From NCBI GenBank assembly GCA_944390795.1, contig CALXRI010000005.1, positions 1-64,000 on the forward strand: 64,000 bases of DNA, read 5' to 3'. Made by a program: the position numbers and the translations under genes. Positions 1-64,000 of this stretch are shown piece after piece. The notes beneath the pieces are model-generated. The model did not search any database. It was not told where the DNA came from and was given only the letters and a program-made list of their open reading frames with translations. Every line of letters starts with the position of its first letter. The first letter of the stretch is position 1. Origin of the DNA: an uncultured Victivallales bacterium. GTDB taxonomy: Bacteria; Verrucomicrobiota; Lentisphaeria; Victivallales; UBA1829.

Positions 1-97
1 CAAGCTGGTCGCCGCAGGCGAAATCCCCGATAACGCGTATGCCTGCATCGCATTATGCTTCGTGCAGGACTCTCAGTTCTGCCGCGGTCCAGCTGCG
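1..97 (-). repeat. 97-bp hairpin repeat, copy 1
   Basis: First of two complete head-to-tail copies; the start may be cut by the window edge. It is nearly identical to 98-194, and its reverse complement matches the elements at 27.8-28.07 kb. It contains three short inverted repeats, including a GCAGGACT-ctc-AGTTCTGC hairpin and a TAACGCG..CGCATTA palindrome. It lies downstream of the leftward dCMP deaminase gene. Small open frames crossing it follow the repeat and are not credible genes. Confidence 0.85.
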
Positions 98-194
98 CAA
101 GCTGGTCGCCGCAGGCGAAATCCCCGATAACGCGTATGCCTGCATCGCATTATGCTTCGTGCAGGACTCTCAGTCCTGCCGCGGTCCGGCTGCG
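98..194 (-). repeat. 97-bp hairpin repeat, copy 2
   Basis: Second tandem copy, differing from copy 1 at only a few positions. The hairpin GCAGGACT-ctc-AGTCCTGC at 161-179 is perfect here, where copy 1 carries one C-to-T change that would be a G-U pair in RNA. A second hairpin, CCAGCT-gcgca-AGCTGG, spans the junction at 89-105. Confidence 0.85.
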
Positions 195-243
195 CAGGCT
201 GGCCGCCGCAGACGGAATCCCCAATGAGCGCATGCTCTGCATC
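195..243 (-). repeat. hairpin repeat, partial copy 3
   Basis: Diverged, truncated third copy (CAGGCTGGCCGCCGCAGACG..). It decays just before the stop codon of the dCMP deaminase gene at 252, so the tandem array abuts the 3' end of that gene. Confidence 0.65.
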
Positions 244-251
244 AGGGCAGT

Positions 252-746
252 TTATTTTTCCGAACGCGGGGAACTCTCCTCCACAAGCGGGCGCAGTTTC
301 ACGCCGGCCTCGCGGAGAATGCGCTTGGATGTCTCGTCAATGGAATAGCGTTCCTTGTAAACCACCTCGCGGATCCCCGCGTTGATAATCATCTTCGCGC
401 AGAGCAGACAGGGGCTGAACGTCGTGTAAAGAATCGCATCCTTCACCGAGATGCCGTGATAGGCCGCCTGAACAATCGCGTTCTCCTCGCCGTGACAGCA
501 GAGACACTCCTCCAGAGCGGTTCCGGACGGCGCATCCGACGAACAGCGCGGACATCCTCCGTCACAGCAGTTTTTAATCCCGCGGGGCGTCCCGTTGTAA
601 CCCGTGGAAATAATCCGGAAGTCCTTGACGATCACCGCCGCGACCTGCCGCCGCGAACAGTTGCTCCGCAGCGCGACCACCTGCGCAATCTGCATGAAAT
701 AGGTGTCCCAGTCCGGACGGACCGGTTTCTGTTTTTCCCCTGCCAT
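252..746 (-). CDS. dCMP deaminase-family protein (ComEB-like)
   Basis: A 164-aa protein of the zinc-dependent cytidine/deoxycytidylate deaminase family. By family it converts dCMP to dUMP for dTMP synthesis in the cytosol. The HGEEN motif supplies the first zinc ligand and the proton-shuttling Glu, and PCLLC supplies the two Cys ligands. The N-terminal WDTYFMQIAQVVALRSNC.. stretch is typical of the family. An extra Cys-rich insertion (CCDGGCPRC) lies between strand 2 and the active site, as in many bacterial dCMP deaminases. The start at 746 is chosen because a GGAGG site sits about 8 nt upstream; an upstream ATG at 809 in the same frame lacks one. Confidence 0.93.
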   Translation of the reverse strand: MAGEKQKPVRPDWDTYFMQIAQVVALRSNCSRRQVAAVIVKDFRIISTGYNGTPRGIKNCCDGGCPRCSSDAPSGTALEECLCCHGEENAIVQAAYHGISVKDAILYTTFSPCLLCAKMIINAGIREVVYKERYSIDETSKRILREAGVKLRPLVEESSPRSEK

Positions 747-922
747 GAAAGGCGCCTCCTTCCTGAATAATGTCAAATTGTCTCCTGTCCGCATCCCGAA
801 CAATACCACCGCACGGGAAAAAAATCAAGTCTTCCGGCCGGCATTCGCGCAGGAAGAATCCTTTCCCCGGACAAAAGGGAAACTGGCTTCCCGGTTCCGG
901 CTGATCACTTTCTTTTCTTTTT

Positions 923-938
923 CACGGAAATTTCCGTG
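923..938. repeat. perfect 16-bp palindrome upstream of 1018 gene
   Basis: CACGGAAATTTCCGTG is a perfect inverted repeat in the 271-nt divergent region between the dCMP deaminase and the 1018 gene. It sits just upstream of a candidate -35 box, so it could be an operator. This is inference only. Confidence 0.45.
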
Positions 939-945
939 CCGGGAC

Positions 946-973
946 TTGAAATCATACGGGATTTAAGTAATCT
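946..973 (+). promoter_or_regulatory. candidate sigma-70-type promoter
   Basis: TTGAAA and TAATCT are separated by 16 nt and lie about 45 nt upstream of the ATG at 1018. This was read by eye only. Confidence 0.35.
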
Positions 974-1017
974 ATTGAGAAAAAAACATTTTTGAAATTC
1001 CATACTCCGGAGAAGAT

Positions 1018-1956
1018 ATGTCATTCCCTTTCCGAGAAGAAATTGAATCGCTCAAAGAGAGCGGAAATCTTGAGTTGCTGGCGGATCTGGACGCGCGCGG
1101 TCTTCTGCTCGCGCCCGGGGAAACCGCAGGAGAATATGCGGAGCGTCTGCTTGCCGAAGAGGAGCGGGTGGAAAACCTGCGCGCGAAACTCGACGGGGAA
1201 AAAGAGCTTGAACCTTATACCGGACTTACGATCCGGGCCGGAATGGAAATTCCGGAAGAGATTCTCGATGAGGCTGCGGAAACCACCCGCGCCGCCTACG
1301 GATTCGCCGTAAAATGGGTGCCGGGATTCTTTCCCACGCACGGACTCGGCCTCCTGTGGGGCGGATGCTCCATTTCCGCCTATGAAGATCTGCCGACGCT
1401 CTTCCTGATCCGGAAAAGCTTCAAGGACAGAAAAAAGTTCTTCATTTACGGACGCGAGGAGCTGACCGCGCATGAACTCTGCCATGTCGCGCGGACCCCG
1501 ATTCAGGATCATGAATACGAGGAGCATTTCGCCTACGCGATTTCCCGCAGTCCGCTGCGCCGCTACTCGGGCAACTGCTTCAAAAGCGAAAAGGATGCGA
1601 TCCTGTTCATTCTGCCGGTCTTTCTTCTGCTTCTCGTCCAGATCGGCCGCGTTACCTACTGGCCGATGATTCCGGCATGGCCGTTCTGGATTCTCGCATT
1701 CGTCTGGCCGGTGTTTCTGATCGTCTGCAACATCATTGCCAGAAGACGCTATTTCCGCGCGGAAAACGCGCTGCGCTCCCTCGGCGTCGCGATGCCGCAG
1801 GCGGTGCTTTTCCGGTGCACCGGACGGGAGATCGGAGAATTCGCCGCGCTGGCACAGCATCCGGAAGCATTGCAGGAGCATTTTCAGAAGAAACAGGAAA
1901 GCGATCTGCGCTGGAAGGTCATGACAGAACGTTTCATCCGGAAAAAGGAGGAATAA
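1018..1956 (+). CDS. HExxH-containing membrane protein (putative metallopeptidase)
   Basis: A 312-aa protein of no family I can name. The N-terminal half is soluble and charged. An HELCH motif (HExxH type) is at about residues 162-166, followed by an acidic EYEEH patch around 177-180 that could supply a third zinc ligand. Two hydrophobic segments follow at about 202-220 and 226-248, then a cytoplasmic-looking basic tail. This arrangement suggests a membrane-anchored zinc peptidase, but activity is inferred from one short motif. A GGAG site precedes the ATG. The next gene starts one base after its stop codon, so the two are probably co-transcribed. Confidence 0.75.
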   Translation: MSFPFREEIESLKESGNLELLADLDARGLLLAPGETAGEYAERLLAEEERVENLRAKLDGEKELEPYTGLTIRAGMEIPEEILDEAAETTRAAYGFAVKWVPGFFPTHGLGLLWGGCSISAYEDLPTLFLIRKSFKDRKKFFIYGREELTAHELCHVARTPIQDHEYEEHFAYAISRSPLRRYSGNCFKSEKDAILFILPVFLLLLVQIGRVTYWPMIPAWPFWILAFVWPVFLIVCNIIARRRYFRAENALRSLGVAMPQAVLFRCTGREIGEFAALAQHPEALQEHFQKKQESDLRWKVMTERFIRKKEE

Positions 1957-1957
1957 A

Positions 1958-2731
1958 ATGGCAGAACTCAAAGACATCGCCGCATTTCTCGACGAGCGGC
2001 TCGAAATCGCAAAATACCGTTCCGACGCGTCCAACAACGGACTGCAGTTCGAAGCCGGAGCCGATGTGCGCAAGGCCGTTTTCGCGGTGGACGCCTCCTA
2101 TGCGCTGTTCTCGACCGCCGCGGATCTGGATGCGGACTTCCTCTTCGTCCATCATGGAATCAGCTGGGGAGGGTCGCTCAAACGGATTCTCTCCCTCGAC
2201 GCGAAACGCGTTTCCATGCTTGCCGCGAATTCCATTTCCCTGTATGGCGCGCATCTGCCGCTGGACGCCCATCCGGAAATCGGGCACAACGCCCAGCTCG
2301 CAAAAATGATGCAGCTGGAAAATCCCCGTCCCTTCGGGGAATACGATTCTCACAGGATCGGATTCCAGGGCGTTCTGCCGAAGGAAACGGCTGTCGGCGA
2401 ACTGGCGAAACGGCTGGACGCCGCGCTGCCCTCGGAAGGACCGTTCCGGATCTTCGGCGATGCGGGCCGGAAAATCATGCGCGTCGCGGCGATTTCCGGC
2501 GGCGGAGCGTATCCCGCCGTCTTCAGCGAACTGTATGCGGAAGGCATCGACTGTCTCGTGACGGGGGAAATGACGCACGAAGCGTACCATTACGCGTCGG
2601 AAGCCGGCGTCGCCGTGCTCTCCATGGGGCACTACCGCTCTGAAACTCCCGGCGTCATCGCCGTCATGCAGGAAGTCGGAAAACGCTTCGACATTGAAAC
2701 CGAATTTCTGGATCTTCCGACCGGAATGTAA
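1958..2731 (+). CDS. Nif3-like dinuclear metal centre protein (DUF34)
   Basis: A 257-aa Nif3/YbgI-family protein, sometimes annotated as a GTP cyclohydrolase 1 type 2 homologue; its cellular role is unsettled. The family metal ligands are visible: the HHG motif at about residues 65-67, an H-x-x-x-D motif in HLPLDAH, GEMTHEAYHYA, and the C-terminal GHYRSETPG. The length fits the short bacterial form. A strong AAGGAGG site overlaps the end of the upstream HExxH gene. Convergent with glnS, with a small ACCGG..CCGGT hairpin between them. Confidence 0.92.
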   Translation: MAELKDIAAFLDERLEIAKYRSDASNNGLQFEAGADVRKAVFAVDASYALFSTAADLDADFLFVHHGISWGGSLKRILSLDAKRVSMLAANSISLYGAHLPLDAHPEIGHNAQLAKMMQLENPRPFGEYDSHRIGFQGVLPKETAVGELAKRLDAALPSEGPFRIFGDAGRKIMRVAAISGGGAYPAVFSELYAEGIDCLVTGEMTHEAYHYASEAGVAVLSMGHYRSETPGVIAVMQEVGKRFDIETEFLDLPTGM

Positions 2732-2757
2732 ACGGCACGGGAACCGGGAGAAGCCGG

Positions 2758-4455
2758 TCAGTTCTTTTTCGCTTCGATCTTCGCCCAGGAGTCCTTGAGC
2801 TGAACGGTCCGGTTGAAGACCGCCTTCCCTTCAAACGCGTCCTTGCTGTCCACGCAGAAATAGCCGATGCGTTCGAACTGAAAGCGCGCACCTTTTTCCG
2901 CGTTCGCCAGAGAGGGTTCCATCATGGCGTTGCGCACGACCTTCAGGGAGTCGGGATTGAGATAGGCGCGGTAATCCTCGCCGTCGGGAATATCGCCGAC
3001 ATTGTCGATCGTGAACAGACGGTCATAGAGCCGGACTTCCGTACGGAACGCGTGTTTCGCGGATACCCAGTGAATCGTTCCCTTGACTTTGCGTCCGTCC
3101 GGCGCGTTGCCGCCCTTCGTTGCGGGATCGTATGTGCAGTGGACGGCCGTGATCTCACCGTCCGCGTTCTTGTCCACGGAGACGCATTTCACGAAATACG
3201 CGTACCGGAGGCGCACCTCCGCGCCCGGCGCCAGGCGGTAGAACTTCTTCGGCGCATCCTCGCGGAAGTCGTCGCGTTCAATGTAAAGCACCTTCGAAAA
3301 GGGAACCTTCCTGGTGCCGTCATCGGGATTCTCCGGATTGTTGACCGCATCCATCTCCTCGACCAGATCATCGGGATAGTTGTCGAGAATCACTTTGAGC
3401 GGATTCATGACAACCATGACGCGTTTTGCCGTCCGGTTGAGATTCTCCCGGATATAATATTCCAGCAGGGAGAGGTCCGTGAGACTGTTGTATTTCGTCA
3501 CGCCGACGCCTTCGCAGAACGCCCGGATCGCTTCCGGCGGAACTCCGCGGCGGCGGAAGGCCGAAATTGTCGGCATGCGCGGGTCGTCCCAGCCGGAGAC
3601 GTGATGCTCCTTCACCAGTTCGAGCAGTTTACGCTTGCTCATCACGGTATTCGTCAGGTTCAGACGCGCGAATTCGATCTGGCGCGGCCGCGGCGCAGGC
3701 GTGAGATTCTCCAGAAGCCAGTCGTAGAACGGACGGTGAATCTCGAATTCCAGCGTGCAGATCGAGTGGGTGATGTGTTCGATCGCGTCTTCCAGCGGAT
3801 GCGCGAAATCGTACATCGGGTAGATGCACCACTTGTCGCCGCTCCGGTGATGGGACGTATGCCGGATCCGGTAGATGACGGGATCGCGCATGTGGATGTT
3901 CGGAGAGGCCATGTCGATCTTCGCCCGCAGGACCTTGGAACCGTCCGCGAACTCGCCGGCGCGCATTCGGGCGAAAAGATCAAGGTTCTCCTCGACGGAA
4001 CGGTTGCGGTAGGGGCTCTCTTTTCCGGGCGTCGTCAGCGTGCCGCGGTACTCGCGCATTTCACTGTCGGAAAGCTCGCAGACATACGCCTTCCCGAGCC
4101 GGATCAGCCGCACCGCGTATTCATAAAACTTCTCAAAATAATCCGAGGCGAAGAAAAGTTTGTCTTTCCAGTCCGCGCCGAGCCAGCGGACGTCCTCCAT
4201 GATGGATTCCACGTATTCGGTATCCTCCTTTGTCGGATTCGTGTCGTCAAAACGCAGATGGAAGGTTCCTCCGTATTTCTGCGCGATTCCATAGTTCAGG
4301 CAGATGGACTTGGCATGTCCGATGTGCAGATATCCGTTCGGTTCCGGCGGGAAACGGGTCACGATTTTTCCGTCGGATTGTCCCGTTCTGATTTCCTCGT
4401 CGATGATTTCATGAATAAAGTTCGATGCGGAAGACGATGCTTCATTTTCGCTCAT
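2758..4455 (-). CDS. glnS: glutaminyl-tRNA synthetase
   Basis: A 565-aa class I aminoacyl-tRNA synthetase that charges tRNA-Gln with glutamine in the cytosol. The HIGH-type motif LHIGHAKS follows the PPEPNGY stretch near residue 40, and the KMSKS-type motif is VMSKRKL near residue 275. The C-terminal half matches the GlnRS anticodon-binding beta-barrels. Length is normal for bacterial GlnRS. Its presence implies direct glutaminylation of tRNA-Gln rather than sole reliance on GatCAB. The cdaR stop-side neighbour begins 20 nt upstream on the same strand, so it may be the last gene of the cdaA-cdaR-glnS unit. Confidence 0.97.
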
Positions 4456-4475
4456 TTCAAAAACACTCCTGTCGG

Positions 4476-5480
4476 TTATTTCGCTGCGGCGCTTTCAATT
4501 TTGACACTGATGGTTTCCGGATGGATGTTGCGGATATTCACGCCGTCCCGGTCGGACCAGCATTTCACGGAAACATTATAGAGTCCCGGCCTGTCAAGCG
4601 GGGAGATGTCCACATACGGCTGCAGATCATCCTTGCGCATGGTTTCAATCAGGTTTTTGAGTCCGCTTACGGTGATCTCGACATTCGGAGAGGAAACGAT
4701 TTCATATTTCAGGCCGGAACGGTCGGACGAAGCGGCAAGCACCCGAACGGGAACGGCGGAAAAACGCCGCTGTTCATGGGAACGGATCACATCGACCTGC
4801 GCCATCACAGTCTGCGGGCTGACCGTCAGAGCGGGACTCTTGTCCAGCGCAAGATCCACCATGTAGTCGAAATTCTGCGTGATGCCGCCGAGCGGAATCG
4901 GATTGGTCTTGATGTAGGAAATTCCGCGCAGGATCGACGAAGCCCCTTCGATCCGGACTTTTCTGGGATTCAGCACGACCTTTCCGATGGCATATCCCTC
5001 CGGCAGCCCGGGCTTGGTTTCAAACTCCGGCGTCACCTCCACCATCTTGCTTACAAGCGGATTGACGGCAAGATTGAACTTGCTCGGAGACACGGAAACC
5101 GGACTTGTGCCGAACGGCGTCTTAATGTCCTTCATCGAGATGGTCAGCGGGTAGATGTTCGAACCGCTCTTGTAGAGGGAGGGCTGCACCCTGACATCGA
5201 TGGAAATGTCATTTTCCGTCATTCCCTGCATGACCATTTTGCTGCCGTTGAGCTTGACCGTCACGAAACGCGGCGCATCATCGATCAGGACCAGGTTGTC
5301 CGGCATCGTGATCCGCACTGGAACATCCTTGATGTAGATGTGGGAATCGACCTTGTTCTTGACAGAGCCGTAAATCAGCGTGGAGAGGAAGAGCGCGGCA
5401 AGCTTCCGCCCGATGTTCGCCTTGAAAAACATCGGAACGCGGTCCCAGAGTCTTTTCCGGAAGCTTCTACTTGATGACAT
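4476..5480 (-). CDS. cdaR: YbbR-domain protein, putative CdaA regulator
   Basis: A 334-aa protein with one N-terminal membrane anchor (about residues 22-42) followed by repeated YbbR-like beta domains of roughly 80 residues. In Firmicutes the equivalent protein, CdaR, sits outside the membrane and modulates the diadenylate cyclase CdaA. Here the gene overlaps the 3' end of the CdaA-type gene by 14 nt, the classical arrangement, which supports the call. A GGAGGATCACG site precedes the start and lies within the end of cdaA. The regulatory direction cannot be read from sequence. Confidence 0.85.
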
Positions 5481-6348
5481 CGTGATCCTCCTCGTCGTCC
5501 ACGGTGCTCAATGCCAGCGTCTTCTGGTCGTCCAGATCGCTGAATTTTTCGTAAATCGAGCTGACCTGCTTGCAGTCGATCAGCATTTTCTTGAGAAATG
5601 CCAGAAGATCGGTCTCGGAAAGATTCCGGATCAGGCGTCCGCGGTAGGCCACGCTGATGGTCCCGGTCTCCTCGGAGACGACCACAGCAACGGCGTCCGT
5701 CTCCTCGGTCACACCGATCGCCGCGCGGTGCCGGGTGCCGAAATCGCGCGTTCCCGCCTCGTCCTGGGAAAGCGGCAGAATCGCATGCGCAGCGGCGATA
5801 ATCCCCTGCCGCACAATCACGGCGCCGTCATGCAGCGGTGAATTCGGATAGAAAATCGCCTGCACAAGCAGGGAATTGATCTTGGTTTCCAGCGGAACCG
5901 CGCTGTTGATGATTGCCGCCATTCCGATCTGGCGTTCGAAAATAATCAGCGCGCCGCAGCGGCGGAAGGACATCTGCATCACGGCGCTCACGATCTCCTC
6001 GATCGCCTCTTTCTGCTCGATTTTCCGATGCCTGCCGATATGGCTTCCGAGCTGCGCGAAGGCACGCCGGAGTTCCGGCTGAAAAATCACGATCATCGCC
6101 GTGGCAAACACGGTCCAGAGATTCTCCAGAAGCCAGCCGAACACTTCCAGATTCAGCGTCAGGCTGAGGAACGTCGTGAAAAGCAGGATCATGATAATGC
6201 CGGCAAGCACGCTCACTGCACGGGTGCCGCGCATGAAATAAAGCACAAAATAGACCATCACGGTGATGATTGCGAATTCCACGACGTTCTTCGCGTATCC
6301 CCACCCCTGAATGATCAGATTTGAAATCTCGTTGATGCCGTTTCCCAT
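5467..6348 (-). CDS. cdaA: diadenylate cyclase (CdaA/DisA_N family)
   Basis: A 293-aa membrane-bound diadenylate cyclase that makes c-di-AMP from two ATP. Three hydrophobic segments occupy roughly residues 20-90, followed by the DAC domain. The catalytic signatures are intact: DGA at 174-176 within NSPLHDGAVIV, and GTRHRAA with RHR at 206-208. First gene of a leftward cluster with cdaR and probably glnS. c-di-AMP usually controls potassium, osmotic balance and cell-wall homeostasis; no target gene or ydaO riboswitch was noticed in this window. Confidence 0.95.
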   Translation of the reverse strand: MGNGINEISNLIIQGWGYAKNVVEFAIITVMVYFVLYFMRGTRAVSVLAGIIMILLFTTFLSLTLNLEVFGWLLENLWTVFATAMIVIFQPELRRAFAQLGSHIGRHRKIEQKEAIEEIVSAVMQMSFRRCGALIIFERQIGMAAIINSAVPLETKINSLLVQAIFYPNSPLHDGAVIVRQGIIAAAHAILPLSQDEAGTRDFGTRHRAAIGVTEETDAVAVVVSEETGTISVAYRGRLIRNLSETDLLAFLKKMLIDCKQVSSIYEKFSDLDDQKTLALSTVDDEEDHDVIK

Positions 6349-6555
6349 TCACGCCCCTGATTCTGTGCAATATGTTAGAGTAATATAAACGAGGAAATGA
6401 AAAATGCAGTCCGGATTCCGACTTTTTTGCAATATTTTTCCGGAAAACGGCCGGGAAAACGGTTTCCGCAAAGAACGACCGTCTGCCGCCTGCGGAAAAC
6501 CGGCGGTAGTTCGCGGCAGGTTCCTCCGGCGCTTTTCCCGCCGGAATGCATCTTC

Positions 6556-7737
6556 TCAGCGGTTTCCCGCAGTAAGGAAATACGAGAAGAGAACCCGGCC
6601 GATGATCTGCTTGCCGCGTTCACCGGAATGCACCTGATCGCGGCTGTAGAACTCATAGGGTTTCCCTGATGCGTAAAGCCAGGAATAACACGGCGTGGTC
6701 ATGTCCCATACGGGGATGCCGAGTTCCGCAGCGCCGGGACGGAGACGCTCCCAGTCGTTCTGCTTCCCCGTGACCGGATCCGTCTCCAGCGACCATTTGC
6801 GCGGCGAAATATCCTTTCCGCGCGTGTCCATGCTCAGAGCCGCGGTCAGGATCAGCACCTCGCATCCGAGCTCTTTCCTTGCACGTCCGGCGACCTCAAG
6901 AATCGCGGCGGTGTTCCCCATTTTCTCCCCTGCACGGTAGTTGGAGATTCCGCCGATAATCAGCAGATCCGGTTTCTGGTCCGCAACATAGGCCTTGAAG
7001 TTTTCCGGCTTGCGGTAGAACCAGCATCCGGTGGACCCCCGCACGGAGGAAACATAGTCCATGTCCGACTTCGGGAACGCACGCTTGACAAGCGCTTCAA
7101 ACACCGAATGAAAGGTATCCTGAATGATGCTGTCTCCGAGCATCACCACGCGCCACGGTTTTCCGGAACGGAGTGCGCCGGCCGTATGGGGAAGCAGACG
7201 GAAGGAATCCGCCGGCGGCTTGAACACCACGGGGGGAAGAGTTCCGTAGAGCTTGTCGCACCAGAGCGCGGCTTCGAGCGCCGTGGCGGGCTGCACGGAA
7301 AGGTTCCATGCCTCGATGCCGCGGCTGGACTGGAAGAAAACGCGGATGGTGTCCACCATGCCCATTGCATAGATGATGAATTCATGATCGGCGCGGGGAC
7401 CGGCATGAATCACACCGTAGTAATCCGGGAGAAGTTTTCCGTCCGCATCAAAGTAATCCACTCCCCAGTAACTGCGTTCCGGCGCGCGCGCCTCGAACCG
7501 GATTCTGAAAAAAGTGCCGGACGGACGGACTCCGATTTTGATCGGGGCGGAACTGAGTTTCCCCCCCTTGTCAGGATAATATCCTTCGAATTCATTGTAG
7601 ACAAGACCGTCCCGGGGCCTGGACGCCTTGAAAGTCCATCCCGGCAGCTTGTCCGTAAGCGCTCCTGTGAATTCCACAGCCATCGAAACCTCCCCGACGC
7701 AAAGCGCCGCGGCAAGCAGCATTGTTTTCACCGTCAT
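6556..7737 (-). CDS. secreted SGNH/GDSL-family hydrolase
   Basis: About 393 aa beginning with a signal-peptide-like segment (MTVKTMLLAAALCVGEV). The N-terminal 150 residues look like a beta-sandwich carbohydrate-binding or jelly-roll module. The C-terminal half carries SGNH blocks: GDS in VVMLGDSIIQ (block I), GGISN as a block III-like element, and DQVHSGERG, whose D-x-x-H supplies the catalytic Asp and His. Likely an exported esterase acting on acylated carbohydrate, the common role of such architectures, but the substrate is unknown. The frame is open upstream to 7968; 7737 is chosen for the signal peptide. The ribosome binding site is weak. Confidence 0.82.
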   Translation of the reverse strand: MTVKTMLLAAALCVGEVSMAVEFTGALTDKLPGWTFKASRPRDGLVYNEFEGYYPDKGGKLSSAPIKIGVRPSGTFFRIRFEARAPERSYWGVDYFDADGKLLPDYYGVIHAGPRADHEFIIYAMGMVDTIRVFFQSSRGIEAWNLSVQPATALEAALWCDKLYGTLPPVVFKPPADSFRLLPHTAGALRSGKPWRVVMLGDSIIQDTFHSVFEALVKRAFPKSDMDYVSSVRGSTGCWFYRKPENFKAYVADQKPDLLIIGGISNYRAGEKMGNTAAILEVAGRARKELGCEVLILTAALSMDTRGKDISPRKWSLETDPVTGKQNDWERLRPGAAELGIPVWDMTTPCYSWLYASGKPYEFYSRDQVHSGERGKQIIGRVLFSYFLTAGNR

Positions 7738-8190
7738 TCTGAACCTGAAATGAATTGCTCGCAACCAGACCGCATGAGCCCTGCCGCTGGAAAAGAACCG
7801 CCTGCTGTGCAAACGGATTCCGCCATACGCGGGAGGAAAATGCCATGCCGACCGTGTTTCCGAAATGGACATCCATTCCAGCCACTCCGGAAATATACCG
7901 GAAAACACGGAAAAAGCAAGCAGAGCGGCCAAAATAATTCCTCGCAGTGCCGGATTCTCCCTGTACATATCCGGCGAAGCGGAAAATCTCCGGACTCATG
8001 CTTCATCGCGCATTTTCATGAAAAACGGATTTTCCGGAAATCATCAATTTTTCCGGCATGTCCTCTTGAATTCCGCAAAAGTCCTGATATTTTCTCAGGC
8101 ATGGGGAAATCAAAACGCCGGACGGGTCCGCCGCATCAGCGGCTTCTGCGAGTCCGTTCGGAACACAGGCAAACAACCAGGGGGGGAATC
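7738..8190. other. divergent intergenic region
   Basis: A 453-nt gap between the SGNH hydrolase and the antiporter. It holds small hairpins, for example CCGGAAA..TTTCCGG at 8034-8056, and a promoter candidate. No convincing gene or known riboswitch was recognised. Open frames run through it on both strands but lack start signals. Confidence 0.6.
8066..8093 (+). promoter_or_regulatory. candidate promoter for antiporter gene
   Basis: TTGAAT and TATTTT are separated by 16 nt, about 100 nt upstream of the start at 8191. By eye only. Confidence 0.3.
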
Positions 8191-9672
8191 ATGTCTGATG
8201 ATTCAACAAAAAAACTCGGGGTCATTCCGCTGGCGGCGCTCGTCGTCAGTGCAATGATCGGGGGCGGCATTTTCAGTCTTCCGCAGAACATGGCGCAATC
8301 CGCCGGAGTCGCGGCAGTCATTCTGGCATGGATCGTAACCGGCGTCGGAATGTACTTCATCGCAAACACATTCCGGATTCTGGCGGACGCGCGTCCGGAC
8401 GCCACGACAGGCATCTACGCATACGCCAGGCTCGGCTTCGGACGGTTTGCCGGTTTTCAGATGGCCTGGGCCTACTGGCTCTGCAACATTTTCGGCAATG
8501 TCGGCTTCGCGGTTCTGCTGATGGATGCGCTCGACTATTTTTTCCCGGGCCGTTTCACAGGCGGGAACAATCTTGCCTCCATCATCGGGGGCTCCGTTGT
8601 CATCTGGCTGATGAACTATGCGGTTCTGCGCGGCATGAAGCAGGCGTCGTTCCTGAACATTGTGGGAACGGTGTTCAAGCTGGTGCCGATCCTGCTCTTC
8701 GTGCTCATCATGATTGTCGGGTTCCACTGGTCATGCTTCACCACTGACATGCTCGGCAATGAAACAGTCCTGGCGGACAAGCTCAAACCGCTCGGCTCGA
8801 TCCTGACACAGGTGAAATCCACCATGCTGGTGACGCTCTGGGCGTTCATAGGCATTGAGGGCGCAGTGGTTGTCTCGGGCCGCGCGAAGAACCAGAAAAG
8901 CGTCGGAAAGGCGACGCTTCTCGGCTTCCTGATCTGTCTCCTCATCTATGCGCTGCTTTCCATTCTGCCTTTCGGACGCATGGTGCAGTCGCAGCTTGCG
9001 GCGCTCCAGAATCCGTCCACTGCCCCGCTGCTCAGCGACGTCGCCGGAGCATGGGGCGGCGGCGTGATGAACCTCGGCGTGATCGTGGCGCTTCTCACAA
9101 GCTGGCTGGCATTCACGATCATGATTGCGCAGATTCCTTACGCAGCCGCGAACGACGGCACCTTCCCGCGGATTTTCAAAAAAGAGAACAAAAATGAAAT
9201 GCCCAGTGTTTCGCTCTGGGTCACAAGCGGCATCATGCAGCTTGCCATGATTCTGGTCTACTTCGCCAGCAACGCATGGAACACCATGCTCTCCGTGACG
9301 GCGGTCATGATTCTGCCGCCTTATCTGGCATGCACCGCGTATCTCTGGAAGATCTGCGCGACAAAACAGTATCCGGCGGGAATGCCGGTCAAAGCCGGCA
9401 TGGCATATTTCTGCGGAATCGCGGGTTCCCTCTACGCTCTCTGGATGATCTACGCGGCAGGATTCACTTATCTGCTGATGGCTTTCGTGTTTCTGACGCT
9501 CGGAATTCCCGTTTATGTCTGGGCACGGAAAAACGCGGCGCAGGATACCGCCGATCCTCTTGAGAAAAAACAGCCGATTTTCACGAAATGCGAACTTGTC
9601 GGCGCAGTCTGCATTGTACTGGTTGCGGTCGGAGCGCTGATCGCCTTCGTCACTGGAAAAATCAAACTTTGA
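8191..9672 (+). CDS. APC-family basic amino acid/polyamine antiporter
   Basis: A 493-aa integral membrane protein with about 12-13 transmembrane segments. The APC signature lies at the N terminus (VVSAMIGGGIFSLPQNMA), and GIEGAVVVSGRAKN in the middle matches the APA branch (ArcD, LysP-like and agmatine or cadaverine exchangers). The likely job is electroneutral exchange of a basic amino acid for its product, such as arginine/ornithine, but no arc or decarboxylase gene is adjacent, so the substrate is undefined. The start is set by an AGGGGGG site 4-5 nt before the ATG at 8191. A long in-frame extension upstream is not coding-like. Confidence 0.9.
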   Translation: MSDDSTKKLGVIPLAALVVSAMIGGGIFSLPQNMAQSAGVAAVILAWIVTGVGMYFIANTFRILADARPDATTGIYAYARLGFGRFAGFQMAWAYWLCNIFGNVGFAVLLMDALDYFFPGRFTGGNNLASIIGGSVVIWLMNYAVLRGMKQASFLNIVGTVFKLVPILLFVLIMIVGFHWSCFTTDMLGNETVLADKLKPLGSILTQVKSTMLVTLWAFIGIEGAVVVSGRAKNQKSVGKATLLGFLICLLIYALLSILPFGRMVQSQLAALQNPSTAPLLSDVAGAWGGGVMNLGVIVALLTSWLAFTIMIAQIPYAAANDGTFPRIFKKENKNEMPSVSLWVTSGIMQLAMILVYFASNAWNTMLSVTAVMILPPYLACTAYLWKICATKQYPAGMPVKAGMAYFCGIAGSLYALWMIYAAGFTYLLMAFVFLTLGIPVYVWARKNAAQDTADPLEKKQPIFTKCELVGAVCIVLVAVGALIAFVTGKIKL

Positions 9673-9682
9673 TCCGCAAAAC

Positions 9683-9716
9683 TTCCCGCCGGACGGACCA
9701 ATCTTCCCGGCGGGAA
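9683..9716. terminator. bidirectional hairpin terminator
   Basis: TTCCCGCCGG (9683-9692) pairs with CCGGCGGGAA (9707-9716) in a 10-bp stem with a 14-nt loop. It is flanked by A- and T-rich sequence and lies between the convergent antiporter and BON-kinase genes. Confidence 0.7.
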
Positions 9717-9738
9717 ATTTCATGGGAAGATTGCGCCG

Positions 9739-10554
9739 TCAGAATCCGAGCGGGATCGTATCCTGCATCACCCGGAGACGGTTTTCGACGGAAACCACAC
9801 CGTCGATTTTCCTGACGGACGCCTCAATCTTCACCAGCGCCTCCTGGGTGGAAACCCCGCCCTCGATCATCACTTTCCCTGCATCGCATTTGATTTCCAG
9901 GAAGGGAATTTCCTGATTTTCGGACACTAAAAGCGTATAACGAATCGATTGCTGCAGAACCCGGTCGCGCAGACGGCGTTCCCCCTGCGGCGAAACTTCC
10001 TTCGCGGCAATGAGGCCCGGAATCATGCGCTCCAGCGCGGGCATGTCGATTTCCGCCGTATTGACCGTCAGATCGTAGGAATCGGCCTCCCCCCACTGTT
10101 TTCCGTAAAAGTAATAGCAGAACCCGGTCCGCTCGCGGTCGCTTTTCCGGATACAGGCCAGCGCCTGATCCCGGGTGCAGCCCCGCAGCTCTGCAATCCG
10201 TTCCGCCCGGATCGCGGGAGGCGCGATGAAGCGGAGACGGAAGCACTCGGCCACGCCGTCAAGAAGGAAATTCGCGCCGCGCCCGATGATCGCCACATCC
10301 CCCTGGACAGCCTCCTGCAGAATCGCGGTCTGCAAGGTCTCCCAATAGATATCGGGACGTCCGAGAAACGAATCCATCAGGCGCGGTTTCCGTTCATCAA
10401 AACGCTGAATGAATTCCTCCCCGGTCCCCAGTTTCCGGAACCGGGCCTCCAGGGTATCCCGGCGGACCGCCCGAAGACCGGCGGCGCGGCAGAAGGCCTC
10501 TTCCTGAGCGGAATCGAATGCTCCGAACTCGCGTGCAACTGTTACAATCCTCAT
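9739..10554 (-). CDS. cytidylate kinase-like protein with C-terminal BON domain
   Basis: A 271-aa protein of two parts. Residues 1-185 match the cytidylate-kinase-like family: MRIVTVAREFGA at the start, the IIGRGANFLL motif, and RIAELRG..R-x-x-R-x-RTGFCYYFYGKQW late in the domain. The classical P-loop GxxGxGK is replaced by the EFGAFDSAQEE stretch, so nucleotide kinase activity is uncertain. Residues about 190-271 form a BON domain (VLQQSIRYTLLVSENQ..VSTQEALVKIEASVRKIDGVVSVENRL), which usually binds membranes or phospholipid. The combination suggests a membrane-associated nucleotide-binding regulator. A second, classical Cmk is encoded at 19143. Confidence 0.8.
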   Translation of the reverse strand: MRIVTVAREFGAFDSAQEEAFCRAAGLRAVRRDTLEARFRKLGTGEEFIQRFDERKPRLMDSFLGRPDIYWETLQTAILQEAVQGDVAIIGRGANFLLDGVAECFRLRFIAPPAIRAERIAELRGCTRDQALACIRKSDRERTGFCYYFYGKQWGEADSYDLTVNTAEIDMPALERMIPGLIAAKEVSPQGERRLRDRVLQQSIRYTLLVSENQEIPFLEIKCDAGKVMIEGGVSTQEALVKIEASVRKIDGVVSVENRLRVMQDTIPLGF

Positions 10555-10776
10555 GGCTCCCCTCCTTTTCTCTGCCGGATCCGACCGGCTTTTTTCCGAT
10601 GAATGCGGCGGAATATGTTCCGGCGTCCGCCGCTGTGATATGCGTCACGTCTCCGGTCTGCAAGCCGGAACCGGAAGAGACTCCCGTCCCGAATTCCCCA
10701 GGTCCGGACACCTTCCCCGCGGAGAATACCCGGCAAAAGAGAAAGCTCCGCGCCGTACTCCGCTTTTGTCCTCCTG

Positions 10777-11343
10777 TCAACGGTCCTTTGCAGTCCCGCC
10801 GCAGCCGCCGCGTATGCAGTCGCGAACATAGGCATTGAGTTCCCCGTCGGACCAGAAACGCCTGACACATCCCTCATACATTCTCCGGACTTCCGCGGGA
10901 GAAAGCTCATTGCGCTGAATGAAACGAAGAAGATCCAGCACGGGATTATACGCGTCTCCGGCAATACACGGAATGTCTCTGAAGAAAAACCATTTACGTT
11001 TCCCGTTCGGATTTTTAACCGCGCGAATCAGAAAATTGCGGGAATATCCCGTAACGGCGGAATAGCGGATCATGGGTATCCCATAACCGAGCCCGTATTT
11101 CCGGTATAGATCCTGAAAGGCGGAATCCCCGCAGTAAGTGACGGTGATGCCGGAAGCCGCATTCCCGTTCCCCTCTTTCCGGATCACAAACCTTCCATTG
11201 GCAAAATCAAATCCCCGGGCAATATAATAATCCGGCTCCCGTCCACCTGTTTCCGGAGGACACAGCAGCAGCACAAGCGTCGTACAGGCGCAAAGGAAAA
11301 GAGCGGACAACAAAATAATTTTCACTGTCGGCATTCCGCGCAT
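10777..11343 (-). CDS. hypothetical membrane-anchored/secreted protein
   Basis: A 188-aa protein with one N-terminal hydrophobic segment (about residues 6-27), probably a signal anchor, and a soluble domain of unknown family with several Cys residues. An AAGGAGA site 7-8 nt before the start at 11343 supports it as a real gene. It follows the ABC-2 operon by 180 nt on the same strand and may belong to it. I do not recognise the domain. The 222 nt downstream to 10554 hold nothing I can identify. Confidence 0.65.
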   Translation of the reverse strand: MRGMPTVKIILLSALFLCACTTLVLLLCPPETGGREPDYYIARGFDFANGRFVIRKEGNGNAASGITVTYCGDSAFQDLYRKYGLGYGIPMIRYSAVTGYSRNFLIRAVKNPNGKRKWFFFRDIPCIAGDAYNPVLDLLRFIQRNELSPAEVRRMYEGCVRRFWSDGELNAYVRDCIRGGCGGTAKDR

Positions 11344-11523
11344 GAAACCGTCTCCTTATGAGTTGCGGCGTTCCAGAGTCCAAACCGGCCTCTCCTGTTC
11401 TATTATAAGCCATTGAGGAAAGAAATGCAAGATGCACATGCCGGAAAAACGGAACTGTCCGGAGTCATCCCCTCCGCAGAAATGAAGCGGAAGCTGTGCA
11501 GAAAAGCAGGAAAGGGCGGAAGA

Positions 11524-12228
11524 TTACTTCAGACGCCGGAAATACAAGGTCCCTTTGGATGAGGGAGAATTTTTTTCCGGCATGGTTCCGATTATCATCA
11601 TCTCGGAGCCATTCCCCCGAAGAAAAACGTCGCCGGACGCGGAAGCGGAATCCGTCTCCCCTGTGCTTTCCCATCCGCCTGCACGCAGGGCTCTGGTCAA
11701 ATCGGAAAGCACCTGTTTATCCGGATACGGACTCTGGAAAGTTCCATATACGGATTTTCTCGCCGGGAAACGCATGACTGTGACCGGCGACGCGCCGGGA
11801 GGCAGCGGCAGTTCCTCCGGCCACTGGATTTTTGCACTGGAAAAATCACGGGGAATATCCATCGTAAACTGGACAATGGTGTCTTTTCCTGCAAAGCCGA
11901 CCAGAAACACCCTTCGCCGAAAACCGTTTCCAAGAGGAATCTCAAAAAGAACCGAATTGGAATTGGCGGCAAATGAAACATTCGGATATTTCAAGCGCAG
12001 CAGACGAAAGGCCTCTTTCAACTTCCGGTCCACAAGGGACACCCCCATTTCCATGGCATGACCGTTTATCACGACCTTTTCCCGCCAGAGATTCTGCGGC
12101 TCCAGAACATCGGTCACGGAATTCCCCGCGGATGCCACAGAACTGTTTCCCCGAAACGGCCAGAGAGAAAAGATATCCGCGTGAAGGGAAAAGGAAAAAA
12201 GAAAAAGCAGAAAGGCGCATATTCTCAT
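11524..12228 (-). CDS. hypothetical secreted protein
   Basis: A 234-aa protein with a clear signal peptide (MRICAFLLFLFSFSLHAD). The remainder is soluble with a Ser/Gly-rich C-terminal part and no family I recognise. It starts 26 nt after the stop of the second ABC permease gene on the same strand, so it is likely translated from the transporter operon, and its product may act on the outer side of the membrane with the transporter. Confidence 0.72.
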   Translation of the reverse strand: MRICAFLLFLFSFSLHADIFSLWPFRGNSSVASAGNSVTDVLEPQNLWREKVVINGHAMEMGVSLVDRKLKEAFRLLRLKYPNVSFAANSNSVLFEIPLGNGFRRRVFLVGFAGKDTIVQFTMDIPRDFSSAKIQWPEELPLPPGASPVTVMRFPARKSVYGTFQSPYPDKQVLSDLTRALRAGGWESTGETDSASASGDVFLRGNGSEMMIIGTMPEKNSPSSKGTLYFRRLK

Positions 12229-12254
12229 GAAACACCGTCATTTCAGTCAGGAAA

Positions 12255-13058
12255 TCAGAGATCGGAACTCTTGGAAAAATCCCTGGTCTCCAGCCTGCCG
12301 ACAGCCACGGCCAGGAAAATCGCCGCAAGACTGAATGAATAGATCAGCAACATAATGAAAACCAGTCCGAACATCTTGAAATCCTGAAAATAGAAAATGA
12401 AATTCGGGAAAAAATAATATAAAATGAAAACGACACCGCCCGCAGCTCCGGCAACCCCCTTCGGCAGCATCGCCATGGCGATCGGAATGAAACTGAAGGA
12501 AAGGGAAAAAACCAGATAAAAGAAGGAAACAATCATGGCCGCCAGTTCGCCTGTGAAGCATGAGATCATAATTATCATCGCACAGAAGGGAATGAACGCC
12601 AGAAGCAGATAAAGCTGCTTGAGCATCAGCATCAGGGAAAACAGCTCTCCCGTATTGATGTAATGCGTAACATAGATCACAGCTTCGGACACGATGAAAA
12701 GACTGGAACAGATAATCAGCATGCCGAAATACTTCCCAAGCATGTAACTGATTTTCCGGATCGGCTTGGAAAGAATAACCAGAATCAGATCCGAGGAGAT
12801 GTCGCGCGGAATCTCGGAAGCGCCGAGAAAGCCGCCCAGCACGGCGCATACAATGAACATGACAAACGATGCGGCAAGCAGAGGCTGGGAACTGCGCCCC
12901 GCATCAAGGACCTGGGCAAAAATTGAATCTCCGGAAACCTGCTGGGTAAGAGGATCCAGATCCGCCATGAAATAGGAAATCACCAGGACAATGGAAAGGA
13001 AAATGAAAAATGCCGGTTCCTTCATCCGTTTGACAGTGAGCAATGTGATGGCCAACAT
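12255..13058 (-). CDS. ABC-2 type transporter permease (second)
   Basis: A 267-aa membrane protein with six hydrophobic segments. After the third predicted segment it has the EIPRDISSDLILVILSKPIRKISYMLGKYFG stretch typical of ABC-2 permeases, an elbow next to the coupling region. The gene starts at 13058, its ATG overlapping the TAA of the upstream gene (TAATG), with an AAAGGGGA site. An in-frame extension to 13133 has no start signal. It probably forms a heterodimer with the permease at 14816 and is powered by the ATPase at 15615. The transported substrate is unknown. Confidence 0.85.
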   Translation of the reverse strand: MLAITLLTVKRMKEPAFFIFLSIVLVISYFMADLDPLTQQVSGDSIFAQVLDAGRSSQPLLAASFVMFIVCAVLGGFLGASEIPRDISSDLILVILSKPIRKISYMLGKYFGMLIICSSLFIVSEAVIYVTHYINTGELFSLMLMLKQLYLLLAFIPFCAMIIMISCFTGELAAMIVSFFYLVFSLSFSFIPIAMAMLPKGVAGAAGGVVFILYYFFPNFIFYFQDFKMFGLVFIMLLIYSFSLAAIFLAVAVGRLETRDFSKSSDL

Positions 13059-13789
13059 TATTTTTTCCCCTTTCCGCCGGCGTTCAAACTGTCCATTTCC
13101 TCCTGCATCAGGAATTCCATGATTGAGGGACAAAGCCGGCTTTCATCATACAGGGCTTCCGCCTTTGCCTCGATGTCGCGGAACTCGAAACGCCCCGCAA
13201 TCCGGGAAATTTCGGTGTAAAGAACGGAATAATCACGGAACTCCGGTTTCATGTCAAGAAGGGGACGCAGAAAATCAAGACGGTCTTTCCACGTGATTTT
13301 CTTCCTGATGTCGTTCAGGCGGTTGAGCCCGGCGGCCCAGACATTGTACTGATACTGCTGCGGAAACTTTTTCAGATACGAATGATAATCGGAAAGCGAA
13401 ATCCTTTTGGGGTTTTCATCGTTCAACAGATAATAGGCGAATGCGGCGGCGGATTCCGGATGATCCGCATACTTCGAGCGAACCTCCCAGAAGATTTTTT
13501 CCTTTTCCAGAGGGTCGCGGGTATAGCTGCCGAGAACAACCATTGCCGATACTTTCTCGTCATCCGTCTCGGCAGCCGCAAGATTGTTCAGCATTTCTGT
13601 CCGGGTAATGCGATAAACCACAAGATCACGAACTGAATCCGGCAGTTCATTCAGAATGGAATCGATTTTCACCTTCTGCGGATTGATGTTCGCCACTGCG
13701 GCTTCCCTGAGCACTGCCTCGGACAGGAAATAAAGCAAAAAGACCGGTACGATTATAAAAATCAGACCGATCTTTTTCTTCTGCGTCAT
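13058..13789 (-). CDS. hypothetical membrane-anchored protein in ABC operon
   Basis: About 243 aa. An N-terminal transmembrane segment (about residues 7-27) is followed by a mostly alpha-helical soluble region reminiscent of helical-repeat (TPR-like) proteins, but without a clear repeat. The start is uncertain: ATG at 13789 or a GTG 12 nt upstream at 13801, neither with a good ribosome binding site. Translational coupling to the preceding gene, whose stop is at 13814, is likely. Overlaps the permease start by one base. Confidence 0.7.
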   Translation of the reverse strand: MTQKKKIGLIFIIVPVFLLYFLSEAVLREAAVANINPQKVKIDSILNELPDSVRDLVVYRITRTEMLNNLAAAETDDEKVSAMVVLGSYTRDPLEKEKIFWEVRSKYADHPESAAAFAYYLLNDENPKRISLSDYHSYLKKFPQQYQYNVWAAGLNRLNDIRKKITWKDRLDFLRPLLDMKPEFRDYSVLYTEISRIAGRFEFRDIEAKAEALYDESRLCPSIMEFLMQEEMDSLNAGGKGKK

Positions 13790-13813
13790 AAGAGAAAACA
13801 CGACGGATGCGGA

Positions 13814-14806
13814 TTATTTGTTCTTCGTTCCGCAATCGGCACAATAGGTCGCGCCGTTGAGAATCTTATGACAGGTCTTGCAGGTTCCCCAAACCTGAAC
13901 TTTTGTTCCGCAGGAGGTGCAGAACTTCGCTCCGGCTGCCGTGGGGATGATGCAGTTCGGGCAGAGATGGTTGTCGGCAAGGACCTCCTTCTGCACTTTG
14001 GAAATAAGAGCCAGCGTCTGCGGAAGCGGCTTGATCGGCTTGCCGTCATAATCAACCGGATTCTTGGCATTCTGCGCAGCCTTGAGAAGACGGGATTCCA
14101 GATCAGGAATGAAACTGGTTTCTCCGATCACTCCCTCGTAAGACCCCTTCTTGGAAGCTTTCCACTCGTCATAAAGGACACAAAGCGTGGCATAATATTC
14201 ATCGATTTTCTTATCGGCTTCCGCTTTGGCTTTCGCCTTTGCTCTGACATAGCTGCTCACCACATAGGGTTCCGGCGTCGAGGCGCGCTGCATGGCCATC
14301 CGGAAATATTTCGCCGCCTGCGTATAATCCGGCGTGGAAAGAATATTGTCCGGATCATTCTGATCGACAATCGTGCGGGAAAGCAGGAAACCTGCATTGA
14401 AAGGAAGCTTGGAATTGGTTTTCAGGTATTCATTCTCACAAGCCTTTTTCAGGAATTCGATCGCCTTCTTCGGATCGGCATTGCTCATGCAGAGAACACC
14501 GCTCTGATACATTTCTTCAAAATTCGGATCATAGGCAATGATCTTTTCGAGCATGGAGGAGATCTTGTCGACATTCCTGGTGTCGATGGTATCCATGCCG
14601 CCGGCGACATTGATGAAACGCATCCATGCGACATCCGCCATGATCTTGTGAAGCCCGGCGATCGGCGCCTTGGTCAGTTGAGCTTTCTCAATGGAAATCT
14701 CTTTCTGCATCGGAGTCAGAATATTGGCAAGGTAGGATGCGGCAAGCAGTGCGACAATCATAATGACAATGCGGACGATTGTATCTTTTTTCATGGTATT
14801 GTTCAC
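13814..14806 (-). CDS. membrane-anchored helical protein with C-terminal zinc ribbons
   Basis: A 330-aa protein. An N-terminal hydrophobic anchor (about residues 10-30) is followed by a helical region resembling TPR repeats (YQSGVLCMSNADPKKAIEFL; YTQAAKYFRMAMQRA) and an Ala/Lys-rich helix near residue 190. The last 50 residues hold two zinc-ribbon knuckle pairs, CPNC..CTSCG and CKTCH..CADCG. Zinc ribbons at the C terminus of a membrane protein usually face the cytosol, but here the single N-terminal anchor would put them outside unless it inserts inversely. It sits between the two permease genes, so a scaffold or substrate-recognition role is plausible. A CAGGGGTG site precedes the ATG. Confidence 0.75.
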   Translation of the reverse strand: MNNTMKKDTIVRIVIMIVALLAASYLANILTPMQKEISIEKAQLTKAPIAGLHKIMADVAWMRFINVAGGMDTIDTRNVDKISSMLEKIIAYDPNFEEMYQSGVLCMSNADPKKAIEFLKKACENEYLKTNSKLPFNAGFLLSRTIVDQNDPDNILSTPDYTQAAKYFRMAMQRASTPEPYVVSSYVRAKAKAKAEADKKIDEYYATLCVLYDEWKASKKGSYEGVIGETSFIPDLESRLLKAAQNAKNPVDYDGKPIKPLPQTLALISKVQKEVLADNHLCPNCIIPTAAGAKFCTSCGTKVQVWGTCKTCHKILNGATYCADCGTKNK

Positions 14807-14815
14807 CCCTGTTAC

Positions 14816-15547
14816 TTACTTGATGTCTTTTACTTTGAAAAAGAGACTTGTGAGCATCAGGGCGAAAACCGCAAAGGCAATGCCCCAAAGCGTGACAAGT
14901 CCGACATAGGACCATGGAATGTCGGCATGGTAAACGGCCTGCGAACGGAAATTGAAGAGATCCAGATTCGGAAGAATGCCGCCATAAAGCAGTGGAATGT
15001 TCTGGAGAACGCCCACGGAATAGGAGAACCAGATCGCGATAATGGTTAGAACGGGAGCGACCACTTCAGGGAAAAGTGTCGCGAAGAAAACACCGATCGC
15101 TGCCATCGGAATAATGCTCAGGATCTGGAGAAGCTGCGCCTGGAACATCGGCAAAGCAATGGATTCCGAGAACGTGTAGTAGAAAATCACAAAAGAACCG
15201 ATGGTAATCAGTGCGCAGATCACCATCGCCGCGAAAGCGATGCCGATGAGCTTGCCCGCCAGATACTGGGTTCTGCCGAGGGATTTCGTCAACAGCGTGG
15301 AAGCCACGCCCTGGCGCAGTTCGCGGGGAATCTCGAACGTGATGGAGATCACCACCAGTGCGGCAGCAACCGCGTTCAGCGCAAGAGACACGTCAATCAT
15401 CAACGGCTTGTGCTGCCCCATCGAAAGAACCTCATACAACGCGGCGCTTCCGATCAGAATCCAGACACACAGAATTAAGAAGTACACTACTTTCATTCGC
15501 AGAATGTTTTTCCACGTTCCGCTTGCGATTGCCATGATCTCACTCAT
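14816..15547 (-). CDS. ABC-2 type transporter permease (first)
   Basis: A 243-aa integral membrane protein with six hydrophobic segments and the ABC-2 coupling stretch EIPRELRQGVASTLLTKSLGR after the second segment. It is homologous in layout to the permease at 12255. It is the second gene of the leftward operon, 67 nt after the ATPase gene, and ends 10 nt before the zinc-ribbon gene. An alternative start four codons in, at 15535, is possible. Confidence 0.86.
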   Translation of the reverse strand: MSEIMAIASGTWKNILRMKVVYFLILCVWILIGSAALYEVLSMGQHKPLMIDVSLALNAVAAALVVISITFEIPRELRQGVASTLLTKSLGRTQYLAGKLIGIAFAAMVICALITIGSFVIFYYTFSESIALPMFQAQLLQILSIIPMAAIGVFFATLFPEVVAPVLTIIAIWFSYSVGVLQNIPLLYGGILPNLDLFNFRSQAVYHADIPWSYVGLVTLWGIAFAVFALMLTSLFFKVKDIK

Positions 15548-15614
15548 CTTGACACGCTCCCCTGGTTATTTTATATTGAATTACTCCCTGCCTGCTGTTA
15601 AATATAATGCCGTC

Positions 15615-16568
15615 TCACGAATTTTCCAGATTATCTTCTTCAATTTTTCCGAAAAAGAATGATTCCAGATCCTCCCGTGCATTCAGACGCTTCACGGAAT
15701 CTCCGTGTTTCGCAGCCAGATCATTGATCTTCCTGTCAAGCGCCGGAGAAACGGTCCTGAACGTCAGCTCCCATTCGTCATTCTCCTTTTTCTGGACATT
15801 GTCGGCATCCGTCATCAGTTCCTTGACCGCGTCGTCGCACTGGCGGATCTTAATCAGAACGCCGTTGTCCGTGTCGCGGGAAAGAAGATCGGAAAGTTTC
15901 CCCGCGCAGAGAAGACGGCCTTTGTTCAGAATCGAGATGCTGTCGCAGATTTCCTCCACGTCGGAAAGAATATGGCTGCTGAAAAACACCGAAGCGCCGA
16001 ACTTGTCACGCTGCTCCAGAATAATTTCCTTGAATTCCTGCCGCCCGTAGGGATCCAGTCCGAGAAGCGGCTCGTCCAGGATCAGAAGTTCGGGACTGTT
16101 CAGAATCGCCTGCGCGATTCCGACACGCTGCAGCATTCCGCGCGAGAACGTTCCGACTTTGGATTTCGCATGCGGGGCCATCCGGACAATTTCCAGAACC
16201 TCCTCCACGCGCTGTTTCCGTTTCGAAGACGGAATTTTGAGGAGTCTTGCGCAGACATCCAGAAACTCCATGGCGGAAAGCTGCGGCGTGAATGCCGGAC
16301 TGTCGGGAAGAAATCCGATCCGGTTCTTCACTTCCACATCATCGTAGGGTTTCCCGAGAACGGTCGCCATGCCGCCGGTCGGGCGGATCAATCCCATCAG
16401 AATCTTGATGGTCGTGGTTTTGCCCGCGCCGTTCGGTCCCAGGAATCCGAACACCGATCCCTTCGGAATGGAAATGGTCAGATTGTTCAGCGCGGGACGT
16501 TTCGCCTTCCGCAGCCAGGAACTGTAATCCTTCGTCAGATTTTCCGTCTCAATTACAAAATTATCCAA
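15615..16568 (-). CDS. ABC transporter ATP-binding protein
   Basis: A 317-aa cytoplasmic ATPase of the ABC-2 exporter class. Walker A is GPNGAGKTTT (about residues 43-52), the signature motif is FSRGMLQRVGIAQ, and Walker B is LLILDEPLLGLDP followed by the H-loop SSHILSDVEE. The C-terminal extension of about 85 residues is typical of the CcmA-like class. It heads the operon of two permeases and accessory proteins. GGGAGGAG lies upstream of the start. The substrate could be lipid, polysaccharide or a peptide; nothing in the sequence decides. Confidence 0.93.
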   Translation of the reverse strand: MDNFVIETENLTKDYSSWLRKAKRPALNNLTISIPKGSVFGFLGPNGAGKTTTIKILMGLIRPTGGMATVLGKPYDDVEVKNRIGFLPDSPAFTPQLSAMEFLDVCARLLKIPSSKRKQRVEEVLEIVRMAPHAKSKVGTFSRGMLQRVGIAQAILNSPELLILDEPLLGLDPYGRQEFKEIILEQRDKFGASVFFSSHILSDVEEICDSISILNKGRLLCAGKLSDLLSRDTDNGVLIKIRQCDDAVKELMTDADNVQKKENDEWELTFRTVSPALDRKINDLAAKHGDSVKRLNAREDLESFFFGKIEEDNLENS

Positions 16569-16630
16569 GTTCTCCTCCCTTCCGGTGTCAGTTCACGGCG
16601 GGAAACGGACGGCCCGCGCCGTCCCTTCCG

Positions 16631-17695
16631 TCATTTTTCAGCAATCAGTTCTTTCGTAACTTTCAGCAGTTCCGTCATCTCCTCCGGCGTGCCGATGGTG
16701 ATTCTGACGTAGGAGCATGTTCTGGCCGCCGGGAAATACCTTACCAGAATATTCTGCCGTTTCAAGTCAAGAAAATAATTTTTTGCTTCAATCGGCGGCG
16801 CGGCAAAGACGAAATTGGTATCCGAATCGATCACTTTGAAGCCAAGTCCGCGCAACGCGATCGTCAAGGCCTCCCGCGTCGTCTTCACTTTCGCCACGCA
16901 GCTTTCAAAGTAGCTTCTGTCCCAGAGCGAGGCAAGCGCCAGTTTCTGCGTCAGCATCGGAACGTTGTAGGAATCCTTCATTTTCAGCATGCCGTCGATG
17001 ATCTTTTCATGCGCGACGGCAAAACCGAAACGGAGTCCTGCCAGATTCCTGCTTTTGGAAAAGGTCCGGCTGACGATTACGTTCGGATACTTTTTGACGA
17101 AATCCAGGCAGTTGTCGCGGGAAAAATCCGCATAGGCCTCGTCGATCAGGACGATTCCGTTGAAGTTTGCGCAGATCTCCTCCATTTTCTCCTTCGGGAA
17201 CAGATTGCCGGTCGGCGCGTTCGGGCGCGCAATAATGAAAAGATTCGCATTGCGGGCCTTTTCCAGAGCATCGGACGGCATTTCAAATTCCGTTCCCAGC
17301 GGAATCCGGATGCACCGCGCCCCCTGAAGCCCGGCAAGCGTGGGATAGAGGGAATATGTCGGATCGAAACACGCCATCGGGCGATGCGCATCCGTGAAAC
17401 AGCGCGTTGTGATCGTCAGAATGTCATCGGAACCGTTGCCCGCAATGATATTGCCGACGGAAAAACCGGTCATCGCCGCGATTTCCGCGCGCACTTCGAG
17501 CGCAAGCGGATCCGGATAAAGTCTCAGTTTCTCATAGGGAAACGCCGCAAGCGCTTTTTTCACACCCGGCGACGGCGGATACGGATTCTCGTTCGTATTC
17601 AGCTTGATGACCGGCGCCCCCTTGGGCTGTTCCCCCGGCGTATAGCCGGTCATATTGTCGATCTCCGGCCGGAAATAGGATATGTAGGCGCTCAT
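16631..17695 (-). CDS. hisC: histidinol-phosphate aminotransferase
   Basis: A 354-aa class I/II PLP-dependent aminotransferase converting imidazole-acetol phosphate and glutamate to histidinol phosphate. Family features seen: KLNTNENPYPPSP near the N terminus, GNGSDDIL, the PNAPTG substrate motif, and the PLP lysine in VSRTFSKSRNLAGLRFGFA. The start at 17695 overlaps the hisD stop as ATGA with an AGGAG site; the frame is open further upstream, but only inside hisD. Confidence 0.95.
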   Translation of the reverse strand: MSAYISYFRPEIDNMTGYTPGEQPKGAPVIKLNTNENPYPPSPGVKKALAAFPYEKLRLYPDPLALEVRAEIAAMTGFSVGNIIAGNGSDDILTITTRCFTDAHRPMACFDPTYSLYPTLAGLQGARCIRIPLGTEFEMPSDALEKARNANLFIIARPNAPTGNLFPKEKMEEICANFNGIVLIDEAYADFSRDNCLDFVKKYPNVIVSRTFSKSRNLAGLRFGFAVAHEKIIDGMLKMKDSYNVPMLTQKLALASLWDRSYFESCVAKVKTTREALTIALRGLGFKVIDSDTNFVFAAPPIEAKNYFLDLKRQNILVRYFPAARTCSYVRITIGTPEEMTELLKVTKELIAEK

Positions 17696-18993
17696 TTCCG
17701 CACTCCTGTTCTGCGGATGGAACCGCTTCTGCCATGCGCGTCCAGCCATTCCAGTTCGGCAAATTTTTCAATGAAATCCACTTCGCGCATGAGAGCCTCC
17801 CGCGTATACCGGATGGTGCTGCTTCTGCGCAGGAAATCGTTTGCCGAAAGCCCGTGGAAGAACTTTGCCGTGCCGCCTGTCGGAAGCACATGGCTGGGAC
17901 CGGCGGTGAAGTCGCCCGCGGGTTCCGGCGTCCACGGACCGAGAAAGACCGCGCCCGCCGCTTTGACATCGCATGCTCGTTTCTCCGCTCCCTCAAACAT
18001 GAGCTCGATATGTTCCGGGGCATAGTTCCCGGCGATTTTGAGCGCTTCGCCGATATCCGGCGCTTCAATGAAAAACACGCCGTGCTCAATGACGCGCGCG
18101 ACAGTTTCGCTCCGGGAAAGCGTCTCCGCCTGACGGAGAAGCTCCGTCCTGACCTTGCCGATGAGTTCGGCACAGTCGGTGACAAGCACCGCCTGTTCCA
18201 GCCCGCTCCCGTGCTCGGCCTGCGACAGCATGTCCGCCGCGATGAACGCCGGGTCCGCCGAGGCATCCGCCACAATCATGATTTCAGACGGCCCAGCAAC
18301 CATGTCAATGGCGACACTTCCGTAGACCAGTTTCTTCGCCGCCGCGACATAGGCATTGCCGGGACCGACAATTTTCTCCACCTTCGGCACCGTCTCCGTT
18401 CCGTAGGCGAGCGCGGCAATCGCATAGGCTCCGCCCAGGCGGTAGACCTCCTTCACGCCGGCCGTCCTGAGCGCGTAAAGCGTCGCCGCATGAACCGATC
18501 CGTCCTTCATCGGCGGAGTCGCCGCGACGATCTCCCTCACGCCCGCCGCGGACGCGATGCCGGCCGTATGCAGAACCGTGGAAACCAGCGGCGCCGTGCC
18601 GCCCGGGATATAGCAGCCGACGCGATCCATCGGCGTGAACTTTTCACCCAGCACAACGCCGGGACGCGGGGAATAGCTCCAGTCCTTCGCAATCTGATGC
18701 AGTGCGAAATCCCGGATATGAGCCAGAGCTTCGGAAATTGCCTCTTTCGCCTTCCGGTCGACCTTCTCCTCCGCTTCCTCAAACTCCTTTTCCGTGATGC
18801 GGAAGGAGGCGGGGGGAATATCGAGCGAGTCGAATTTCTTCAGAAAACCGCAGATCGCGCGGTCGCCGTCCCTGCGGACTTCACCGACGATTTCCGCGAC
18901 CGCCGTTTCAATCTCGCGCGGGCACGCCGGGCGGTTGTAGAGCTGTCTCAGCGCCTCCGCACAGTCCGCGTTCCGATAGGATATCAACTTCAT
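17692..18993 (-). CDS. hisD: histidinol dehydrogenase
   Basis: A 433-aa zinc- and NAD-dependent enzyme catalysing the last two steps of histidine synthesis. The conserved core is clear: DRVGCYIPGG, KVEKIVGPGNAYVAAAK, DMVAGPSEI, MLSQAEHG, and the late GPSHVLPTGGTAKFFHGLS. The start at 18993 is preceded by AGAGGA; an in-frame ATG six codons upstream has no site. hisD and hisC form a two-gene unit; the other his genes are not in the window. Confidence 0.96.
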   Translation of the reverse strand: MKLISYRNADCAEALRQLYNRPACPREIETAVAEIVGEVRRDGDRAICGFLKKFDSLDIPPASFRITEKEFEEAEEKVDRKAKEAISEALAHIRDFALHQIAKDWSYSPRPGVVLGEKFTPMDRVGCYIPGGTAPLVSTVLHTAGIASAAGVREIVAATPPMKDGSVHAATLYALRTAGVKEVYRLGGAYAIAALAYGTETVPKVEKIVGPGNAYVAAAKKLVYGSVAIDMVAGPSEIMIVADASADPAFIAADMLSQAEHGSGLEQAVLVTDCAELIGKVRTELLRQAETLSRSETVARVIEHGVFFIEAPDIGEALKIAGNYAPEHIELMFEGAEKRACDVKAAGAVFLGPWTPEPAGDFTAGPSHVLPTGGTAKFFHGLSANDFLRRSSTIRYTREALMREVDFIEKFAELEWLDAHGRSGSIRRTGVRK

Positions 18994-19071
18994 TTTTTCC
19001 TCTTTCCCCAAGTTCCGAATATTTTGCGCTGTATACTATACATCAAATCTGCGAATATGCTAATCGGATTC

Positions 19072-19100
19072 TTGACGGAACGGCCTTTCCCGTGTAAATT
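19072..19100 (+). promoter_or_regulatory. sigma-70-type promoter for the cmk fusion gene
   Basis: TTGACG (19072-19077) and TAAATT (19095-19100) are separated by exactly 17 nt, 42 nt before the start at 19143. The divergent hisD promoter (TATAGT on the minus strand near 19040) shares this 150-nt gap. Confidence 0.55.
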
Positions 19101-19142
19101 ACCGGAGATTTTTCAATTTTCATGACTGAAAGGGCATTGCTC

Positions 19143-20219
19143 ATGACATCCGACGTCATCGCCATCGACGGTCCGGCGGCCTCCGGGAAAAGCACGGTTG
19201 CGCGGAATCTTTCCGAAGCCCTCGGCATTCCTTATATCAACACAGGTTCCCTCTACCGCGCCGTAGCCTGGAAACTCCGGAAAAACGCGCTGGATCCCGA
19301 CACCGTCAGCCCGGAAGAAGTCGACCGGATTCTCGCCGATACGCGGATTTCCTACGAAAAACCCGCACCGGACGCACCGCCGGACATCCGGATCGACGGC
19401 GTCTTTCCCGGACAGGAGCTGCGCAGCGCGGACATCGCATCCGGCGCATCGAAAGTCGCAACCATGCCGAACGTGCGCGCCTGGCTGCTCGATCTCCAGC
19501 GCGGCATGGCGAAACTCGGACGGATCGTCATGGAGGGCCGCGATATCGGAACGGCCGTCTTTCCGGACGCGCGCTTCAAGTTCTTCCTGACCGCATCCCC
19601 GATGGTTCGCGCACGGCGCCGCCTCGCACAGAGCGGCGAGACCGTCGACGGCGCGACGCTCGAATCGGTTGCGCGCGACATCGCGGCGCGGGATGAACAG
19701 GACAGCAGACGCGCCGTGGCGCCGCTGAAACGCGCCGAAGACGCCGTGCTTGTCGACAACAGTGAATGGGAAAGCCATCAGACGCTCCAGTTCATGCTGG
19801 ACAAAATCAAGGAGAAGGAGACCATGGAAAAAGAAACGGTTCTCAACTACCGTGTCCCTTATGCGGACACCGACCAGATGGGAGTTGTCTATTACGCAAA
19901 CTACCTCAAATATTTTGAAATGTTCCGCAGCGAGATGCTCATCGACGCCGGACTGAGTTACCTGCAGATGGAAAAAGAGGGTATCGCGCTTCCCGTGATC
20001 GAGGCGGTCTGCCGCTATAAGAGTTCCGCGCATTTCGAGGATCGCCTGACCATCACAGGACGTGTCGCCGAAGCAAAGGGCGTGCGCGTCAAAATCGAGT
20101 GCGAGGTCCGCTGCGGAGTCCGCCTGCTCGCCGACGGCTACACGGTCCATGCCTGCATGGACATGAAAAACAATCGTCCCACCCGCGTGCCGCCCGCGCT
20201 TCTCAAACTTCTGAAATAA
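19143..20219 (+). CDS. cmk: cytidylate kinase fused to YbgC-like acyl-CoA thioesterase
   Basis: A single 358-aa frame joins two enzymes. Residues 1 to about 220 are a classical (d)CMP kinase: P-loop DGPAASGKST, NTGSLYRA, and GRDIGTAVFPDA. From about residue 228 to the end is a hot-dog-fold 4HBT thioesterase, with YADTDQMGVVYYANYLKYFE carrying the conserved Asp. The junction is a short Lys/Glu-rich helix. An internal ATG at 19824, in frame at the exact start of the thioesterase domain, has GGAGAAGGAG just before it, so a separate thioesterase may also be made. No stop codon lies between the domains. The start at 19143 has AAAGGG 9 nt upstream; 19122 is an alternative. Confidence 0.9.
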   Translation: MTSDVIAIDGPAASGKSTVARNLSEALGIPYINTGSLYRAVAWKLRKNALDPDTVSPEEVDRILADTRISYEKPAPDAPPDIRIDGVFPGQELRSADIASGASKVATMPNVRAWLLDLQRGMAKLGRIVMEGRDIGTAVFPDARFKFFLTASPMVRARRRLAQSGETVDGATLESVARDIAARDEQDSRRAVAPLKRAEDAVLVDNSEWESHQTLQFMLDKIKEKETMEKETVLNYRVPYADTDQMGVVYYANYLKYFEMFRSEMLIDAGLSYLQMEKEGIALPVIEAVCRYKSSAHFEDRLTITGRVAEAKGVRVKIECEVRCGVRLLADGYTVHACMDMKNNRPTRVPPALLKLLK

Positions 20220-20264
20220 GACGCGGAACAACAGGATTGCAACAGGAAAGCCAGGAGGTTTTTT

Positions 20265-20837
20265 ATGGAATTCGCCGAACTCTTGAAACGCCGCACCATC
20301 CGCCAGTTCACGCAGGAACCGCTGACACGGGAAGACCTCCGCGCCGTGCTGAACGCCGCGCGCCTCGCCTCCTGCGCCTCCAACAAACAGCGTCTGCGCT
20401 ATCTGGTCGCGACCGGACCGGAACTCGTCAACCGCATTCTGCCGCATACGGCGTATGCCGCTCTGGTGCGCCCGCACCGCGATCCCGTGCCGGGAAAGAG
20501 TGCGCCAGTCGCCTTCATCGCCGCCGTCTGCACCTGCGAACCGGGACCGCTGCTTCATGCGGACGCCGGAGCCGCGATTCAGAGCATGGAATTCGCGGCA
20601 TGGGAGCGGGGAATCGGCTGCTGCTGGATCGGTTCGCACAGACGCGAGGCGGTTGCGGAAATTCTCCATGTCGCGGAACCGGAGCGGATTCTTTACCTGG
20701 TCGCGCTCGGGCATCCGGCGGAATCGCCGGTCTCCGAAGATGTCGCGGACGGTTCCGACATCAGCTACTATCTTGACAGCACAAACACCCTCCATGTGCC
20801 GAAACTGACCGTGGACGCAATCACGAAATGGTGCTGA
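20265..20837 (+). CDS. nitroreductase-family protein
   Basis: A 190-aa FMN-dependent nitroreductase-like protein. It has the N-terminal RRTIRQFTQEPLTREDL motif and the FMN-contact segment ADAGAAIQSMEFAAWERGIGCCWIGS. The length is that of the small single-domain subfamily. CAGGAGG lies 7 nt before the ATG. The physiological substrate is unknown. The gene is followed by the methyltransferase gene 23 nt downstream, and all three genes from 19143 are probably one operon. Confidence 0.9.
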   Translation: MEFAELLKRRTIRQFTQEPLTREDLRAVLNAARLASCASNKQRLRYLVATGPELVNRILPHTAYAALVRPHRDPVPGKSAPVAFIAAVCTCEPGPLLHADAGAAIQSMEFAAWERGIGCCWIGSHRREAVAEILHVAEPERILYLVALGHPAESPVSEDVADGSDISYYLDSTNTLHVPKLTVDAITKWC

Positions 20838-20860
20838 AACATCCGGAAAAGGATTCTCTC

Positions 20861-22054
20861 ATGAAACAAGGAGCGCTGTATCTCAGGAAAGGCCGCGAAA
20901 AATCCCTGCTGCGGCGTCATCCGTGGATTTTCTCCGGCGCCGTGGAACGTGTCGAAGGCATTCCGGAACGCGGGGCGACCGTCGCAATTCATGCATCCGA
21001 CGGACGTTTTCTCGCATGCGGCGCTTATTCCCCGGACTCCCAGCTCCGCGCCCGCGTCTGGAGTTTCGATCCCGCGGAACAGATCAATGCGGATTTTTTT
21101 GCCCGGCGCATTGCCCGCGCGCTTGCATACCGCGCCTTTCTCGGATATGACGCGCCTCAAGGTGCATGCCGCCTGCTCGCCGCCGAGGCGGACGGTCTTC
21201 CCGGAGTGACCGCCGACCGTTACGGAGACTGGATTGTCGTCCAGATCTCCAGCGCGGGAGCCGAACGCTTCAAGCATGTGATTGCCGATGCGCTTCTTGC
21301 AAAGACAAACTGCCGGGGCGTCTACGAGCGTTCCGATCTTGCCGCGCGGAAAAAGGAGGGACTTGCCGAATGCGCCGGCCTTCTTGCCGGAGAGATGCCG
21401 CCGGAATCGCTTTCCATCGTTGAAAACGGCCTTCGTTTCCGGGTCGACGTCTTCCGCGGACACAAGACCGGTTTCTATCTCGACCAGAAGGAGAACCGGT
21501 GCGCGGTCGCTTCGCTTTCCGCGGGACGGCGCGTTCTGAACTGTTTTGCCTATACCGGAACCTTCGGCGTCTGCGCGCTGAAAGGAGGGGCCGTCCACGT
21601 GACAAATGTGGATTCCTCGCGTCCCGCCCTGGAGTGCGCGGAGGAGAATTTCCGCGTCAACAGCCTCCCCGCATCCGCGTATGAGAATGTCGAAGCGGAT
21701 GTCTTCGCCTATCTGCGGCACTGCCGCGAATCCGGCAGGACCTTTGACATGGTGATTCTGGATCCGCCGAAATTCATCGACTCGAAAAACGCTCTGATGC
21801 GCGGCTGCCGCGCCTACAAGGACATCGCCCTGCTGGGCTTTCAGATTCTGAATCCCGGAGGGCTTCTCGTCAATTTCTCCTGTTCAGGACTGATGGAACG
21901 CCCGCTGTTTCAGAAGATCACCGCCGACGCCGCGCTCGACGCGGGGCGCGAGGCGCGGATCCTGCGCGAGCTCTCCCAGGCGCCCGACCACCCTGTTCCG
22001 CTTGCCTTTCCCGAGGCGCTCTACCTCAAGGGCATTGTGAGCATCGTCCGGTAA
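20861..22054 (+). CDS. RlmI-like 23S rRNA (cytosine-C5) methyltransferase
   Basis: A 397-aa SAM-dependent RNA methyltransferase. An N-terminal PUA domain (LRKGREKSLLRRHPWIFSGAV) is followed by the Rossmann fold with NCFAYTGTFGV (SAM-binding motif), VDSSRPALE, and the catalytic-region DPPKFIDSK and FSCSGLM motifs. By family it makes m5C in 23S rRNA (RlmI) or a related mark. The start at 20861 has AAGGA upstream; an upstream in-frame ATG at 20828 would overlap the nitroreductase gene. Convergent with the U32 gene, only 7 nt apart. Confidence 0.9.
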   Translation: MKQGALYLRKGREKSLLRRHPWIFSGAVERVEGIPERGATVAIHASDGRFLACGAYSPDSQLRARVWSFDPAEQINADFFARRIARALAYRAFLGYDAPQGACRLLAAEADGLPGVTADRYGDWIVVQISSAGAERFKHVIADALLAKTNCRGVYERSDLAARKKEGLAECAGLLAGEMPPESLSIVENGLRFRVDVFRGHKTGFYLDQKENRCAVASLSAGRRVLNCFAYTGTFGVCALKGGAVHVTNVDSSRPALECAEENFRVNSLPASAYENVEADVFAYLRHCRESGRTFDMVILDPPKFIDSKNALMRGCRAYKDIALLGFQILNPGGLLVNFSCSGLMERPLFQKITADAALDAGREARILRELSQAPDHPVPLAFPEALYLKGIVSIVR

Positions 22055-22061
22055 ACGGGCG

Positions 22062-24269
22062 TCATGCAAGCGCAATGTCGAAATTGAAACGCGCCGTATC
22101 GCGCTCATGTTCTTCCGCCGCGCGCAGGTCATGAAAACAGGCGTCCGCCTCCTCCAGTCCCGGCAGGTTCAGGACCTTTTCCGGCAGGACCTGCGTCAGA
22201 ATGCCGTGTTTCTCCACCAGAAACGCATCGCCTTTCGCGTCAAGCATTCTGCCGTGCACAGGCAGCGCGGCCCGCGTCGAAAGCAGAACCGGACGGCCGT
22301 AACGATAAAGCTCAAACGGCAGGACCGACTTCCGGGCGAGCGCGGCAAGCTCGGTTTTCCCGAGTTCCAGACACCCCTGGACAAGCGATACGCCGCGCTG
22401 CGCCAGCTCCGCAACTGTCATCGAGTTGCAGACCGGAAGCGGCATGCAGGTCTTGAGCGTCAGTTCCGGATACTCCCGGAGGAGAGCAAAATGTCCCGGC
22501 GAGGTGATCCGGATCGTCCGTCCCCCCTTCCCCGTATAACGGCGGACCGCCGTTTTCACTTCCTCCAGCATGCTTTCCGGAATGTAAAACGGAAGAAGCA
22601 GTTCCTCATGCGGCGCGGGGTCATCGGCAATTTCCCGCGCAATGACGCACCTTGCGGCAATCTTCGGATGCTTTCCCCGCGGAAGAAGAACCGTGTCGGG
22701 CACCCTCTCCCGGAGCTCCGGATGCACCAGTGCGGCATGATCGGCCCGGAAGCGCATCAGCCCGGCCCGGCAATCCTCCGTGCTCCGCACCGGATCAAGA
22801 AGCGGCAGAAGCGCGGCGGCGCAGTCCTTCCGCAGCCGCCGGAGAACACTGGACGGAAGAAACGGATTCCCGGACACCGAAACACGAACACGTCCCGCTT
22901 CAAAACGCCCGTCGCGCAGTTTGGAAAACTCTTCCGCCACATGCGCCGGGTCAAGCGGCTGTTTTTCCGCCTCGGAGAGAGCAAGCGCCTGTTCATAAGC
23001 CCGTCCCTGGATTTCCACGCGGCAGAGCGTCCGCGAAAGTTTCACATCCATGTTCAGAAGCGGCAGCCGGAGCGGAAGCTGTGCAATGCGCGCGGAATAA
23101 TCCGGCGTGCGCTCGCCGATCTTGTAAACGAGTCCGCCGCGCGGAATCTCCTTGTCCGCATGAACGAAAACCTCCTCGCCTTTCCCCGCACAGGAAACGC
23201 TTTTCCCGCGGAGCGTCATTTTCGTGACGCGGAAGGCAGGCCCCTCGTCCCCGCTCGGCGGCTGAACCCGGATCATGTCGCCGAGAAACACATTGCGGGC
23301 TGCGCTCATCGTAAATCCGTTCGGAGACGTGGAAACCACTTTTGCGCAGAGAAGACCCGAGACGCCCATCGCGTCGTGTTTGATGAGATTCGCGGCGGAC
23401 TCTTTCGTATAGTAGCCGTTGGACCATTTGCGCCCGTAAGTCCGGGCGAGAAAGGTTTTCGCTTCGGGAAGTTTCGCACGGAACGCCTCTTCGGACTCGA
23501 GACATGCGTCCATCAGCATCCGGTAGGCGGTTACGACGTTCGTGACATAATCGGCGCGGCGGAGACGCCCTTCGATTTTAAAGGATGCAACCCCCGTCTT
23601 CATCAGGCGCGGAATCAGTTCGGGCGTGGCAAGATCCTGTGCGGAAAGAAAGAAGCCGTTGCCTTCGGAGGAGCGATGGCGTCTTCTGCACGGCTGCTTG
23701 CATTTGCCCCGGTTTCCGCTCCAGCCGCCGAGCCAGGAGGAGAGAAGGCATGTGCCGGAAATGCAGCAGCAGAGCGCGCCGTGAATGAAAATTTCCAGTT
23801 CGACGGGCGGCTTTGAACGCATGATTGCTTCCAGTTCGGCAAGCGTTGTCTGACGCTCCAGAATGACGCGTGAAAGTCCGAGTTCCTTGGCAACGGCGAG
23901 TCCTGCGGAATTGTGCAGTCCCATCTGGGTCGAGCCGTGCAGCACGAGCTTCGGAAAATATTCGCGCGCAATCCGGACGACGCCGAGATCCTGCACGATG
24001 ACCGCATCCGGACGCAGCTCCTCCAGACGCGCAAGCTCCTGCGCCGCCTCGTCAAGTTCGTCCTCCTTGACAAGCGTGTTGAAGGTGACATAGACGCGCC
24101 GGGAAAGTTTGCGCGCATACGCGATCAGGCGCGACATCTCGTCGAATGAAAAATTTTCCGTCCGTTCGCGCGCATTGAAGCGTTTCAATCCGCAGTAGAC
24201 GGCGTCCGCCCCCGCGTCAAACGCGGCGAGCGCGCATTCCAGATTTCCCGCCGGTGCCAGCAGTTCCAT
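22062..24269 (-). CDS. U32 peptidase-family protein (RlhA-like)
   Basis: A 735-aa protein of the U32 peptidase/collagenase family, whose studied bacterial members RlhA and TrhP hydroxylate rRNA or tRNA rather than cut protein. The diagnostic core is present: MELLAPAGN at the start, DAVIVQDLGV, HGSTQMGLHN, and EIFIHGALCCCISGTCLLS..GNRGKCKQPCRRRH with its cluster of Cys residues. The second half is the long extension (DUF3656-type) found in RlhA. A role in 23S rRNA C2501 hydroxylation is inferred by homology of layout. Confidence 0.88.
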   Translation of the reverse strand: MELLAPAGNLECALAAFDAGADAVYCGLKRFNARERTENFSFDEMSRLIAYARKLSRRVYVTFNTLVKEDELDEAAQELARLEELRPDAVIVQDLGVVRIAREYFPKLVLHGSTQMGLHNSAGLAVAKELGLSRVILERQTTLAELEAIMRSKPPVELEIFIHGALCCCISGTCLLSSWLGGWSGNRGKCKQPCRRRHRSSEGNGFFLSAQDLATPELIPRLMKTGVASFKIEGRLRRADYVTNVVTAYRMLMDACLESEEAFRAKLPEAKTFLARTYGRKWSNGYYTKESAANLIKHDAMGVSGLLCAKVVSTSPNGFTMSAARNVFLGDMIRVQPPSGDEGPAFRVTKMTLRGKSVSCAGKGEEVFVHADKEIPRGGLVYKIGERTPDYSARIAQLPLRLPLLNMDVKLSRTLCRVEIQGRAYEQALALSEAEKQPLDPAHVAEEFSKLRDGRFEAGRVRVSVSGNPFLPSSVLRRLRKDCAAALLPLLDPVRSTEDCRAGLMRFRADHAALVHPELRERVPDTVLLPRGKHPKIAARCVIAREIADDPAPHEELLLPFYIPESMLEEVKTAVRRYTGKGGRTIRITSPGHFALLREYPELTLKTCMPLPVCNSMTVAELAQRGVSLVQGCLELGKTELAALARKSVLPFELYRYGRPVLLSTRAALPVHGRMLDAKGDAFLVEKHGILTQVLPEKVLNLPGLEEADACFHDLRAAEEHERDTARFNFDIALA

Positions 24270-24453
24270 TGCCGCGATCCTTTCCTCAAAAACATCCGCC
24301 TGCCGGATAATATACTTTGCAGGAAGCCCGCTTTCAATCCGGAGGAAAATAAAAGAAAGAGATCTGCGGGAAGCCGGACATCGGGAAAGGGCGCGTCACA
24401 GAACGGAGGGAATATTTCCATTCCTTTCCTTTGCATCCCCTGTCCTTTTCCGG

Positions 24454-24483
24454 CCGGAGTGCGGAGACACTCCCGCACTCCGG
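24454..24483 (-). terminator. hairpin terminator after the 59-aa ORF
   Basis: CCGGAGTGCGG and CCGCACTCCGG form an 11-bp stem with an 8-nt loop, 13 nt after the stop codon at 24496. No U-tract is evident. Confidence 0.5.
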
Positions 24484-24495
24484 AAACATCCGCCG

Positions 24496-24675
24496 TCAGT
24501 TTGCATCCGGACGGGTCTTTTCGGACTTCCCGAGTTCAAACCGTTCGTTCATTCCGTCGATGAAGTCCCGCTTGTAGTGATCCAGATAGCACTGCAGGCC
24601 GGAAAGAAATCCGGCGTAGCGCTCCCGGATTTCCTCAGGCCGCGGCGGATTCTGAATGGTGAATTCTTTTTCCAT
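24496..24675 (-). CDS. small ORF, 59 aa, unknown
   Basis: A 59-codon gene with a near-perfect ribosome binding site (AAAGGAGG, 7 nt before the ATG at 24675). The product begins MEKEFTIQNPPRPEEIRERY, is predicted helical and charged, and has a single Cys. No family is recognised. It follows the FAD oxidoreductase gene by 102 nt on the same strand and is followed by a stem-loop at 24454-24483. The strong site and the terminator argue for a real gene. Confidence 0.6.
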   Translation of the reverse strand: MEKEFTIQNPPRPEEIRERYAGFLSGLQCYLDHYKRDFIDGMNERFELGKSEKTRPDAN

Positions 24676-24777
24676 GGGATGACCTCCTTTCGGAACTCTG
24701 CAAGGTTCACGCCGGTATGGACACGCACCTTTTCAAAAAGTTCGAAAGAACGGCTCCCGCTCCTGAAAAACACCGCT

Positions 24778-26034
24778 TCAGATCCCGGCATCCCTCCGGT
24801 GAATGGGGAATCCGAGCTCCCGGAGACGGTCCTGCACCTGATGCACATCCAGTTCCCACACCTCTTTTCCCGCGTCGACGGCCATGGACGCCGCAAGTCC
24901 GGCGACCTGTCCCGTCATGGCCGCGCTCGGAATCACCCGGGTGATCTCCCAGGCATCGCCCTGCGCGGCGGTGCAGCGTCCGGCCGCAATGACGCCGCCG
25001 ATCTTCTCCTTGGGGTACAGCGTCCGGAAGGGAACCTCCCAGACATACTCCGGACCGGCCTTGCGCCAGTCCGCCAGAAGCCCGACGGAATCCTCGAAGT
25101 ATTTCGCATTCTCGCCGGACTGCAGCACATATTCGCCTTCCACGCAGTAGATCTTGCGGAACTGCGGCATCAGCGGCAGCTTGAGGGGATAGAGTTCCTT
25201 GCGCCCGTATTTCCCCTGTTCATATTTCGTTTTGCAGAGTTCCAGAAAAATCCTGTGGCTCTCCCGGACAAAGCGCGACACGGATTTTCCCGTCATGCCG
25301 CGATAGGTGATGAGATCATGATACTCCGCTTCGGAATGCTTCCCGTACATGCGCTCCAGCAGTTCCGGAGACGCCGTGAGATGCGTTTCCTGATCCAGGG
25401 AACTGGTCGTCACGGCGCTGAGAGTGATCCTGTCTCCGAAATCGCCGCCAGCCGCATCCGCCTGATACTGGATTGCCCACATGGTCAGGTAATTGTCCGC
25501 GCTCAGGCACGGAATTCCTGCCCGGCGGAATACAACCGCAGTTCCGCTGGCATCCACTGCGGATTTCACGGCAATCCGCCCGCGCCCGCTTTCGTTTTCC
25601 ACAATCAGCGCGCTCACACGCCTGCCGGACAGCTCAACGCCGCAGACCAGCGTATCATACCAGATATCCACATTTTCGCCCAGAAGCAGCTCTTCCAGCG
25701 AAAGCATGAAGGAAGCAGGAGAGAAACGGCACATCAGGCGTCTGCGCTCGGGCGCATTCTTCTCATGCCGCCAGTTCGGAGGGATTTCACCGGGACCATA
25801 TGACAGGCTGTTCCGCAGCAGCTCCTCGCTGATCCCGCATGTCACCTGATGCCCGCAGCCGTCGCAGAGCGGAAGATAAATGTAGACAAGCCCGCTTGTA
25901 GCGAGTCCCCCGAGCAGAACAGTCTTCTCAATGAGAACTGTCTTTTTCCCGGACCTTGCTGCCTGAAGGGCGGCAGCCGCTCCGGCAATGCCGCCGCCGA
26001 CCACAGCCACATCATAATCGACTGTAAAATCCAT
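24778..26034 (-). CDS. FAD-dependent oxidoreductase
   Basis: A 418-aa flavoprotein of the FAD_oxidored type. The dinucleotide motif VAVVGGGIAGAAAA at residues 9-22 and the following VLIEKTVLLGGLATSG stretch bind FAD, and GVIAAGRCTAAQGDAWEITRVIPSAAMTGQVAGLAA is the C-terminal FAD contact region. Homologues are often near carbohydrate-degradation genes, but the substrate is unknown. The gene starts 28 nt after the IclR regulator stop on the same strand, suggesting that the regulator controls it. Confidence 0.87.
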   Translation of the reverse strand: MDFTVDYDVAVVGGGIAGAAAALQAARSGKKTVLIEKTVLLGGLATSGLVYIYLPLCDGCGHQVTCGISEELLRNSLSYGPGEIPPNWRHEKNAPERRRLMCRFSPASFMLSLEELLLGENVDIWYDTLVCGVELSGRRVSALIVENESGRGRIAVKSAVDASGTAVVFRRAGIPCLSADNYLTMWAIQYQADAAGGDFGDRITLSAVTTSSLDQETHLTASPELLERMYGKHSEAEYHDLITYRGMTGKSVSRFVRESHRIFLELCKTKYEQGKYGRKELYPLKLPLMPQFRKIYCVEGEYVLQSGENAKYFEDSVGLLADWRKAGPEYVWEVPFRTLYPKEKIGGVIAAGRCTAAQGDAWEITRVIPSAAMTGQVAGLAASMAVDAGKEVWELDVHQVQDRLRELGFPIHRRDAGI

Positions 26035-26062
26035 TGCGAAAATCCTTTTTTTCTGAATATTG

Positions 26063-26818
26063 TCATGCCTGAAGGAAAAGCCCGTTCATCGGCGGCTCCT
26101 CAAGAACCACCTCGGAGAAGCCTCGCAGCCTTCTGATCAGTTCCCGCTCACCGCCCTCGGCCAGTGTCAGATTCGGGCAGGCGCATGTCAATGCGCCGGA
26201 AAGTCCGCCTTTGCGGAACAGCGGAACGGCGACCCGGCAGATATCCGGAGAATCGAACGGCAGACGGGAGAACGACCGTTCCCGGCAGAGCTTCACCGCG
26301 TGTTCCAGAGCCTCTTCCGATCCCCATGCGGAAAGACTGCGCGAATCAAGCGGAAAATTCGTGCGGAGACTCGACGCCTCCTTTTCCGGGAGAAAGGCGA
26401 GAAAAACCAGTCCCGCCACAGTCTGATACAAAGGAAGGACACTTTTTGCCGTTCGGATCTCACCCATCCATCCACGAGAGCGATTCAGGAAGGCCGTAAT
26501 CTCGCCGCCGGTGAAGCGGGAATAAGTCAGATCCGCCTCCGGATAACGGGCAGCCAGCTTCTCCATCAGACCGCGGGCGTGGCGGACCAGTTCCGCGTGC
26601 TCTCTCCGAAGGTGCAGCTCCGTCACCAGCGGCCCCAGGAACAGAGAATGGTTTTCTCCCCGCCGAATCAGCCCGCTTTTCATCATGGTTCCCGCCAGAT
26701 TGTAAGCCGTCGTGTAATTCAGTCTGGCAATCCGGGCAATTTCAGCAAGCCGGATTCCGTCTGGGGAATCCGCTATGATCTTCAGGATCTCAATGCATCT
26801 GGAAAAAGACTGAACCAT
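26063..26818 (-). CDS. IclR-family transcriptional regulator
   Basis: About 251 aa. The N-terminal winged helix-turn-helix (SFSRCIEILKIIADSPDGIRLAEIARIARLNYTTAYNLAGTM) and the C-terminal effector domain match IclR regulators, which bind small carbon metabolites. Start at 26818 with AAGGCGG upstream; an extension to 26875 is less likely. The 240-nt divergent gap to the MBL gene would hold its promoter and operators. It is the first gene of a unit with the FAD oxidoreductase. Confidence 0.9.
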   Translation of the reverse strand: MVQSFSRCIEILKIIADSPDGIRLAEIARIARLNYTTAYNLAGTMMKSGLIRRGENHSLFLGPLVTELHLRREHAELVRHARGLMEKLAARYPEADLTYSRFTGGEITAFLNRSRGWMGEIRTAKSVLPLYQTVAGLVFLAFLPEKEASSLRTNFPLDSRSLSAWGSEEALEHAVKLCRERSFSRLPFDSPDICRVAVPLFRKGGLSGALTCACPNLTLAEGGERELIRRLRGFSEVVLEEPPMNGLFLQA

Positions 26819-27058
26819 TCCGCCGCCTTGCTTTTGATATAAAACTTCATCAATAATGCAAATTTTATCTTTCAATAAAAAAAGATAGTGTCATCCATGT
26901 GAAAAATCAAGTTCCGGAATAAAAAATCATCTTCTTTTTTTCTGTTGCGCCCATGGCGATTCCCGTGAAAATGATGCGGAAAATGCGATTTTCCCTTTTC
27001 CCTTCGGCGGAACAGAGTTATATTACACTGGAACATATTCCCGGGAAAGGACAATCTC

Positions 27059-27673
27059 ATGAAAAAAGCGTTTGCCACTGTCGTCGTCGGAGCATTTGAA
27101 GTGAACTGCTATCTGGTGCCGTCACCGGATCAGAAGATCCTCTACATCATTGACCCCGGCGGCGATGCGCAGGATATCCTTGCGGAAGCTTCCGCCTTCC
27201 GCTTTGAGAAGGCGGTGATTCTTCTGACGCATTGTCATGCGGACCACATCGGGGCCGCGGGAGAAATCGCCGCGCGTCTGCACATCACGGAACTCTACAT
27301 TGACCCGGCTGACAGCGCGATGTACGCCAGCCCGGCAAATTGTTTCCCCCCGTTTCTGCCTGCCGCGGAAAACCTGCCGGTTCCTTCGAAATGGCCTCCG
27401 CGGACTTCCGACTTCAAGATTCTCCATACCCCGGGACATACGCCGGGCGGAGTCTGTTACCACTTCCCGGAATACAACGCACTGTTTACCGGAGACACGC
27501 TGTTCCGCGCCTCCGTCGGACGCACGGATCTTCCGGGCGGCGATTCCGCACTTCTGCTTGCGTCCATCTCCAACGAACTGATGGCGCTTCCGGACTCCCT
27601 GGAAATTTATCCCGGACACGGAGCGCCGAGCACGATCGGATTTGAAAGGCGGAACAATCCGTATCTCTGCTGA
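27059..27673 (+). CDS. MBL-fold hydrolase, glyoxalase II-like
   Basis: A 204-aa metallo-beta-lactamase-fold protein. The metal motif LTHCHADHIG is at about residues 59-68, with later ligands in HTPGHTPGG, GDTLFRASVGRTDLPGGD and the final PGHG. This short form lacks the C-terminal helical domain of true glyoxalase II and resembles YcbL-like hydrolases of glutathione or other thioesters. The preceding gap contains a TATATT -10-like box at 27019-27024. Confidence 0.88.
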   Translation: MKKAFATVVVGAFEVNCYLVPSPDQKILYIIDPGGDAQDILAEASAFRFEKAVILLTHCHADHIGAAGEIAARLHITELYIDPADSAMYASPANCFPPFLPAAENLPVPSKWPPRTSDFKILHTPGHTPGGVCYHFPEYNALFTGDTLFRASVGRTDLPGGDSALLLASISNELMALPDSLEIYPGHGAPSTIGFERRNNPYLC

Positions 27674-27741
27674 TCCGGGCCGCCTGCCGGGACAAAACGC
27701 AAACGGATTGCCGCCCCTCTCCGCACAAAGCCGCGGAAAAA

Positions 27742-27780
27742 CAGAATTTCCGGAGCCGGAACGGAACTCCGGAAATTCTG
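27742..27780 (+). terminator. strong hairpin terminator
   Basis: CAGAATTTCCGGAG (27742-27755) and CTCCGGAAATTCTG (27767-27780) form a perfect 14-bp stem with an 11-nt loop, 69 nt after the MBL stop codon. Confidence 0.65.
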
Positions 27781-27820
27781 CCTCGAATGAACTATCATGG
27801 TGCAGAGTTAACGGCGGTTC

Positions 27821-27913
27821 GGGAATCCCGCCTCCGACAGCCAGCTTGCGCAGCTGGACCGCGGCAGGACCGAGAGGCCTGCACGAAGCGGTTTTTCCGA
27901 TGCGGGCATCGCA
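27821..27913 (+). repeat. hairpin repeat, diverged copy A
   Basis: Inverted-orientation relative of the repeat at 1-243: CCAGCTTGCGCAGCTGG, then GCAGGACC-gag-AGGCCTGC, then a CGATGC-gg-GCATCG palindrome. Sequence differs from the other copies, but each palindrome is largely kept. Confidence 0.75.
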
Positions 27914-27940
27914 CGATTCTCCTGATTTTTTTTAATAAAT

Positions 27941-28068
27941 TACCGCGATGCAAGCATGCGCGGTATTAGGGATTTCGCCTCCGGCGACCAGCTTGCGCAG
28001 CTGGACCGCGGCAGGACTGAGAGTCCTGCACGAAGCAATTTTTGGCGATGCAGTGCATCGCGGTATTA
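27941..28068 (+). repeat. hairpin repeat, copy B
   Basis: Well-preserved copy in the opposite orientation to 1-194. It starts with the palindrome TACCGCGATGC-aa-GCATGCGCGGTA (27941-27965), then CCAGCT-tgcgc-AGCTGG, then the perfect GCAGGACT-gag-AGTCCTGC, and ends with GCGATGCA-g-TGCATCGC at 28045-28061. With copy A and the terminator it fills the 477-nt gap 27674-28150, in which no gene is evident. Confidence 0.85.
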
Positions 28069-28150
28069 ACCTAAATTTTTTTGAATAAAAACCGTTTTTT
28101 CCCGGAAGCAGGGATTGCATTCCGGCTTTTCGGTATTACTTTATAATACC

Positions 28151-28462
28151 ATGAAGCAAAAACGTCTGACAACATCTTTCTGCACCCTCTTCGGGACGGT
28201 TCTGCTGCTGGCCTTCAGCGGAGTCTGGCATCCGCTGCTTCACCACGCATGCGGCCATCATGACACACAGGAACTCTCCCGGACGGAACAGACGCGCCCC
28301 CTGTGCGTCGTCTGTACAGGCCTGCTGCAATCCGACGAGATGCCGCCGCTTCATTTTTCACTGCCGCACGACCTGCCTCCCGGAAGAATCGAGCTTCCGG
28401 AACAATGCACAACGCCGGCACTGCCCGGAGAACATGCGCCGCGCGCACCGCCCGTCTGCTGA
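28151..28462 (+). CDS. small secreted His/Cys-rich protein
   Basis: A 103-aa protein with an N-terminal hydrophobic segment (about residues 8-26) that looks like a signal peptide or anchor. It is followed by a His cluster (HPLLHHACGHHD) and a CVVC motif, a pattern suited to metal binding and reminiscent of small DUF2946-type proteins. The C-terminal part is Pro-rich. Start chosen at 28151; an earlier start at 28115 would be out of place with the signal peptide. Followed by a hairpin and the His-rich pseudopilin gene, with which it may work. Confidence 0.55.
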   Translation: MKQKRLTTSFCTLFGTVLLLAFSGVWHPLLHHACGHHDTQELSRTEQTRPLCVVCTGLLQSDEMPPLHFSLPHDLPPGRIELPEQCTTPALPGEHAPRAPPVC

Positions 28463-28507
28463 AAACGGAACGGAAACCGCCGGAAACGGCACTGTTTCTT
28501 CCGCATT

Positions 28508-28537
28508 TTTTCCATCCTGAAATTCCGGGATGGAAAA
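28508..28537 (+). terminator. hairpin between the His-rich genes
   Basis: TTTTCCATCC and GGATGGAAAA form a 10-bp stem with a 10-nt loop. It lies between the small His-rich gene and the pseudopilin and may terminate or attenuate transcription. Confidence 0.4.
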
Positions 28538-28577
28538 GTCCGCACTCTTTCCATCGTTTTTTCCAGAAAGCATTTTC

Positions 28578-29471
28578 ATGAACGCTGTTTTTTGTCATCT
28601 CCAGAAAGATTCCGCCTGCCCTCCGGGGTTGCAGGATTTTTTTCTCCAGGCACAGATCCCCGCTTGTACGAAAACAAGTTTCTCTTGCAGAAGAGCATCC
28701 CGGAAACCGGACAGGAATCCGCTTCCGCGGAGGCGACACGCCGGACACCCCATCCGGAACGGGATACCATTCACACTGATCGAACTCCTTATCGTGATTG
28801 CGATCATCGCGATTCTGGCGGGAATACTTCTTCCGGCCTTGAACCGGGCAAGGGACAAGGCGCATGCAGTCGCCTGCCTGAACAACCACAAGCAAACGGC
28901 TATTGCGCTCAATTTCTATGCGGACGACCACAATGGCGTGTTTCCCCAGATCCACACGGGATCGTTCGCGGAGGAATCCGCCGCGGAAACCCATTCGCAC
29001 GAAGATGAGACATCCGGTCATTCCCATGACGAACAGCAATGGTATACGCCGCTGATCCTGAATTACAACTACAAAACGATCTACCTGAAATGCAAGGCGG
29101 ATCCCGCTTTTCAGGAAGGATACCGCCATGAGGAACACATGCACGATGCGGTTCAGAGCTATCTGATCAACGCCATGTTCACATTCGGACACAAACGCGA
29201 CACCCTGAAACAGAGTTCATTTTACATTCTGCTTTCCGAACGCGGGGAGGATGCGGAGGGAAACGCCTATGAGCATCAGTGCTACCACAGCATGCGCGCC
29301 GTTTCGGAATGGGAGGACCATCTTGCCGGAACAAGACACGTCAGCAACTCGAACTATCTGTTCGCCGACGGACATGCCGCTGCGCATTCCTTTCAGGAAA
29401 CGGTCGGAGACCGGACGGAACAGCAGAACCGGCATTTTGTCCGGGAATGGTGCGCGAATTATCTGCCCTGA
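28578..29471 (+). CDS. type IV pilin-like (pseudopilin) secreted protein with His-rich insert
   Basis: A 297-aa protein with the prepilin motif [18 protein letters not shown] preceding [12 protein letters not shown], and a C-terminal [11 protein letters not shown] element resembling the H-x9-DG region of the DUF1559-like secreted proteins of PVC bacteria. The leader before Phe is unusually long (about 64 residues, Arg-rich) and the residue before Phe is Pro, not the Gly expected by prepilin peptidase. An insert, [17 protein letters not shown], could bind metal. The start is uncertain (28578 or 28530), and neither has a good ribosome binding site. Probably exported and surface- or substrate-binding. 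Confidence 0.75.
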
Positions 29472-29534
29472 CCGGGAGAAGCGCAGAAAATGCGTTGTCC
29501 GCAGCGCCGGGGGAGAGCCTTGCGGTCCGTTCAT

Positions 29535-29566
29535 GAATTCCTGCCGGAAATTTCCGTCAGGAATTC
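29535..29566. terminator. hairpin terminator between convergent genes
   Basis: GAATTCCTG and CAGGAATTC enclose the palindrome CGGAAATTTCCG, with one c/t mismatch. It overlaps the stop codon of the MFS gene at 29557 and lies downstream of the pseudopilin gene. Confidence 0.55.
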
Positions 29567-30792
29567 TCCGCTTTCATTCGCCTGGCGCGCCTTGCAATTT
29601 CGGACCGGCTCCGGTACCAGTCAATGCCGATCAGAACGGCAAGGACAATAAAGCAGAACGGAACCAGAAAGAAGGAATGGCGCAGACCGCAGAAATCGCC
29701 GAGAATCCCCATGAGCGCGGTAAAGAATCCGCATCCGGGAATGCCCGCGGCGGAGAGCAGAATGAAAAGCATGGTATTGTCGACCGTCATCCGCGTGCTG
29801 CAGTAGCTCTGGACGCTCGGCCAGAACGGCCCGGTTGCAATCCCGGTGAAAAAGAGGAGGATAAAAAGCATCGCAAGCGATTCCAGAAACGGGAAAAAGA
29901 GACTGATCGCGGTCGCCGCCAGAGCGGTGTAAACCAGAAACTCCTTCAGTTTCTTCTGGCGGATCAGGATTCCGCCGCCCATGCGCCCGACAATCATGCC
30001 TCCGGCAAAGCACGCGGTCCCGATTCCGGCCGCCCATGCGGATGCCGCGTATTCGACCTGAATGAAACTCGCGCACCAGAAGGTCAGGCAGAACTCGCCT
30101 CCTCCGGCGAAGAACATCGCCGCAAAAAACAGCCAGAACCGCGGAATCCGGACAATTTTCCAGAAATCCCCGCAGACCGCCGCCCAGCTTTTGAGCTCCC
30201 CGCACTCCGGGTAAGGATGTTTCCGGCTCGGGAACAGAAGCAGAAGTGCCGGAAGCAGTCCCAGAATTCCGCAGGCCCCCACAAGATAACGCCAGTTCAC
30301 ACCGTTTGCAAGAAGGGCGCCCGCGATCAGCACGACGGAAACCACGCCCACGGACCAGAAGGAATGGGTGAAGTTGATGTAGCGCCCCGGTTCGTCCTCA
30401 TGCAGATCCTGAACGAAAGGAGTCGCAAGCCCTTCGATAATGCCTTCGCCGAATCCCGCAATCATCAAGGCGAAAAACAAAATCCCGTAAACCGGCGAAA
30501 ACGCGGCCAGCAGAATGCCGAGCGCCATGCAGAGCATGGCAAAGCCAAGCGACTTGCATTTGCCCCAGCTTCCGGAGAAAAATCCGCATAAGATCAGGGC
30601 GATCACCATCGGGACGGCCCGTCCGAGCTGCAGAATGCCCCCAAGGCCCATTCCGCCTTCCGTCAGGGGGAACTGCAGGTCGCCGGCGATCGGAACCAGC
30701 GACACGGGAATGATGATGGAGCACATCGCATAGGATATGAAACAGAGAAAAGCCGCATAGTCATAACGCCCGAATTTCAGTTTGCCTGCCAT
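29557..30792 (-). CDS. MFS transporter
   Basis: A 411-aa major facilitator with about 12 transmembrane segments (starting IIIPVSLVPIAGDLQF). It has a central basic loop and a GRMGGGILIRQKKLK element similar to the MFS inter-helix motif. The substrate is unknown; the branch resembles sugar or organic-acid symporters. The start at 30792 has AAGGTG 8 nt upstream; a frame continuing to 31044 lacks start signals. Divergent from the ketopantoate-reductase-like gene. Confidence 0.85.
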   Translation of the reverse strand: MAGKLKFGRYDYAAFLCFISYAMCSIIIPVSLVPIAGDLQFPLTEGGMGLGGILQLGRAVPMVIALILCGFFSGSWGKCKSLGFAMLCMALGILLAAFSPVYGILFFALMIAGFGEGIIEGLATPFVQDLHEDEPGRYINFTHSFWSVGVVSVVLIAGALLANGVNWRYLVGACGILGLLPALLLLFPSRKHPYPECGELKSWAAVCGDFWKIVRIPRFWLFFAAMFFAGGGEFCLTFWCASFIQVEYAASAWAAGIGTACFAGGMIVGRMGGGILIRQKKLKEFLVYTALAATAISLFFPFLESLAMLFILLFFTGIATGPFWPSVQSYCSTRMTVDNTMLFILLSAAGIPGCGFFTALMGILGDFCGLRHSFFLVPFCFIVLAVLIGIDWYRSRSEIARRARRMKAENS

Positions 30793-31083
30793 GATTTCAC
30801 CTTGTTTGTTTCCGCCGGTTGCAAAAATCTGCGTAATTGTACCATGAAAGCGTCTCAAATACAAGAGCGGAACCGGGCAAATCCGTTTTCTTTTTCCCCG
30901 TTTCATGCGCACGGCCATGCGGATTCCATTCCTGACCGGCACGGGGGGGAAAACCGGAGATGTCCGCCGGAGACCGCCGGAATCCATGAGATGCGCAAAA
31001 ACAGCTCCCCGCATTCGTTTTCCATTGCAAAATCGCCGGATCATGATATTGTAACGGAAGGAAAGAAGACGGAAGGGGAAAAA

Positions 31084-32013
31084 ATGAAAAACGTGAGGAT
31101 TCTGACGGTCGGCGCCGGAGCGGTCGGCGCATATTTCACAGGGCGTCTCGCCCAGGCGGGAGCGGAAGTTTCAGTTGTCGTTCGCTCCGATTATGACGCG
31201 GTGCGTGCAAACGGTTTTGAAATCCTCAGCACGGCAGGCGATTTTCATTTTCAGCCCCATGGCGTCTACCGTTCCGCGGAGGAATATCCGGGCAAGGCGG
31301 ATTACGTGTTTCTGACCTCCAAGTTTTTTCCTGAAACGGACGAGGCGTCCATGCTTCGCGGCGCGATGGGAAACCCCGGAACCGCGCTGGTGCTGATCCA
31401 GAACGGAATCGGGATCGAGGACAAACTTGCGGCGGCGTTTCCGGATCATGAGATTCTGAGTTCGATTGCCTATATCGGAGCAACCCGTCTGAAACCGGGA
31501 ACGGTGCAGCAGAAAGGTGCGTCCGAGCTGAAATTCGGCCGCTTCGGAGGAGGAGAGTCCGCGGCGGGGTGCCGTCTCGAGGCGCTCTTTTCCGAAACCA
31601 TCGGCGTCCAGGCCGCATTTGTGGAGAATATCGCCTGGTTCCGCTGGAGCAAACTGCTCTGGAACCTGCCCTACAATCCGGTATCGGTGCTCGGCGGCGG
31701 GCTGGACACCAGCCGGATGACGGACCGCGGGCCGCTGGAGGCCCTGACGCGCGCCCTGATGGAGGAGGTCCGGCTTGTCGCCGCCGCGGAAGGCGTCGAT
31801 CTGCCGGAATCGCTGGTCGATCAGAATGTTGAGTTCACCCGCAATTTCCCGCCCTACAAAACCAGCATGCTGGTCGATTTCGAAGCGGGCAGACGCATGG
31901 AGGTCGAGGCGATTCTCGGAAATGTCTGTCGCCTTGCCGAAAAGCATCGTCTCAAAGTGCCCTGCATGCAGACCTGCTACGCGCTTCTTTCCGCCGTTGC
32001 GGAAAAACGGTGA
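31084..32013 (+). CDS. ketopantoate reductase (ApbA/PanE family) protein
   Basis: A 309-aa NADP-dependent dehydrogenase. The Rossmann motif VGAGAVGAYFTGRL opens the protein, and the mid-region has LIQNGIGIED and KLLWNLPYNPVSVLGGG with the conserved catalytic Lys and Asn; the C-terminal helix has SMLVDFEAGRRMEVEAILG. True PanE reduces ketopantoate in pantothenate synthesis, but the family also includes other 2-keto acid reductases. GGAAGGGG precedes the ATG. An in-frame extension to 30802 is not convincing. Confidence 0.88.
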   Translation: MKNVRILTVGAGAVGAYFTGRLAQAGAEVSVVVRSDYDAVRANGFEILSTAGDFHFQPHGVYRSAEEYPGKADYVFLTSKFFPETDEASMLRGAMGNPGTALVLIQNGIGIEDKLAAAFPDHEILSSIAYIGATRLKPGTVQQKGASELKFGRFGGGESAAGCRLEALFSETIGVQAAFVENIAWFRWSKLLWNLPYNPVSVLGGGLDTSRMTDRGPLEALTRALMEEVRLVAAAEGVDLPESLVDQNVEFTRNFPPYKTSMLVDFEAGRRMEVEAILGNVCRLAEKHRLKVPCMQTCYALLSAVAEKR

Positions 32014-32126
32014 ATTTTCTGCCGCGTCCGCCGTCTTCTTTCCGCGCGCGGAAACACTTCCGGACAGGTCGGCCGGTCCGTTTTTCCCTTTCATCCTGTT
32101 GTCTTGTGCAATCCGGCATGGAAAAT

Positions 32127-32150
32127 ATAGCGGTATAGCGTTCCCGCTAT
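32127..32150 (+). terminator. weak hairpin after the reductase gene
   Basis: ATAGCGG and CCGCTAT form a 7-bp stem with a 10-nt loop 114 nt after the stop codon, followed by CTTTC. Low confidence. Confidence 0.3.
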
Positions 32151-32199
32151 CTTTCATGGAAAAGATGAAAATCATTTGATTTTTTTCAAGGGGAAAAAC

Positions 32200-32228
32200 T
32201 TGATTCGATTCTTTCCGCGGCATATATT
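32200..32228 (+). promoter_or_regulatory. sigma-70-type promoter for the 32262 operon
   Basis: TTGATT (32200-32205) and TATATT (32223-32228) are separated by 17 nt, 33 nt upstream of the ATG at 32262. An AAGGGAG ribosome binding site follows. Confidence 0.55.
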
Positions 32229-32261
32229 CAACATGACGGACACAAAAAAGGGAGAACTACC

Positions 32262-33284
32262 ATGCTCACGGAAAAAATCAGAAAAGTGGATGTGAATGTC
32301 AAGGGTCTCAGAAGCGCCGACGGCACCGTATACCTTTCGCCGGGCCTGCAGGGGCGGATCTTCTGTTCGATCGGGGACACGCTGATCCACAAACTGGATT
32401 TCGCAATGGCGGCGAACCCCTCCGACGACTTCAACAATATCGGCGGAAACTCGCTGTGGCCCGCTCCCGAGGGCGGCGCATATGCATTCAATTATCCGCA
32501 CGGGGAGTGGACGGTGCAGGACGGCATCAACAAGGTCTGTCCCGAACTGACCATGCTTTCCGCAACGGACGCGGTCATGGTCAAAAACATCGCGCTCGTC
32601 AATGCAAAGGGAATCAACGTGGAACTCGAATACCGTCGCGAAGTCCACGCAAACGACATTTCCGCGCTCGCGCGGAGCTGTCTCGTGAAAGGAGTCTCCT
32701 ACACTGCGACGGACACCTTCACCGCACGGAACGACTATCCGGTGAAGGACGTGCTTCTGAACGCCTGGACGCTCGAGCAGTTCCCCGGAGCGGAAGGAAT
32801 CGTCGCATTCGGAAAGTTCGACTGCACGGATGCATCAAAGGTCGTTAACGACGATTTCTACGGCAATCCCCTTTCCCGCATTTCATTTTCCGGGAATCTG
32901 TTCCTCTTCCGTCTCGGAGGTCCGGACCGGCTTCAGATCGGAATCCGCCGGGAATGCCGCCCGGAGCTGATCGGCGCATATGATCCGGCAAGGGAGATCC
33001 TCATCATCCGGAAAACAAAACCCCGTGCGGGAAAATACATCAATATCGCCGACAACGAACAGAAAAACGGTCCCTTCTCGACCGAGGATCTCTTCAGTGT
33101 CTTCAACGGCGCAAGCCTGAATTTCTTTGAACTGGAAACCATCGGGCCGATGATTGAGAAAGACGGCCGATTCGACCATTCCACGGTTGTCTCCGACACC
33201 TTCATTTTCAAGGGTCCGAAGGAAAATCTCGCCGAACTTCTGGCAAAAGAGTACAACATCAATTCCAAGGAGATCATAAAATGA
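32262..33284 (+). CDS. hypothetical protein, mutarotase-like beta-sandwich candidate
   Basis: A 340-aa cytosolic protein. Its mix of strands and the FNYPHGEWTVQDGINK and LFRLGGPDRLQIGIRRECRPE segments suggest a sugar-mutarotase-like beta-sandwich (aldose-epimerase fold), possibly of the DUF6786 kind, but no catalytic motif can be confirmed. It overlaps the start of the polysaccharide deacetylase gene by 4 nt (ATGA), which indicates joint function in carbohydrate metabolism. Confidence 0.6.
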   Translation: MLTEKIRKVDVNVKGLRSADGTVYLSPGLQGRIFCSIGDTLIHKLDFAMAANPSDDFNNIGGNSLWPAPEGGAYAFNYPHGEWTVQDGINKVCPELTMLSATDAVMVKNIALVNAKGINVELEYRREVHANDISALARSCLVKGVSYTATDTFTARNDYPVKDVLLNAWTLEQFPGAEGIVAFGKFDCTDASKVVNDDFYGNPLSRISFSGNLFLFRLGGPDRLQIGIRRECRPELIGAYDPAREILIIRKTKPRAGKYINIADNEQKNGPFSTEDLFSVFNGASLNFFELETIGPMIEKDGRFDHSTVVSDTFIFKGPKENLAELLAKEYNINSKEIIK

Positions 33285-34159
33285 ACCAAATCAAAACAGT
33301 CTTCGGTTTCGACATGGAAACCGACATCGGAAGCTGGACCTCGTTCTACGAAGGCTTCAAGCACGGAACACCGCTGATTCTCGATCTGCTCAGGAAACAT
33401 GACATCAAGGCAACCTTCTTCTTCACCGGTGACGCGGCGAAGAAGAATCCGGAAATCGTCCACATGGTGCGTGATGCCGGGCATGAAATCGGCTGTCATA
33501 CGCTGTTCCACGAAACGATCGGCGATCCGCTCTTTGAAATCCCCGGCATGATGCCGCTGCTTCCCGAAGAGGTCGAGCACCGCATCGAGCTTGCCACGAA
33601 ATGGGTGGAGGAAGTCGCCGGCGTGCATCCGACCGCATGGCGCTGCCCGCGTCTCTGGGGTTCCACGACCGTCGTCAATGCGCTGGAACGCCTCGGCTAC
33701 AAGTCCGACGCCACCTATCCGATGTATTTCTACCGCGAACGCCTCACCCCGTATCATCCGTCGAAGGACGACTGGACGAAGGAAGGCGACATGAAAATCA
33801 TTGAACTGCCGAACTTCGCGGACCTCTCCATGGAGTCCAAGGATCAGTACGGTCGCGACATGGACCAGTGGCCGCTCTGGCGCACCGAGTCCGCCGACGC
33901 GGTCATGGAGCACATCAGGGGCTATGTGAAGTTCTGCGAACAGAAAAAAGTGGATCCCTTCCTCTGCTTCTACATGCATCCGTGGGAATTCTGGCCCATG
34001 CCGGAAGGCCTGATCCACTCCGGCGAAGGCGCGGTCCTGCCGGATCCCTTCATCGTGAAGAACTGCGGGCCCTATGCCGTGGAACAGCTGGATCTGCTGA
34101 TTGAAAAGCTGAAGGCGGCGGGATCCGTCTTCACGACAGCCTCCGGCTGCCTCGACTGA
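33281..34159 (+). CDS. polysaccharide deacetylase-family protein
   Basis: A 292-aa NodB-homology protein without signal peptide. The N-terminal FDMETD replaces the canonical FDDG motif, while the metal motif HEIGCHTLFHE keeps the two His residues spaced three apart. WRCPRLWG gives the conserved Arg/Pro, and YMHPWEF provides the late His. These features resemble the cytosolic PuuE-like or allantoinase-like deacetylase branch. Translationally coupled to the upstream gene. The substrate is unknown. Confidence 0.82.
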   Translation: MNQIKTVFGFDMETDIGSWTSFYEGFKHGTPLILDLLRKHDIKATFFFTGDAAKKNPEIVHMVRDAGHEIGCHTLFHETIGDPLFEIPGMMPLLPEEVEHRIELATKWVEEVAGVHPTAWRCPRLWGSTTVVNALERLGYKSDATYPMYFYRERLTPYHPSKDDWTKEGDMKIIELPNFADLSMESKDQYGRDMDQWPLWRTESADAVMEHIRGYVKFCEQKKVDPFLCFYMHPWEFWPMPEGLIHSGEGAVLPDPFIVKNCGPYAVEQLDLLIEKLKAAGSVFTTASGCLD

Positions 34160-34178
34160 ACTGTCTGAAAACACCGCG

Positions 34179-34218
34179 GAGGATTCCCGGAACGTATCAA
34201 CCCGTTCCGGGAATCCTC
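34179..34218. terminator. bidirectional hairpin terminator
   Basis: GAGGATTCCCGGAACG (34179-34194) and CGTTCCGGGAATCCTC (34203-34218) form a perfect 16-bp stem with an 8-nt loop followed by CATATTTTTT. Lies between the deacetylase gene and the convergent potD. Confidence 0.75.
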
Positions 34219-34279
34219 CATATTTTTTCCGCGGTCGGCGATGCCGGCGGGACACGGCTTTCCAAACCGGAGGCCGGAT

Positions 34280-35311
34280 TCAGTCTCCGCCGCTTTTAAT
34301 CCTGTCCCATGCCGCGTTGTAGAGCCGCGTATCGACGCCGAGGTCAAGCGTCGGGCGCGCGGCGTCCCACTGCGCTTTCGAAGGATTGATGCTGGGTCTG
34401 TTCTTCAGCTCTTCCGGAAGAAGCTTGAGCGCTTCCGTGTTCGGACAGCGGTATTTCACGAATTTCATATTCTCCGCCGCGATTTCCGGACGGTGCATGA
34501 AGTTGATGAACGCATACGCCAGATCGACATTGGACGCGTCGGAGGGAATCACGAAGGTATCCGCCGTAAAAATATATCCCTCCTTCGGGAAGACAAATTC
34601 GATGTTCTCGTTTTCGTCCAGAGCCTGGAGCATGTCCCCGCTGTATGTCTGAATCAGCCAGAATTCGCCGGAGATCAGACTGCGCTTTGCCTCGTCCACA
34701 TCGAATTTGGCAATATTCTTCCGCCATCGGATCACCAGATCCGCAGCCCTGGAGATTTCCGCCGGATTCCGGGTGTTCGGATCGAATCCGAGCGTAATCA
34801 GCGCCGCGCCGATCGCCTGGCGCGGATCGTTCAGGAGCACGCAGCGGCCCCTGATGTCATCCCGCTCGAACATGCGCCAGGAGGGCTCGAAGTTCCGGAC
34901 CTTCTTTTTGTTGTAGCCGATCCCAGTGAAACTGACCAGATACGGAACGGAGTACTTCATCTCCGAATCGCGCACCTTCGACAGATAATCCGGATCGATG
35001 TATTTCAAATTCGGAAGGCGGCTTCTGTCCAGCTCGCGCAGCATCTTCTGGTCGTACATCATGTCCGTCATGTAAGTGGACGGCACGATCAGGTCATAAC
35101 CCCCTCCCCCGGCCTTGAGCTTGGCATACATCGACTCGTTCGAATCGAAGAAATCCAGAGCGACGCGGCAGTTGAACTCCTTCTCGAATTTTTTCACGAC
35201 CTCGGGCGAAATGTAATCCCCCCAGTTGTAGATGTACAGGACGTTCCTGCCTCCGCAGGAAGCGAGAAGACCGGCCAGACAGAGCAGCGCAAACAGGAAA
35301 ACTTTCCTCAT
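34280..35311 (-). CDS. potD: spermidine/putrescine ABC transporter substrate-binding lipoprotein
   Basis: A 343-aa periplasmic binding protein. The lipobox LLASC ends a type II signal peptide (Cys about residue 19). The mature part has the PotD opening LYIYNWGDYISPEVVKKFEK, YDLIVPSTYM, and the hinge LVSFTGIGYNKKKV. It delivers polyamine to the PotABC complex; the exact ligand is not fixed by sequence. Last gene of potABCD, overlapping potC by 4 nt. Confidence 0.93.
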   Translation of the reverse strand: MRKVFLFALLCLAGLLASCGGRNVLYIYNWGDYISPEVVKKFEKEFNCRVALDFFDSNESMYAKLKAGGGGYDLIVPSTYMTDMMYDQKMLRELDRSRLPNLKYIDPDYLSKVRDSEMKYSVPYLVSFTGIGYNKKKVRNFEPSWRMFERDDIRGRCVLLNDPRQAIGAALITLGFDPNTRNPAEISRAADLVIRWRKNIAKFDVDEAKRSLISGEFWLIQTYSGDMLQALDENENIEFVFPKEGYIFTADTFVIPSDASNVDLAYAFINFMHRPEIAAENMKFVKYRCPNTEALKLLPEELKNRPSINPSKAQWDAARPTLDLGVDTRLYNAAWDRIKSGGD

Positions 35312-36138
35312 TTCTTATCCTCCAGAAGTTTCTGCACGACATACACCGTAAGGAACGTGACGATCAGCAGAATCACGGAAAGAGCGTTGATGACCGCCGG
35401 ATTGCCGTGCTTCATCGATCCGTAAATGTAAATGGGAAGCGTCAGGGAACCCTTCCCCGCCACAAAAAACGTGATGCCATAATCGTCCAGAGAGAGCGTG
35501 AACGAAAGCAGCGCGCCCGCGAGAATGCCGGGCATGATCGCCGGCACCACGACCTTGAAGAATGCCTGAAACTTGTTGGCGCCAAGGTCGAGCGCCGCCT
35601 CGTAAAGCGAGAAGTCGAAGTCCTGCAGGCGCCCCAGCACAACCATCGCGACATAGCTCAGGCAGAAGGTGATGTGCGCAATGATGATCGTCGTGATCCC
35701 GAGGTTCATCCGGATGCCGAGCGTCTGGCGCAGCAGCGGATTGACCCAGGCGAACAGGAGAACGAACAGCAGAAGCATGCTGATTCCCCGCAGGATGTCC
35801 GGCACAATCAGCGGCAGATAGACCAGCATGTAGTGAGTCTTCTGAAGACGGTTGCGGTAACGGTGCAGCGCAAAGGCGCAGAGCGTCCCGAGCACGGTCG
35901 CCGCGACGGTCGCGATCGAGGCGATGACAAGCGTGTTGCGCAGCGCCTCCCAGATCCGCGAATCGGAAAAAAGCTGCTGATACCACTGAAGCGTGAATCC
36001 TTTCCAGACGCCGCCGCCCTTGCTCCGGTTGAAGGAGTTGACCGCGACCACCAGAAGCGGGATATAAAAGAAAACAATCGTCGCCCACGTGACGAATTTC
36101 GGGAAGAAACTGCGCTTTGTCAGGTAATGATCCTTCAT
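35308..36138 (-). CDS. potC: polyamine ABC transporter permease
   Basis: A 276-aa inner membrane permease with six transmembrane segments and the EAA loop EAALDLGANKFQAFFKVVVPAIMPGI. Forms the membrane pore with PotB. Both junctions are ATGA overlaps of 4 nt. Confidence 0.93.
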   Translation of the reverse strand: MKDHYLTKRSFFPKFVTWATIVFFYIPLLVVAVNSFNRSKGGGVWKGFTLQWYQQLFSDSRIWEALRNTLVIASIATVAATVLGTLCAFALHRYRNRLQKTHYMLVYLPLIVPDILRGISMLLLFVLLFAWVNPLLRQTLGIRMNLGITTIIIAHITFCLSYVAMVVLGRLQDFDFSLYEAALDLGANKFQAFFKVVVPAIMPGILAGALLSFTLSLDDYGITFFVAGKGSLTLPIYIYGSMKHGNPAVINALSVILLIVTFLTVYVVQKLLEDKK

Positions 36139-37025
36139 TTCTGCTTCACTCCCCGGGAATGGCGCGTCCCCGTGATGGATTTCCGGGAACCGGTGAAAAA
36201 GACGACGAAGAAAATCGGAATCATGACCACGAACATCAGAAGCGCGGAAAGAGCGCTCGCATGCGGTAGATTGCGGTCGATGAATGTCCGCTGCGCAATC
36301 TTGTCGCCGATGAGCTCACTTGCCGTCCCCCCGACGAGATCCGGAATCAGATAGGCGCCGAGCGCCGGGATCAGTACGACAATGACGGCGGTCCATATGC
36401 CGCGGCTGATCCCCGGAAGGAAAACGCGGTAAAACGCCTGAAGCCGGGTCGCCCCGAGATCCTGCGCCGCATCGATCAGAGAAAAATCGAATTTCTCCGC
36501 CGCGGCATAGACGGGAAGGATCGCAAACGGCAGATAGGAATACACCATCACGGCAAGCACCGCCCACGGATTGTAGAGAAGTGTCGCGTCCGGTTTCAGA
36601 AGCCCGAGGAATGTGAGGAAATGCGCCAGAGGTCCTTCCGCGTGAAGAAGCACCTTCCAGGCGAAAATGCGAATCAGGAAGTTGGTCCAGAACGGGATGA
36701 TGATGAGCAGCAGAAGCAGATCGCGCAGCTTCCTGGAAACACGTGCCAGATAGTATCCGAGCGGAAGGGCGATCAGAATCGAGATTGCGGTCGATCCGAT
36801 GCCGAGGAGAAGCGTCCGGACAACGATTTCCGGATAGTTCGGGTTCGAGAGGTCGCGAATGGTCTGCAGCGTCCATCCGGACCCGATGCCGCCCCAGGGA
36901 TCCACGGGCTTGAACGCCATCAGGAAAACAATCACGGTCGGGATGACGAACCAGAGAATCAGCCAGATCATCGACGGCGCGGTCAGACAGAGTTCATTCA
37001 GTTTTTTCGCTGTGGAGGTTTTCAT
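36135..37025 (-). CDS. potB: polyamine ABC transporter permease
   Basis: A 296-aa inner membrane permease with about six transmembrane segments and the EAA loop DAAQDLGATRLQAFYRVFLPGISRGI. Partner of PotC. 4-nt overlaps on both sides. Confidence 0.93.
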   Translation of the reverse strand: MKTSTAKKLNELCLTAPSMIWLILWFVIPTVIVFLMAFKPVDPWGGIGSGWTLQTIRDLSNPNYPEIVVRTLLLGIGSTAISILIALPLGYYLARVSRKLRDLLLLLIIIPFWTNFLIRIFAWKVLLHAEGPLAHFLTFLGLLKPDATLLYNPWAVLAVMVYSYLPFAILPVYAAAEKFDFSLIDAAQDLGATRLQAFYRVFLPGISRGIWTAVIVVLIPALGAYLIPDLVGGTASELIGDKIAQRTFIDRNLPHASALSALLMFVVMIPIFFVVFFTGSRKSITGTRHSRGVKQK

Positions 37026-38161
37026 CTTCCGATGTCCGGATGCATGACAAGCGATTCATCCGAAGGACGGTAGTCCTCGAGCATGTAGGCATTGTCCGCG
37101 TGCCAGGTGAGCCAGACGTCGTCCCGGTAGCGGATCTTGCGCTCCAGCGCGAACGACGCATGCTGTTTGACGACCGAGACAAGGCGCTCTCCGACCCGGA
37201 TCCAGAGCCGCGTCTGCGCACCCAGATAGATCACATCCTCGACCCGTCCCTGAAAGAGATTGGTCCGCGCAGGAAGATTCTCCGGCTTCTCCAGCGAAAC
37301 CGAAAACTTTTCAGGACGGATGCTCAAATGTGCGCGCTCTCCTTCAGGCATCTTTTTGTCATTGAACACTTCCAGAGAGGGAAATCCGTCAATTTTCAGT
37401 ATGCAGTAATCCCCGTGGACATCGCGGATCGTGCCTTCGAAAAAGTTGGTGTCGCCGATGAAGGCCGCCACGAAACTGTTTTTCGGGGCCTCGTAAACCT
37501 CGGTCGGCGTGCCCTCCTGTTCGACGATTCCCTGATGCAGAACGGCAATATGATTGCTGATGCTCATCGCCTCCTGCTGGTCATGCGTCACATAAACGAA
37601 GGTAATTCCGACATCCTCGTGGATCGAGTCCAGCTCGACCAGCATCCGCTGGCGCAGCTTCAGATCCAGCGCGGCGAGCGGCTCGTCCAGCAGCAGGACT
37701 TTCGGACGGTTCACCAGGGCGCGGGCGATGGCAACACGCTGCTTCTGCCCGCCGCTGAGCTCGCGCGGCTTCTTGCCCGCGTGCTCGGACATCTGAATGA
37801 GCTCCAGATAGCGCTCCACCTCGCGCCGGATATGGTTTTTGTCCGCTTTCGCGATGCGGAGCGGAAAAGCGATGTTCTCCCATACGGTCATGTTCGGGAA
37901 GAGCGCGTAGTTCTGAAAGACGGTGTGGATGCCGCGCTTATGCGGCGGCACCCGGGTGATGTCCTCGCCGTCCAGAATGATGCGTCCCTCATCGGGTTCC
38001 TCGAAGCCGCCGCAGATCCGCAGCAGAGTGCTTTTGCCGCAGCCGCTCGGTCCGAGAATGGAAAAAATCTCCCCCGCGCTGATGGAGAGGGAGACTTGAT
38101 CGAGGACTTTCTGAACGCCGAAACTTTTACTGACGTTTTCGATTCTGAGAATTTCAGCCAT
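37022..38161 (-). CDS. potA: polyamine ABC transporter ATP-binding protein
   Basis: A 379-aa ATPase. Walker A is LGPSGCGKSTL, the signature is LSGGQKQRVAIARAL, Walker B is VLLLDEPLAALD, and the H-loop is VTHDQQEAMS. The C-terminal 130 residues form the TOBE regulatory domain of the PotA/MalK class. First gene of potABCD, with the 152-nt region to 38313 upstream carrying a possible promoter (TTGAAA near 38214 on the minus strand). Confidence 0.95.
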   Translation of the reverse strand: MAEILRIENVSKSFGVQKVLDQVSLSISAGEIFSILGPSGCGKSTLLRICGGFEEPDEGRIILDGEDITRVPPHKRGIHTVFQNYALFPNMTVWENIAFPLRIAKADKNHIRREVERYLELIQMSEHAGKKPRELSGGQKQRVAIARALVNRPKVLLLDEPLAALDLKLRQRMLVELDSIHEDVGITFVYVTHDQQEAMSISNHIAVLHQGIVEQEGTPTEVYEAPKNSFVAAFIGDTNFFEGTIRDVHGDYCILKIDGFPSLEVFNDKKMPEGERAHLSIRPEKFSVSLEKPENLPARTNLFQGRVEDVIYLGAQTRLWIRVGERLVSVVKQHASFALERKIRYRDDVWLTWHADNAYMLEDYRPSDESLVMHPDIGR

Positions 38162-38278
38162 ATGTTTTCCTGATTATTTCCAATGGCCTTTTAATCTATC
38201 ACAGGATTGTTTCAAAAAAAGGTTTTTTTCAGAAGAAAAAGAGGATTTTTTCAATTTTTTTCAGGGCGGCGCATCGAT

Positions 38279-38299
38279 GCCGGGAGCGACGCTCCCGGC
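38279..38299 (-). terminator. hairpin after the NSS transporter gene
   Basis: GCCGGGAG-cgacg-CTCCCGGC forms a stable stem 15 nt after the NSS stop codon; no clear U-tract on either side. Confidence 0.5.
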
Positions 38300-38313
38300 G
38301 GGGGAAACGCGTT

Positions 38314-39918
38314 TCAGTTGAATTTGATGGCTCCCGTCATGTTCAGAAATACGAACATGACGCTGATCGGCGTGATGAAGCGAATGAAGAATCCCCAGAT
38401 CGAGGCAGGCGTGAAGATATGCTTGTAGGAATCCCCGTAGCCTGATTCGCCGCGCATGCCCGAAAGCAGAATGAAAAAGTTCGTATCCAGCTCGCGCCCC
38501 GCGCCCTGCCGGATCTCGTTCATCGCATTGCGCACGCCCCAGACCCATCCGAGGAAGATGGAAATCGCCATGCCGGCGGCGGGCAGGAACCAGTTCGCGG
38601 TCAGATTGTCCAAAGTGAGGAAAAGACTTTCCGGCGGCGCGCCGAACAGCGCGGTCAGCGCCTTCTCCATCCAGGGAATGTTCTCCCAGGAACTCATGCT
38701 GACCGAGCAGAGCACGCCGAGAACGGAAACCGAACTCCAGGAAAGCAGCACCGCGACGGAACGCCTCATGCCGAAGTAGTCGATCAGAACGGAAACGATC
38801 ACCTCCATCAGGCTGATCCCGCTCGTCAGCGCGGCAATGGAAACCGCGATGAAGAATACGGTGCTCCAGACCGAACCCAGTCCGCCGGGGATCATGTTGA
38901 ACGCGGTCGGCAGAATCTGGAAGACAAGTCCTTCGCCCGCGGCCGGTTCGAATCCCATTGCAAACACGGCGGGGAAAATCGCCAGTCCCGCCATCATCGC
39001 CACCATCGTGTCAAGACCGATCAGCTGGAGAACGCTCTTGGGCAGATTGGTCCCCTTCTTGACGTAACTGCCGTAGACAATGGAAATCCCCATGCCGAGA
39101 CTCAGCGTGTAAAATGCCTGCCCGAGCGCAACGAGAACCGCCTCTGCGGAAAGTTTGGAAAAGTCGGGGGAAAGGAAGAATTTGAGTCCCGCACTCGCGC
39201 CCGGAAGGGAAATGCTCCGCAGGATCAGCACGATCAGAAGCACAAAGAGCGAAGGCATCAGCACCTTGGAGCAGCGTTCAATGCCCTTCTTGACGCCGAA
39301 CCAGAGAATGATGCCGCACAGCGTCATGAACACAAGCTGTCCGCCGATCACATACCACCATGTGCCCGGCGCGGCCTCCTGAATCGGAAGAAACGCCGCC
39401 TGCGCCTCGGCGGCGGTCCTGAAAGCGAGATTTCCGGTGACCGCCTTGACTGCGTAGATCAGCGTCCAGCCGCCGACCACGCCGTAGTAGCCGAGAATCA
39501 GGAACGGCGTGATGACGCCGCTGATCAGGCCGATCGCCTTCCAGCCGCCGTAAAGAATGACCGCGCCGAGAATCATCACCAGAACTCCGTAACCGATCTG
39601 GGAGAAGGTGATGAGCGCAATCCCGGAAAGCAGAACAAGTCCGCCGAGAAAATCGGCCAGTTTCGACCGTTTCGGGCAGAGGGCCGCGAACGCCCCGATG
39701 GGATTCAGCCCTGTCGCGCGCCCGATCGTCAGCTCCCCGATCAGAATCGGAAGCCCGATCACCATGATGCAGCAGAGATAAACGAGGACGAACGCCCCGC
39801 CGCCGTATTTCCCCGTCACATAAGGAAACTTCCAGATATTCCCCAGGCCGATCGCCGATCCGGCCAGAGCCATCAGAAATCCCCAGTTCCCCGACCAGTG
39901 CTCCCGTTTTTCGCTCAT
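38314..39918 (-). CDS. sodium-dependent amino acid transporter (NSS family)
   Basis: A 534-aa secondary transporter with about 12 transmembrane segments. The N-terminal ALAGSAIGLGNIWKFPYVTG motif is the sodium and substrate site of LeuT/NSS proteins, and LGQAFYTLSLGMGISIVYGSYV in the middle matches TM6-7. Probably imports a neutral or aromatic amino acid with Na+. It follows murI by 74 nt on the same strand; shared transcription is possible. Confidence 0.92.
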   Translation of the reverse strand: MSEKREHWSGNWGFLMALAGSAIGLGNIWKFPYVTGKYGGGAFVLVYLCCIMVIGLPILIGELTIGRATGLNPIGAFAALCPKRSKLADFLGGLVLLSGIALITFSQIGYGVLVMILGAVILYGGWKAIGLISGVITPFLILGYYGVVGGWTLIYAVKAVTGNLAFRTAAEAQAAFLPIQEAAPGTWWYVIGGQLVFMTLCGIILWFGVKKGIERCSKVLMPSLFVLLIVLILRSISLPGASAGLKFFLSPDFSKLSAEAVLVALGQAFYTLSLGMGISIVYGSYVKKGTNLPKSVLQLIGLDTMVAMMAGLAIFPAVFAMGFEPAAGEGLVFQILPTAFNMIPGGLGSVWSTVFFIAVSIAALTSGISLMEVIVSVLIDYFGMRRSVAVLLSWSSVSVLGVLCSVSMSSWENIPWMEKALTALFGAPPESLFLTLDNLTANWFLPAAGMAISIFLGWVWGVRNAMNEIRQGAGRELDTNFFILLSGMRGESGYGDSYKHIFTPASIWGFFIRFITPISVMFVFLNMTGAIKFN

Positions 39919-39991
39919 TGCTTTTCTCCAGAATAAATTGGTTTTCCACTTTCATCCGGCGGACGCCGCATCCGGCTCCGCCTCTCTTTCC

Positions 39992-40822
39992 CTATTCCAG
40001 AACCGCCTTCTCCAGATAAGAGGGCGCACCGGAAAGGAAATGCCATAATCCGCCGTTGAAATCGGTCGGCAGGTCTGTGAAGTAATAACGCACATCTCCC
40101 TTCTTCGCGGGATTTGCGCAGAGTCCGCGCGCAGCAAGAAAGGCGCGCGCAGACTCCGCGCAGGCTTGCGCACTGTCGATGATCCGCACCTTCCCGCCGA
40201 AATATTCATCCAGCGCGCCACGGAACAGCGGATAATGAGTGCACCCGAGCAGCAGGACATCCGGAGGCGCGCTCCGCTGCCGCGCGAGATAGAGATCGAA
40301 CACCTCCTCGGCCAGACGCCCTTCACAGACTCCCTCCTCGGCAAACGGCACGAAAAGCGGGCAGGGAATGCTCTCGATCAGAAGCGAACGGCTGCGCGCA
40401 TGCAGCCCGCGCCGGTAGGCGTCGCTGTTGATCGTCGCGCGCGTCCCGATCACGGTGATGCGCGAGGCGCCCGTGCGCAGAACGGCTTCGATTCCCGCCT
40501 CGATGACACCCATGGACGGAAGCTCCGGAAAATACCCGCGCAGCGGCTCCATCGCGACGGAAGACGCCGTATTGCAGGCGACGATCAGCGCCTTGACGCC
40601 TTTTCCAGCGAGAAACGCCGCATCCTGTTTCGCAAAACGGATGATCGAGTCGACGGATTTGTTGCCGTAGGGAACGCGTGCGGTGTCCCCGAGATAGCAG
40701 ATGTCCTCGTTCGGAAGAGCTTCGCGAAGCGCGCGCACAACAGTCAGCCCCCCGATTCCGGAGTCGAACACGCCGACCGGACGATTGTCGAAAACGACGT
40801 CATCTGGAATTTTTTGCGACAT
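39992..40822 (-). CDS. murI: glutamate racemase
   Basis: A 276-aa enzyme making D-glutamate for peptidoglycan. Both catalytic Cys residues are present: VACNTASS (first) and LLGCTHYPL (second); the N-terminal FDSGIGGLTV binds the substrate. The start at 40822 is favoured because AAAGGA lies 6 nt upstream; it overlaps the upstream amidoligase-like gene by 23 nt, so the two are probably translationally linked. An ATG two codons earlier is an alternative. Confidence 0.95.
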   Translation of the reverse strand: MSQKIPDDVVFDNRPVGVFDSGIGGLTVVRALREALPNEDICYLGDTARVPYGNKSVDSIIRFAKQDAAFLAGKGVKALIVACNTASSVAMEPLRGYFPELPSMGVIEAGIEAVLRTGASRITVIGTRATINSDAYRRGLHARSRSLLIESIPCPLFVPFAEEGVCEGRLAEEVFDLYLARQRSAPPDVLLLGCTHYPLFRGALDEYFGGKVRIIDSAQACAESARAFLAARGLCANPAKKGDVRYYFTDLPTDFNGGLWHFLSGAPSYLEKAVLE

Positions 40823-42761
40823 ACGCATTCCTTTCCAGCAGCGTGAAATAGATGTTTTCCAGATAGGTCTGCCCGCGCTTGTTGACGCCCGTCACATTGT
40901 GCTCCTCGCAGAGCCCGCGCTCGACGGTGTCGACGAACGACTGGATTTCGGGAATGGAAAGCGCCTGCGGGGAGGCCGCCCATTCGCGCAGGAAAATCTG
41001 CTCGGGAAGCTCCTTCCGCCCCTGCTTCGGAATGGAAATCGGTCTCGCGTGAGTGCCGAACTGATAGCCCTTGAGCGCAATGATGATGTTGGAGTAGTCG
41101 GTCTCCTCCTGACGTAATCGCAGGAACTTGTATTCCATCACGTCGGAAGCCTCGTCCTCGCTCTGGTCGGGCCGGCTGTAATGGTATTTGCGGTCGGAAA
41201 AGTTCAGCGAGTCGCGCATGTTGGTGTCGAGCTCCCTGTTGAAAATGCGCCACTCGCGCAGTTTCCCCTCGTCGTCGCGCCTGAGATCGCCGCCCAGCAG
41301 CATCAGACAGACCAGATCGCCCGGTTTGTGCGGAACGGCGGAGATGCGGGAGTGCTTCTCTCCGGAAAGCTCCATGGAAATATGAAGGCTGTGCGGAGGG
41401 ATGTCGAGAAAACGCACCGCCTCGTTGATCAGCTTGGACATTGCCCAGGGACAGTCGAAGAGAGGCCTGGAAAGATCTCCGACAATGTTGAAACGTCCGA
41501 AGGCGTATTCAAAAAAACCGCGGTGACGCTCGTTGCCCGCAATCACCGTCCGGTGAGAGTCCACATGCCCCCCCATGCGCCAGGTCCGGCGCTGGAGATC
41601 GAAGTCGTTGAACCAGTAGAATCCGTCGAAATACGGATCCTCTCCCGGTTCGGCGACAACCGCCCGCGCACCAAGATGGCTGAACTCCAGTTCCGCGCCC
41701 AGCGGCGTCGGGGTGGAGTACCAGTTGTGGTCCACGTAATTGCAGAGTTCCTCCATCTCGCCGCGGTTGTAAATCTCCTCGACAAGATTGATGCAGAGCA
41801 CGGCATAGTCGCGGTAGAGCCGTCCCGGCACGATGCGGTCGAGCGACTTCTCCTTCATCATTCTGCGGATGCGTTCATAACGTCCGTTGTAATAGAGAAA
41901 CGCCAGCAGAATCGCAACCCCGTGCCGGAAATATTTCTTGGAAAGGCGCACGGCGTCCGGGAAATGGTGGCGGATCATTTCGACAAGCTGGTTGAAAATA
42001 ATATGCTTGCAGGCGAAGCGGATGTAATTGTCCGCATAGGGGCGCAGTTCCTCGATCGCCATGACATTTGCCAGCAGCGGAGGGCGCGCGTCATTGAACG
42101 CCTGAATCATGATGTAATTGCAGATGTAGTTGCCGTCGAAATGCGATTCGATCAGGCTGTCCACCGCCGAACCCATGAGCTCGCGCAGCGCGCGGCGCGT
42201 GATTTCATGGCGGTCCGGCTCGATCTTCTCCAGGATCTGGTCGATCTTGCGTTCGAGATAGAGGCTGTAGCGATCCTCGAACAGAATCTCTTTTCCGAAG
42301 GATTTCTGAAGCGCGGAGATATTGCCGATGTAAGTCATGCAGCGACGACGCCGGTTCTCCTGCGTGCGGACAACCACAACTTTGCGGTAATAAAGATGCC
42401 CCTCGTCCTCGAACGCGTCAATGCGCGCGAGTTCCTCGCGCGTCAGGTCCTTGAGGAGCCGCCCCTGCGTCACAGCCCCATGCTGCTTCACAATGAAAAA
42501 GAAAGCCCCCGGCGGCACTACGCGCATATAGTTGTGCAGGACGGCGGGTTCGCTCTCGACCTTCCGGTTGAACAGAAGCCGGACATGATGGTCATTCATC
42601 ATCGTCCCGTAGACGAAGAGATCGACTTTTTCACTGCGCACCGCCTTGAAGGAGTCGCGGATCTGCGCGGCCTCCTCCGGATCGTCATGATGCGCGGTAA
42701 GATGAATCAGTTCAGTTCCAGCAGCACCGCCGTCTCGTCGCAATGGTCTTTCTTCGGACAT
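40800..42761 (-). CDS. gamma-glutamylcyclotransferase-like domain fused to putative amidoligase
   Basis: A 653-aa protein. Residues about 46-140 look like an AIG2/GGCT domain: the VYGTMM nucleotide-like loop, then AFEDEGHLYYRKVVV, where one Glu is the expected catalytic residue. Residues 150-340 are helical and unrecognised. The C-terminal part shows PLGAELEFSHLG (357-359 ELE), an HISMEL element at 460-465 and MEYKFLRLR near 542, which resemble the metal-binding motifs of GS/GCS-fold amidoligases; this is inference. The first 18 codons overlap the upstream GNAT gene by 55 nt and have no ribosome binding site, so the true start may be later (for example GTG at 42641). Confidence 0.6.
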   Translation of the reverse strand: MSEERPLRRDGGAAGTELIHLTAHHDDPEEAAQIRDSFKAVRSEKVDLFVYGTMMNDHHVRLLFNRKVESEPAVLHNYMRVVPPGAFFFIVKQHGAVTQGRLLKDLTREELARIDAFEDEGHLYYRKVVVVRTQENRRRRCMTYIGNISALQKSFGKEILFEDRYSLYLERKIDQILEKIEPDRHEITRRALRELMGSAVDSLIESHFDGNYICNYIMIQAFNDARPPLLANVMAIEELRPYADNYIRFACKHIIFNQLVEMIRHHFPDAVRLSKKYFRHGVAILLAFLYYNGRYERIRRMMKEKSLDRIVPGRLYRDYAVLCINLVEEIYNRGEMEELCNYVDHNWYSTPTPLGAELEFSHLGARAVVAEPGEDPYFDGFYWFNDFDLQRRTWRMGGHVDSHRTVIAGNERHRGFFEYAFGRFNIVGDLSRPLFDCPWAMSKLINEAVRFLDIPPHSLHISMELSGEKHSRISAVPHKPGDLVCLMLLGGDLRRDDEGKLREWRIFNRELDTNMRDSLNFSDRKYHYSRPDQSEDEASDVMEYKFLRLRQEETDYSNIIIALKGYQFGTHARPISIPKQGRKELPEQIFLREWAASPQALSIPEIQSFVDTVERGLCEEHNVTGVNKRGQTYLENIYFTLLERNAYVAKNSR

Positions 42762-43174
42762 TTTGAGCAGTCACTCCAGATTTTCTGCGGAAACAGTTCC
42801 TTTTCCACGGTCCTGAACCCGAGTCGGTGAAAGAAATGCGCCCGGTAGGTAAGCGCGAAAACGCGGCAGGGTCCGCCCTGCGCCTTCAAATGGTCGATTG
42901 CGCCCTGCACAAGCTCCGAACCGATGCCCCGGTTGTTGAATTCACGCCGGACGGCAAGGGAACGCACCTCATAAAGACCGTCGCCGAAGTTCCGCAGCGC
43001 CAGACAGCAGACAAACTCCCCGGCGAGTTCGCCAACCCGGAAGTTTTTGAGCTTCTCCAGAATATCTTCCTGCGGCCGGGCAAGAAGCAGACGCTCATGG
43101 GCGTATCCGGCCAGCAGTTTCCAGATGTTTTCAACATCTCCCGGTTCGGCGGGACGAACTTTGAAGTGTTCCAT
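42707..43174 (-). CDS. GNAT acetyltransferase, N-acetylglutamate synthase-like
   Basis: A 155-aa GNAT protein. The acetyl-CoA site is RSLAVRREFNNRGIGSELVQ (R-x-x-G-x-G/A type). The C-terminal KIWSDCSKCPKKDHCDETAV Cys-containing tail is characteristic of the short N-acetylglutamate synthase form of the arginine pathway, so N-acetylation of glutamate is the best guess. It sits 17 nt downstream of accA on the same strand and overlaps the GGCT/amidoligase gene. Confidence 0.78.
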   Translation of the reverse strand: MEHFKVRPAEPGDVENIWKLLAGYAHERLLLARPQEDILEKLKNFRVGELAGEFVCCLALRNFGDGLYEVRSLAVRREFNNRGIGSELVQGAIDHLKAQGGPCRVFALTYRAHFFHRLGFRTVEKELFPQKIWSDCSKCPKKDHCDETAVLLELN

Positions 43175-43191
43175 ATTTCAACCGACGCTTC

Positions 43192-44163
43192 TTATTTCGC
43201 TGCCGCGGGATCATGATAAAACGCGATGTCGCGGAAACGTTTGTAACGCGCTTCCTTGAGCTCCTCGCCGGACATTTTTTCCAACCTGCCAAGCGCGGAG
43301 ACAACAGACTTCTTCAGAAGCGCCGCCGCTGCGTCATAGTCCTTGTGCGCCCCGCCGAGCGGCTCCTTCACAATGCCGTCCACAAGCCCGAGCTTCACCA
43401 GATCGCCCGCTGTCAGATGAAGCGCCTCCGCGGCCTTCTCCGAGTAGGCGCGGTCCTTCCAGAGGATCGCCGCGCAGCCCTCGGGCGTAATGACGGAATA
43501 GTAGGCATTCTCCATGATGAGCACGGTGTTCCCGACGCCGATTCCAAGTGCGCCGCCGCTGCCGCCCTCCCCGATCACGACCGCGATCACAGGAACTGTC
43601 AGCGCGAACATGTCACGCAGATTGACCGCAATCGCCTCGCCGATGTGCCGTTCTTCCGACGCGACGCCGGGAAATGCTCCGGGCGTGTCGATGAAGGTAA
43701 TCACAGGAACCCCGGCGAGATCCGCCATTTTCATGAGCCGGAGGGCCTTCCGGTATCCTTCGGGATGCGGACAGCCGAAATTGCGGAAGACATTCTCTTT
43801 TGTGTTTCTGCCCTTCTGCGTGCCGATCACCATGACGGGATGGCCGTCAAGCCGGGCGAAACCGCCGACGATCGCAGGATCGTCCGCATAACGCCGGTCA
43901 CCGTGAAATTCCAGAAAGTCAGTGAAAATACGGTCGATGTAATCCAGGGTATAGGGACGATTCGGATGGCGGGCAAGCTGAACGCGCTGCCAGGGGGTCA
44001 GGGAATCGTAAATGTTCTTTTTCGTCTCCGCGATTTTCCGCTTCAGGGCGTTCAATTCGTCATCGACCCTCATGTTGCTGGAAGAACTGAGGGATTCCCA
44101 TTCGGCGAGCTTCGCCTCCAGTTCGACAATCGGTTTTTCAAACTCAAGCACAATTTCAGCCAT
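43192..44163 (-). CDS. accA: acetyl-CoA carboxylase carboxyltransferase alpha subunit
   Basis: A 323-aa subunit that, with AccD, transfers carboxyl from biotin to acetyl-CoA to make malonyl-CoA for fatty acid synthesis. Conserved segments: PWQRVQLARHPNRPYTLDYI, DDPAIVGGFARLDG, IDTPGAFPG and IGEGGSGGALGIGVG. Start at 44163 with GGAGAAAAA upstream. accD is not in the window. Confidence 0.96.
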   Translation of the reverse strand: MAEIVLEFEKPIVELEAKLAEWESLSSSSNMRVDDELNALKRKIAETKKNIYDSLTPWQRVQLARHPNRPYTLDYIDRIFTDFLEFHGDRRYADDPAIVGGFARLDGHPVMVIGTQKGRNTKENVFRNFGCPHPEGYRKALRLMKMADLAGVPVITFIDTPGAFPGVASEERHIGEAIAVNLRDMFALTVPVIAVVIGEGGSGGALGIGVGNTVLIMENAYYSVITPEGCAAILWKDRAYSEKAAEALHLTAGDLVKLGLVDGIVKEPLGGAHKDYDAAAALLKKSVVSALGRLEKMSGEELKEARYKRFRDIAFYHDPAAAK

Positions 44164-44211
44164 TGCTTTTTCTCCGGTGTTGTTCTTTGAGCGCCCATCC
44201 CGCATGGGCCG

Positions 44212-45252
44212 TTATCTGATCACTTCGACCTCGATCCCCTCCGGGACGATCGAAAACAACTCGTTGACGTCTTCGTTTTTCATGCTGACAAAGCCTGGGC
44301 CGGCAATTGTCCGGCCCACATTCTCCGCCCGGTTGGTGCCATGAATCAAAAACGGCTGTTTGACCTTGTATTCCGCCGCGTCCGTACAGCGGAGAGATCG
44401 TGTCCCGAGAATATTCAGAGGATCCCCCGGGCGATAGCTGTTTCCCTTGTATTGCCAGACAGGGTTCTCCTTTTTGGACTCCAGCGTGTAGAAACCCTGC
44501 GGAGAGTTGAATTCCATGGCCACTCCGATCGGATACACTTTGAACAGATTCGTCCCGTCATACAGATAGAGTTTCTTGCGGGCATTACTGACCTTGAGAC
44601 GCCATTTCCCGCTGTAGATGGTAAGCTCCTGACCGATTTTCAGATCGCTTCTCGCAAGTGAAATCTTGTTGATCCGCCGGATGGCGTCGGCAGTTGTGCC
44701 GAACTTTCTGCCGATTTTCGTAAAAGTGTCGCCGCTGCGCACCGAATACAGAAAAGTCTCCGGGGAATTGCCGTTGCCCGAAAGGATCTCCGTGCTGGCC
44801 TTGTTGAGAAGATCAACGCTTCTCTGCCAGTCCGGATCAGGATATTTGAACTTTCCGATTGCAATCCGCGCCTTGTCCCGTGCCGCGGAATAACGCTTCA
44901 TGGCGAAAAGCCGTTCCCCGTCCGCCAGCGCCTTGATCGCGATTCCGGAGCGGCCGTCCTGGTCGGCGGGAATGCTGCTGGGCAGCGCGCTCCCCGAAGA
45001 GGAAACATCCTCCCGGTCAAAAGTCCCCGTCAGGCGGCGCACGGTATCGGAGACTCCGGCGGCGGAAGGAAGCATGCCGGCATGGCTGCGCGTGAACCAG
45101 ACCGCGCCCAGGCCGACAGCGCAGACAATCAGAATGACCGCCGGAATCCAGAGCCATTTACGGCTCCCGGATGCCTCGTCAGCCTTTTTTTTCGAGCCGC
45201 CCTTCGACGCCCCGATCGGTTTCCCTTTGTAGGTGATTCCCTGTTTCGGCAT
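44212..45252 (-). CDS. LysM and YkuD domain protein, L,D-transpeptidase-like, catalytic Cys absent
   Basis: A 346-aa membrane-anchored protein: basic N-terminal tail, one transmembrane segment (about 35-55), a LysM peptidoglycan-binding motif (SVRSGDTFTKIGRKFG..LKIGQELTIY) and a C-terminal YkuD domain. In the active-site region the HGT His is kept, but the expected S-x-G-C-x-R box reads AGPGFVSM: Phe (residue 321, codon TTT at 44292-44290) stands where the catalytic Cys should be, and Ser replaces the Arg. So it probably lacks transpeptidase activity and may only bind cell wall. Start at 45252 preceded by GGGAG. It is 48 nt upstream of accA on the same strand. Confidence 0.82.
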   Translation of the reverse strand: MPKQGITYKGKPIGASKGGSKKKADEASGSRKWLWIPAVILIVCAVGLGAVWFTRSHAGMLPSAAGVSDTVRRLTGTFDREDVSSSGSALPSSIPADQDGRSGIAIKALADGERLFAMKRYSAARDKARIAIGKFKYPDPDWQRSVDLLNKASTEILSGNGNSPETFLYSVRSGDTFTKIGRKFGTTADAIRRINKISLARSDLKIGQELTIYSGKWRLKVSNARKKLYLYDGTNLFKVYPIGVAMEFNSPQGFYTLESKKENPVWQYKGNSYRPGDPLNILGTRSLRCTDAAEYKVKQPFLIHGTNRAENVGRTIAGPGFVSMKNEDVNELFSIVPEGIEVEVIR

Positions 45253-45379
45253 AAAAACTCCCGCGCACATCTTTTCAACAGGACAATATACATCCGGAAT
45301 ACAAGGATGGCAATAGCGCGAAGGGGGGATTTGTCTTTTTTTCGCAGCGGGGAAAACTTCTGCCACGCGCTGTCCGCAT

Positions 45380-45420
45380 AAAAAAACGGGAGAAACGCAT
45401 GCCAGAACATGGTTCTCCCG
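45380..45420 (-). terminator. intrinsic terminator
   Basis: On the minus strand CGGGAGAA (45420-45413) pairs with TTCTCCCG (45394-45387) and is followed by a run of seven T (45386-45380). It terminates the thioredoxin-like gene. Confidence 0.75.
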
Positions 45421-45438
45421 GAATTCCGCGACGGACGG

Positions 45439-45924
45439 TTATTTCAGAAGCCCCTTCAAATGAGTCACATAAGCTTCCGGACCGCCGGGACGGTAACCGG
45501 TTTTCCCGATCACCTTGCCGGCGCCGTCCATCAGAAGAACGGTCGGAAATCCGTTCACCTTGTATTTGACCGCAAGCGCACGGTTCTGCTGTTTTTCCGC
45601 GGCGCTCTGCCCGGTTTTTCTCGGAAAATCAATCTTCACGAGGATCAGATTCGCTGCGGCAAAATCCTGAAACGCCTTCTGCGCGAAAACTTCCTTGTCA
45701 AGACGGACGCACCACGGACACCAGTCGGAGCCGGTGAAATCCACCAGCATCGGTTTTTTCGTTTTTGCGGACAGTTTCTGGGCTGCGGCAAAATCGGTCA
45801 TCCAGACTTTTCCGGATTCCTGCTTTACGGTCTGCGCGGCAGGAGTCTGCGCACAGAGTTCCGAAAACAGGGGAAGCACGAACATTCCGGCGGAACAAAG
45901 GGCTGCCTGCAAAAGTCTTTTCAT
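45439..45924 (-). CDS. secreted thioredoxin-like protein
   Basis: A 161-aa protein with a signal peptide (MKRLLQAALCSAGMFVLPLFSEL) and a thioredoxin fold with the redox motif WCPWC and the cis-Pro segment GFPTVLLMDG. Probably a periplasmic disulfide reductase of the DUF255/thioredoxin-7 kind. AAAGGAGA lies 7 nt before the start; an intrinsic terminator follows. Confidence 0.88.
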   Translation of the reverse strand: MKRLLQAALCSAGMFVLPLFSELCAQTPAAQTVKQESGKVWMTDFAAAQKLSAKTKKPMLVDFTGSDWCPWCVRLDKEVFAQKAFQDFAAANLILVKIDFPRKTGQSAAEKQQNRALAVKYKVNGFPTVLLMDGAGKVIGKTGYRPGGPEAYVTHLKGLLK

Positions 45925-46098
45925 TACACGGGTCTCCTTTTTTTCATGTTGTCGGTTGAAATTACGATAACCTTCCGACACGTTTTTTTCAAGAAAAGTT
46001 CCGATTTTTTTCCGTTTCGAACAGTCTCCGGTTCTCCGCCGGATACCGCCGCAGGTCCGCCGACGCCACGAAATCCGCCCGAAACGCCGGTCGGGCAC

Positions 46099-47376
46099 TC
46101 ATTTTTCACCGAGACGCTTGCCGACGTATATCTGGCGCGGGCGCACAATCTTGGTATCGGCGCCGATCATCTCCTTCCAGTGGGCGATCCAGCCGGGGAG
46201 ACGCGCAAGGGCGAACATGACAGTGAACATGTTCTCCGGAATTCCGAGCGCACGGTAGACGATCCCGGAATAGAAGTCCACGTTCGGATAAAGATGGCGG
46301 GAAATGAAGTATTCGTCATGCAGCGCGGCCTCCTCGACTTCAAGCGCGGTATCCAGAAGCGGATCGCTGATATGCATTTTCTCCAGAAAGTCGTGGCATT
46401 CCTTCTTGATGATCTTCGCGCGGGGATCGAAAGTCTTGTAGACTCTGTGCCCGAACCCCATCAGACGCCGGGTGTTCTTCTTGTCCTTGACCTGATCGAT
46501 GTATTTCTGCACATTCCCGATTTCGCGGATATGGCGGAGCATCTCCACAACCTCCTGGTTCGCTCCGCCGTGAAGCGGCCCGGAAAGCGCCGAAATGCCC
46601 GCGGAAATCGTGGCGTAGAGATTGACCTGCGCACTGCCGATTGTCCGGACGGTGGTCGTCGAGCAGTTCTGTTCATGGTCGGCGTGGAGAATCAGCAGGA
46701 TGTTCAGAATCCGCACGGCCTCCGGAGAGATTGTGTAGGGCGCGACCGGAGAGTCGAACATCATGTTCAGAAAATTCGCGCAGTAGGACAGATCATGCCG
46801 CGGATAAACCACCGGTTCGCCGATGCTTTTCTTGTAGGCCATCGCCGCCATCGTGCGGACCATGGAGATGAGCCGGGCGGTGGACAGCTCGATATCCTCC
46901 TCCATGGAGAGCAGATCGACATTCGGATAGAAGGCGGCAAGCGCGTTGATCATGGTGGAGAGAATGTGCATCGGATGGGCGCCGCGCGGGAAATGATCGA
47001 AAAAGTGACGCATGTCTTCATGAAGCAGGGAATTCTTGTTCAGAAGACGGGAAAAAAGCCTGCTCTGCTCCTCATCCGGAAGTGTCCCGTGCACCAGCAG
47101 ATAGGCGACTTTCACAAATGCCTCGGTCCTGACCAGCTCTTCAATCGGAATGCCGCGGTAGCGCAGAATCCCTTTTTCCCCGTCAATGAACGTAATGCTG
47201 CTGTAACAGACGGCGGTGTTGGTAAGACTCCGGTCCAGCGACACATATCCGGTCTCTTTCCTAAGCGCGCCGATGTCGAGAGCCTTTTCCCCTTCCGTTC
47301 CGACCACGACGGGAAGACGGATCTCCCTGCCGTCGACTTCTAGAATGGCAAATTCGGATTCTGCAGTGCTGTCCAT
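46099..47376 (-). CDS. gltA: citrate synthase
   Basis: A 425-aa type II citrate synthase condensing oxaloacetate and acetyl-CoA. Catalytic residues are in ILHADHEQNCSTTTVR (His), GLHGGANQEVVEML (His) and MGFGHRVYKTFDPRA, with a late Asp in VDFYSGIVYRALG. Start at 47376 with AGGAG; eight codons of extension upstream lack a site. The 178-nt gap to queC would contain its promoter. Confidence 0.97.
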   Translation of the reverse strand: MDSTAESEFAILEVDGREIRLPVVVGTEGEKALDIGALRKETGYVSLDRSLTNTAVCYSSITFIDGEKGILRYRGIPIEELVRTEAFVKVAYLLVHGTLPDEEQSRLFSRLLNKNSLLHEDMRHFFDHFPRGAHPMHILSTMINALAAFYPNVDLLSMEEDIELSTARLISMVRTMAAMAYKKSIGEPVVYPRHDLSYCANFLNMMFDSPVAPYTISPEAVRILNILLILHADHEQNCSTTTVRTIGSAQVNLYATISAGISALSGPLHGGANQEVVEMLRHIREIGNVQKYIDQVKDKKNTRRLMGFGHRVYKTFDPRAKIIKKECHDFLEKMHISDPLLDTALEVEEAALHDEYFISRHLYPNVDFYSGIVYRALGIPENMFTVMFALARLPGWIAHWKEMIGADTKIVRPRQIYVGKRLGEK

Positions 47377-47554
47377 TCTGAATCTCCTGAGAATATTCAA
47401 TCGTTTGATGCATATCTTTCACTGAAAAACACCCCGGTTCCGACGGTGTGAAACAACGGACCGGAAAACTCATGCGGAACTGTACCGCCTCAGACGGCAA
47501 CTTTCAAGAGGCGGGAAACGGAAAAACGGATCCAACCCGCCGAAGCCGTCCGGA

Positions 47555-48238
47555 TTACCGGGCAAGCGCGGGATCCTCAAGTCCGAGTTCCCGGAAGGCG
47601 TCACGCCGCAGTCCGCAGCTGTCGCAGCGTCCGCAGGGTCTCCCGGAAGCGTCCGGATTGTAGCAGCTGTGCGTCATGGAATAATCGACGCCGAGGGAAA
47701 GTCCAAGGCGGATGATCTCCGTTTTGCGCAGATTCTGCAGCGGGGCATGAATGTTGTATTCCCAACCTTCGTCAACCGCCTTCGTTCCGAGACGCGCGCA
47801 ATTCCGGAAAGCATCGATAAACGCCGGACGGCAGTCCGGATAACCGGAATAATCCAGCGAATTGACGCCGATGAAAATGTCTCTCGATCCGAGCCCCTCG
47901 GCCAGCGCCGCGGCAAAGGAAAGGAAAATCAGGTTCCGCGCAGGAACGTAGGTGACCGGAATGGATGATGCGCCGGGATTGTAGTCCGGCACATCCAGCT
48001 TGTCCGAGGTCAGAGCGGATGCGCCCCACATCCGCAGATCGAATTTCAGCAGATGGAACTGTTTCACACCGGCTGCGTCCGCACACCGTTTCGCGCATTC
48101 CAGTTCAATTTTGTGACGCTGCCCGTAGTCGAAGGACAAGGTGTGCAGTTCATAATTGTCACGCTTTGCAACGGCAAGACAGGTAACGGAATCCAGCCCC
48201 CCGCTGAGCAGGACAACGGCTTTTTTCAATGTGCTCAT
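47555..48238 (-). CDS. queC: 7-cyano-7-deazaguanine synthase
   Basis: A 227-aa ATP-dependent enzyme making preQ0 for queuosine. The PP-loop SGGLDSVT opens the protein, and a C-terminal zinc knuckle uses CYNPDASGRPCGRCDSCG. GGAGTG precedes the ATG. No preQ1 riboswitch was recognised upstream, and no other que gene is in the window. Confidence 0.95.
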   Translation of the reverse strand: MSTLKKAVVLLSGGLDSVTCLAVAKRDNYELHTLSFDYGQRHKIELECAKRCADAAGVKQFHLLKFDLRMWGASALTSDKLDVPDYNPGASSIPVTYVPARNLIFLSFAAALAEGLGSRDIFIGVNSLDYSGYPDCRPAFIDAFRNCARLGTKAVDEGWEYNIHAPLQNLRKTEIIRLGLSLGVDYSMTHSCYNPDASGRPCGRCDSCGLRRDAFRELGLEDPALAR

Positions 48239-48285
48239 ACATCACTCCAATCTGTTTCGGAAACGGTAATATACAGTGAATCCTC

Positions 48286-48313
48286 ATTTTCACCAACCCC
48301 CGGAGGTGAAAAT
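48286..48313 (-). terminator. weak hairpin upstream of queC
   Basis: ATTTTCACC and GGTGAAAAT form a 9-bp stem. It may end transcription from the histidine-kinase gene. Next to it lies a GAGGCN hexamer run at 48331-48357. Confidence 0.3.
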
Positions 48314-48368
48314 CAGGGAAAATATCGTGCAGGCAGAGGCAGAGGCGGAGGCGGAGACAGCCTGTTTC

Positions 48369-50753
48369 CTAGCCGCGGCGCACCGCGTCATGAAGGATGT
48401 CGATATTGATCGGTTTCAGCAGGCAGTAACGCGCCCCGAGCGAGAGATAACGGCTCCGGAGCTCCTCTTCCAGATAGGACGAAAGAATGATGACCGTTGT
48501 TTCATGATGCCTGTCGTCCCGGAGTTTCGCCAGAATTTCCTCGCCCTTCATATTGCCGGAATCCAAGTCAAGGATCAGAATGTCGAACTTTTTCCGGGAC
48601 AGGCTCTCCATGCATTCGGCGGCGGACGCCGCAAATTCCAGACGCGCATCCGTATCCGAAAGAATCATGGAAATCAGGCGCCGGTTCAGATCATTCTCAT
48701 CGACAACCAGCACGCGCGCCGCGGAATTCCGATGTCTGGCGCAGGATCCGCGCGGCAGCTCCGGAACGAAATCGGTCCGGATGTCCGAAAACGCACCACG
48801 GCCGCACCGGTTGGAGGAGAGACCGTTCAGAATGTCGCTCCTGTGGAAGGAGAGGACAATCCGGGTGTTGCCGGATTCCGTCTCGGAAACGGTCAGTTCC
48901 GCACCGAGCACTTCGGCATTCTCCTCCAGGAGCAGCAGATTCAGAATCGAGGAAACCTCTCCCGAGGTGACATTTTCCTTATTGACATTTCTGTAACACT
49001 GATAGGCTGCGGCCAGAGACCGGCGCGGAGGACCGTCCGCCGGATGCAGATCCTCAACGGTGAATCGGAATTTCTCCCCGTCTCCTCCGGAGGAGATCAA
49101 CACCTTTCCCCCGGGAGACAGCAGACGGATCAGACTTGCGACGGCAAGACAGAGCGAATGATGGAGAATCTGCGGATCACTGAGAATAACCGGAAGCGTC
49201 GAGGGCAGGTAACGGCCCTCCAGACTGACGGAACGGCGCGCGGCATTGACGGCATTCTCTTCCATGACATTTTTGAGCAGGGCTGTCGTATCCACCTCTT
49301 CCAGGTGCGGAGAACGGGAGGACTGATCAAGTTTCGCCAGCTCGATCAGCGCGCTGATGGTGTCATTGAGATTCTCCGCGCACTCATGAATGGTGAAGGC
49401 AATCGGCTTGAGTTCTGACGGATAGGCGTCTTTCCGCTTTTCAACGTCCTTGAGGATCAGGGAGGAAAATCCCTTGATGGAATTCAGCGGCTTCCGGAGT
49501 TCAATGGAAAGACGGGAGAGCAGTTCCGACTTCAGGAGATTGGCATCCTCCGCATCCCGGCGCGCCGCATACTCGCGCTCATGGCTCCGCTTCAGTTTGG
49601 AAATCGTGCTGCTGAGACGGTCTCTCATGAAATTCAGGGATTTGCCGAGAACCACCAGTTCCATGGCTCCGGACATTTTCAACGGCTCGGATGGAAATTC
49701 ATTGCGGGCAAGCGCGTTGGCGAATCCGGTCGCCCGCGCAATCGGATTTGCAATGCTTCGCGCCGTGAGCCGCATCACGGGCAGCAGAAGAAGCAGGCCG
49801 CCAAGCGCCATCCCGACCGCAATCAGAAATGCCAGACGAAAGCGGGAATCAATATAATCGAAGAAATTCGGAAGATTCTCCTCGCAGTTGAAAAAGCAGA
49901 TCAGACGAGGCTGTCTGGCGCCGTAAATGGGAGTCTGAATGTCCGCCGCGGCAGTTCCAATCAGACAGCCGTCCTTCTGGGCAAGCAGATGTGTTCCCGC
50001 GTTCCCGGAAATGTGCTGATCGATCCGCATGCAGAGTTCATACAGATCCAGAGGATGCCGCTGCACAAACAATTCCGGCGATTTGCAGAGAATGTTCTCC
50101 CCGTCATACAGCAGATAGCGCCGCCGGTCCGCGGGATCTTTCCCCAGAGCCAGCGGAATAAAGGATTCGCTGAGACGCAGCATCGCGGCGGAAAGAACGC
50201 CTTTGGCAAGATCCTCATCCGTCCGGTAGCGGAGTACCAGCCACAGAGAGGCGGGGGAATGCCCGTTCCCCTGGAAATACACCATGGAACGGCTCTCGCG
50301 CCTGTCCTTCCGGGCAAGCATGAAATCAATCAGTTCCGGACACGACTCCCAGGAAAGGGACGGAATATGATCCGGCCAGGAACGAAGCAGCAGAAAACGA
50401 TCGGGATCGCTCTCTCGTATCTTGCAGCGGACATACTGATCCGCCAGCGGCGTCTCCCGGATGAGTGCCATTGCCTTCTTGTTTTCCATGCCGGCGTGAA
50501 TGCGAGTGTTCTTCAGGAGATTCTCGAGCTGAACAAAAAGCAGATTCGCCTGCTCGTCGACAAGCTTTGCCTCATAGATAATCGCAGACCTCGCAGTATC
50601 CGCCATGATCCGCGAGGAATAAGCGGACTCCTGAACCTGAAAACGGGCAAGGAACTGATTCATGGCGAGAAAGGCGATGCAGAGCGCTGCTCCCGTCGCA
50701 AGCGTCGCCGTCAATCCGATAAAAAGAAAAAGCCTGGACTGGATCCGCATCAT
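48369..50753 (-). CDS. hybrid histidine kinase with degenerate kinase core and intact receiver
   Basis: A 794-aa membrane protein. Two transmembrane segments (about 8-30 and 310-330) flank an extracellular sensor of some 275 residues, followed by HAMP, a coiled-coil and a histidine-kinase-like region. In the H-box, Ile417 (LSIELRKPLN; codon ATT) replaces the phospho-accepting His, and the N, G1 and G2 boxes of the ATPase domain are not recognisable. The C-terminal receiver (from about 675) keeps its acidic pair, Asp729 as the likely phosphosite and the LKP Lys. Overlaps the preceding Ser/Thr kinase gene by 4 nt, so the two may signal together. Confidence 0.85.
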   Translation of the reverse strand: MMRIQSRLFLFIGLTATLATGAALCIAFLAMNQFLARFQVQESAYSSRIMADTARSAIIYEAKLVDEQANLLFVQLENLLKNTRIHAGMENKKAMALIRETPLADQYVRCKIRESDPDRFLLLRSWPDHIPSLSWESCPELIDFMLARKDRRESRSMVYFQGNGHSPASLWLVLRYRTDEDLAKGVLSAAMLRLSESFIPLALGKDPADRRRYLLYDGENILCKSPELFVQRHPLDLYELCMRIDQHISGNAGTHLLAQKDGCLIGTAAADIQTPIYGARQPRLICFFNCEENLPNFFDYIDSRFRLAFLIAVGMALGGLLLLLPVMRLTARSIANPIARATGFANALARNEFPSEPLKMSGAMELVVLGKSLNFMRDRLSSTISKLKRSHEREYAARRDAEDANLLKSELLSRLSIELRKPLNSIKGFSSLILKDVEKRKDAYPSELKPIAFTIHECAENLNDTISALIELAKLDQSSRSPHLEEVDTTALLKNVMEENAVNAARRSVSLEGRYLPSTLPVILSDPQILHHSLCLAVASLIRLLSPGGKVLISSGGDGEKFRFTVEDLHPADGPPRRSLAAAYQCYRNVNKENVTSGEVSSILNLLLLEENAEVLGAELTVSETESGNTRIVLSFHRSDILNGLSSNRCGRGAFSDIRTDFVPELPRGSCARHRNSAARVLVVDENDLNRRLISMILSDTDARLEFAASAAECMESLSRKKFDILILDLDSGNMKGEEILAKLRDDRHHETTVIILSSYLEEELRSRYLSLGARYCLLKPINIDILHDAVRRG

Positions 50754-52084
50754 GAACGCACCTCGATCCGAACGCCTTCCGGCAGTCTGTTCATGGCATT
50801 GTCCGCCCCGGATTCGCCCGCAAAAAGAAGAAATGCGACAACCAGAATCACGAGCAGAAGAACAACCGAAACCGAGAGAATCACCAGCGGATGATACAGA
50901 AAACGCTGGAATGCTCCGGTCTTTTCCGTCTCCGGCGCGTCCGGAGGAACTCCCGCGGCAGTCTGTTCCGCCGGAAGGGAAACGGAATTTCTCTGAACGC
51001 CGGGAGACGCGGGAGGCACGGATTTCCGGATCCCGCTGGCAAACCGCCGTATGCTCGATGCCCCCCGGAGGGAATGTTTCATGTAAACCTCCAGCGAGGT
51101 GATGATTTCCCGATAGGACGGTCTCATATCCGGGGCACGGTTCATCATCTTCATAATCAGCGTGGAAAGCTCCGGTGCAAGATCGGGCCGGATCTGGTTC
51201 GGCGCGACCGGATTGTGCTTTGTGCGCATCCAGATCAGCTCCTCAATGTTCGGATTGGAAAACGGAGTGATTCCCGTGACAAGATGATAGAAGGTTGCAC
51301 CGAGACTGTAAATGTCGCCGGGAAAAGTTTCCGTGCCGGTGGAAATCCGTTCCGGGCTGACGTAATTCGGACTGACCCACGCGGTCACGGGCTTCTGCGT
51401 GCCGAGCGCCTCGGCCTTCACGACCTGCGCAAGCCCGAAGTCGCCGATCTTCACGTTGTCATCGGTGTCCAGCATGATATTGGCGGGTTTGACATCATGA
51501 TGGACGACGCCGTGCCGGCAGGCGTTTTCCAGCCCTTCGGCAATGTCGTGAATCCATTTCACGGCATCGTTGACCGGAACGCACAGATTCTTGTATTTCT
51601 GCTGCCGCTGCTCCAGGGAGCCGCCGTTCATGAACTGCATGACAATATAGGTCTTGTTGTCGTAAATCCCGCAGGTGTAAATGGGAATCACGGCGTAATG
51701 ATTGATTGCCGCCGCCGTTCTGGCCTCATTCAGGAAAAGATCGGACAATTCGCTTCCCGGCAGCACCTCCTCCTTGAGAATCTTGATCGCCACTTCCCGG
51801 TCGAGTGCAATATCCAGCGCACGGTAAACGGTCGCCATACCTCCGCTTCCGACAGGTTCCTCCAGCAGATAATTGTCAAACCAGGCGGGGACAATCAGTT
51901 CGGTCCGGCACATGGGACAGTTGAAGCGTGAAAACGCCTGAAGGCTGGTCACATCCAGCTTCTGCTGACAGTGATGGCAGAAGATCTTGACGGAGCGGCG
52001 TTCGGAATCCGGCTCCAGCGGAGCGCCCAGACACACGGTCTGGTTGTCCGCATTGTTTTTCCCCGTATCGGCTTCGTCCGCCAT
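50750..52084 (-). CDS. Ser/Thr protein kinase with N-terminal zinc finger
   Basis: A 444-aa protein. An N-terminal zinc-binding segment uses Cys36, Cys39, Cys56 and Cys59. The kinase domain begins with the glycine loop VGSGGMATVY, followed by AIK (Lys101), the catalytic loop HHDVKPAN (Arg of HRD is His, so a non-RD kinase), and DFG at about 215-217. A Ser/Pro-rich linker leads to a single C-terminal transmembrane segment near residues 395-415 and a short outer tail. GAGGGA lies 6 nt before the chosen ATG at 52084; a GTG at 52090 is an alternative. Overlaps the histidine-kinase-like gene by 4 nt. Confidence 0.9.
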   Translation of the reverse strand: MADEADTGKNNADNQTVCLGAPLEPDSERRSVKIFCHHCQQKLDVTSLQAFSRFNCPMCRTELIVPAWFDNYLLEEPVGSGGMATVYRALDIALDREVAIKILKEEVLPGSELSDLFLNEARTAAAINHYAVIPIYTCGIYDNKTYIVMQFMNGGSLEQRQQKYKNLCVPVNDAVKWIHDIAEGLENACRHGVVHHDVKPANIMLDTDDNVKIGDFGLAQVVKAEALGTQKPVTAWVSPNYVSPERISTGTETFPGDIYSLGATFYHLVTGITPFSNPNIEELIWMRTKHNPVAPNQIRPDLAPELSTLIMKMMNRAPDMRPSYREIITSLEVYMKHSLRGASSIRRFASGIRKSVPPASPGVQRNSVSLPAEQTAAGVPPDAPETEKTGAFQRFLYHPLVILSVSVVLLLVILVVAFLLFAGESGADNAMNRLPEGVRIEVRS

Positions 52085-52116
52085 GTTCACTCCCTCTCCT
52101 GACCGTGTCTGCCCCG

Positions 52117-52908
52117 CTACAGCAGCCAGCGGGTGGCAAGCGGCACTTCCTGCTTTGCGATCTCCAGTAATATATCCCTTCTTTCGAGATTCGCCAGTCT
52201 GTCAAGTGCAAGTTTCTGAAGAAGTTCCGGATTATTGCATTCGCCGCTCAGATGGGCGAGAATCAGCGTTCCGGTGCACTCCGTGAGGAGTTCGGAAAGA
52301 GAGTCCAGCGCGTCGTCATTGCTCAGATGCCCGTGCCGGCCGATGATCCGGCGCTTGAGCTGGATCGGGCGGGCCGAATTCATCAGAAGCGTCCTGTCGT
52401 GATTGGATTCCAGCATCAGCGCGGCGCAGCCGCGAAGCTTCTGCCTGGCCAGCATGTTCAAATGACCGAGATCAGTTGCCACGCCCAGCTTCACGTCGCC
52501 GACCCGGAAGACAAAACCGACCGTGTCCACATCATGCGGAACTGTAAACGCCTCGATCTTCATCCCGCAGAGCTCAAAGGCGCTCCCGGTGGAAAAGAGC
52601 GTCTTGCGCTCCGGAAGCAGATTCGCGCGCAGTCCGCCGCTGCAGGTCGGAGAGGTCATGTAGGTCTTGATCCCGTATTTATTGGAAAAGATGCGGCAGC
52701 CCTTCATATGGTCGGAATGTTCATGCGTCACGATCACCGCCCGGATGTCCGAGGCGCGGATCCCGCGGGAAGCCATGCGGCTCTCAAGTTCCCTTGCGGA
52801 AAAGCCCGCATCAAGAAGGAGCAGCCCTGCCGGTCCATGAATCACACTGGCATTGCCCCGGCTTCCGCTCCCCAGCACGGTAATCCCGAATTTTCCCTGA
52901 ATATCCAC
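52117..52908 (-). CDS. MBL-fold hydrolase, YycJ/WalJ-like
   Basis: A 263-aa metallo-beta-lactamase-fold protein. LGSGSRGNAS near the start, VTHEHSDHMKG as the metal motif, and VPHDVDTVGFVF and the late ATDLGHL are as in YycJ/WalJ-like putative exonucleases that act with a WalK/WalR system. It lies 32 nt upstream of the Ser/Thr kinase gene on the same strand, which suggests joint regulation. Confidence 0.85.
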   Translation of the reverse strand: MDIQGKFGITVLGSGSRGNASVIHGPAGLLLLDAGFSARELESRMASRGIRASDIRAVIVTHEHSDHMKGCRIFSNKYGIKTYMTSPTCSGGLRANLLPERKTLFSTGSAFELCGMKIEAFTVPHDVDTVGFVFRVGDVKLGVATDLGHLNMLARQKLRGCAALMLESNHDRTLLMNSARPIQLKRRIIGRHGHLSNDDALDSLSELLTECTGTLILAHLSGECNNPELLQKLALDRLANLERRDILLEIAKQEVPLATRWLL

Positions 52909-53031
52909 GAATGTCCTTGTCCCTTCCGGAAAAAATTGCCTGTTTTTTTTCTTTCGCGGTTTTATTATAATTCTTTCCGCTGTATTGTAAAATGAAATTT
53001 GATTTTTTATTGTAAAAATTTTATCGGCAGT

Positions 53032-54537
53032 ATGGAACAGGCGAACGGATTTTCACAGAATACGGTCCTGAGACAGGAACAGACTCTCGCTCCGCAGCAG
53101 ATACTCTCTCTGGAGTTCCTCATGACGCCTGTGATGGAGCTGGAGGAAAAAGTGAGTCTGGAGCTGGCGTCAAATCCGGTTCTCGAACTGGACGAGGGAC
53201 ACAGAAACGCCATCGACGGAGAAGATTCCGATCCGGATTTTTCCGCTGCTGACCTGCCGTCCGGCGCCGTCCCCGAAACGGAGGCTCCGCCGGCGCTGGA
53301 TTCCAACAGGGAGGACTTCGAGGAACATCTCGACAGAATCGCCGAATCCCCCGAGGCATGGGAGTCGTTCTCTCACGACGATCCCGAAGATGTTTCCATG
53401 CGGACGGAATACGCTTCCGATTCCGGCGAGGAGGAGCGGCGCAATTATCTGCTGAATTCCATTGCCGCGGAAACCTCGCTTCAGGAATACCTGCTCGACC
53501 AGCTCCGCTTCGCCGACATTCCGGAAAAGACCAGAGCCGCCGCGGAATACATCATCGGAAGTCTTGACGAATCCGGCTATCTGACAACGCCTCCGGCTGA
53601 AATCGCGCAGGCGGTCAACTGTCCTACGGACACTGCCGAACAGGCGCTTGCGCTGGTTCAGAGCTTCGATCCGCCCGGAATTGCCGCACGCGACCTCAAA
53701 GAGTGTCTGCTGCTCCAGCTCAGGGCGTCCCCCTCGCCGGATCCCGAACTGGCCCGCCTCATCCGGAACCATCTGGACGATCTGGCGCACAACCGCCTGC
53801 CGCTGATTGCGAAGAAAATGAACATCTCCATGGAGCGCCTCAACGAACTGACCGGAAAACTCCGGCTTCTGAATCCTCATCCGGGAAACGCCGTCGCGCC
53901 GTCCACGCCGCTCTACGTCGTCCCGGAAGTCATAGTCGAAAAGGACGGCGACTCCTTCCGCATCATCCAGAACGACCCCTTCAGCGGACGCCTCTCCATT
54001 TCCGAGCGTTATCTGAAAATGCTGGAGGCTCCGGACATCTCTCCGGAAGACAAGGCCTACATCCGCTCCAAAATTGCCGACGGGAGGCTGCTGATTCACA
54101 ACATCGATCAGAGGAAGAACACAATCCGCCGCATCGCGGAACTGATCGTCTCCGCCCAGCACGACTTCATGAAATACGGGGCAAAAGCGCTCAAGCCGAT
54201 GACCATGCGCCAGGCGGCGGACAAGCTCGGACTCCATGAAACAACGGTCAGCAGGGCCGTCGCGAACAAGTACATGCAGACCCCTGTCGGACTGTTTGAA
54301 TTCAAATTCTTCTTTTCCGGCGGCTTCCAGTCCGAAGAGGGGGAAGAGGTCTCCTCCCATGCGATCAAGGACATGATCCAGGAACTGGTCGCCGGCGAGG
54401 ATCCCGCAAAACCGCTTTCCGACAGCAGACTGTCCACCCTGCTGAAAAAAAGAGGTTTCGACGTCGCCCGCCGGACCGTTGCGAAATACAGGGACGAACT
54501 TTCCATCCCTTCGTCCCAGATGAGGAAGGCATACTGA
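53032..54537 (+). CDS. rpoN: RNA polymerase sigma-54 factor
   Basis: A 501-aa sigma-54. Region I is Gln/Leu rich (LRQEQTLAPQQILSLEFL), followed by an acidic region II, the core-binding domain, and the DNA-binding helix-turn-helix plus the RpoN box VARRTVAKYRDEL. Sigma-54 directs transcription from -24/-12 promoters and needs activators, none of which is in the window. The start at 53032 fits the family's N terminus, although no strong ribosome binding site is seen. Confidence 0.96.
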   Translation: MEQANGFSQNTVLRQEQTLAPQQILSLEFLMTPVMELEEKVSLELASNPVLELDEGHRNAIDGEDSDPDFSAADLPSGAVPETEAPPALDSNREDFEEHLDRIAESPEAWESFSHDDPEDVSMRTEYASDSGEEERRNYLLNSIAAETSLQEYLLDQLRFADIPEKTRAAAEYIIGSLDESGYLTTPPAEIAQAVNCPTDTAEQALALVQSFDPPGIAARDLKECLLLQLRASPSPDPELARLIRNHLDDLAHNRLPLIAKKMNISMERLNELTGKLRLLNPHPGNAVAPSTPLYVVPEVIVEKDGDSFRIIQNDPFSGRLSISERYLKMLEAPDISPEDKAYIRSKIADGRLLIHNIDQRKNTIRRIAELIVSAQHDFMKYGAKALKPMTMRQAADKLGLHETTVSRAVANKYMQTPVGLFEFKFFFSGGFQSEEGEEVSSHAIKDMIQELVAGEDPAKPLSDSRLSTLLKKRGFDVARRTVAKYRDELSIPSSQMRKAY

Positions 54538-54538
54538 C

Positions 54539-56845
54539 ATGCGTTTCCTGAAAACACATCCTCGCATCTGCAATCTGATTCTGTTCCTGCTCTGCTGCCT
54601 CGCCGCATTCGCCATGCGGACGCACAACTACAACCGCGAGGCGGAAGCCGTCGCCGCAATCATCCGGGACGCTAAACCAGTTTCCCAGGGGTTCTTCGGG
54701 AAGTTCCTGCCGGCCGCCCACAAAAATTTCATGCCGTTCACCATTGAAAGCGCCATGATGTTCGGCTATACGCAGGACATTGCCGCGGGGAAAGGCGTCC
54801 CCGCCTCCGACCCGAACCTGCACGGACTGGAGGACATCCCCCCGTACAGCCAGATGATCATGGCGCTGGAATGGTTTCTCGGATGGGGCTACCGGATAAA
54901 ATCCCTTTTGTTCAAGGACCCTGCGCCGACACCGCGGGAACAGCGTTTTCAGGACAATGTCTATCTGGCGCAATGGGTCGCGTTCCAGCTCCGCGCGTGG
55001 ATCAGTCTCTCCTCGGGCTTTCTCTTTCTGCTGCTCCTCACACTGCGCTGCCGCCGCTCCCTCGCATTTGCCGGCGGACTTTTCCATGCCGTCGCCATTG
55101 CGGCCATCGCACGCTCCACCGGGCAGGACATCATCCGCGGAAATTTCGCACTGCCGCTTGTGACCGCGCTTCTGCTTCTTCTGTGCTCCGGGTGCATCCG
55201 TCCGAAAAAATGGAAATACCTGCTGCTGGGACTTGTCGCGTTCGGACTCTTTTCCTCTTGGGACCTCAGCCTCGGGTTCTTCAGCGCAGTCGCAGTATTT
55301 GAACTGATCCGCTGCCTGATCGGCGGAAAAGTATCGAATGCGCGCAGAAACTGCTGGACCGTCATTGCGGCGGCGCTGGTGCTGAGCTCCCTTCTGATCC
55401 CGTTCAACCGCGCCTACGATCTCATCATGTCTCCGCTGATCGTCGTGCTCCTGCCCTCGCTGCTCTTCACCTTTTTCCTGATCGGGAAACATCCCCGCCT
55501 GCGCTTCTCCCGCAGACTTCCGGCGGTTCTGCTGCCGCCGTGTCTGCTCCTCATATTCTGGAACTGCTGCGTCAAAACGCCGCGCTACGTCTCCCATTAC
55601 AGCCATTTCGGAGATCTGACCGAGGCGAAGCTGAAATTCAAAAATGTCAAGCCGCGGGATCCCGACCTCCTCACCTACGATGCAAGAATCATGTGGACGC
55701 CGGCAATGCATTCGGCGGACTGGCGCATTCTTGTGACCTACTTCCCGTCGCTCGGCGTTCTTCCGGGACTGAAAACGCCGCTCAAGATTCTCAATACGGC
55801 AATCGCCTTTCTCCCCTTTTCCCTGACACTCTTCTGCGTGCTGCTCCTTCTGGCGCCCTTTCCGCCCGTCATCTGGGGATTTGTCCGGCGGAATTCCCCG
55901 CGCTCGCTCTTTTTCTTCGCCTTCACCGGCATATTCGCGATCGGCTTCATCTACATCGTGCGCTACCACGAATTCCTGATTATTTTCCTGGCACTCTCCC
56001 TGATGCTCCTCTGCGACGACATCCTGCGCGGAATCGCCTTCCGGTCAAAGCGCCTTGCCGGACGCGCACTCCTGTCCGCGGCGCGATGCGCGGTCTGGAC
56101 GCTCCTCACGGTTCTTCTTCTTCTGGAAACGCTCGTTTCTCTTGCCGGACGCCGCCGTTACTCCAGCGATGTGCATCTGCGGGAGACCGCGCTTCTGATC
56201 GAATGGTTCCGGCAGTCCCATGTGGAGGGCAAATGTGTGATTGCCGACTTCACGGTAGGCCCGATGCTGAAATGTTACGCGGGCAGCGCGATCGCCCTGC
56301 AGCCGCAGTTCGGACTGGAACGGATCCGCCGGTCGACGCAGATTTTCCTGAATCTGCTCTATCACGGAACCGAAACGCAGCTTGCCAGATTCTGCAATGA
56401 TCTGAATGCGGATTTCTTCCTGTTCAACGAAGGATATCTCGGGCCGCTGCACATCTATTCGGAACGGTACATTGCCGCGGCAAAAACCATTCGCGGCGAT
56501 TCGCCGGTCAATCTGATGAAATACCATGCGGACAAACTGTCCTGGTTCTACAGGATTGAACCGCCGCGCCGCTTTCTTTCCGTCTCCTCGGTATATTCCG
56601 TTTTCCGCGTGATCAAACCCGGAGACAGGATGGCGTCAATGAGACTCTGCTTCGCAGGAGAACGCGCCCTGCAGGACGGGGAACGTTCCCGGGCCGCCCG
56701 GTACGCCCGCGCCGCATTTCTTCTGGATCCTGCTTCGGAACAGGCGCGCATCCTCTATTTCAAAGTCTACGGAGACATCCCCAAACTGGGATTGAACGGA
56801 CTGTACACAGAAACATCCCGCAGACGGATTCCGCGGGATGCGTGA
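54539..56845 (+). CDS. large membrane protein, GT-C glycosyltransferase-like
   Basis: A 768-aa integral membrane protein with about 11 hydrophobic segments and a long C-terminal soluble domain. A first-loop region (SAMMFGYTQDIAAGKGVPASDPNLHGLEDIPPYSQ) between the first two segments is of the kind seen in oligosaccharyltransferase/STT3-type and other GT-C enzymes, but no motif proves it. Its start lies one base after the rpoN stop codon, so the two genes are co-transcribed. It may modify an exported protein or polysaccharide. Ends close to a hairpin at 56814-56840. Confidence 0.7.
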   Translation: MRFLKTHPRICNLILFLLCCLAAFAMRTHNYNREAEAVAAIIRDAKPVSQGFFGKFLPAAHKNFMPFTIESAMMFGYTQDIAAGKGVPASDPNLHGLEDIPPYSQMIMALEWFLGWGYRIKSLLFKDPAPTPREQRFQDNVYLAQWVAFQLRAWISLSSGFLFLLLLTLRCRRSLAFAGGLFHAVAIAAIARSTGQDIIRGNFALPLVTALLLLLCSGCIRPKKWKYLLLGLVAFGLFSSWDLSLGFFSAVAVFELIRCLIGGKVSNARRNCWTVIAAALVLSSLLIPFNRAYDLIMSPLIVVLLPSLLFTFFLIGKHPRLRFSRRLPAVLLPPCLLLIFWNCCVKTPRYVSHYSHFGDLTEAKLKFKNVKPRDPDLLTYDARIMWTPAMHSADWRILVTYFPSLGVLPGLKTPLKILNTAIAFLPFSLTLFCVLLLLAPFPPVIWGFVRRNSPRSLFFFAFTGIFAIGFIYIVRYHEFLIIFLALSLMLLCDDILRGIAFRSKRLAGRALLSAARCAVWTLLTVLLLLETLVSLAGRRRYSSDVHLRETALLIEWFRQSHVEGKCVIADFTVGPMLKCYAGSAIALQPQFGLERIRRSTQIFLNLLYHGTETQLARFCNDLNADFFLFNEGYLGPLHIYSERYIAAAKTIRGDSPVNLMKYHADKLSWFYRIEPPRRFLSVSSVYSVFRVIKPGDRMASMRLCFAGERALQDGERSRAARYARAAFLLDPASEQARILYFKVYGDIPKLGLNGLYTETSRRRIPRDA
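56814..56840. terminator. hairpin at the end of the GT-C-like gene
   Basis: CATCCCGC (56814-56821) and GCGGGATG (56833-56840) form an 8-bp stem overlapping the last codons; it may serve both this gene and the convergent trpB. Confidence 0.4.
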
Positions 56846-56866
56846 GAACAAGACTGGAAGGCCGGC

Positions 56867-58093
56867 TCAGTCCTTGAACATGAACTTTTCACCGTAACCG
56901 TAGTGCTCGACGACGTAATCCACATCCTTGTCGCCGCGGCCGCTGCAGTTGACAAGAATCGCGCCGCTGCTCATCTCCTTTGCACGGCGCATGGCATAGG
57001 CGACCGCGTGCGCACTCTCCAGAGCCGGAATGATTCCCTCATAGCGCGAAAGCTTGAAGAACGCGTCTATCGCCTCTTCGTCGCTGGCGGTGACATAGTT
57101 GACACGCCCGAGATCGCGCCAGAAGGCGTGCTCGGGACCGACGCCCGGATAGTCGAGCCCGCTGGCAATGGAATAAACAGGCGACGGGCTGCCGTCCTCC
57201 TCCTGGAGCAGGATGCTCTCGAAGCCGTGCAGAATGCCGCGTTTTCCGAATGCCATCGACGCCGCGTGATCCCCGGTTTTCGGTCCTCTGCCCAGCGGTT
57301 CGACTCCGCAGATCTCCACGGGATCGTTCAGGAATGCCGCGAACATGCCCGCGGAGTTGCTGCCGCCGCCGACGCAGGCGCAGACGACATCCGGGAAAAT
57401 GCCGGTCATTTCCAGGAACTGTTCGCGCGCCTCGAGTCCGACGCACATCTGGAAATCGCGCACCATCTGCGGGAACGGATGCGGACCGAGCGCCGATCCG
57501 ATGCAGTAGATCGCATCCTTGTATTCCCGGAGATACGCCTCGAACGCCGCATCGACCGCCTCCTTCAGGGTCTTGAGCCCGTGCGTGACGGGAACCACAT
57601 TTGCGCCGAGGATTTTCATGCGCGTCACGTTCGGGGCCTGCTTGGCGATATCGACTTCCCCCATGTAAATGTCGCATTTCAAACCGAAATAGGCGGCGGC
57701 GGTCGCAAGGGCCACGCCGTGCTGTCCCGCACCGGTTTCGGCAATGAGCTTCTTCTTGCCCATGAATTTGGCAAGGAGGCCCTCCCCCATGCAGTGATTG
57801 AGCTTGTGCGCGCCGGTATGGTTCAGGTCCTCGCGCTTCAGATAGATCTGGCATCCGGTCTTCAGCTTGCGGGAAAGTCTGTCGCAATGGTAGACGGGAG
57901 TCGGGCGGCCCTGAAACTCCTTGCGGATGCGCCGGAGTTCGTTGATGAACTGTGCGGAATGGCAGATCGCATTGTATGCTTCCGTGATTTCCTTGAACAC
58001 GGGAACCAGTTCCGGCGGCAGGATGGCTCCGCCGTATTCTCCGTAACGGCCGTTTTTGTCGGGATACTGTTTGAAATAACTCCTGTAATCCAT
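56867..58093 (-). CDS. trpB: tryptophan synthase beta chain
   Basis: A 408-aa PLP enzyme making tryptophan from indole and serine. The lysine motif [42 protein letters not shown] and the C-terminal [11 protein letters not shown] are all intact. It is the TrpB1 type. Start at 58093 with GAGAGGA. No trpA or other trp gene is nearby. Confidence 0.96.
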
Positions 58094-58257
58094 TTGATCC
58101 TCTCCAGATTTAAAGATCGAACATTTCCGGATAATGTAGCATGAAAACAGCGTGTTTGCAAATCCGGAAGGCGGCGGGAAAACGGGAATCATGTTTCCAT
58201 CAGAACATCCGCCGGGAGCGGACGAGGTTTTTCTTTCCGCAATTATCCGGGAAAAAC

Positions 58258-58285
58258 TTGCATTTTCCCCGGATGGCAATATAGT
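58258..58285 (+). promoter_or_regulatory. promoter for tRNA-Arg
   Basis: TTGCAT and TATAGT are separated by 16 nt, placing a transcription start roughly 20 nt upstream of the tRNA 5' end at 58312. Confidence 0.5.
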
Positions 58286-58311
58286 ATGTTTTCCGGGAAA
58301 ACCCTTTCCCT

Positions 58312-58387
58312 GCCCCGATAGCTCAGGGGATAGAGCAGCAGTTTCCTAAACTGTTGGTCGCAGGTTCAAATCCTGTTCGGGGTACCA
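58312..58387 (+). tRNA. tRNA-Arg (CCT)
   Basis: A 76-nt cloverleaf reading GCCCCGA..TCGGGGT in the acceptor stem, GCTC..GAGC in the D arm, an anticodon loop TTCCTAA with anticodon CCT (reads AGG), and GCAGG-TTCAAAT-CCTGT in the T arm. CCA is encoded. Position 1 pairs G-U with 72. Confidence 0.95.
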
Positions 58388-58399
58388 GCTTTTTCTTTT

Positions 58400-59083
58400 T
58401 CAGCGGCGTCCGAAAATCGCAGTGCCGATTCGGACAATCGTCGCGCCTTCGGCAATTGCCGCCGGATAATCCGAGCTCATCCCCATCGAAAGCTCCGGAA
58501 GCTGCACGGCAAGCTCACATTCCAGGCGGTCCCGCATGGCGCGCAGCCCGGCAAAGGTTTCATGAAGCCGCGCTTCGGATGCGTCGAATTCCGCCATTGT
58601 CATCAGTCCACGGAGCCGGAGATGTTGCATTTTCAGCGCGCGGGAAGCAATTTCCCGGATTTCCCCGTAATCGCGGAGACCGAATTTCGACGCCTCGCCG
58701 GAAATGTTCACCTCCAGAAGAACGTTCATGATTTTTCCGTGCTGTTCCGCCGCTTTCGCAATCCGTTCAAGGAGCTTTCCCGAATCGACGGAGTGAATCC
58801 ATGACGCATGTTCGACGGCCTTTGCCGCCTTGTTGGACTGCAGATGCCCGATCAGATGCCATTCGATATCCGCGGGAAGAAGCGGCGCCTTGGCTTCAAG
58901 CTCCTGCACGCGGTTTTCCCCGAACATGCGCTGGCCCGCATCATAGGCTTCTTTCACGTCTTCCGCTGGAAAAGTTTTCGAAACCGCCAGAAGCCGGACG
59001 GAATCTGCGGCACGCGATGCCTTCCGCACCTCGTCTGCAACGGCTTCCCGGACTTCAGAAAGATTGCGCGCGATTGCGGACAT
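58400..59083 (-). CDS. YggS-family pyridoxal phosphate-binding protein
   Basis: A 227-aa PLPBP/YggS-family protein that binds PLP and affects vitamin B6 and amino-acid homeostasis without known catalysis. The PLP Lys is in LLAVSKTFP, with FGENRVQELEAKA, WHLIGHLQSNKA and the final MGMSSDYPAAIAEGATIVRIGTAIFG. GGAGG lies 8 nt before the ATG at 59083. It begins two bases after the stop of the CysE-M29 fusion gene. Confidence 0.93.
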   Translation of the reverse strand: MSAIARNLSEVREAVADEVRKASRAADSVRLLAVSKTFPAEDVKEAYDAGQRMFGENRVQELEAKAPLLPADIEWHLIGHLQSNKAAKAVEHASWIHSVDSGKLLERIAKAAEQHGKIMNVLLEVNISGEASKFGLRDYGEIREIASRALKMQHLRLRGLMTMAEFDASEARLHETFAGLRAMRDRLECELAVQLPELSMGMSSDYPAAIAEGATIVRIGTAIFGRR

Positions 59084-59085
59084 GT

Positions 59086-61029
59086 TCAGATCCTCCATTC
59101 CCCGTCTTCGATTACAAGACGTCCGTCGATGCAGACCGACGGCTTGCGGATGACGCAGTCGATGTGAATTGGCACATCGTTGTCTCCGCCCATTCCGCGG
59201 CTGTTGCCGAAAGCGAGATGAATGGTGCCCTTGACTTTTTCATCCTCCAGCAGATTTCCGCCGATTTTCAGGAAGGGATTCGTTCCGATCCCGAATTCGG
59301 CAAGGACAAACCCTTTTTCCCCGACGGAACCGAGCGCCTTTTCCAGCAGTTTTGCGCGCTCCCCCTCGAATCCGCAGGCGGAACCGTTCCGGACCGTAAT
59401 GGAGCAGGGCGCATCCCCCTCCTTCCAGGGGAAACTGCCGATGGAGGCATCCGCCACGATCCGGCCGTTCGCAGTTCCCGGGTTCGGGACGCCGTAAGCC
59501 TCGCCCGCCGGGATATTGCCGACATTTCCGGCTTCGGCGTAGATTGCGTCGTCGTTCAGACAAGGCACGAGCCCGAACTCGAACGAAATATCGGTTCCGA
59601 GTTTCGTCACGACCCGGACCTTGTGATGCTTTCCGGGAAAACAGGAGACCCACTTTTCTCCATCCGCGCGGAGCTGTTCCGGCTCGACTTTCATGGCGCG
59701 CGCAAAGATCTCATCCGTGATGCCGGGGAGCGTGCAGCCGCGGACGCCGCCGGACCGTGCGGCGGTCATCGCGGGACAATGTGTCAGGGAATTGCATGTC
59801 GGCGCAATCACAATATTATGATGCGTCATCATTTCCCTGGTTTCCGGATCGGGATCCGCTCCGTTGCGCTCGGTGACTTCGATCATGCGCGGCGTCAGAA
59901 GCAGTCCGAGCGCACAGGAGGCGTCGATGAAGGCGTGCGCCACATTGCGTGTCGTGCGGTCATAGATCAGCAGTATGGTTTCGTCCTTTCTGACCTGAAC
60001 GGATTTTGTCAGAACCGCCTTCGCCGCATCGAGCATCTCATGCCTCATCGTTTCCGGCAGAAGCTCCCAGGAGGAAACGGCGTTTTTCGGATTCGGCTTC
60101 GAGATCGTGAGCTGCGGCGGGGAAATGGAGATTTTGGTGCCCGGCTCGACATTGTCGGTGATCCAGACATTGCCGCCGATGATCGCGTCATGCCCGATCG
60201 TCACGGCGCCGAGAATCGTCGCCCCGGCATAGATCGTCACATTGTCCTCGATGGTCGGATGGCGCTTGTTGCCCTTGATGATCTTGCCGCAGGCGTCCTT
60301 CGGAAAGGAGAGCGCCCCGAGCGTGACCCCCTGGTAGATTTTCACGCCGGAACCGATCTCGGCGGTCTCCCCGATCACAACGCCGGTGCCATGGTCGATG
60401 AAGATGCCGCGCCCGAGCTTCGCGCCCGGATGAATGTCGATTCCGGTGATCCGGTGGGCGTATTCGCCGAGCATCCGCGGAATCAGGGGGACTTTCTTTT
60501 CATACAGACGGTGCGCAATGCGCTGAATCGTGATCGCCTTGATGCCCGGATAGCTCAGGACGATTTCATCCAGCGTCTTCGCCGCCGGATCGCCGTCGAA
60601 CGCCGCCTGAATGTCCAGCTTCATCCGCACGCGGATCTCGGGAAGGGAGGAGAGAAGAAAGAGCGCCGCGTCCTCGGCGTCGCGGAGGCAGTCGCATCCG
60701 GGTTTGTTCAGAAGCTCGCAGTTGTAGCGGAGCGAACGGAAGATCACATCACGGAGCTCATGAAAACAGCGCGAGACAATCTCCCCGACGGAATAGCGCA
60801 GGTTGTCCAGCGACTGCGGCTCGCGTTCGCCGAATCCCGGAAAGACGATCTCGAAAAGATCGTGCAGAATGGCCAGAATCTCGGATTCGCGGGGCAGATT
60901 GCTGCCTTCGCTGTGATTGACTCCGTTGCCGTCGGCATAGGTCCGGCAGATTTTTTCCACCAGATCGTCGATATATTCCGTCGTAATGCCCGTTCCGGAC
61001 AAGGATTTTCCCCTGCTGCACTCTGTCAT
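59086..61029 (-). CDS. serine O-acetyltransferase fused to M29-family aminopeptidase-like domain
   Basis: A single 647-aa frame. Residues 1 to about 305 are an EpsC/CysE-type serine acetyltransferase: helical N-terminal part, then the left-handed beta-helix with [13 protein letters not shown] (His213) and [18 protein letters not shown]. Residues about 330-647 match the M29/NicX family of metallo-aminopeptidases, with likely metal ligands at Glu510 (IPAGE), Glu578 (AEFG), His604 (GTIHLAFG), His622 and Asp624 (HID). No stop codon separates them. Cysteine precursor synthesis and an aminopeptidase are thus physically joined; why is unknown. Between yicC and yggS. Confidence 0.88.
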
Positions 61030-61038
61030 GAAAAGCTC

Positions 61039-61929
61039 CTATTCTATATTCTGTATCTGCTCGCGGATCTGTTCCGTCGCGGTTTTCAGCTGGACAATCA
61101 GAGGGGAAATCTCCACGGAGGCGGCCTTGTTGCCGAGCGTGTTGATTTCGCGGAAAATCTCCTGTGTCAGAAAATCCATGTTTCTGCCGCGCGAATCGAG
61201 CTTGTCGTTCAGAAACGCAAGATAATGGCTGAAATGGCTCCGCAGACGCGTGATCTCCTCCGTGACGTCGCACTTGTCGGCGAAAATGACCAGTTCGCGG
61301 AGCACGCGTTCATCGTTGAGATCAAGATCAAGTCCGGCGTCCTTGAGTTTCTGAAGGAGCCTGTCGCGCTGTTTCAGAGGCAGATCCTTCGCAAGCGGCT
61401 CGATTTGATCCACGATTCCGGAAAGCTCCCCGATTTTCGCGATCAGCGCCAGCCGGAGGTTCTCCCCCTCGGTTTCACGCATTTTCACCAGATTGTCCAG
61501 CGCGATCGAACAGGCGCGAAGCAGAATCTCCGTATTTTCCGGCAGAGAGAAATCAATCGACGTCTGATCCACGACGCCGGGAACAAGCAGCATTTCGGAG
61601 AGACTCAGCCCCCCCCCGAGGTCGAATTCCGCGTTGAGGTCCAGCGCCTGGTCGACCAGCGCCCGGACGTTTGTGCGGTTGATGCTCACGGTTGCGCCCG
61701 CCGGAGAATTCTTCGCGGGAACAAATTCCACCCGGAGCGTCAGCGCCCCGCGGCTGATTCGCGCCGCAACAGTCTGCCGGAGCAGGCCCTCGCAGGACGC
61801 CATGTCGCGCGGCAGGTTGAACTTCAGTTCGAACTGCTTCCGGTTCACGGAAGAGATTTCGACACGGAACGCCAGCGTTCCGTCCGCACCGGACGCTTCC
61901 CCGCGCCCGAAACCGGTCATGCTTCTCAT
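61039..61929 (-). CDS. YicC/YloC-family endoribonuclease-like protein
   Basis: A 296-aa protein. MRSMTGFGRGEA at the start and the C-terminal EITRLRSHFSHYLAFLN..GRNMDFLTQEIFREINTLGNKA are signatures of the YicC family, which includes an RNA endonuclease in E. coli. Overlaps the lipoprotein gene by 4 nt and precedes the CysE fusion by 9 nt. Confidence 0.93.
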   Translation of the reverse strand: MRSMTGFGRGEASGADGTLAFRVEISSVNRKQFELKFNLPRDMASCEGLLRQTVAARISRGALTLRVEFVPAKNSPAGATVSINRTNVRALVDQALDLNAEFDLGGGLSLSEMLLVPGVVDQTSIDFSLPENTEILLRACSIALDNLVKMRETEGENLRLALIAKIGELSGIVDQIEPLAKDLPLKQRDRLLQKLKDAGLDLDLNDERVLRELVIFADKCDVTEEITRLRSHFSHYLAFLNDKLDSRGRNMDFLTQEIFREINTLGNKAASVEISPLIVQLKTATEQIREQIQNIE

Positions 61930-62771
61930 GGTTTCTCCGCTTTCTGCTTCTGGGCAACCGCCTCGGGTGCGCCCGGTTTCTCCGCCGGAAGGAGATCCGC
62001 TTTCACCGTAAAGCGTTCCAGTCTCGACTTCTCCAGATACATGCCGCTGGCAGGCGACCAGCCCGCAAGCGTATCCCCGGCAAAACCCGTGATGACGATG
62101 ACATGATTCGCGTCATCCGCCTTCCAGATCAGCGAGTACTGCACCTGATCCTTTCTCCGGGCAAGGCTTTTGAGATAGGATTCCCAGGCGGAATCGTCGG
62201 CCTCCTCCTGGTTCCGCATATATTTCAGATTGAAATCGGTCCGCAGGACCTCGGCTTCGGAAAACCGCACGCGGTTCCGTTCGGTTCGCGTGAGATAAAG
62301 CATATTGTTCATCACATACATCACGGCGGCGGTGCGGGCGCTTTCATAGGCCTTGTCGACCGGACGGAGGGTTTTGTACACCAGCTTCAGCGGCTGCCAG
62401 AACCGCATCGAACGCTCCCCGGAACCGATGACGACCACGGAGTGACCGAGTCCCGGCGGATTCCAGACGAAACTGGAGGCCATGTAATCGTGATACGGAG
62501 CCTTGATCGGCTTGTCATCCTCCAGATTGCGCGGAAGATGCGCGTATTCCTCGAATTTCATCGGTTCATACGGAAAGATTTCATCCTCCCATATTTCAGG
62601 CGTCGCATACCGGATGAAATTGCGCTGAGGCTCGGTCAGGTCCCTGGTGCGTTCGAGCGCATAGGCGCGCGCTTTTTCCACGGCATGGTCGGTATCGTCG
62701 GTACGGCATGCTCCGCAGACAGCCAGCAGGGCGAACGCAAGCGTCGTCATTGCAATTCTGTGTTTCAGCAT
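61926..62771 (-). CDS. hypothetical lipoprotein
   Basis: A 281-aa protein with a type II signal peptide ending in a lipobox (AVCGAC). The mature part has no family I recognise; it is rich in charged and aromatic residues. Overlaps the yicC-like gene by 4 nt, which suggests shared expression. Confidence 0.72.
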   Translation of the reverse strand: MLKHRIAMTTLAFALLAVCGACRTDDTDHAVEKARAYALERTRDLTEPQRNFIRYATPEIWEDEIFPYEPMKFEEYAHLPRNLEDDKPIKAPYHDYMASSFVWNPPGLGHSVVVIGSGERSMRFWQPLKLVYKTLRPVDKAYESARTAAVMYVMNNMLYLTRTERNRVRFSEAEVLRTDFNLKYMRNQEEADDSAWESYLKSLARRKDQVQYSLIWKADDANHVIVITGFAGDTLAGWSPASGMYLEKSRLERFTVKADLLPAEKPGAPEAVAQKQKAEKP

Positions 62772-62963
62772 ACACTCAGTCCTTTCGCGGCAAAATTAAT
62801 TCATTCCGTTAATATAACCGCAATCGCCGCGGAAACAAACGCCGCTCCGGATGAATCATGAAAAAAAGCGCACCGGAGCTCCCCTGTCTTTGACGGTTTT
62901 CCTCCCCGGTACCGAAAAAAAACACCGTATTTCACGGAAAATCTCTTTGACGCTTATGGAAGA

Positions 62964-63092
62964 ATGAAAACCGCAGCGCAAAAGAGTCCGGAACGGGAAC
63001 AGCGCGGAGGCGGACGCCGCAACGCACGGGGCGGACGGCGGAAACAGGAAAAACGCATCGGACCCGATGCGGAAAAGGAAAGGACGGCCTGA
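62964..63092 (+). CDS. small basic ORF, 42 aa, possible
   Basis: A 42-codon frame rich in Arg, Lys and Gly (QRGGGRRNARGGRRKQ) whose TGA at 63090-63092 is one base from the ATG of the next gene, so the two would be translationally coupled. The site before its ATG (GGAAGA) is weak. The rest of the 322-nt gap 62772-63093 holds no other gene. Confidence 0.4.
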   Translation: MKTAAQKSPEREQRGGGRRNARGGRRKQEKRIGPDAEKERTA

Positions 63093-63093
63093 C

Positions 63094-63441
63094 ATGGCAA
63101 AACAGTTCGGCATCATCACCACAACCACGGGAATCTCGGGGATCGTCGTCAACTCCCTCACCAGAAACCGCACCGCGGAAATCGCCGAGGCGCGCAATGA
63201 AAAGGGACAGGTGACCGATCTCAAGGCCTATTCCACCGGAGAAACCATCAGCGTGACCGGGCTCCTTGACGCGGAAGCGATCACGATTGAGCCAGGCTCC
63301 AAACTCACGCTCGGCGAAAAGGACTACATCATCGAAAGCGTCGACCAGAACGAAACCAACACCGGCTATGCCGAAGTGACCCTCTCGGCACGCACCGCGG
63401 ATTCCGCCGAAATCGATCCCTACGCGGCGGAAACGGTGTAA
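63094..63441 (+). CDS. hypothetical small protein, possibly phage-related
   Basis: A 115-aa acidic, strand-rich protein (MAKQFGIITTTTGISGIVVN..) of no family I recognise; the composition resembles small phage structural proteins. AAAGGA lies upstream in the overlapping 42-aa frame. Followed by a hairpin-rich spacer and another gene on the same strand. Confidence 0.65.
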   Translation: MAKQFGIITTTTGISGIVVNSLTRNRTAEIAEARNEKGQVTDLKAYSTGETISVTGLLDAEAITIEPGSKLTLGEKDYIIESVDQNETNTGYAEVTLSARTADSAEIDPYAAETV

Positions 63442-63591
63442 TGCGGTCCGGCGCCCTTGTTACGGAGAGGAAGATTTCGCGCTGTGCGCGACCGGCGGTT
63501 CGCCGCCGGACCGCGACAAGGGTCAAAGCTCCTTGACCCCGGGAAAAATGCGCCCGCATTTTTCCGTCTTTTCTGTAAGGGAAATACGGAA
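63442..63591 (+). other. hairpin-rich intergenic element
   Basis: A dense set of inverted repeats: GCGGTCCGGCG (63443-63453) with CGCCGGACCGC (63504-63514); CCCTTGT (63454-63460) with ACAAGGG (63516-63522), in crossing order; CCGGCGG-ttcg-CCGCCGG (63492-63509); GGGTCAA-agctcc-TTGACCC (63520-63539). The crossing pairs allow a pseudoknot or alternative folds. No Rfam-type element was recognised. Confidence 0.6.
63542..63565 (+). terminator. terminator-like hairpin
   Basis: GGAAAAATGC-gccc-GCATTTTTCC, a perfect 10-bp stem, followed by GTCTTTTCTG. It ends the hairpin-rich element. Confidence 0.5.
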
Positions 63592-63649
63592 AATGCAAAT
63601 GAAGACATAAACGGAACAGTGAAAATAAACAAACACGGAGGCGTTTCTC

Positions 63650-64000
63650 ATGTTTACGGCAAACCAGCTCAGAACCCTTGCCGCATCGGCGGAATTCCAG
63701 AGGCTTCTTGCGGAAGACCCGCATCTGCGGGAACTGGAAGACTCGCAATATGACAGACGGGATGAGTATCTCGGACTGAGAAACGCCCTCCGTTTTTCCT
63801 TCAGCCTCGGGCCGCTGGAACTCCATCCGCCGACCCCGGCCCTCTGGGCGTATCTCTGGGCGACAGGCAACGCCTATGCTTCAGACTTCGAACATGCGGA
63901 CGATCTGGATACGGACATCGCCGTCTTCCTGCTTTCACGCAAATGGGAGGAACTGCAACGCCCGCCGGCGGAGATTGCCGCCGCGGCTATCGGCTTCTGC
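63650..64000 (+). CDS. hypothetical protein, partial at window end
   Basis: At least 117 codons, running off the right edge. Starts at 63650 with GGAGGCG upstream. The visible part (MFTANQLRTLAASAEFQRLL..) is helical and acidic with a Trp-rich stretch (ALWAYLWATGNAYA) and no recognised family. On the same strand as the preceding 115-aa gene and probably part of the same accessory segment. Confidence 0.7.
   Translation, partial: MFTANQLRTLAASAEFQRLLAEDPHLRELEDSQYDRRDEYLGLRNALRFSFSLGPLELHPPTPALWAYLWATGNAYASDFEHADDLDTDIAVFLLSRKWEELQRPPAEIAAAAIGFC

Follow-up and report, generated by a model that had tools for sequence, protein, structure and literature searches.

Short dispersed repeats in a Victivallales genome as probable non-autonomous mobile elements with IS200/IS605-type ends

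The repeat array at the start of the analysed window (64,000 nucleotides of a contig of an uncultured Victivallales bacterium) probably belongs to a family of non-autonomous mobile elements of about 150 bp, with IS200/IS605-type ends and guide-directed insertion. In this they would resemble palindrome-associated transposable elements (PATEs), ends-only derivatives of IS200/IS605 (PMC7290912, PMC3119063). By comparing sequences, we detected exact insertion without duplication, covariation of guide and target at both ends, copies arranged head to tail, and a right end whose stop codon is in use. All genomes are MAGs and the results are computational.

The repeat family and the array at the window start

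The genome-wide count of copies proposed in the earlier note gave 50 places in the genome of the window (G000, a Victivallales MAG), and similar numbers were found in two sister species, G002 (MAG BRZ_DM__bin34) and G003 (MAG SI.B33.metabat-bins.122); the repeat is dispersed and not confined to one locus. The standard unit of about 150 bp lies immediately 3' of TTNATT and consists of a left end rich in A (CAAAAAAATTTAGGTTAATACC), the left hairpin GCGATGC-TCT-GCATCGC, a core of 65 nt (CTTCGTGCAGGACTCTCAGTCCTGCCGCGGTCCAGCTGCGCAAGCTGGTCGCCGGAGGCGAAATC) with three hairpins (H1 to H3), and a right hairpin (CCGCG(C)ATG...CATCGCGG) followed by TAATTTATT. A subterminal hairpin at each end is kept in about 30 copies per genome. 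Allowing up to three mismatches, we counted 29 left and 31 right ends in G000, 35 and 33 in G002, 5 and 29 in G003, where the left end has drifted, and almost none in G001.

The tandem 97-bp repeat described in the earlier note is real: positions 1-97 and 98-194 of the window are 98% identical, in register and spaced by 97 bp. The extent given there (1-243) does contain the repeat but stops short of the right end, as the third, diverged copy runs on to a terminal TTTATT (Table 1). The palindromes were found as well, including the hairpin said to tolerate a G-U pair, in which a single C-to-T change in GCAGGACT/AGTCCTGC replaces a G-C pair by G-T. With up to three mismatches, CAGGACTCTCAGTCCTG has 6 matches in the window against 0.10 expected. 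Position 1 of the window is also the first base of contig C5, the terminal 58 bases of contig C50 are identical to the window start, and both flanks of the array occur together in G002 (L118) and G003 (L169). The array therefore continues into C50, which holds its left part. It has at least three cores, a copy number that is a lower bound because the assembly break hides the true length. Several other contigs begin or finish within copies; copies break metagenome assemblies, and recognising them helps to close Victivallales genomes.

Table 1. Features of the repeat family in the window (positions are those of the window)
Feature	Position	Strand	Remark
Tandem array, 97-bp period, three cores seen (first cut by contig start), degenerate right end	1-256	+	
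3' part of core, remainder at end of contig C50	1-25	+	
Chimeric spacer hairpin, right-end 5' half fused to left-end 3' half at CCTGCATCGC	26-57	+	Compared with L118 of G002
65-nt core with hairpins H1, H2 and H3	58-122	+	
Chimeric spacer hairpin, second copy	123-154	+	
65-nt core, diverged copy	155-219	+	
Right end of array	220-256	+	Closes with TTTATT at 251-256
Complete young element, CAAAAAAA...TTTATT	27934-28083	-	150 bp
Target hexamer TTTATT at left-end flank	28084-28089	-	
Putative left guide region GGTTAATACC	28062-28071	-	Guide base A opposite target T
Putative right guide region CCTAATACCGCG	27959-27970	-	Guide base A opposite T of terminal TTTATT
Older decayed element	27786-27933	-	Head to tail, directly after the young element

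At the same locus there is a single core in G003. In G002 there are two, spaced by 146 bp and separated by a complete right hairpin and a complete left one. In the spacer of G000, only the 5' half of the right hairpin and the 3' half of the left one remain, joined at the common CCTGCATCGC. The loss amounts to 49 bp, and taking this from the 146-bp tandem yields the period of 97 bp (146 - 49 = 97). A deletion between the CCTGCATCGC repeats of neighbouring hairpins would have generated the array at 1-256; judged from these alignments, the 97-bp unit would be a product of array decay, neither the basic unit nor a separate type of repeat.

Relatives of the core with other stem letters were detected beyond the genus, in one other genus of its family and in a second family of the same order. 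In a scan of named genome contigs, the matches listed were almost only from Victivallales and Lentisphaeria, and the proteobacterial matches of a pattern scan resembled chance. Three single copies in Butyricicoccus and Ruminococcus records (L136, L108 and L165) have the three-hairpin layout with different stems, and may reflect transfer, chance or shared function. A core shared across phyla is thus at most a possibility: the single copies occur in three clostridial genomes, yet in only 1 of 295 genomes of the order. We also observed a second core class (H1 CAAGGG..CCCTTG, H2 CCAGCGGCGAAACGCTGG) at 63474-63513 on the minus strand of the window, at L230:2860-3760 and at L224, located in composite arrays of about 410 bp, in which a core of class 1 and an inverted one of class 2 are separated by many other hairpins. 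Searches of phages, viruses and plasmids gave no match to the repeat, and spread on such carriers was rejected. A literature search on Victivallales repeats returned nothing specific.

Insertion sites and guide-target pairing

Filled and empty sites were compared between the sister species. At L206 and L210, a copy follows TTTATT in G000; in G002 the corresponding flanks enclose a single TTTATT and the element is missing. At L284, the copy in G002 follows TTCATT and ends in TTTATT, and the site is empty in G000 and G003, G000 having TTCATT alone. At L321, the copy in G003 follows ATGATT and ends in TTCATT, and the site is empty in G000 and G002, with ATGATT only. For both L284 and L321, two other species lack the element, and the filled and empty versions show that the left hexamer is that of the target and the right hexamer that of the element. 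Target-site duplication is ruled out by these two loci, where the right hexamer differs from the target; insertion is 3' of a specific short sequence without duplication (L284 and L321, together with L206 and L210). Taken alone, L206 could be a deletion between repeats because the remnant of an older copy comes next. Matches to the joined flanks were also obtained for L281, L274 and L312, at junctions too diverged for a clean reading of the target.

The putative left guide base, N', lies within T-N'-AT directly 5' of the hairpin. Among 77 non-tandem left ends, N' and the variable base of the target TTNATT form a Watson-Crick pair in 60 and a G-T pair in 7 (shuffled mean 27.9, maximum 43), and among 82 right ends the corresponding numbers are 61 and 15 (shuffled mean 37.4, maximum 55); the shuffles overstate significance and are not strict probabilities, as copies of a subfamily share descent. 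At the level of sequence, a guide 5' of the hairpin foot pairs with the target on the left and with the last bases of the element on the right. In G002, guide A stands at T targets in 11 copies, guide G at C in 11 and guide G at T (wobble) in 4. Left ends in tandem, where the left hexamer is the right end of the previous copy, match the guide in 5 of 11 cases. Guide A is paired with the empty sites TTTATT of L206 and L210, guide G with TTCATT of L284 and guide C with ATGATT of L321, so for each of the three guides there is an empty site that already bore the partner base, which we regard as independent support. It counts against the reading that just three guide-target pairs are canonical, short of a complete tetranucleotide. 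Laboratory work has retargeted IS608 by altering its guide (PMC5934647). The same type of rule appears to have run in nature here, with three guides, matching targets and empty sites in sister genomes, and the pairing code thus seems readable from evolution.

For 41 copies the neighbouring genes are known on both sides (genes called by a simple script): 16 lie between convergent, 23 between co-directional and 2 between divergent genes, compared with 4, 21 and 17 for element-free gaps of at least 150 bp. Some young copies follow the T-run of a terminator (L210, L214). The left target hexamers of L284 and L281 in G002 are close to codons of neighbouring genes, and TTCATT at L281 may correspond to a start codon read on the other strand (ATGAA). 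Copies show a weak preference in orientation with respect to local GC skew (33 of 47 among those scoring at least 100, p 0.008, with several subsets tried), absent in G000, and a replication-strand bias was set aside on these grounds. In G003, 14 of 16 copies have positive local GC skew in the orientation of the element, as insertion into the lagging-strand template would predict.

The right-end stop codon and the three-hairpin core

On the opposite strand, the TTNATT of the right end holds TAA or TGA. A convergent open frame adjoins 23 of 83 right ends, and in 18 of these 23 its stop codon is exactly that triplet, compared with 56 of 355 other TT[TC]ATT sites in the same loci. At L284, the strand of the gene reads GAA TGA in the empty and GAA TAA in the filled site, and the stop is kept. 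A minus-strand deaminase-like gene in the window ends in the same way on the right end of the array, where TTA at 252-254 is its stop codon (TAA). Because the right end restores the stop codon, an element may land at gene ends with little harm. It is conceivable, though we put it forward only tentatively, that the elements change target by single-base guide switches, have settled on stop codons as a safe harbour and carry a functional three-hairpin core; the safe harbour is proposed because the target (antisense TAA/TGA) and the right end both hold an in-frame stop.

The pairing of the core was counted in 254 distinct cores, sequences that share descent. Inner pairs of H3 are standard in 100 of 118 cases (shuffle maximum 76). 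H1 was identified in 184 cores, where its arms form 43 different pairs, and 24 of 254 shuffled controls also score; H2 reaches 335 of 366 at six pairs (shuffle maximum 316) and equals the shuffle maximum (284) at five, which says little. H1 is missing from 70 of the 254 cores, and in two such cores CCTGC folds onto a GCAGG further downstream instead. The three-hairpin core thus seems to keep its pairing while its letters change. The earlier view that pairing survives sequence variation is borne out by H3 and by the arm pairs of H1, though not for the 70 cores without H1.

Could the core be a structured RNA or terminator, kept by selection and spread passively by recombination? Its stems covary across genera, it occurs with other flanks, in other genera and in a second family, and copies lie downstream of genes. 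Such a reading could account for the core and not for the ends, and we consider it improbable: a given site may be filled, with exact ends, in one sister species and empty in another, a terminator already precedes some of the young copies (L210, L214), the 70 cores lack H1, and Rfam covariance models reported only a tRNA in the window at the gathering score, with no match for the repeat.

Candidate enzymes and known systems

Y1 transposases of the IS200/IS605 type bind hairpins, use a guide 5' of the hairpin foot and insert 3' of a tetra- or pentanucleotide without duplication (PMC5934647, PMC6006769, PMC7290912). In the mobile-element reading, a Y1 (HUH) TnpA acting in trans would bind the subterminal hairpins on one DNA strand. 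The guide triplet T-N'-A, 5' of the left hairpin, would pair with the target triplet T-N-A in TTNATT, a second guide 5' of the right hairpin would pair with the terminal TTNATT of the element itself, and the element would be inserted just 3' of TTNATT. The single-stranded nature of the intermediate, the role of TnpA and the identity of the helper are inferred.

No intact TnpA was found in G000, G002 and G003, which are incomplete MAGs. Only broken pieces of Y1 genes were detected in G000 and G002, and nothing convincing in G003 even at E values up to 10. The IS200 TnpA remnants at L078 (G000:C3:76606-76746) and L191 (G002:C35) are the only Y1 traces above the cut-off in these genomes. L078 adjoins an end hairpin of the CCACCGGC type; the remnant in G000 was dismissed as the direct helper since this hairpin is not GCGATGC. 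We likewise reject a long, autonomous version with these ends, as left- and right-end searches gave no pair enclosing a gene-sized gap. Intact TnpA genes with other hairpin arms were found in G012 and G001. In G012, from the same family, the IS200 TnpA matches NCBIfam NF033573 (E 3.9e-46), and its right end (GCATACC-hairpin-GGT-TTTGATT) shares the foot NATACC...GGT, with guide C opposite target G.

The earlier note had named REP/BIME elements or a transcribed RNA as parallels and suggested a search for a RAYT gene. A dispersed palindromic repeat is indeed present, with mosaic arrays and a preference for the 3' ends of genes, and REPs are structurally close to IS200 ends (PMC6006769). Mobilisation by a RAYT (TnpAREP) was nevertheless rejected and appears very unlikely: G000 contains neither a RAYT gene nor an intact Y1 transposase, only a truncated IS200 remnant, no RAYT gene was found in G002 or G003 and the Y1 matches there are IS200 remnants, while the relative G059 has 17 Y1 hits and yet no repeats. 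Moreover, the GTAG tag 5' of REP hairpins is absent from the consensus element and the listed ends, and the guide bases vary jointly with the target. A MITE moved by a DDE transposase via terminal inverted repeats has still less in its favour and is highly unlikely; TACCGCGATGC is indeed inverted near both ends, but it lies 20-odd bases inside the left end and not at the very ends, the target hexamer is fixed, and L284 and L321 have no target duplication.

A tree built from 92 copies clusters the young ones by species, including at loci that the species share (L207/L049, L211/L269, L209/L280), and joins the old ones locus by locus (L220/L299, L235/L290). The species-specific letters of the young copies suggest gene conversion between copies or repeated insertion into the same target. 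Plain tandem duplication with gene conversion and no transposition, which would fit this grouping and L206 alone, is scarcely credible. It is refuted for L210, L284 and L321, whose flanks are unique and whose empty sites are clean; at two of these loci the element is lacking in two further species.

Like IS608 and ISDra2 of the IS200/IS605 family, the elements have subterminal hairpins, a guide 5' of the foot and the target kept at the left flank, and insert 3' of a short fixed target without target-site duplication; they differ in having no internal tnpA or tnpB, a three-hairpin core inside, a target (TTNATT) with one variable base and a right end that nearly equals the target. With PATEs they share short, ends-only elements presumably moved by TnpA in trans (PMC7290912, PMC3119063), whereas here the copies number about 50, the guide has three variants within a single genus, the right end bears a stop codon, and there is a conserved core that, as far as seen, is not derived from tnpA or tnpB. 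With REP/BIME elements and TnpAREP (RAYT) they share extragenic palindromes, arrays and proximity to gene 3' ends, and differ in the missing RAYT gene and GTAG tag and in a guide that varies with the target. The resident Victivallales IS200 (G012:C38, G001:C2) have an A-tract before the left hairpin, as here, and in G012 the foot NATACC...GGT followed by TTTGATT with the same guide logic (C for target G). In contrast to the repeat, their arms are ACCGGC and not GCGATGC and they encode TnpA; they are at most candidate mobilisers of the repeat. The basic kind of element is thus already known, and what is new here is the natural switching of guides and the end that bears a stop codon.
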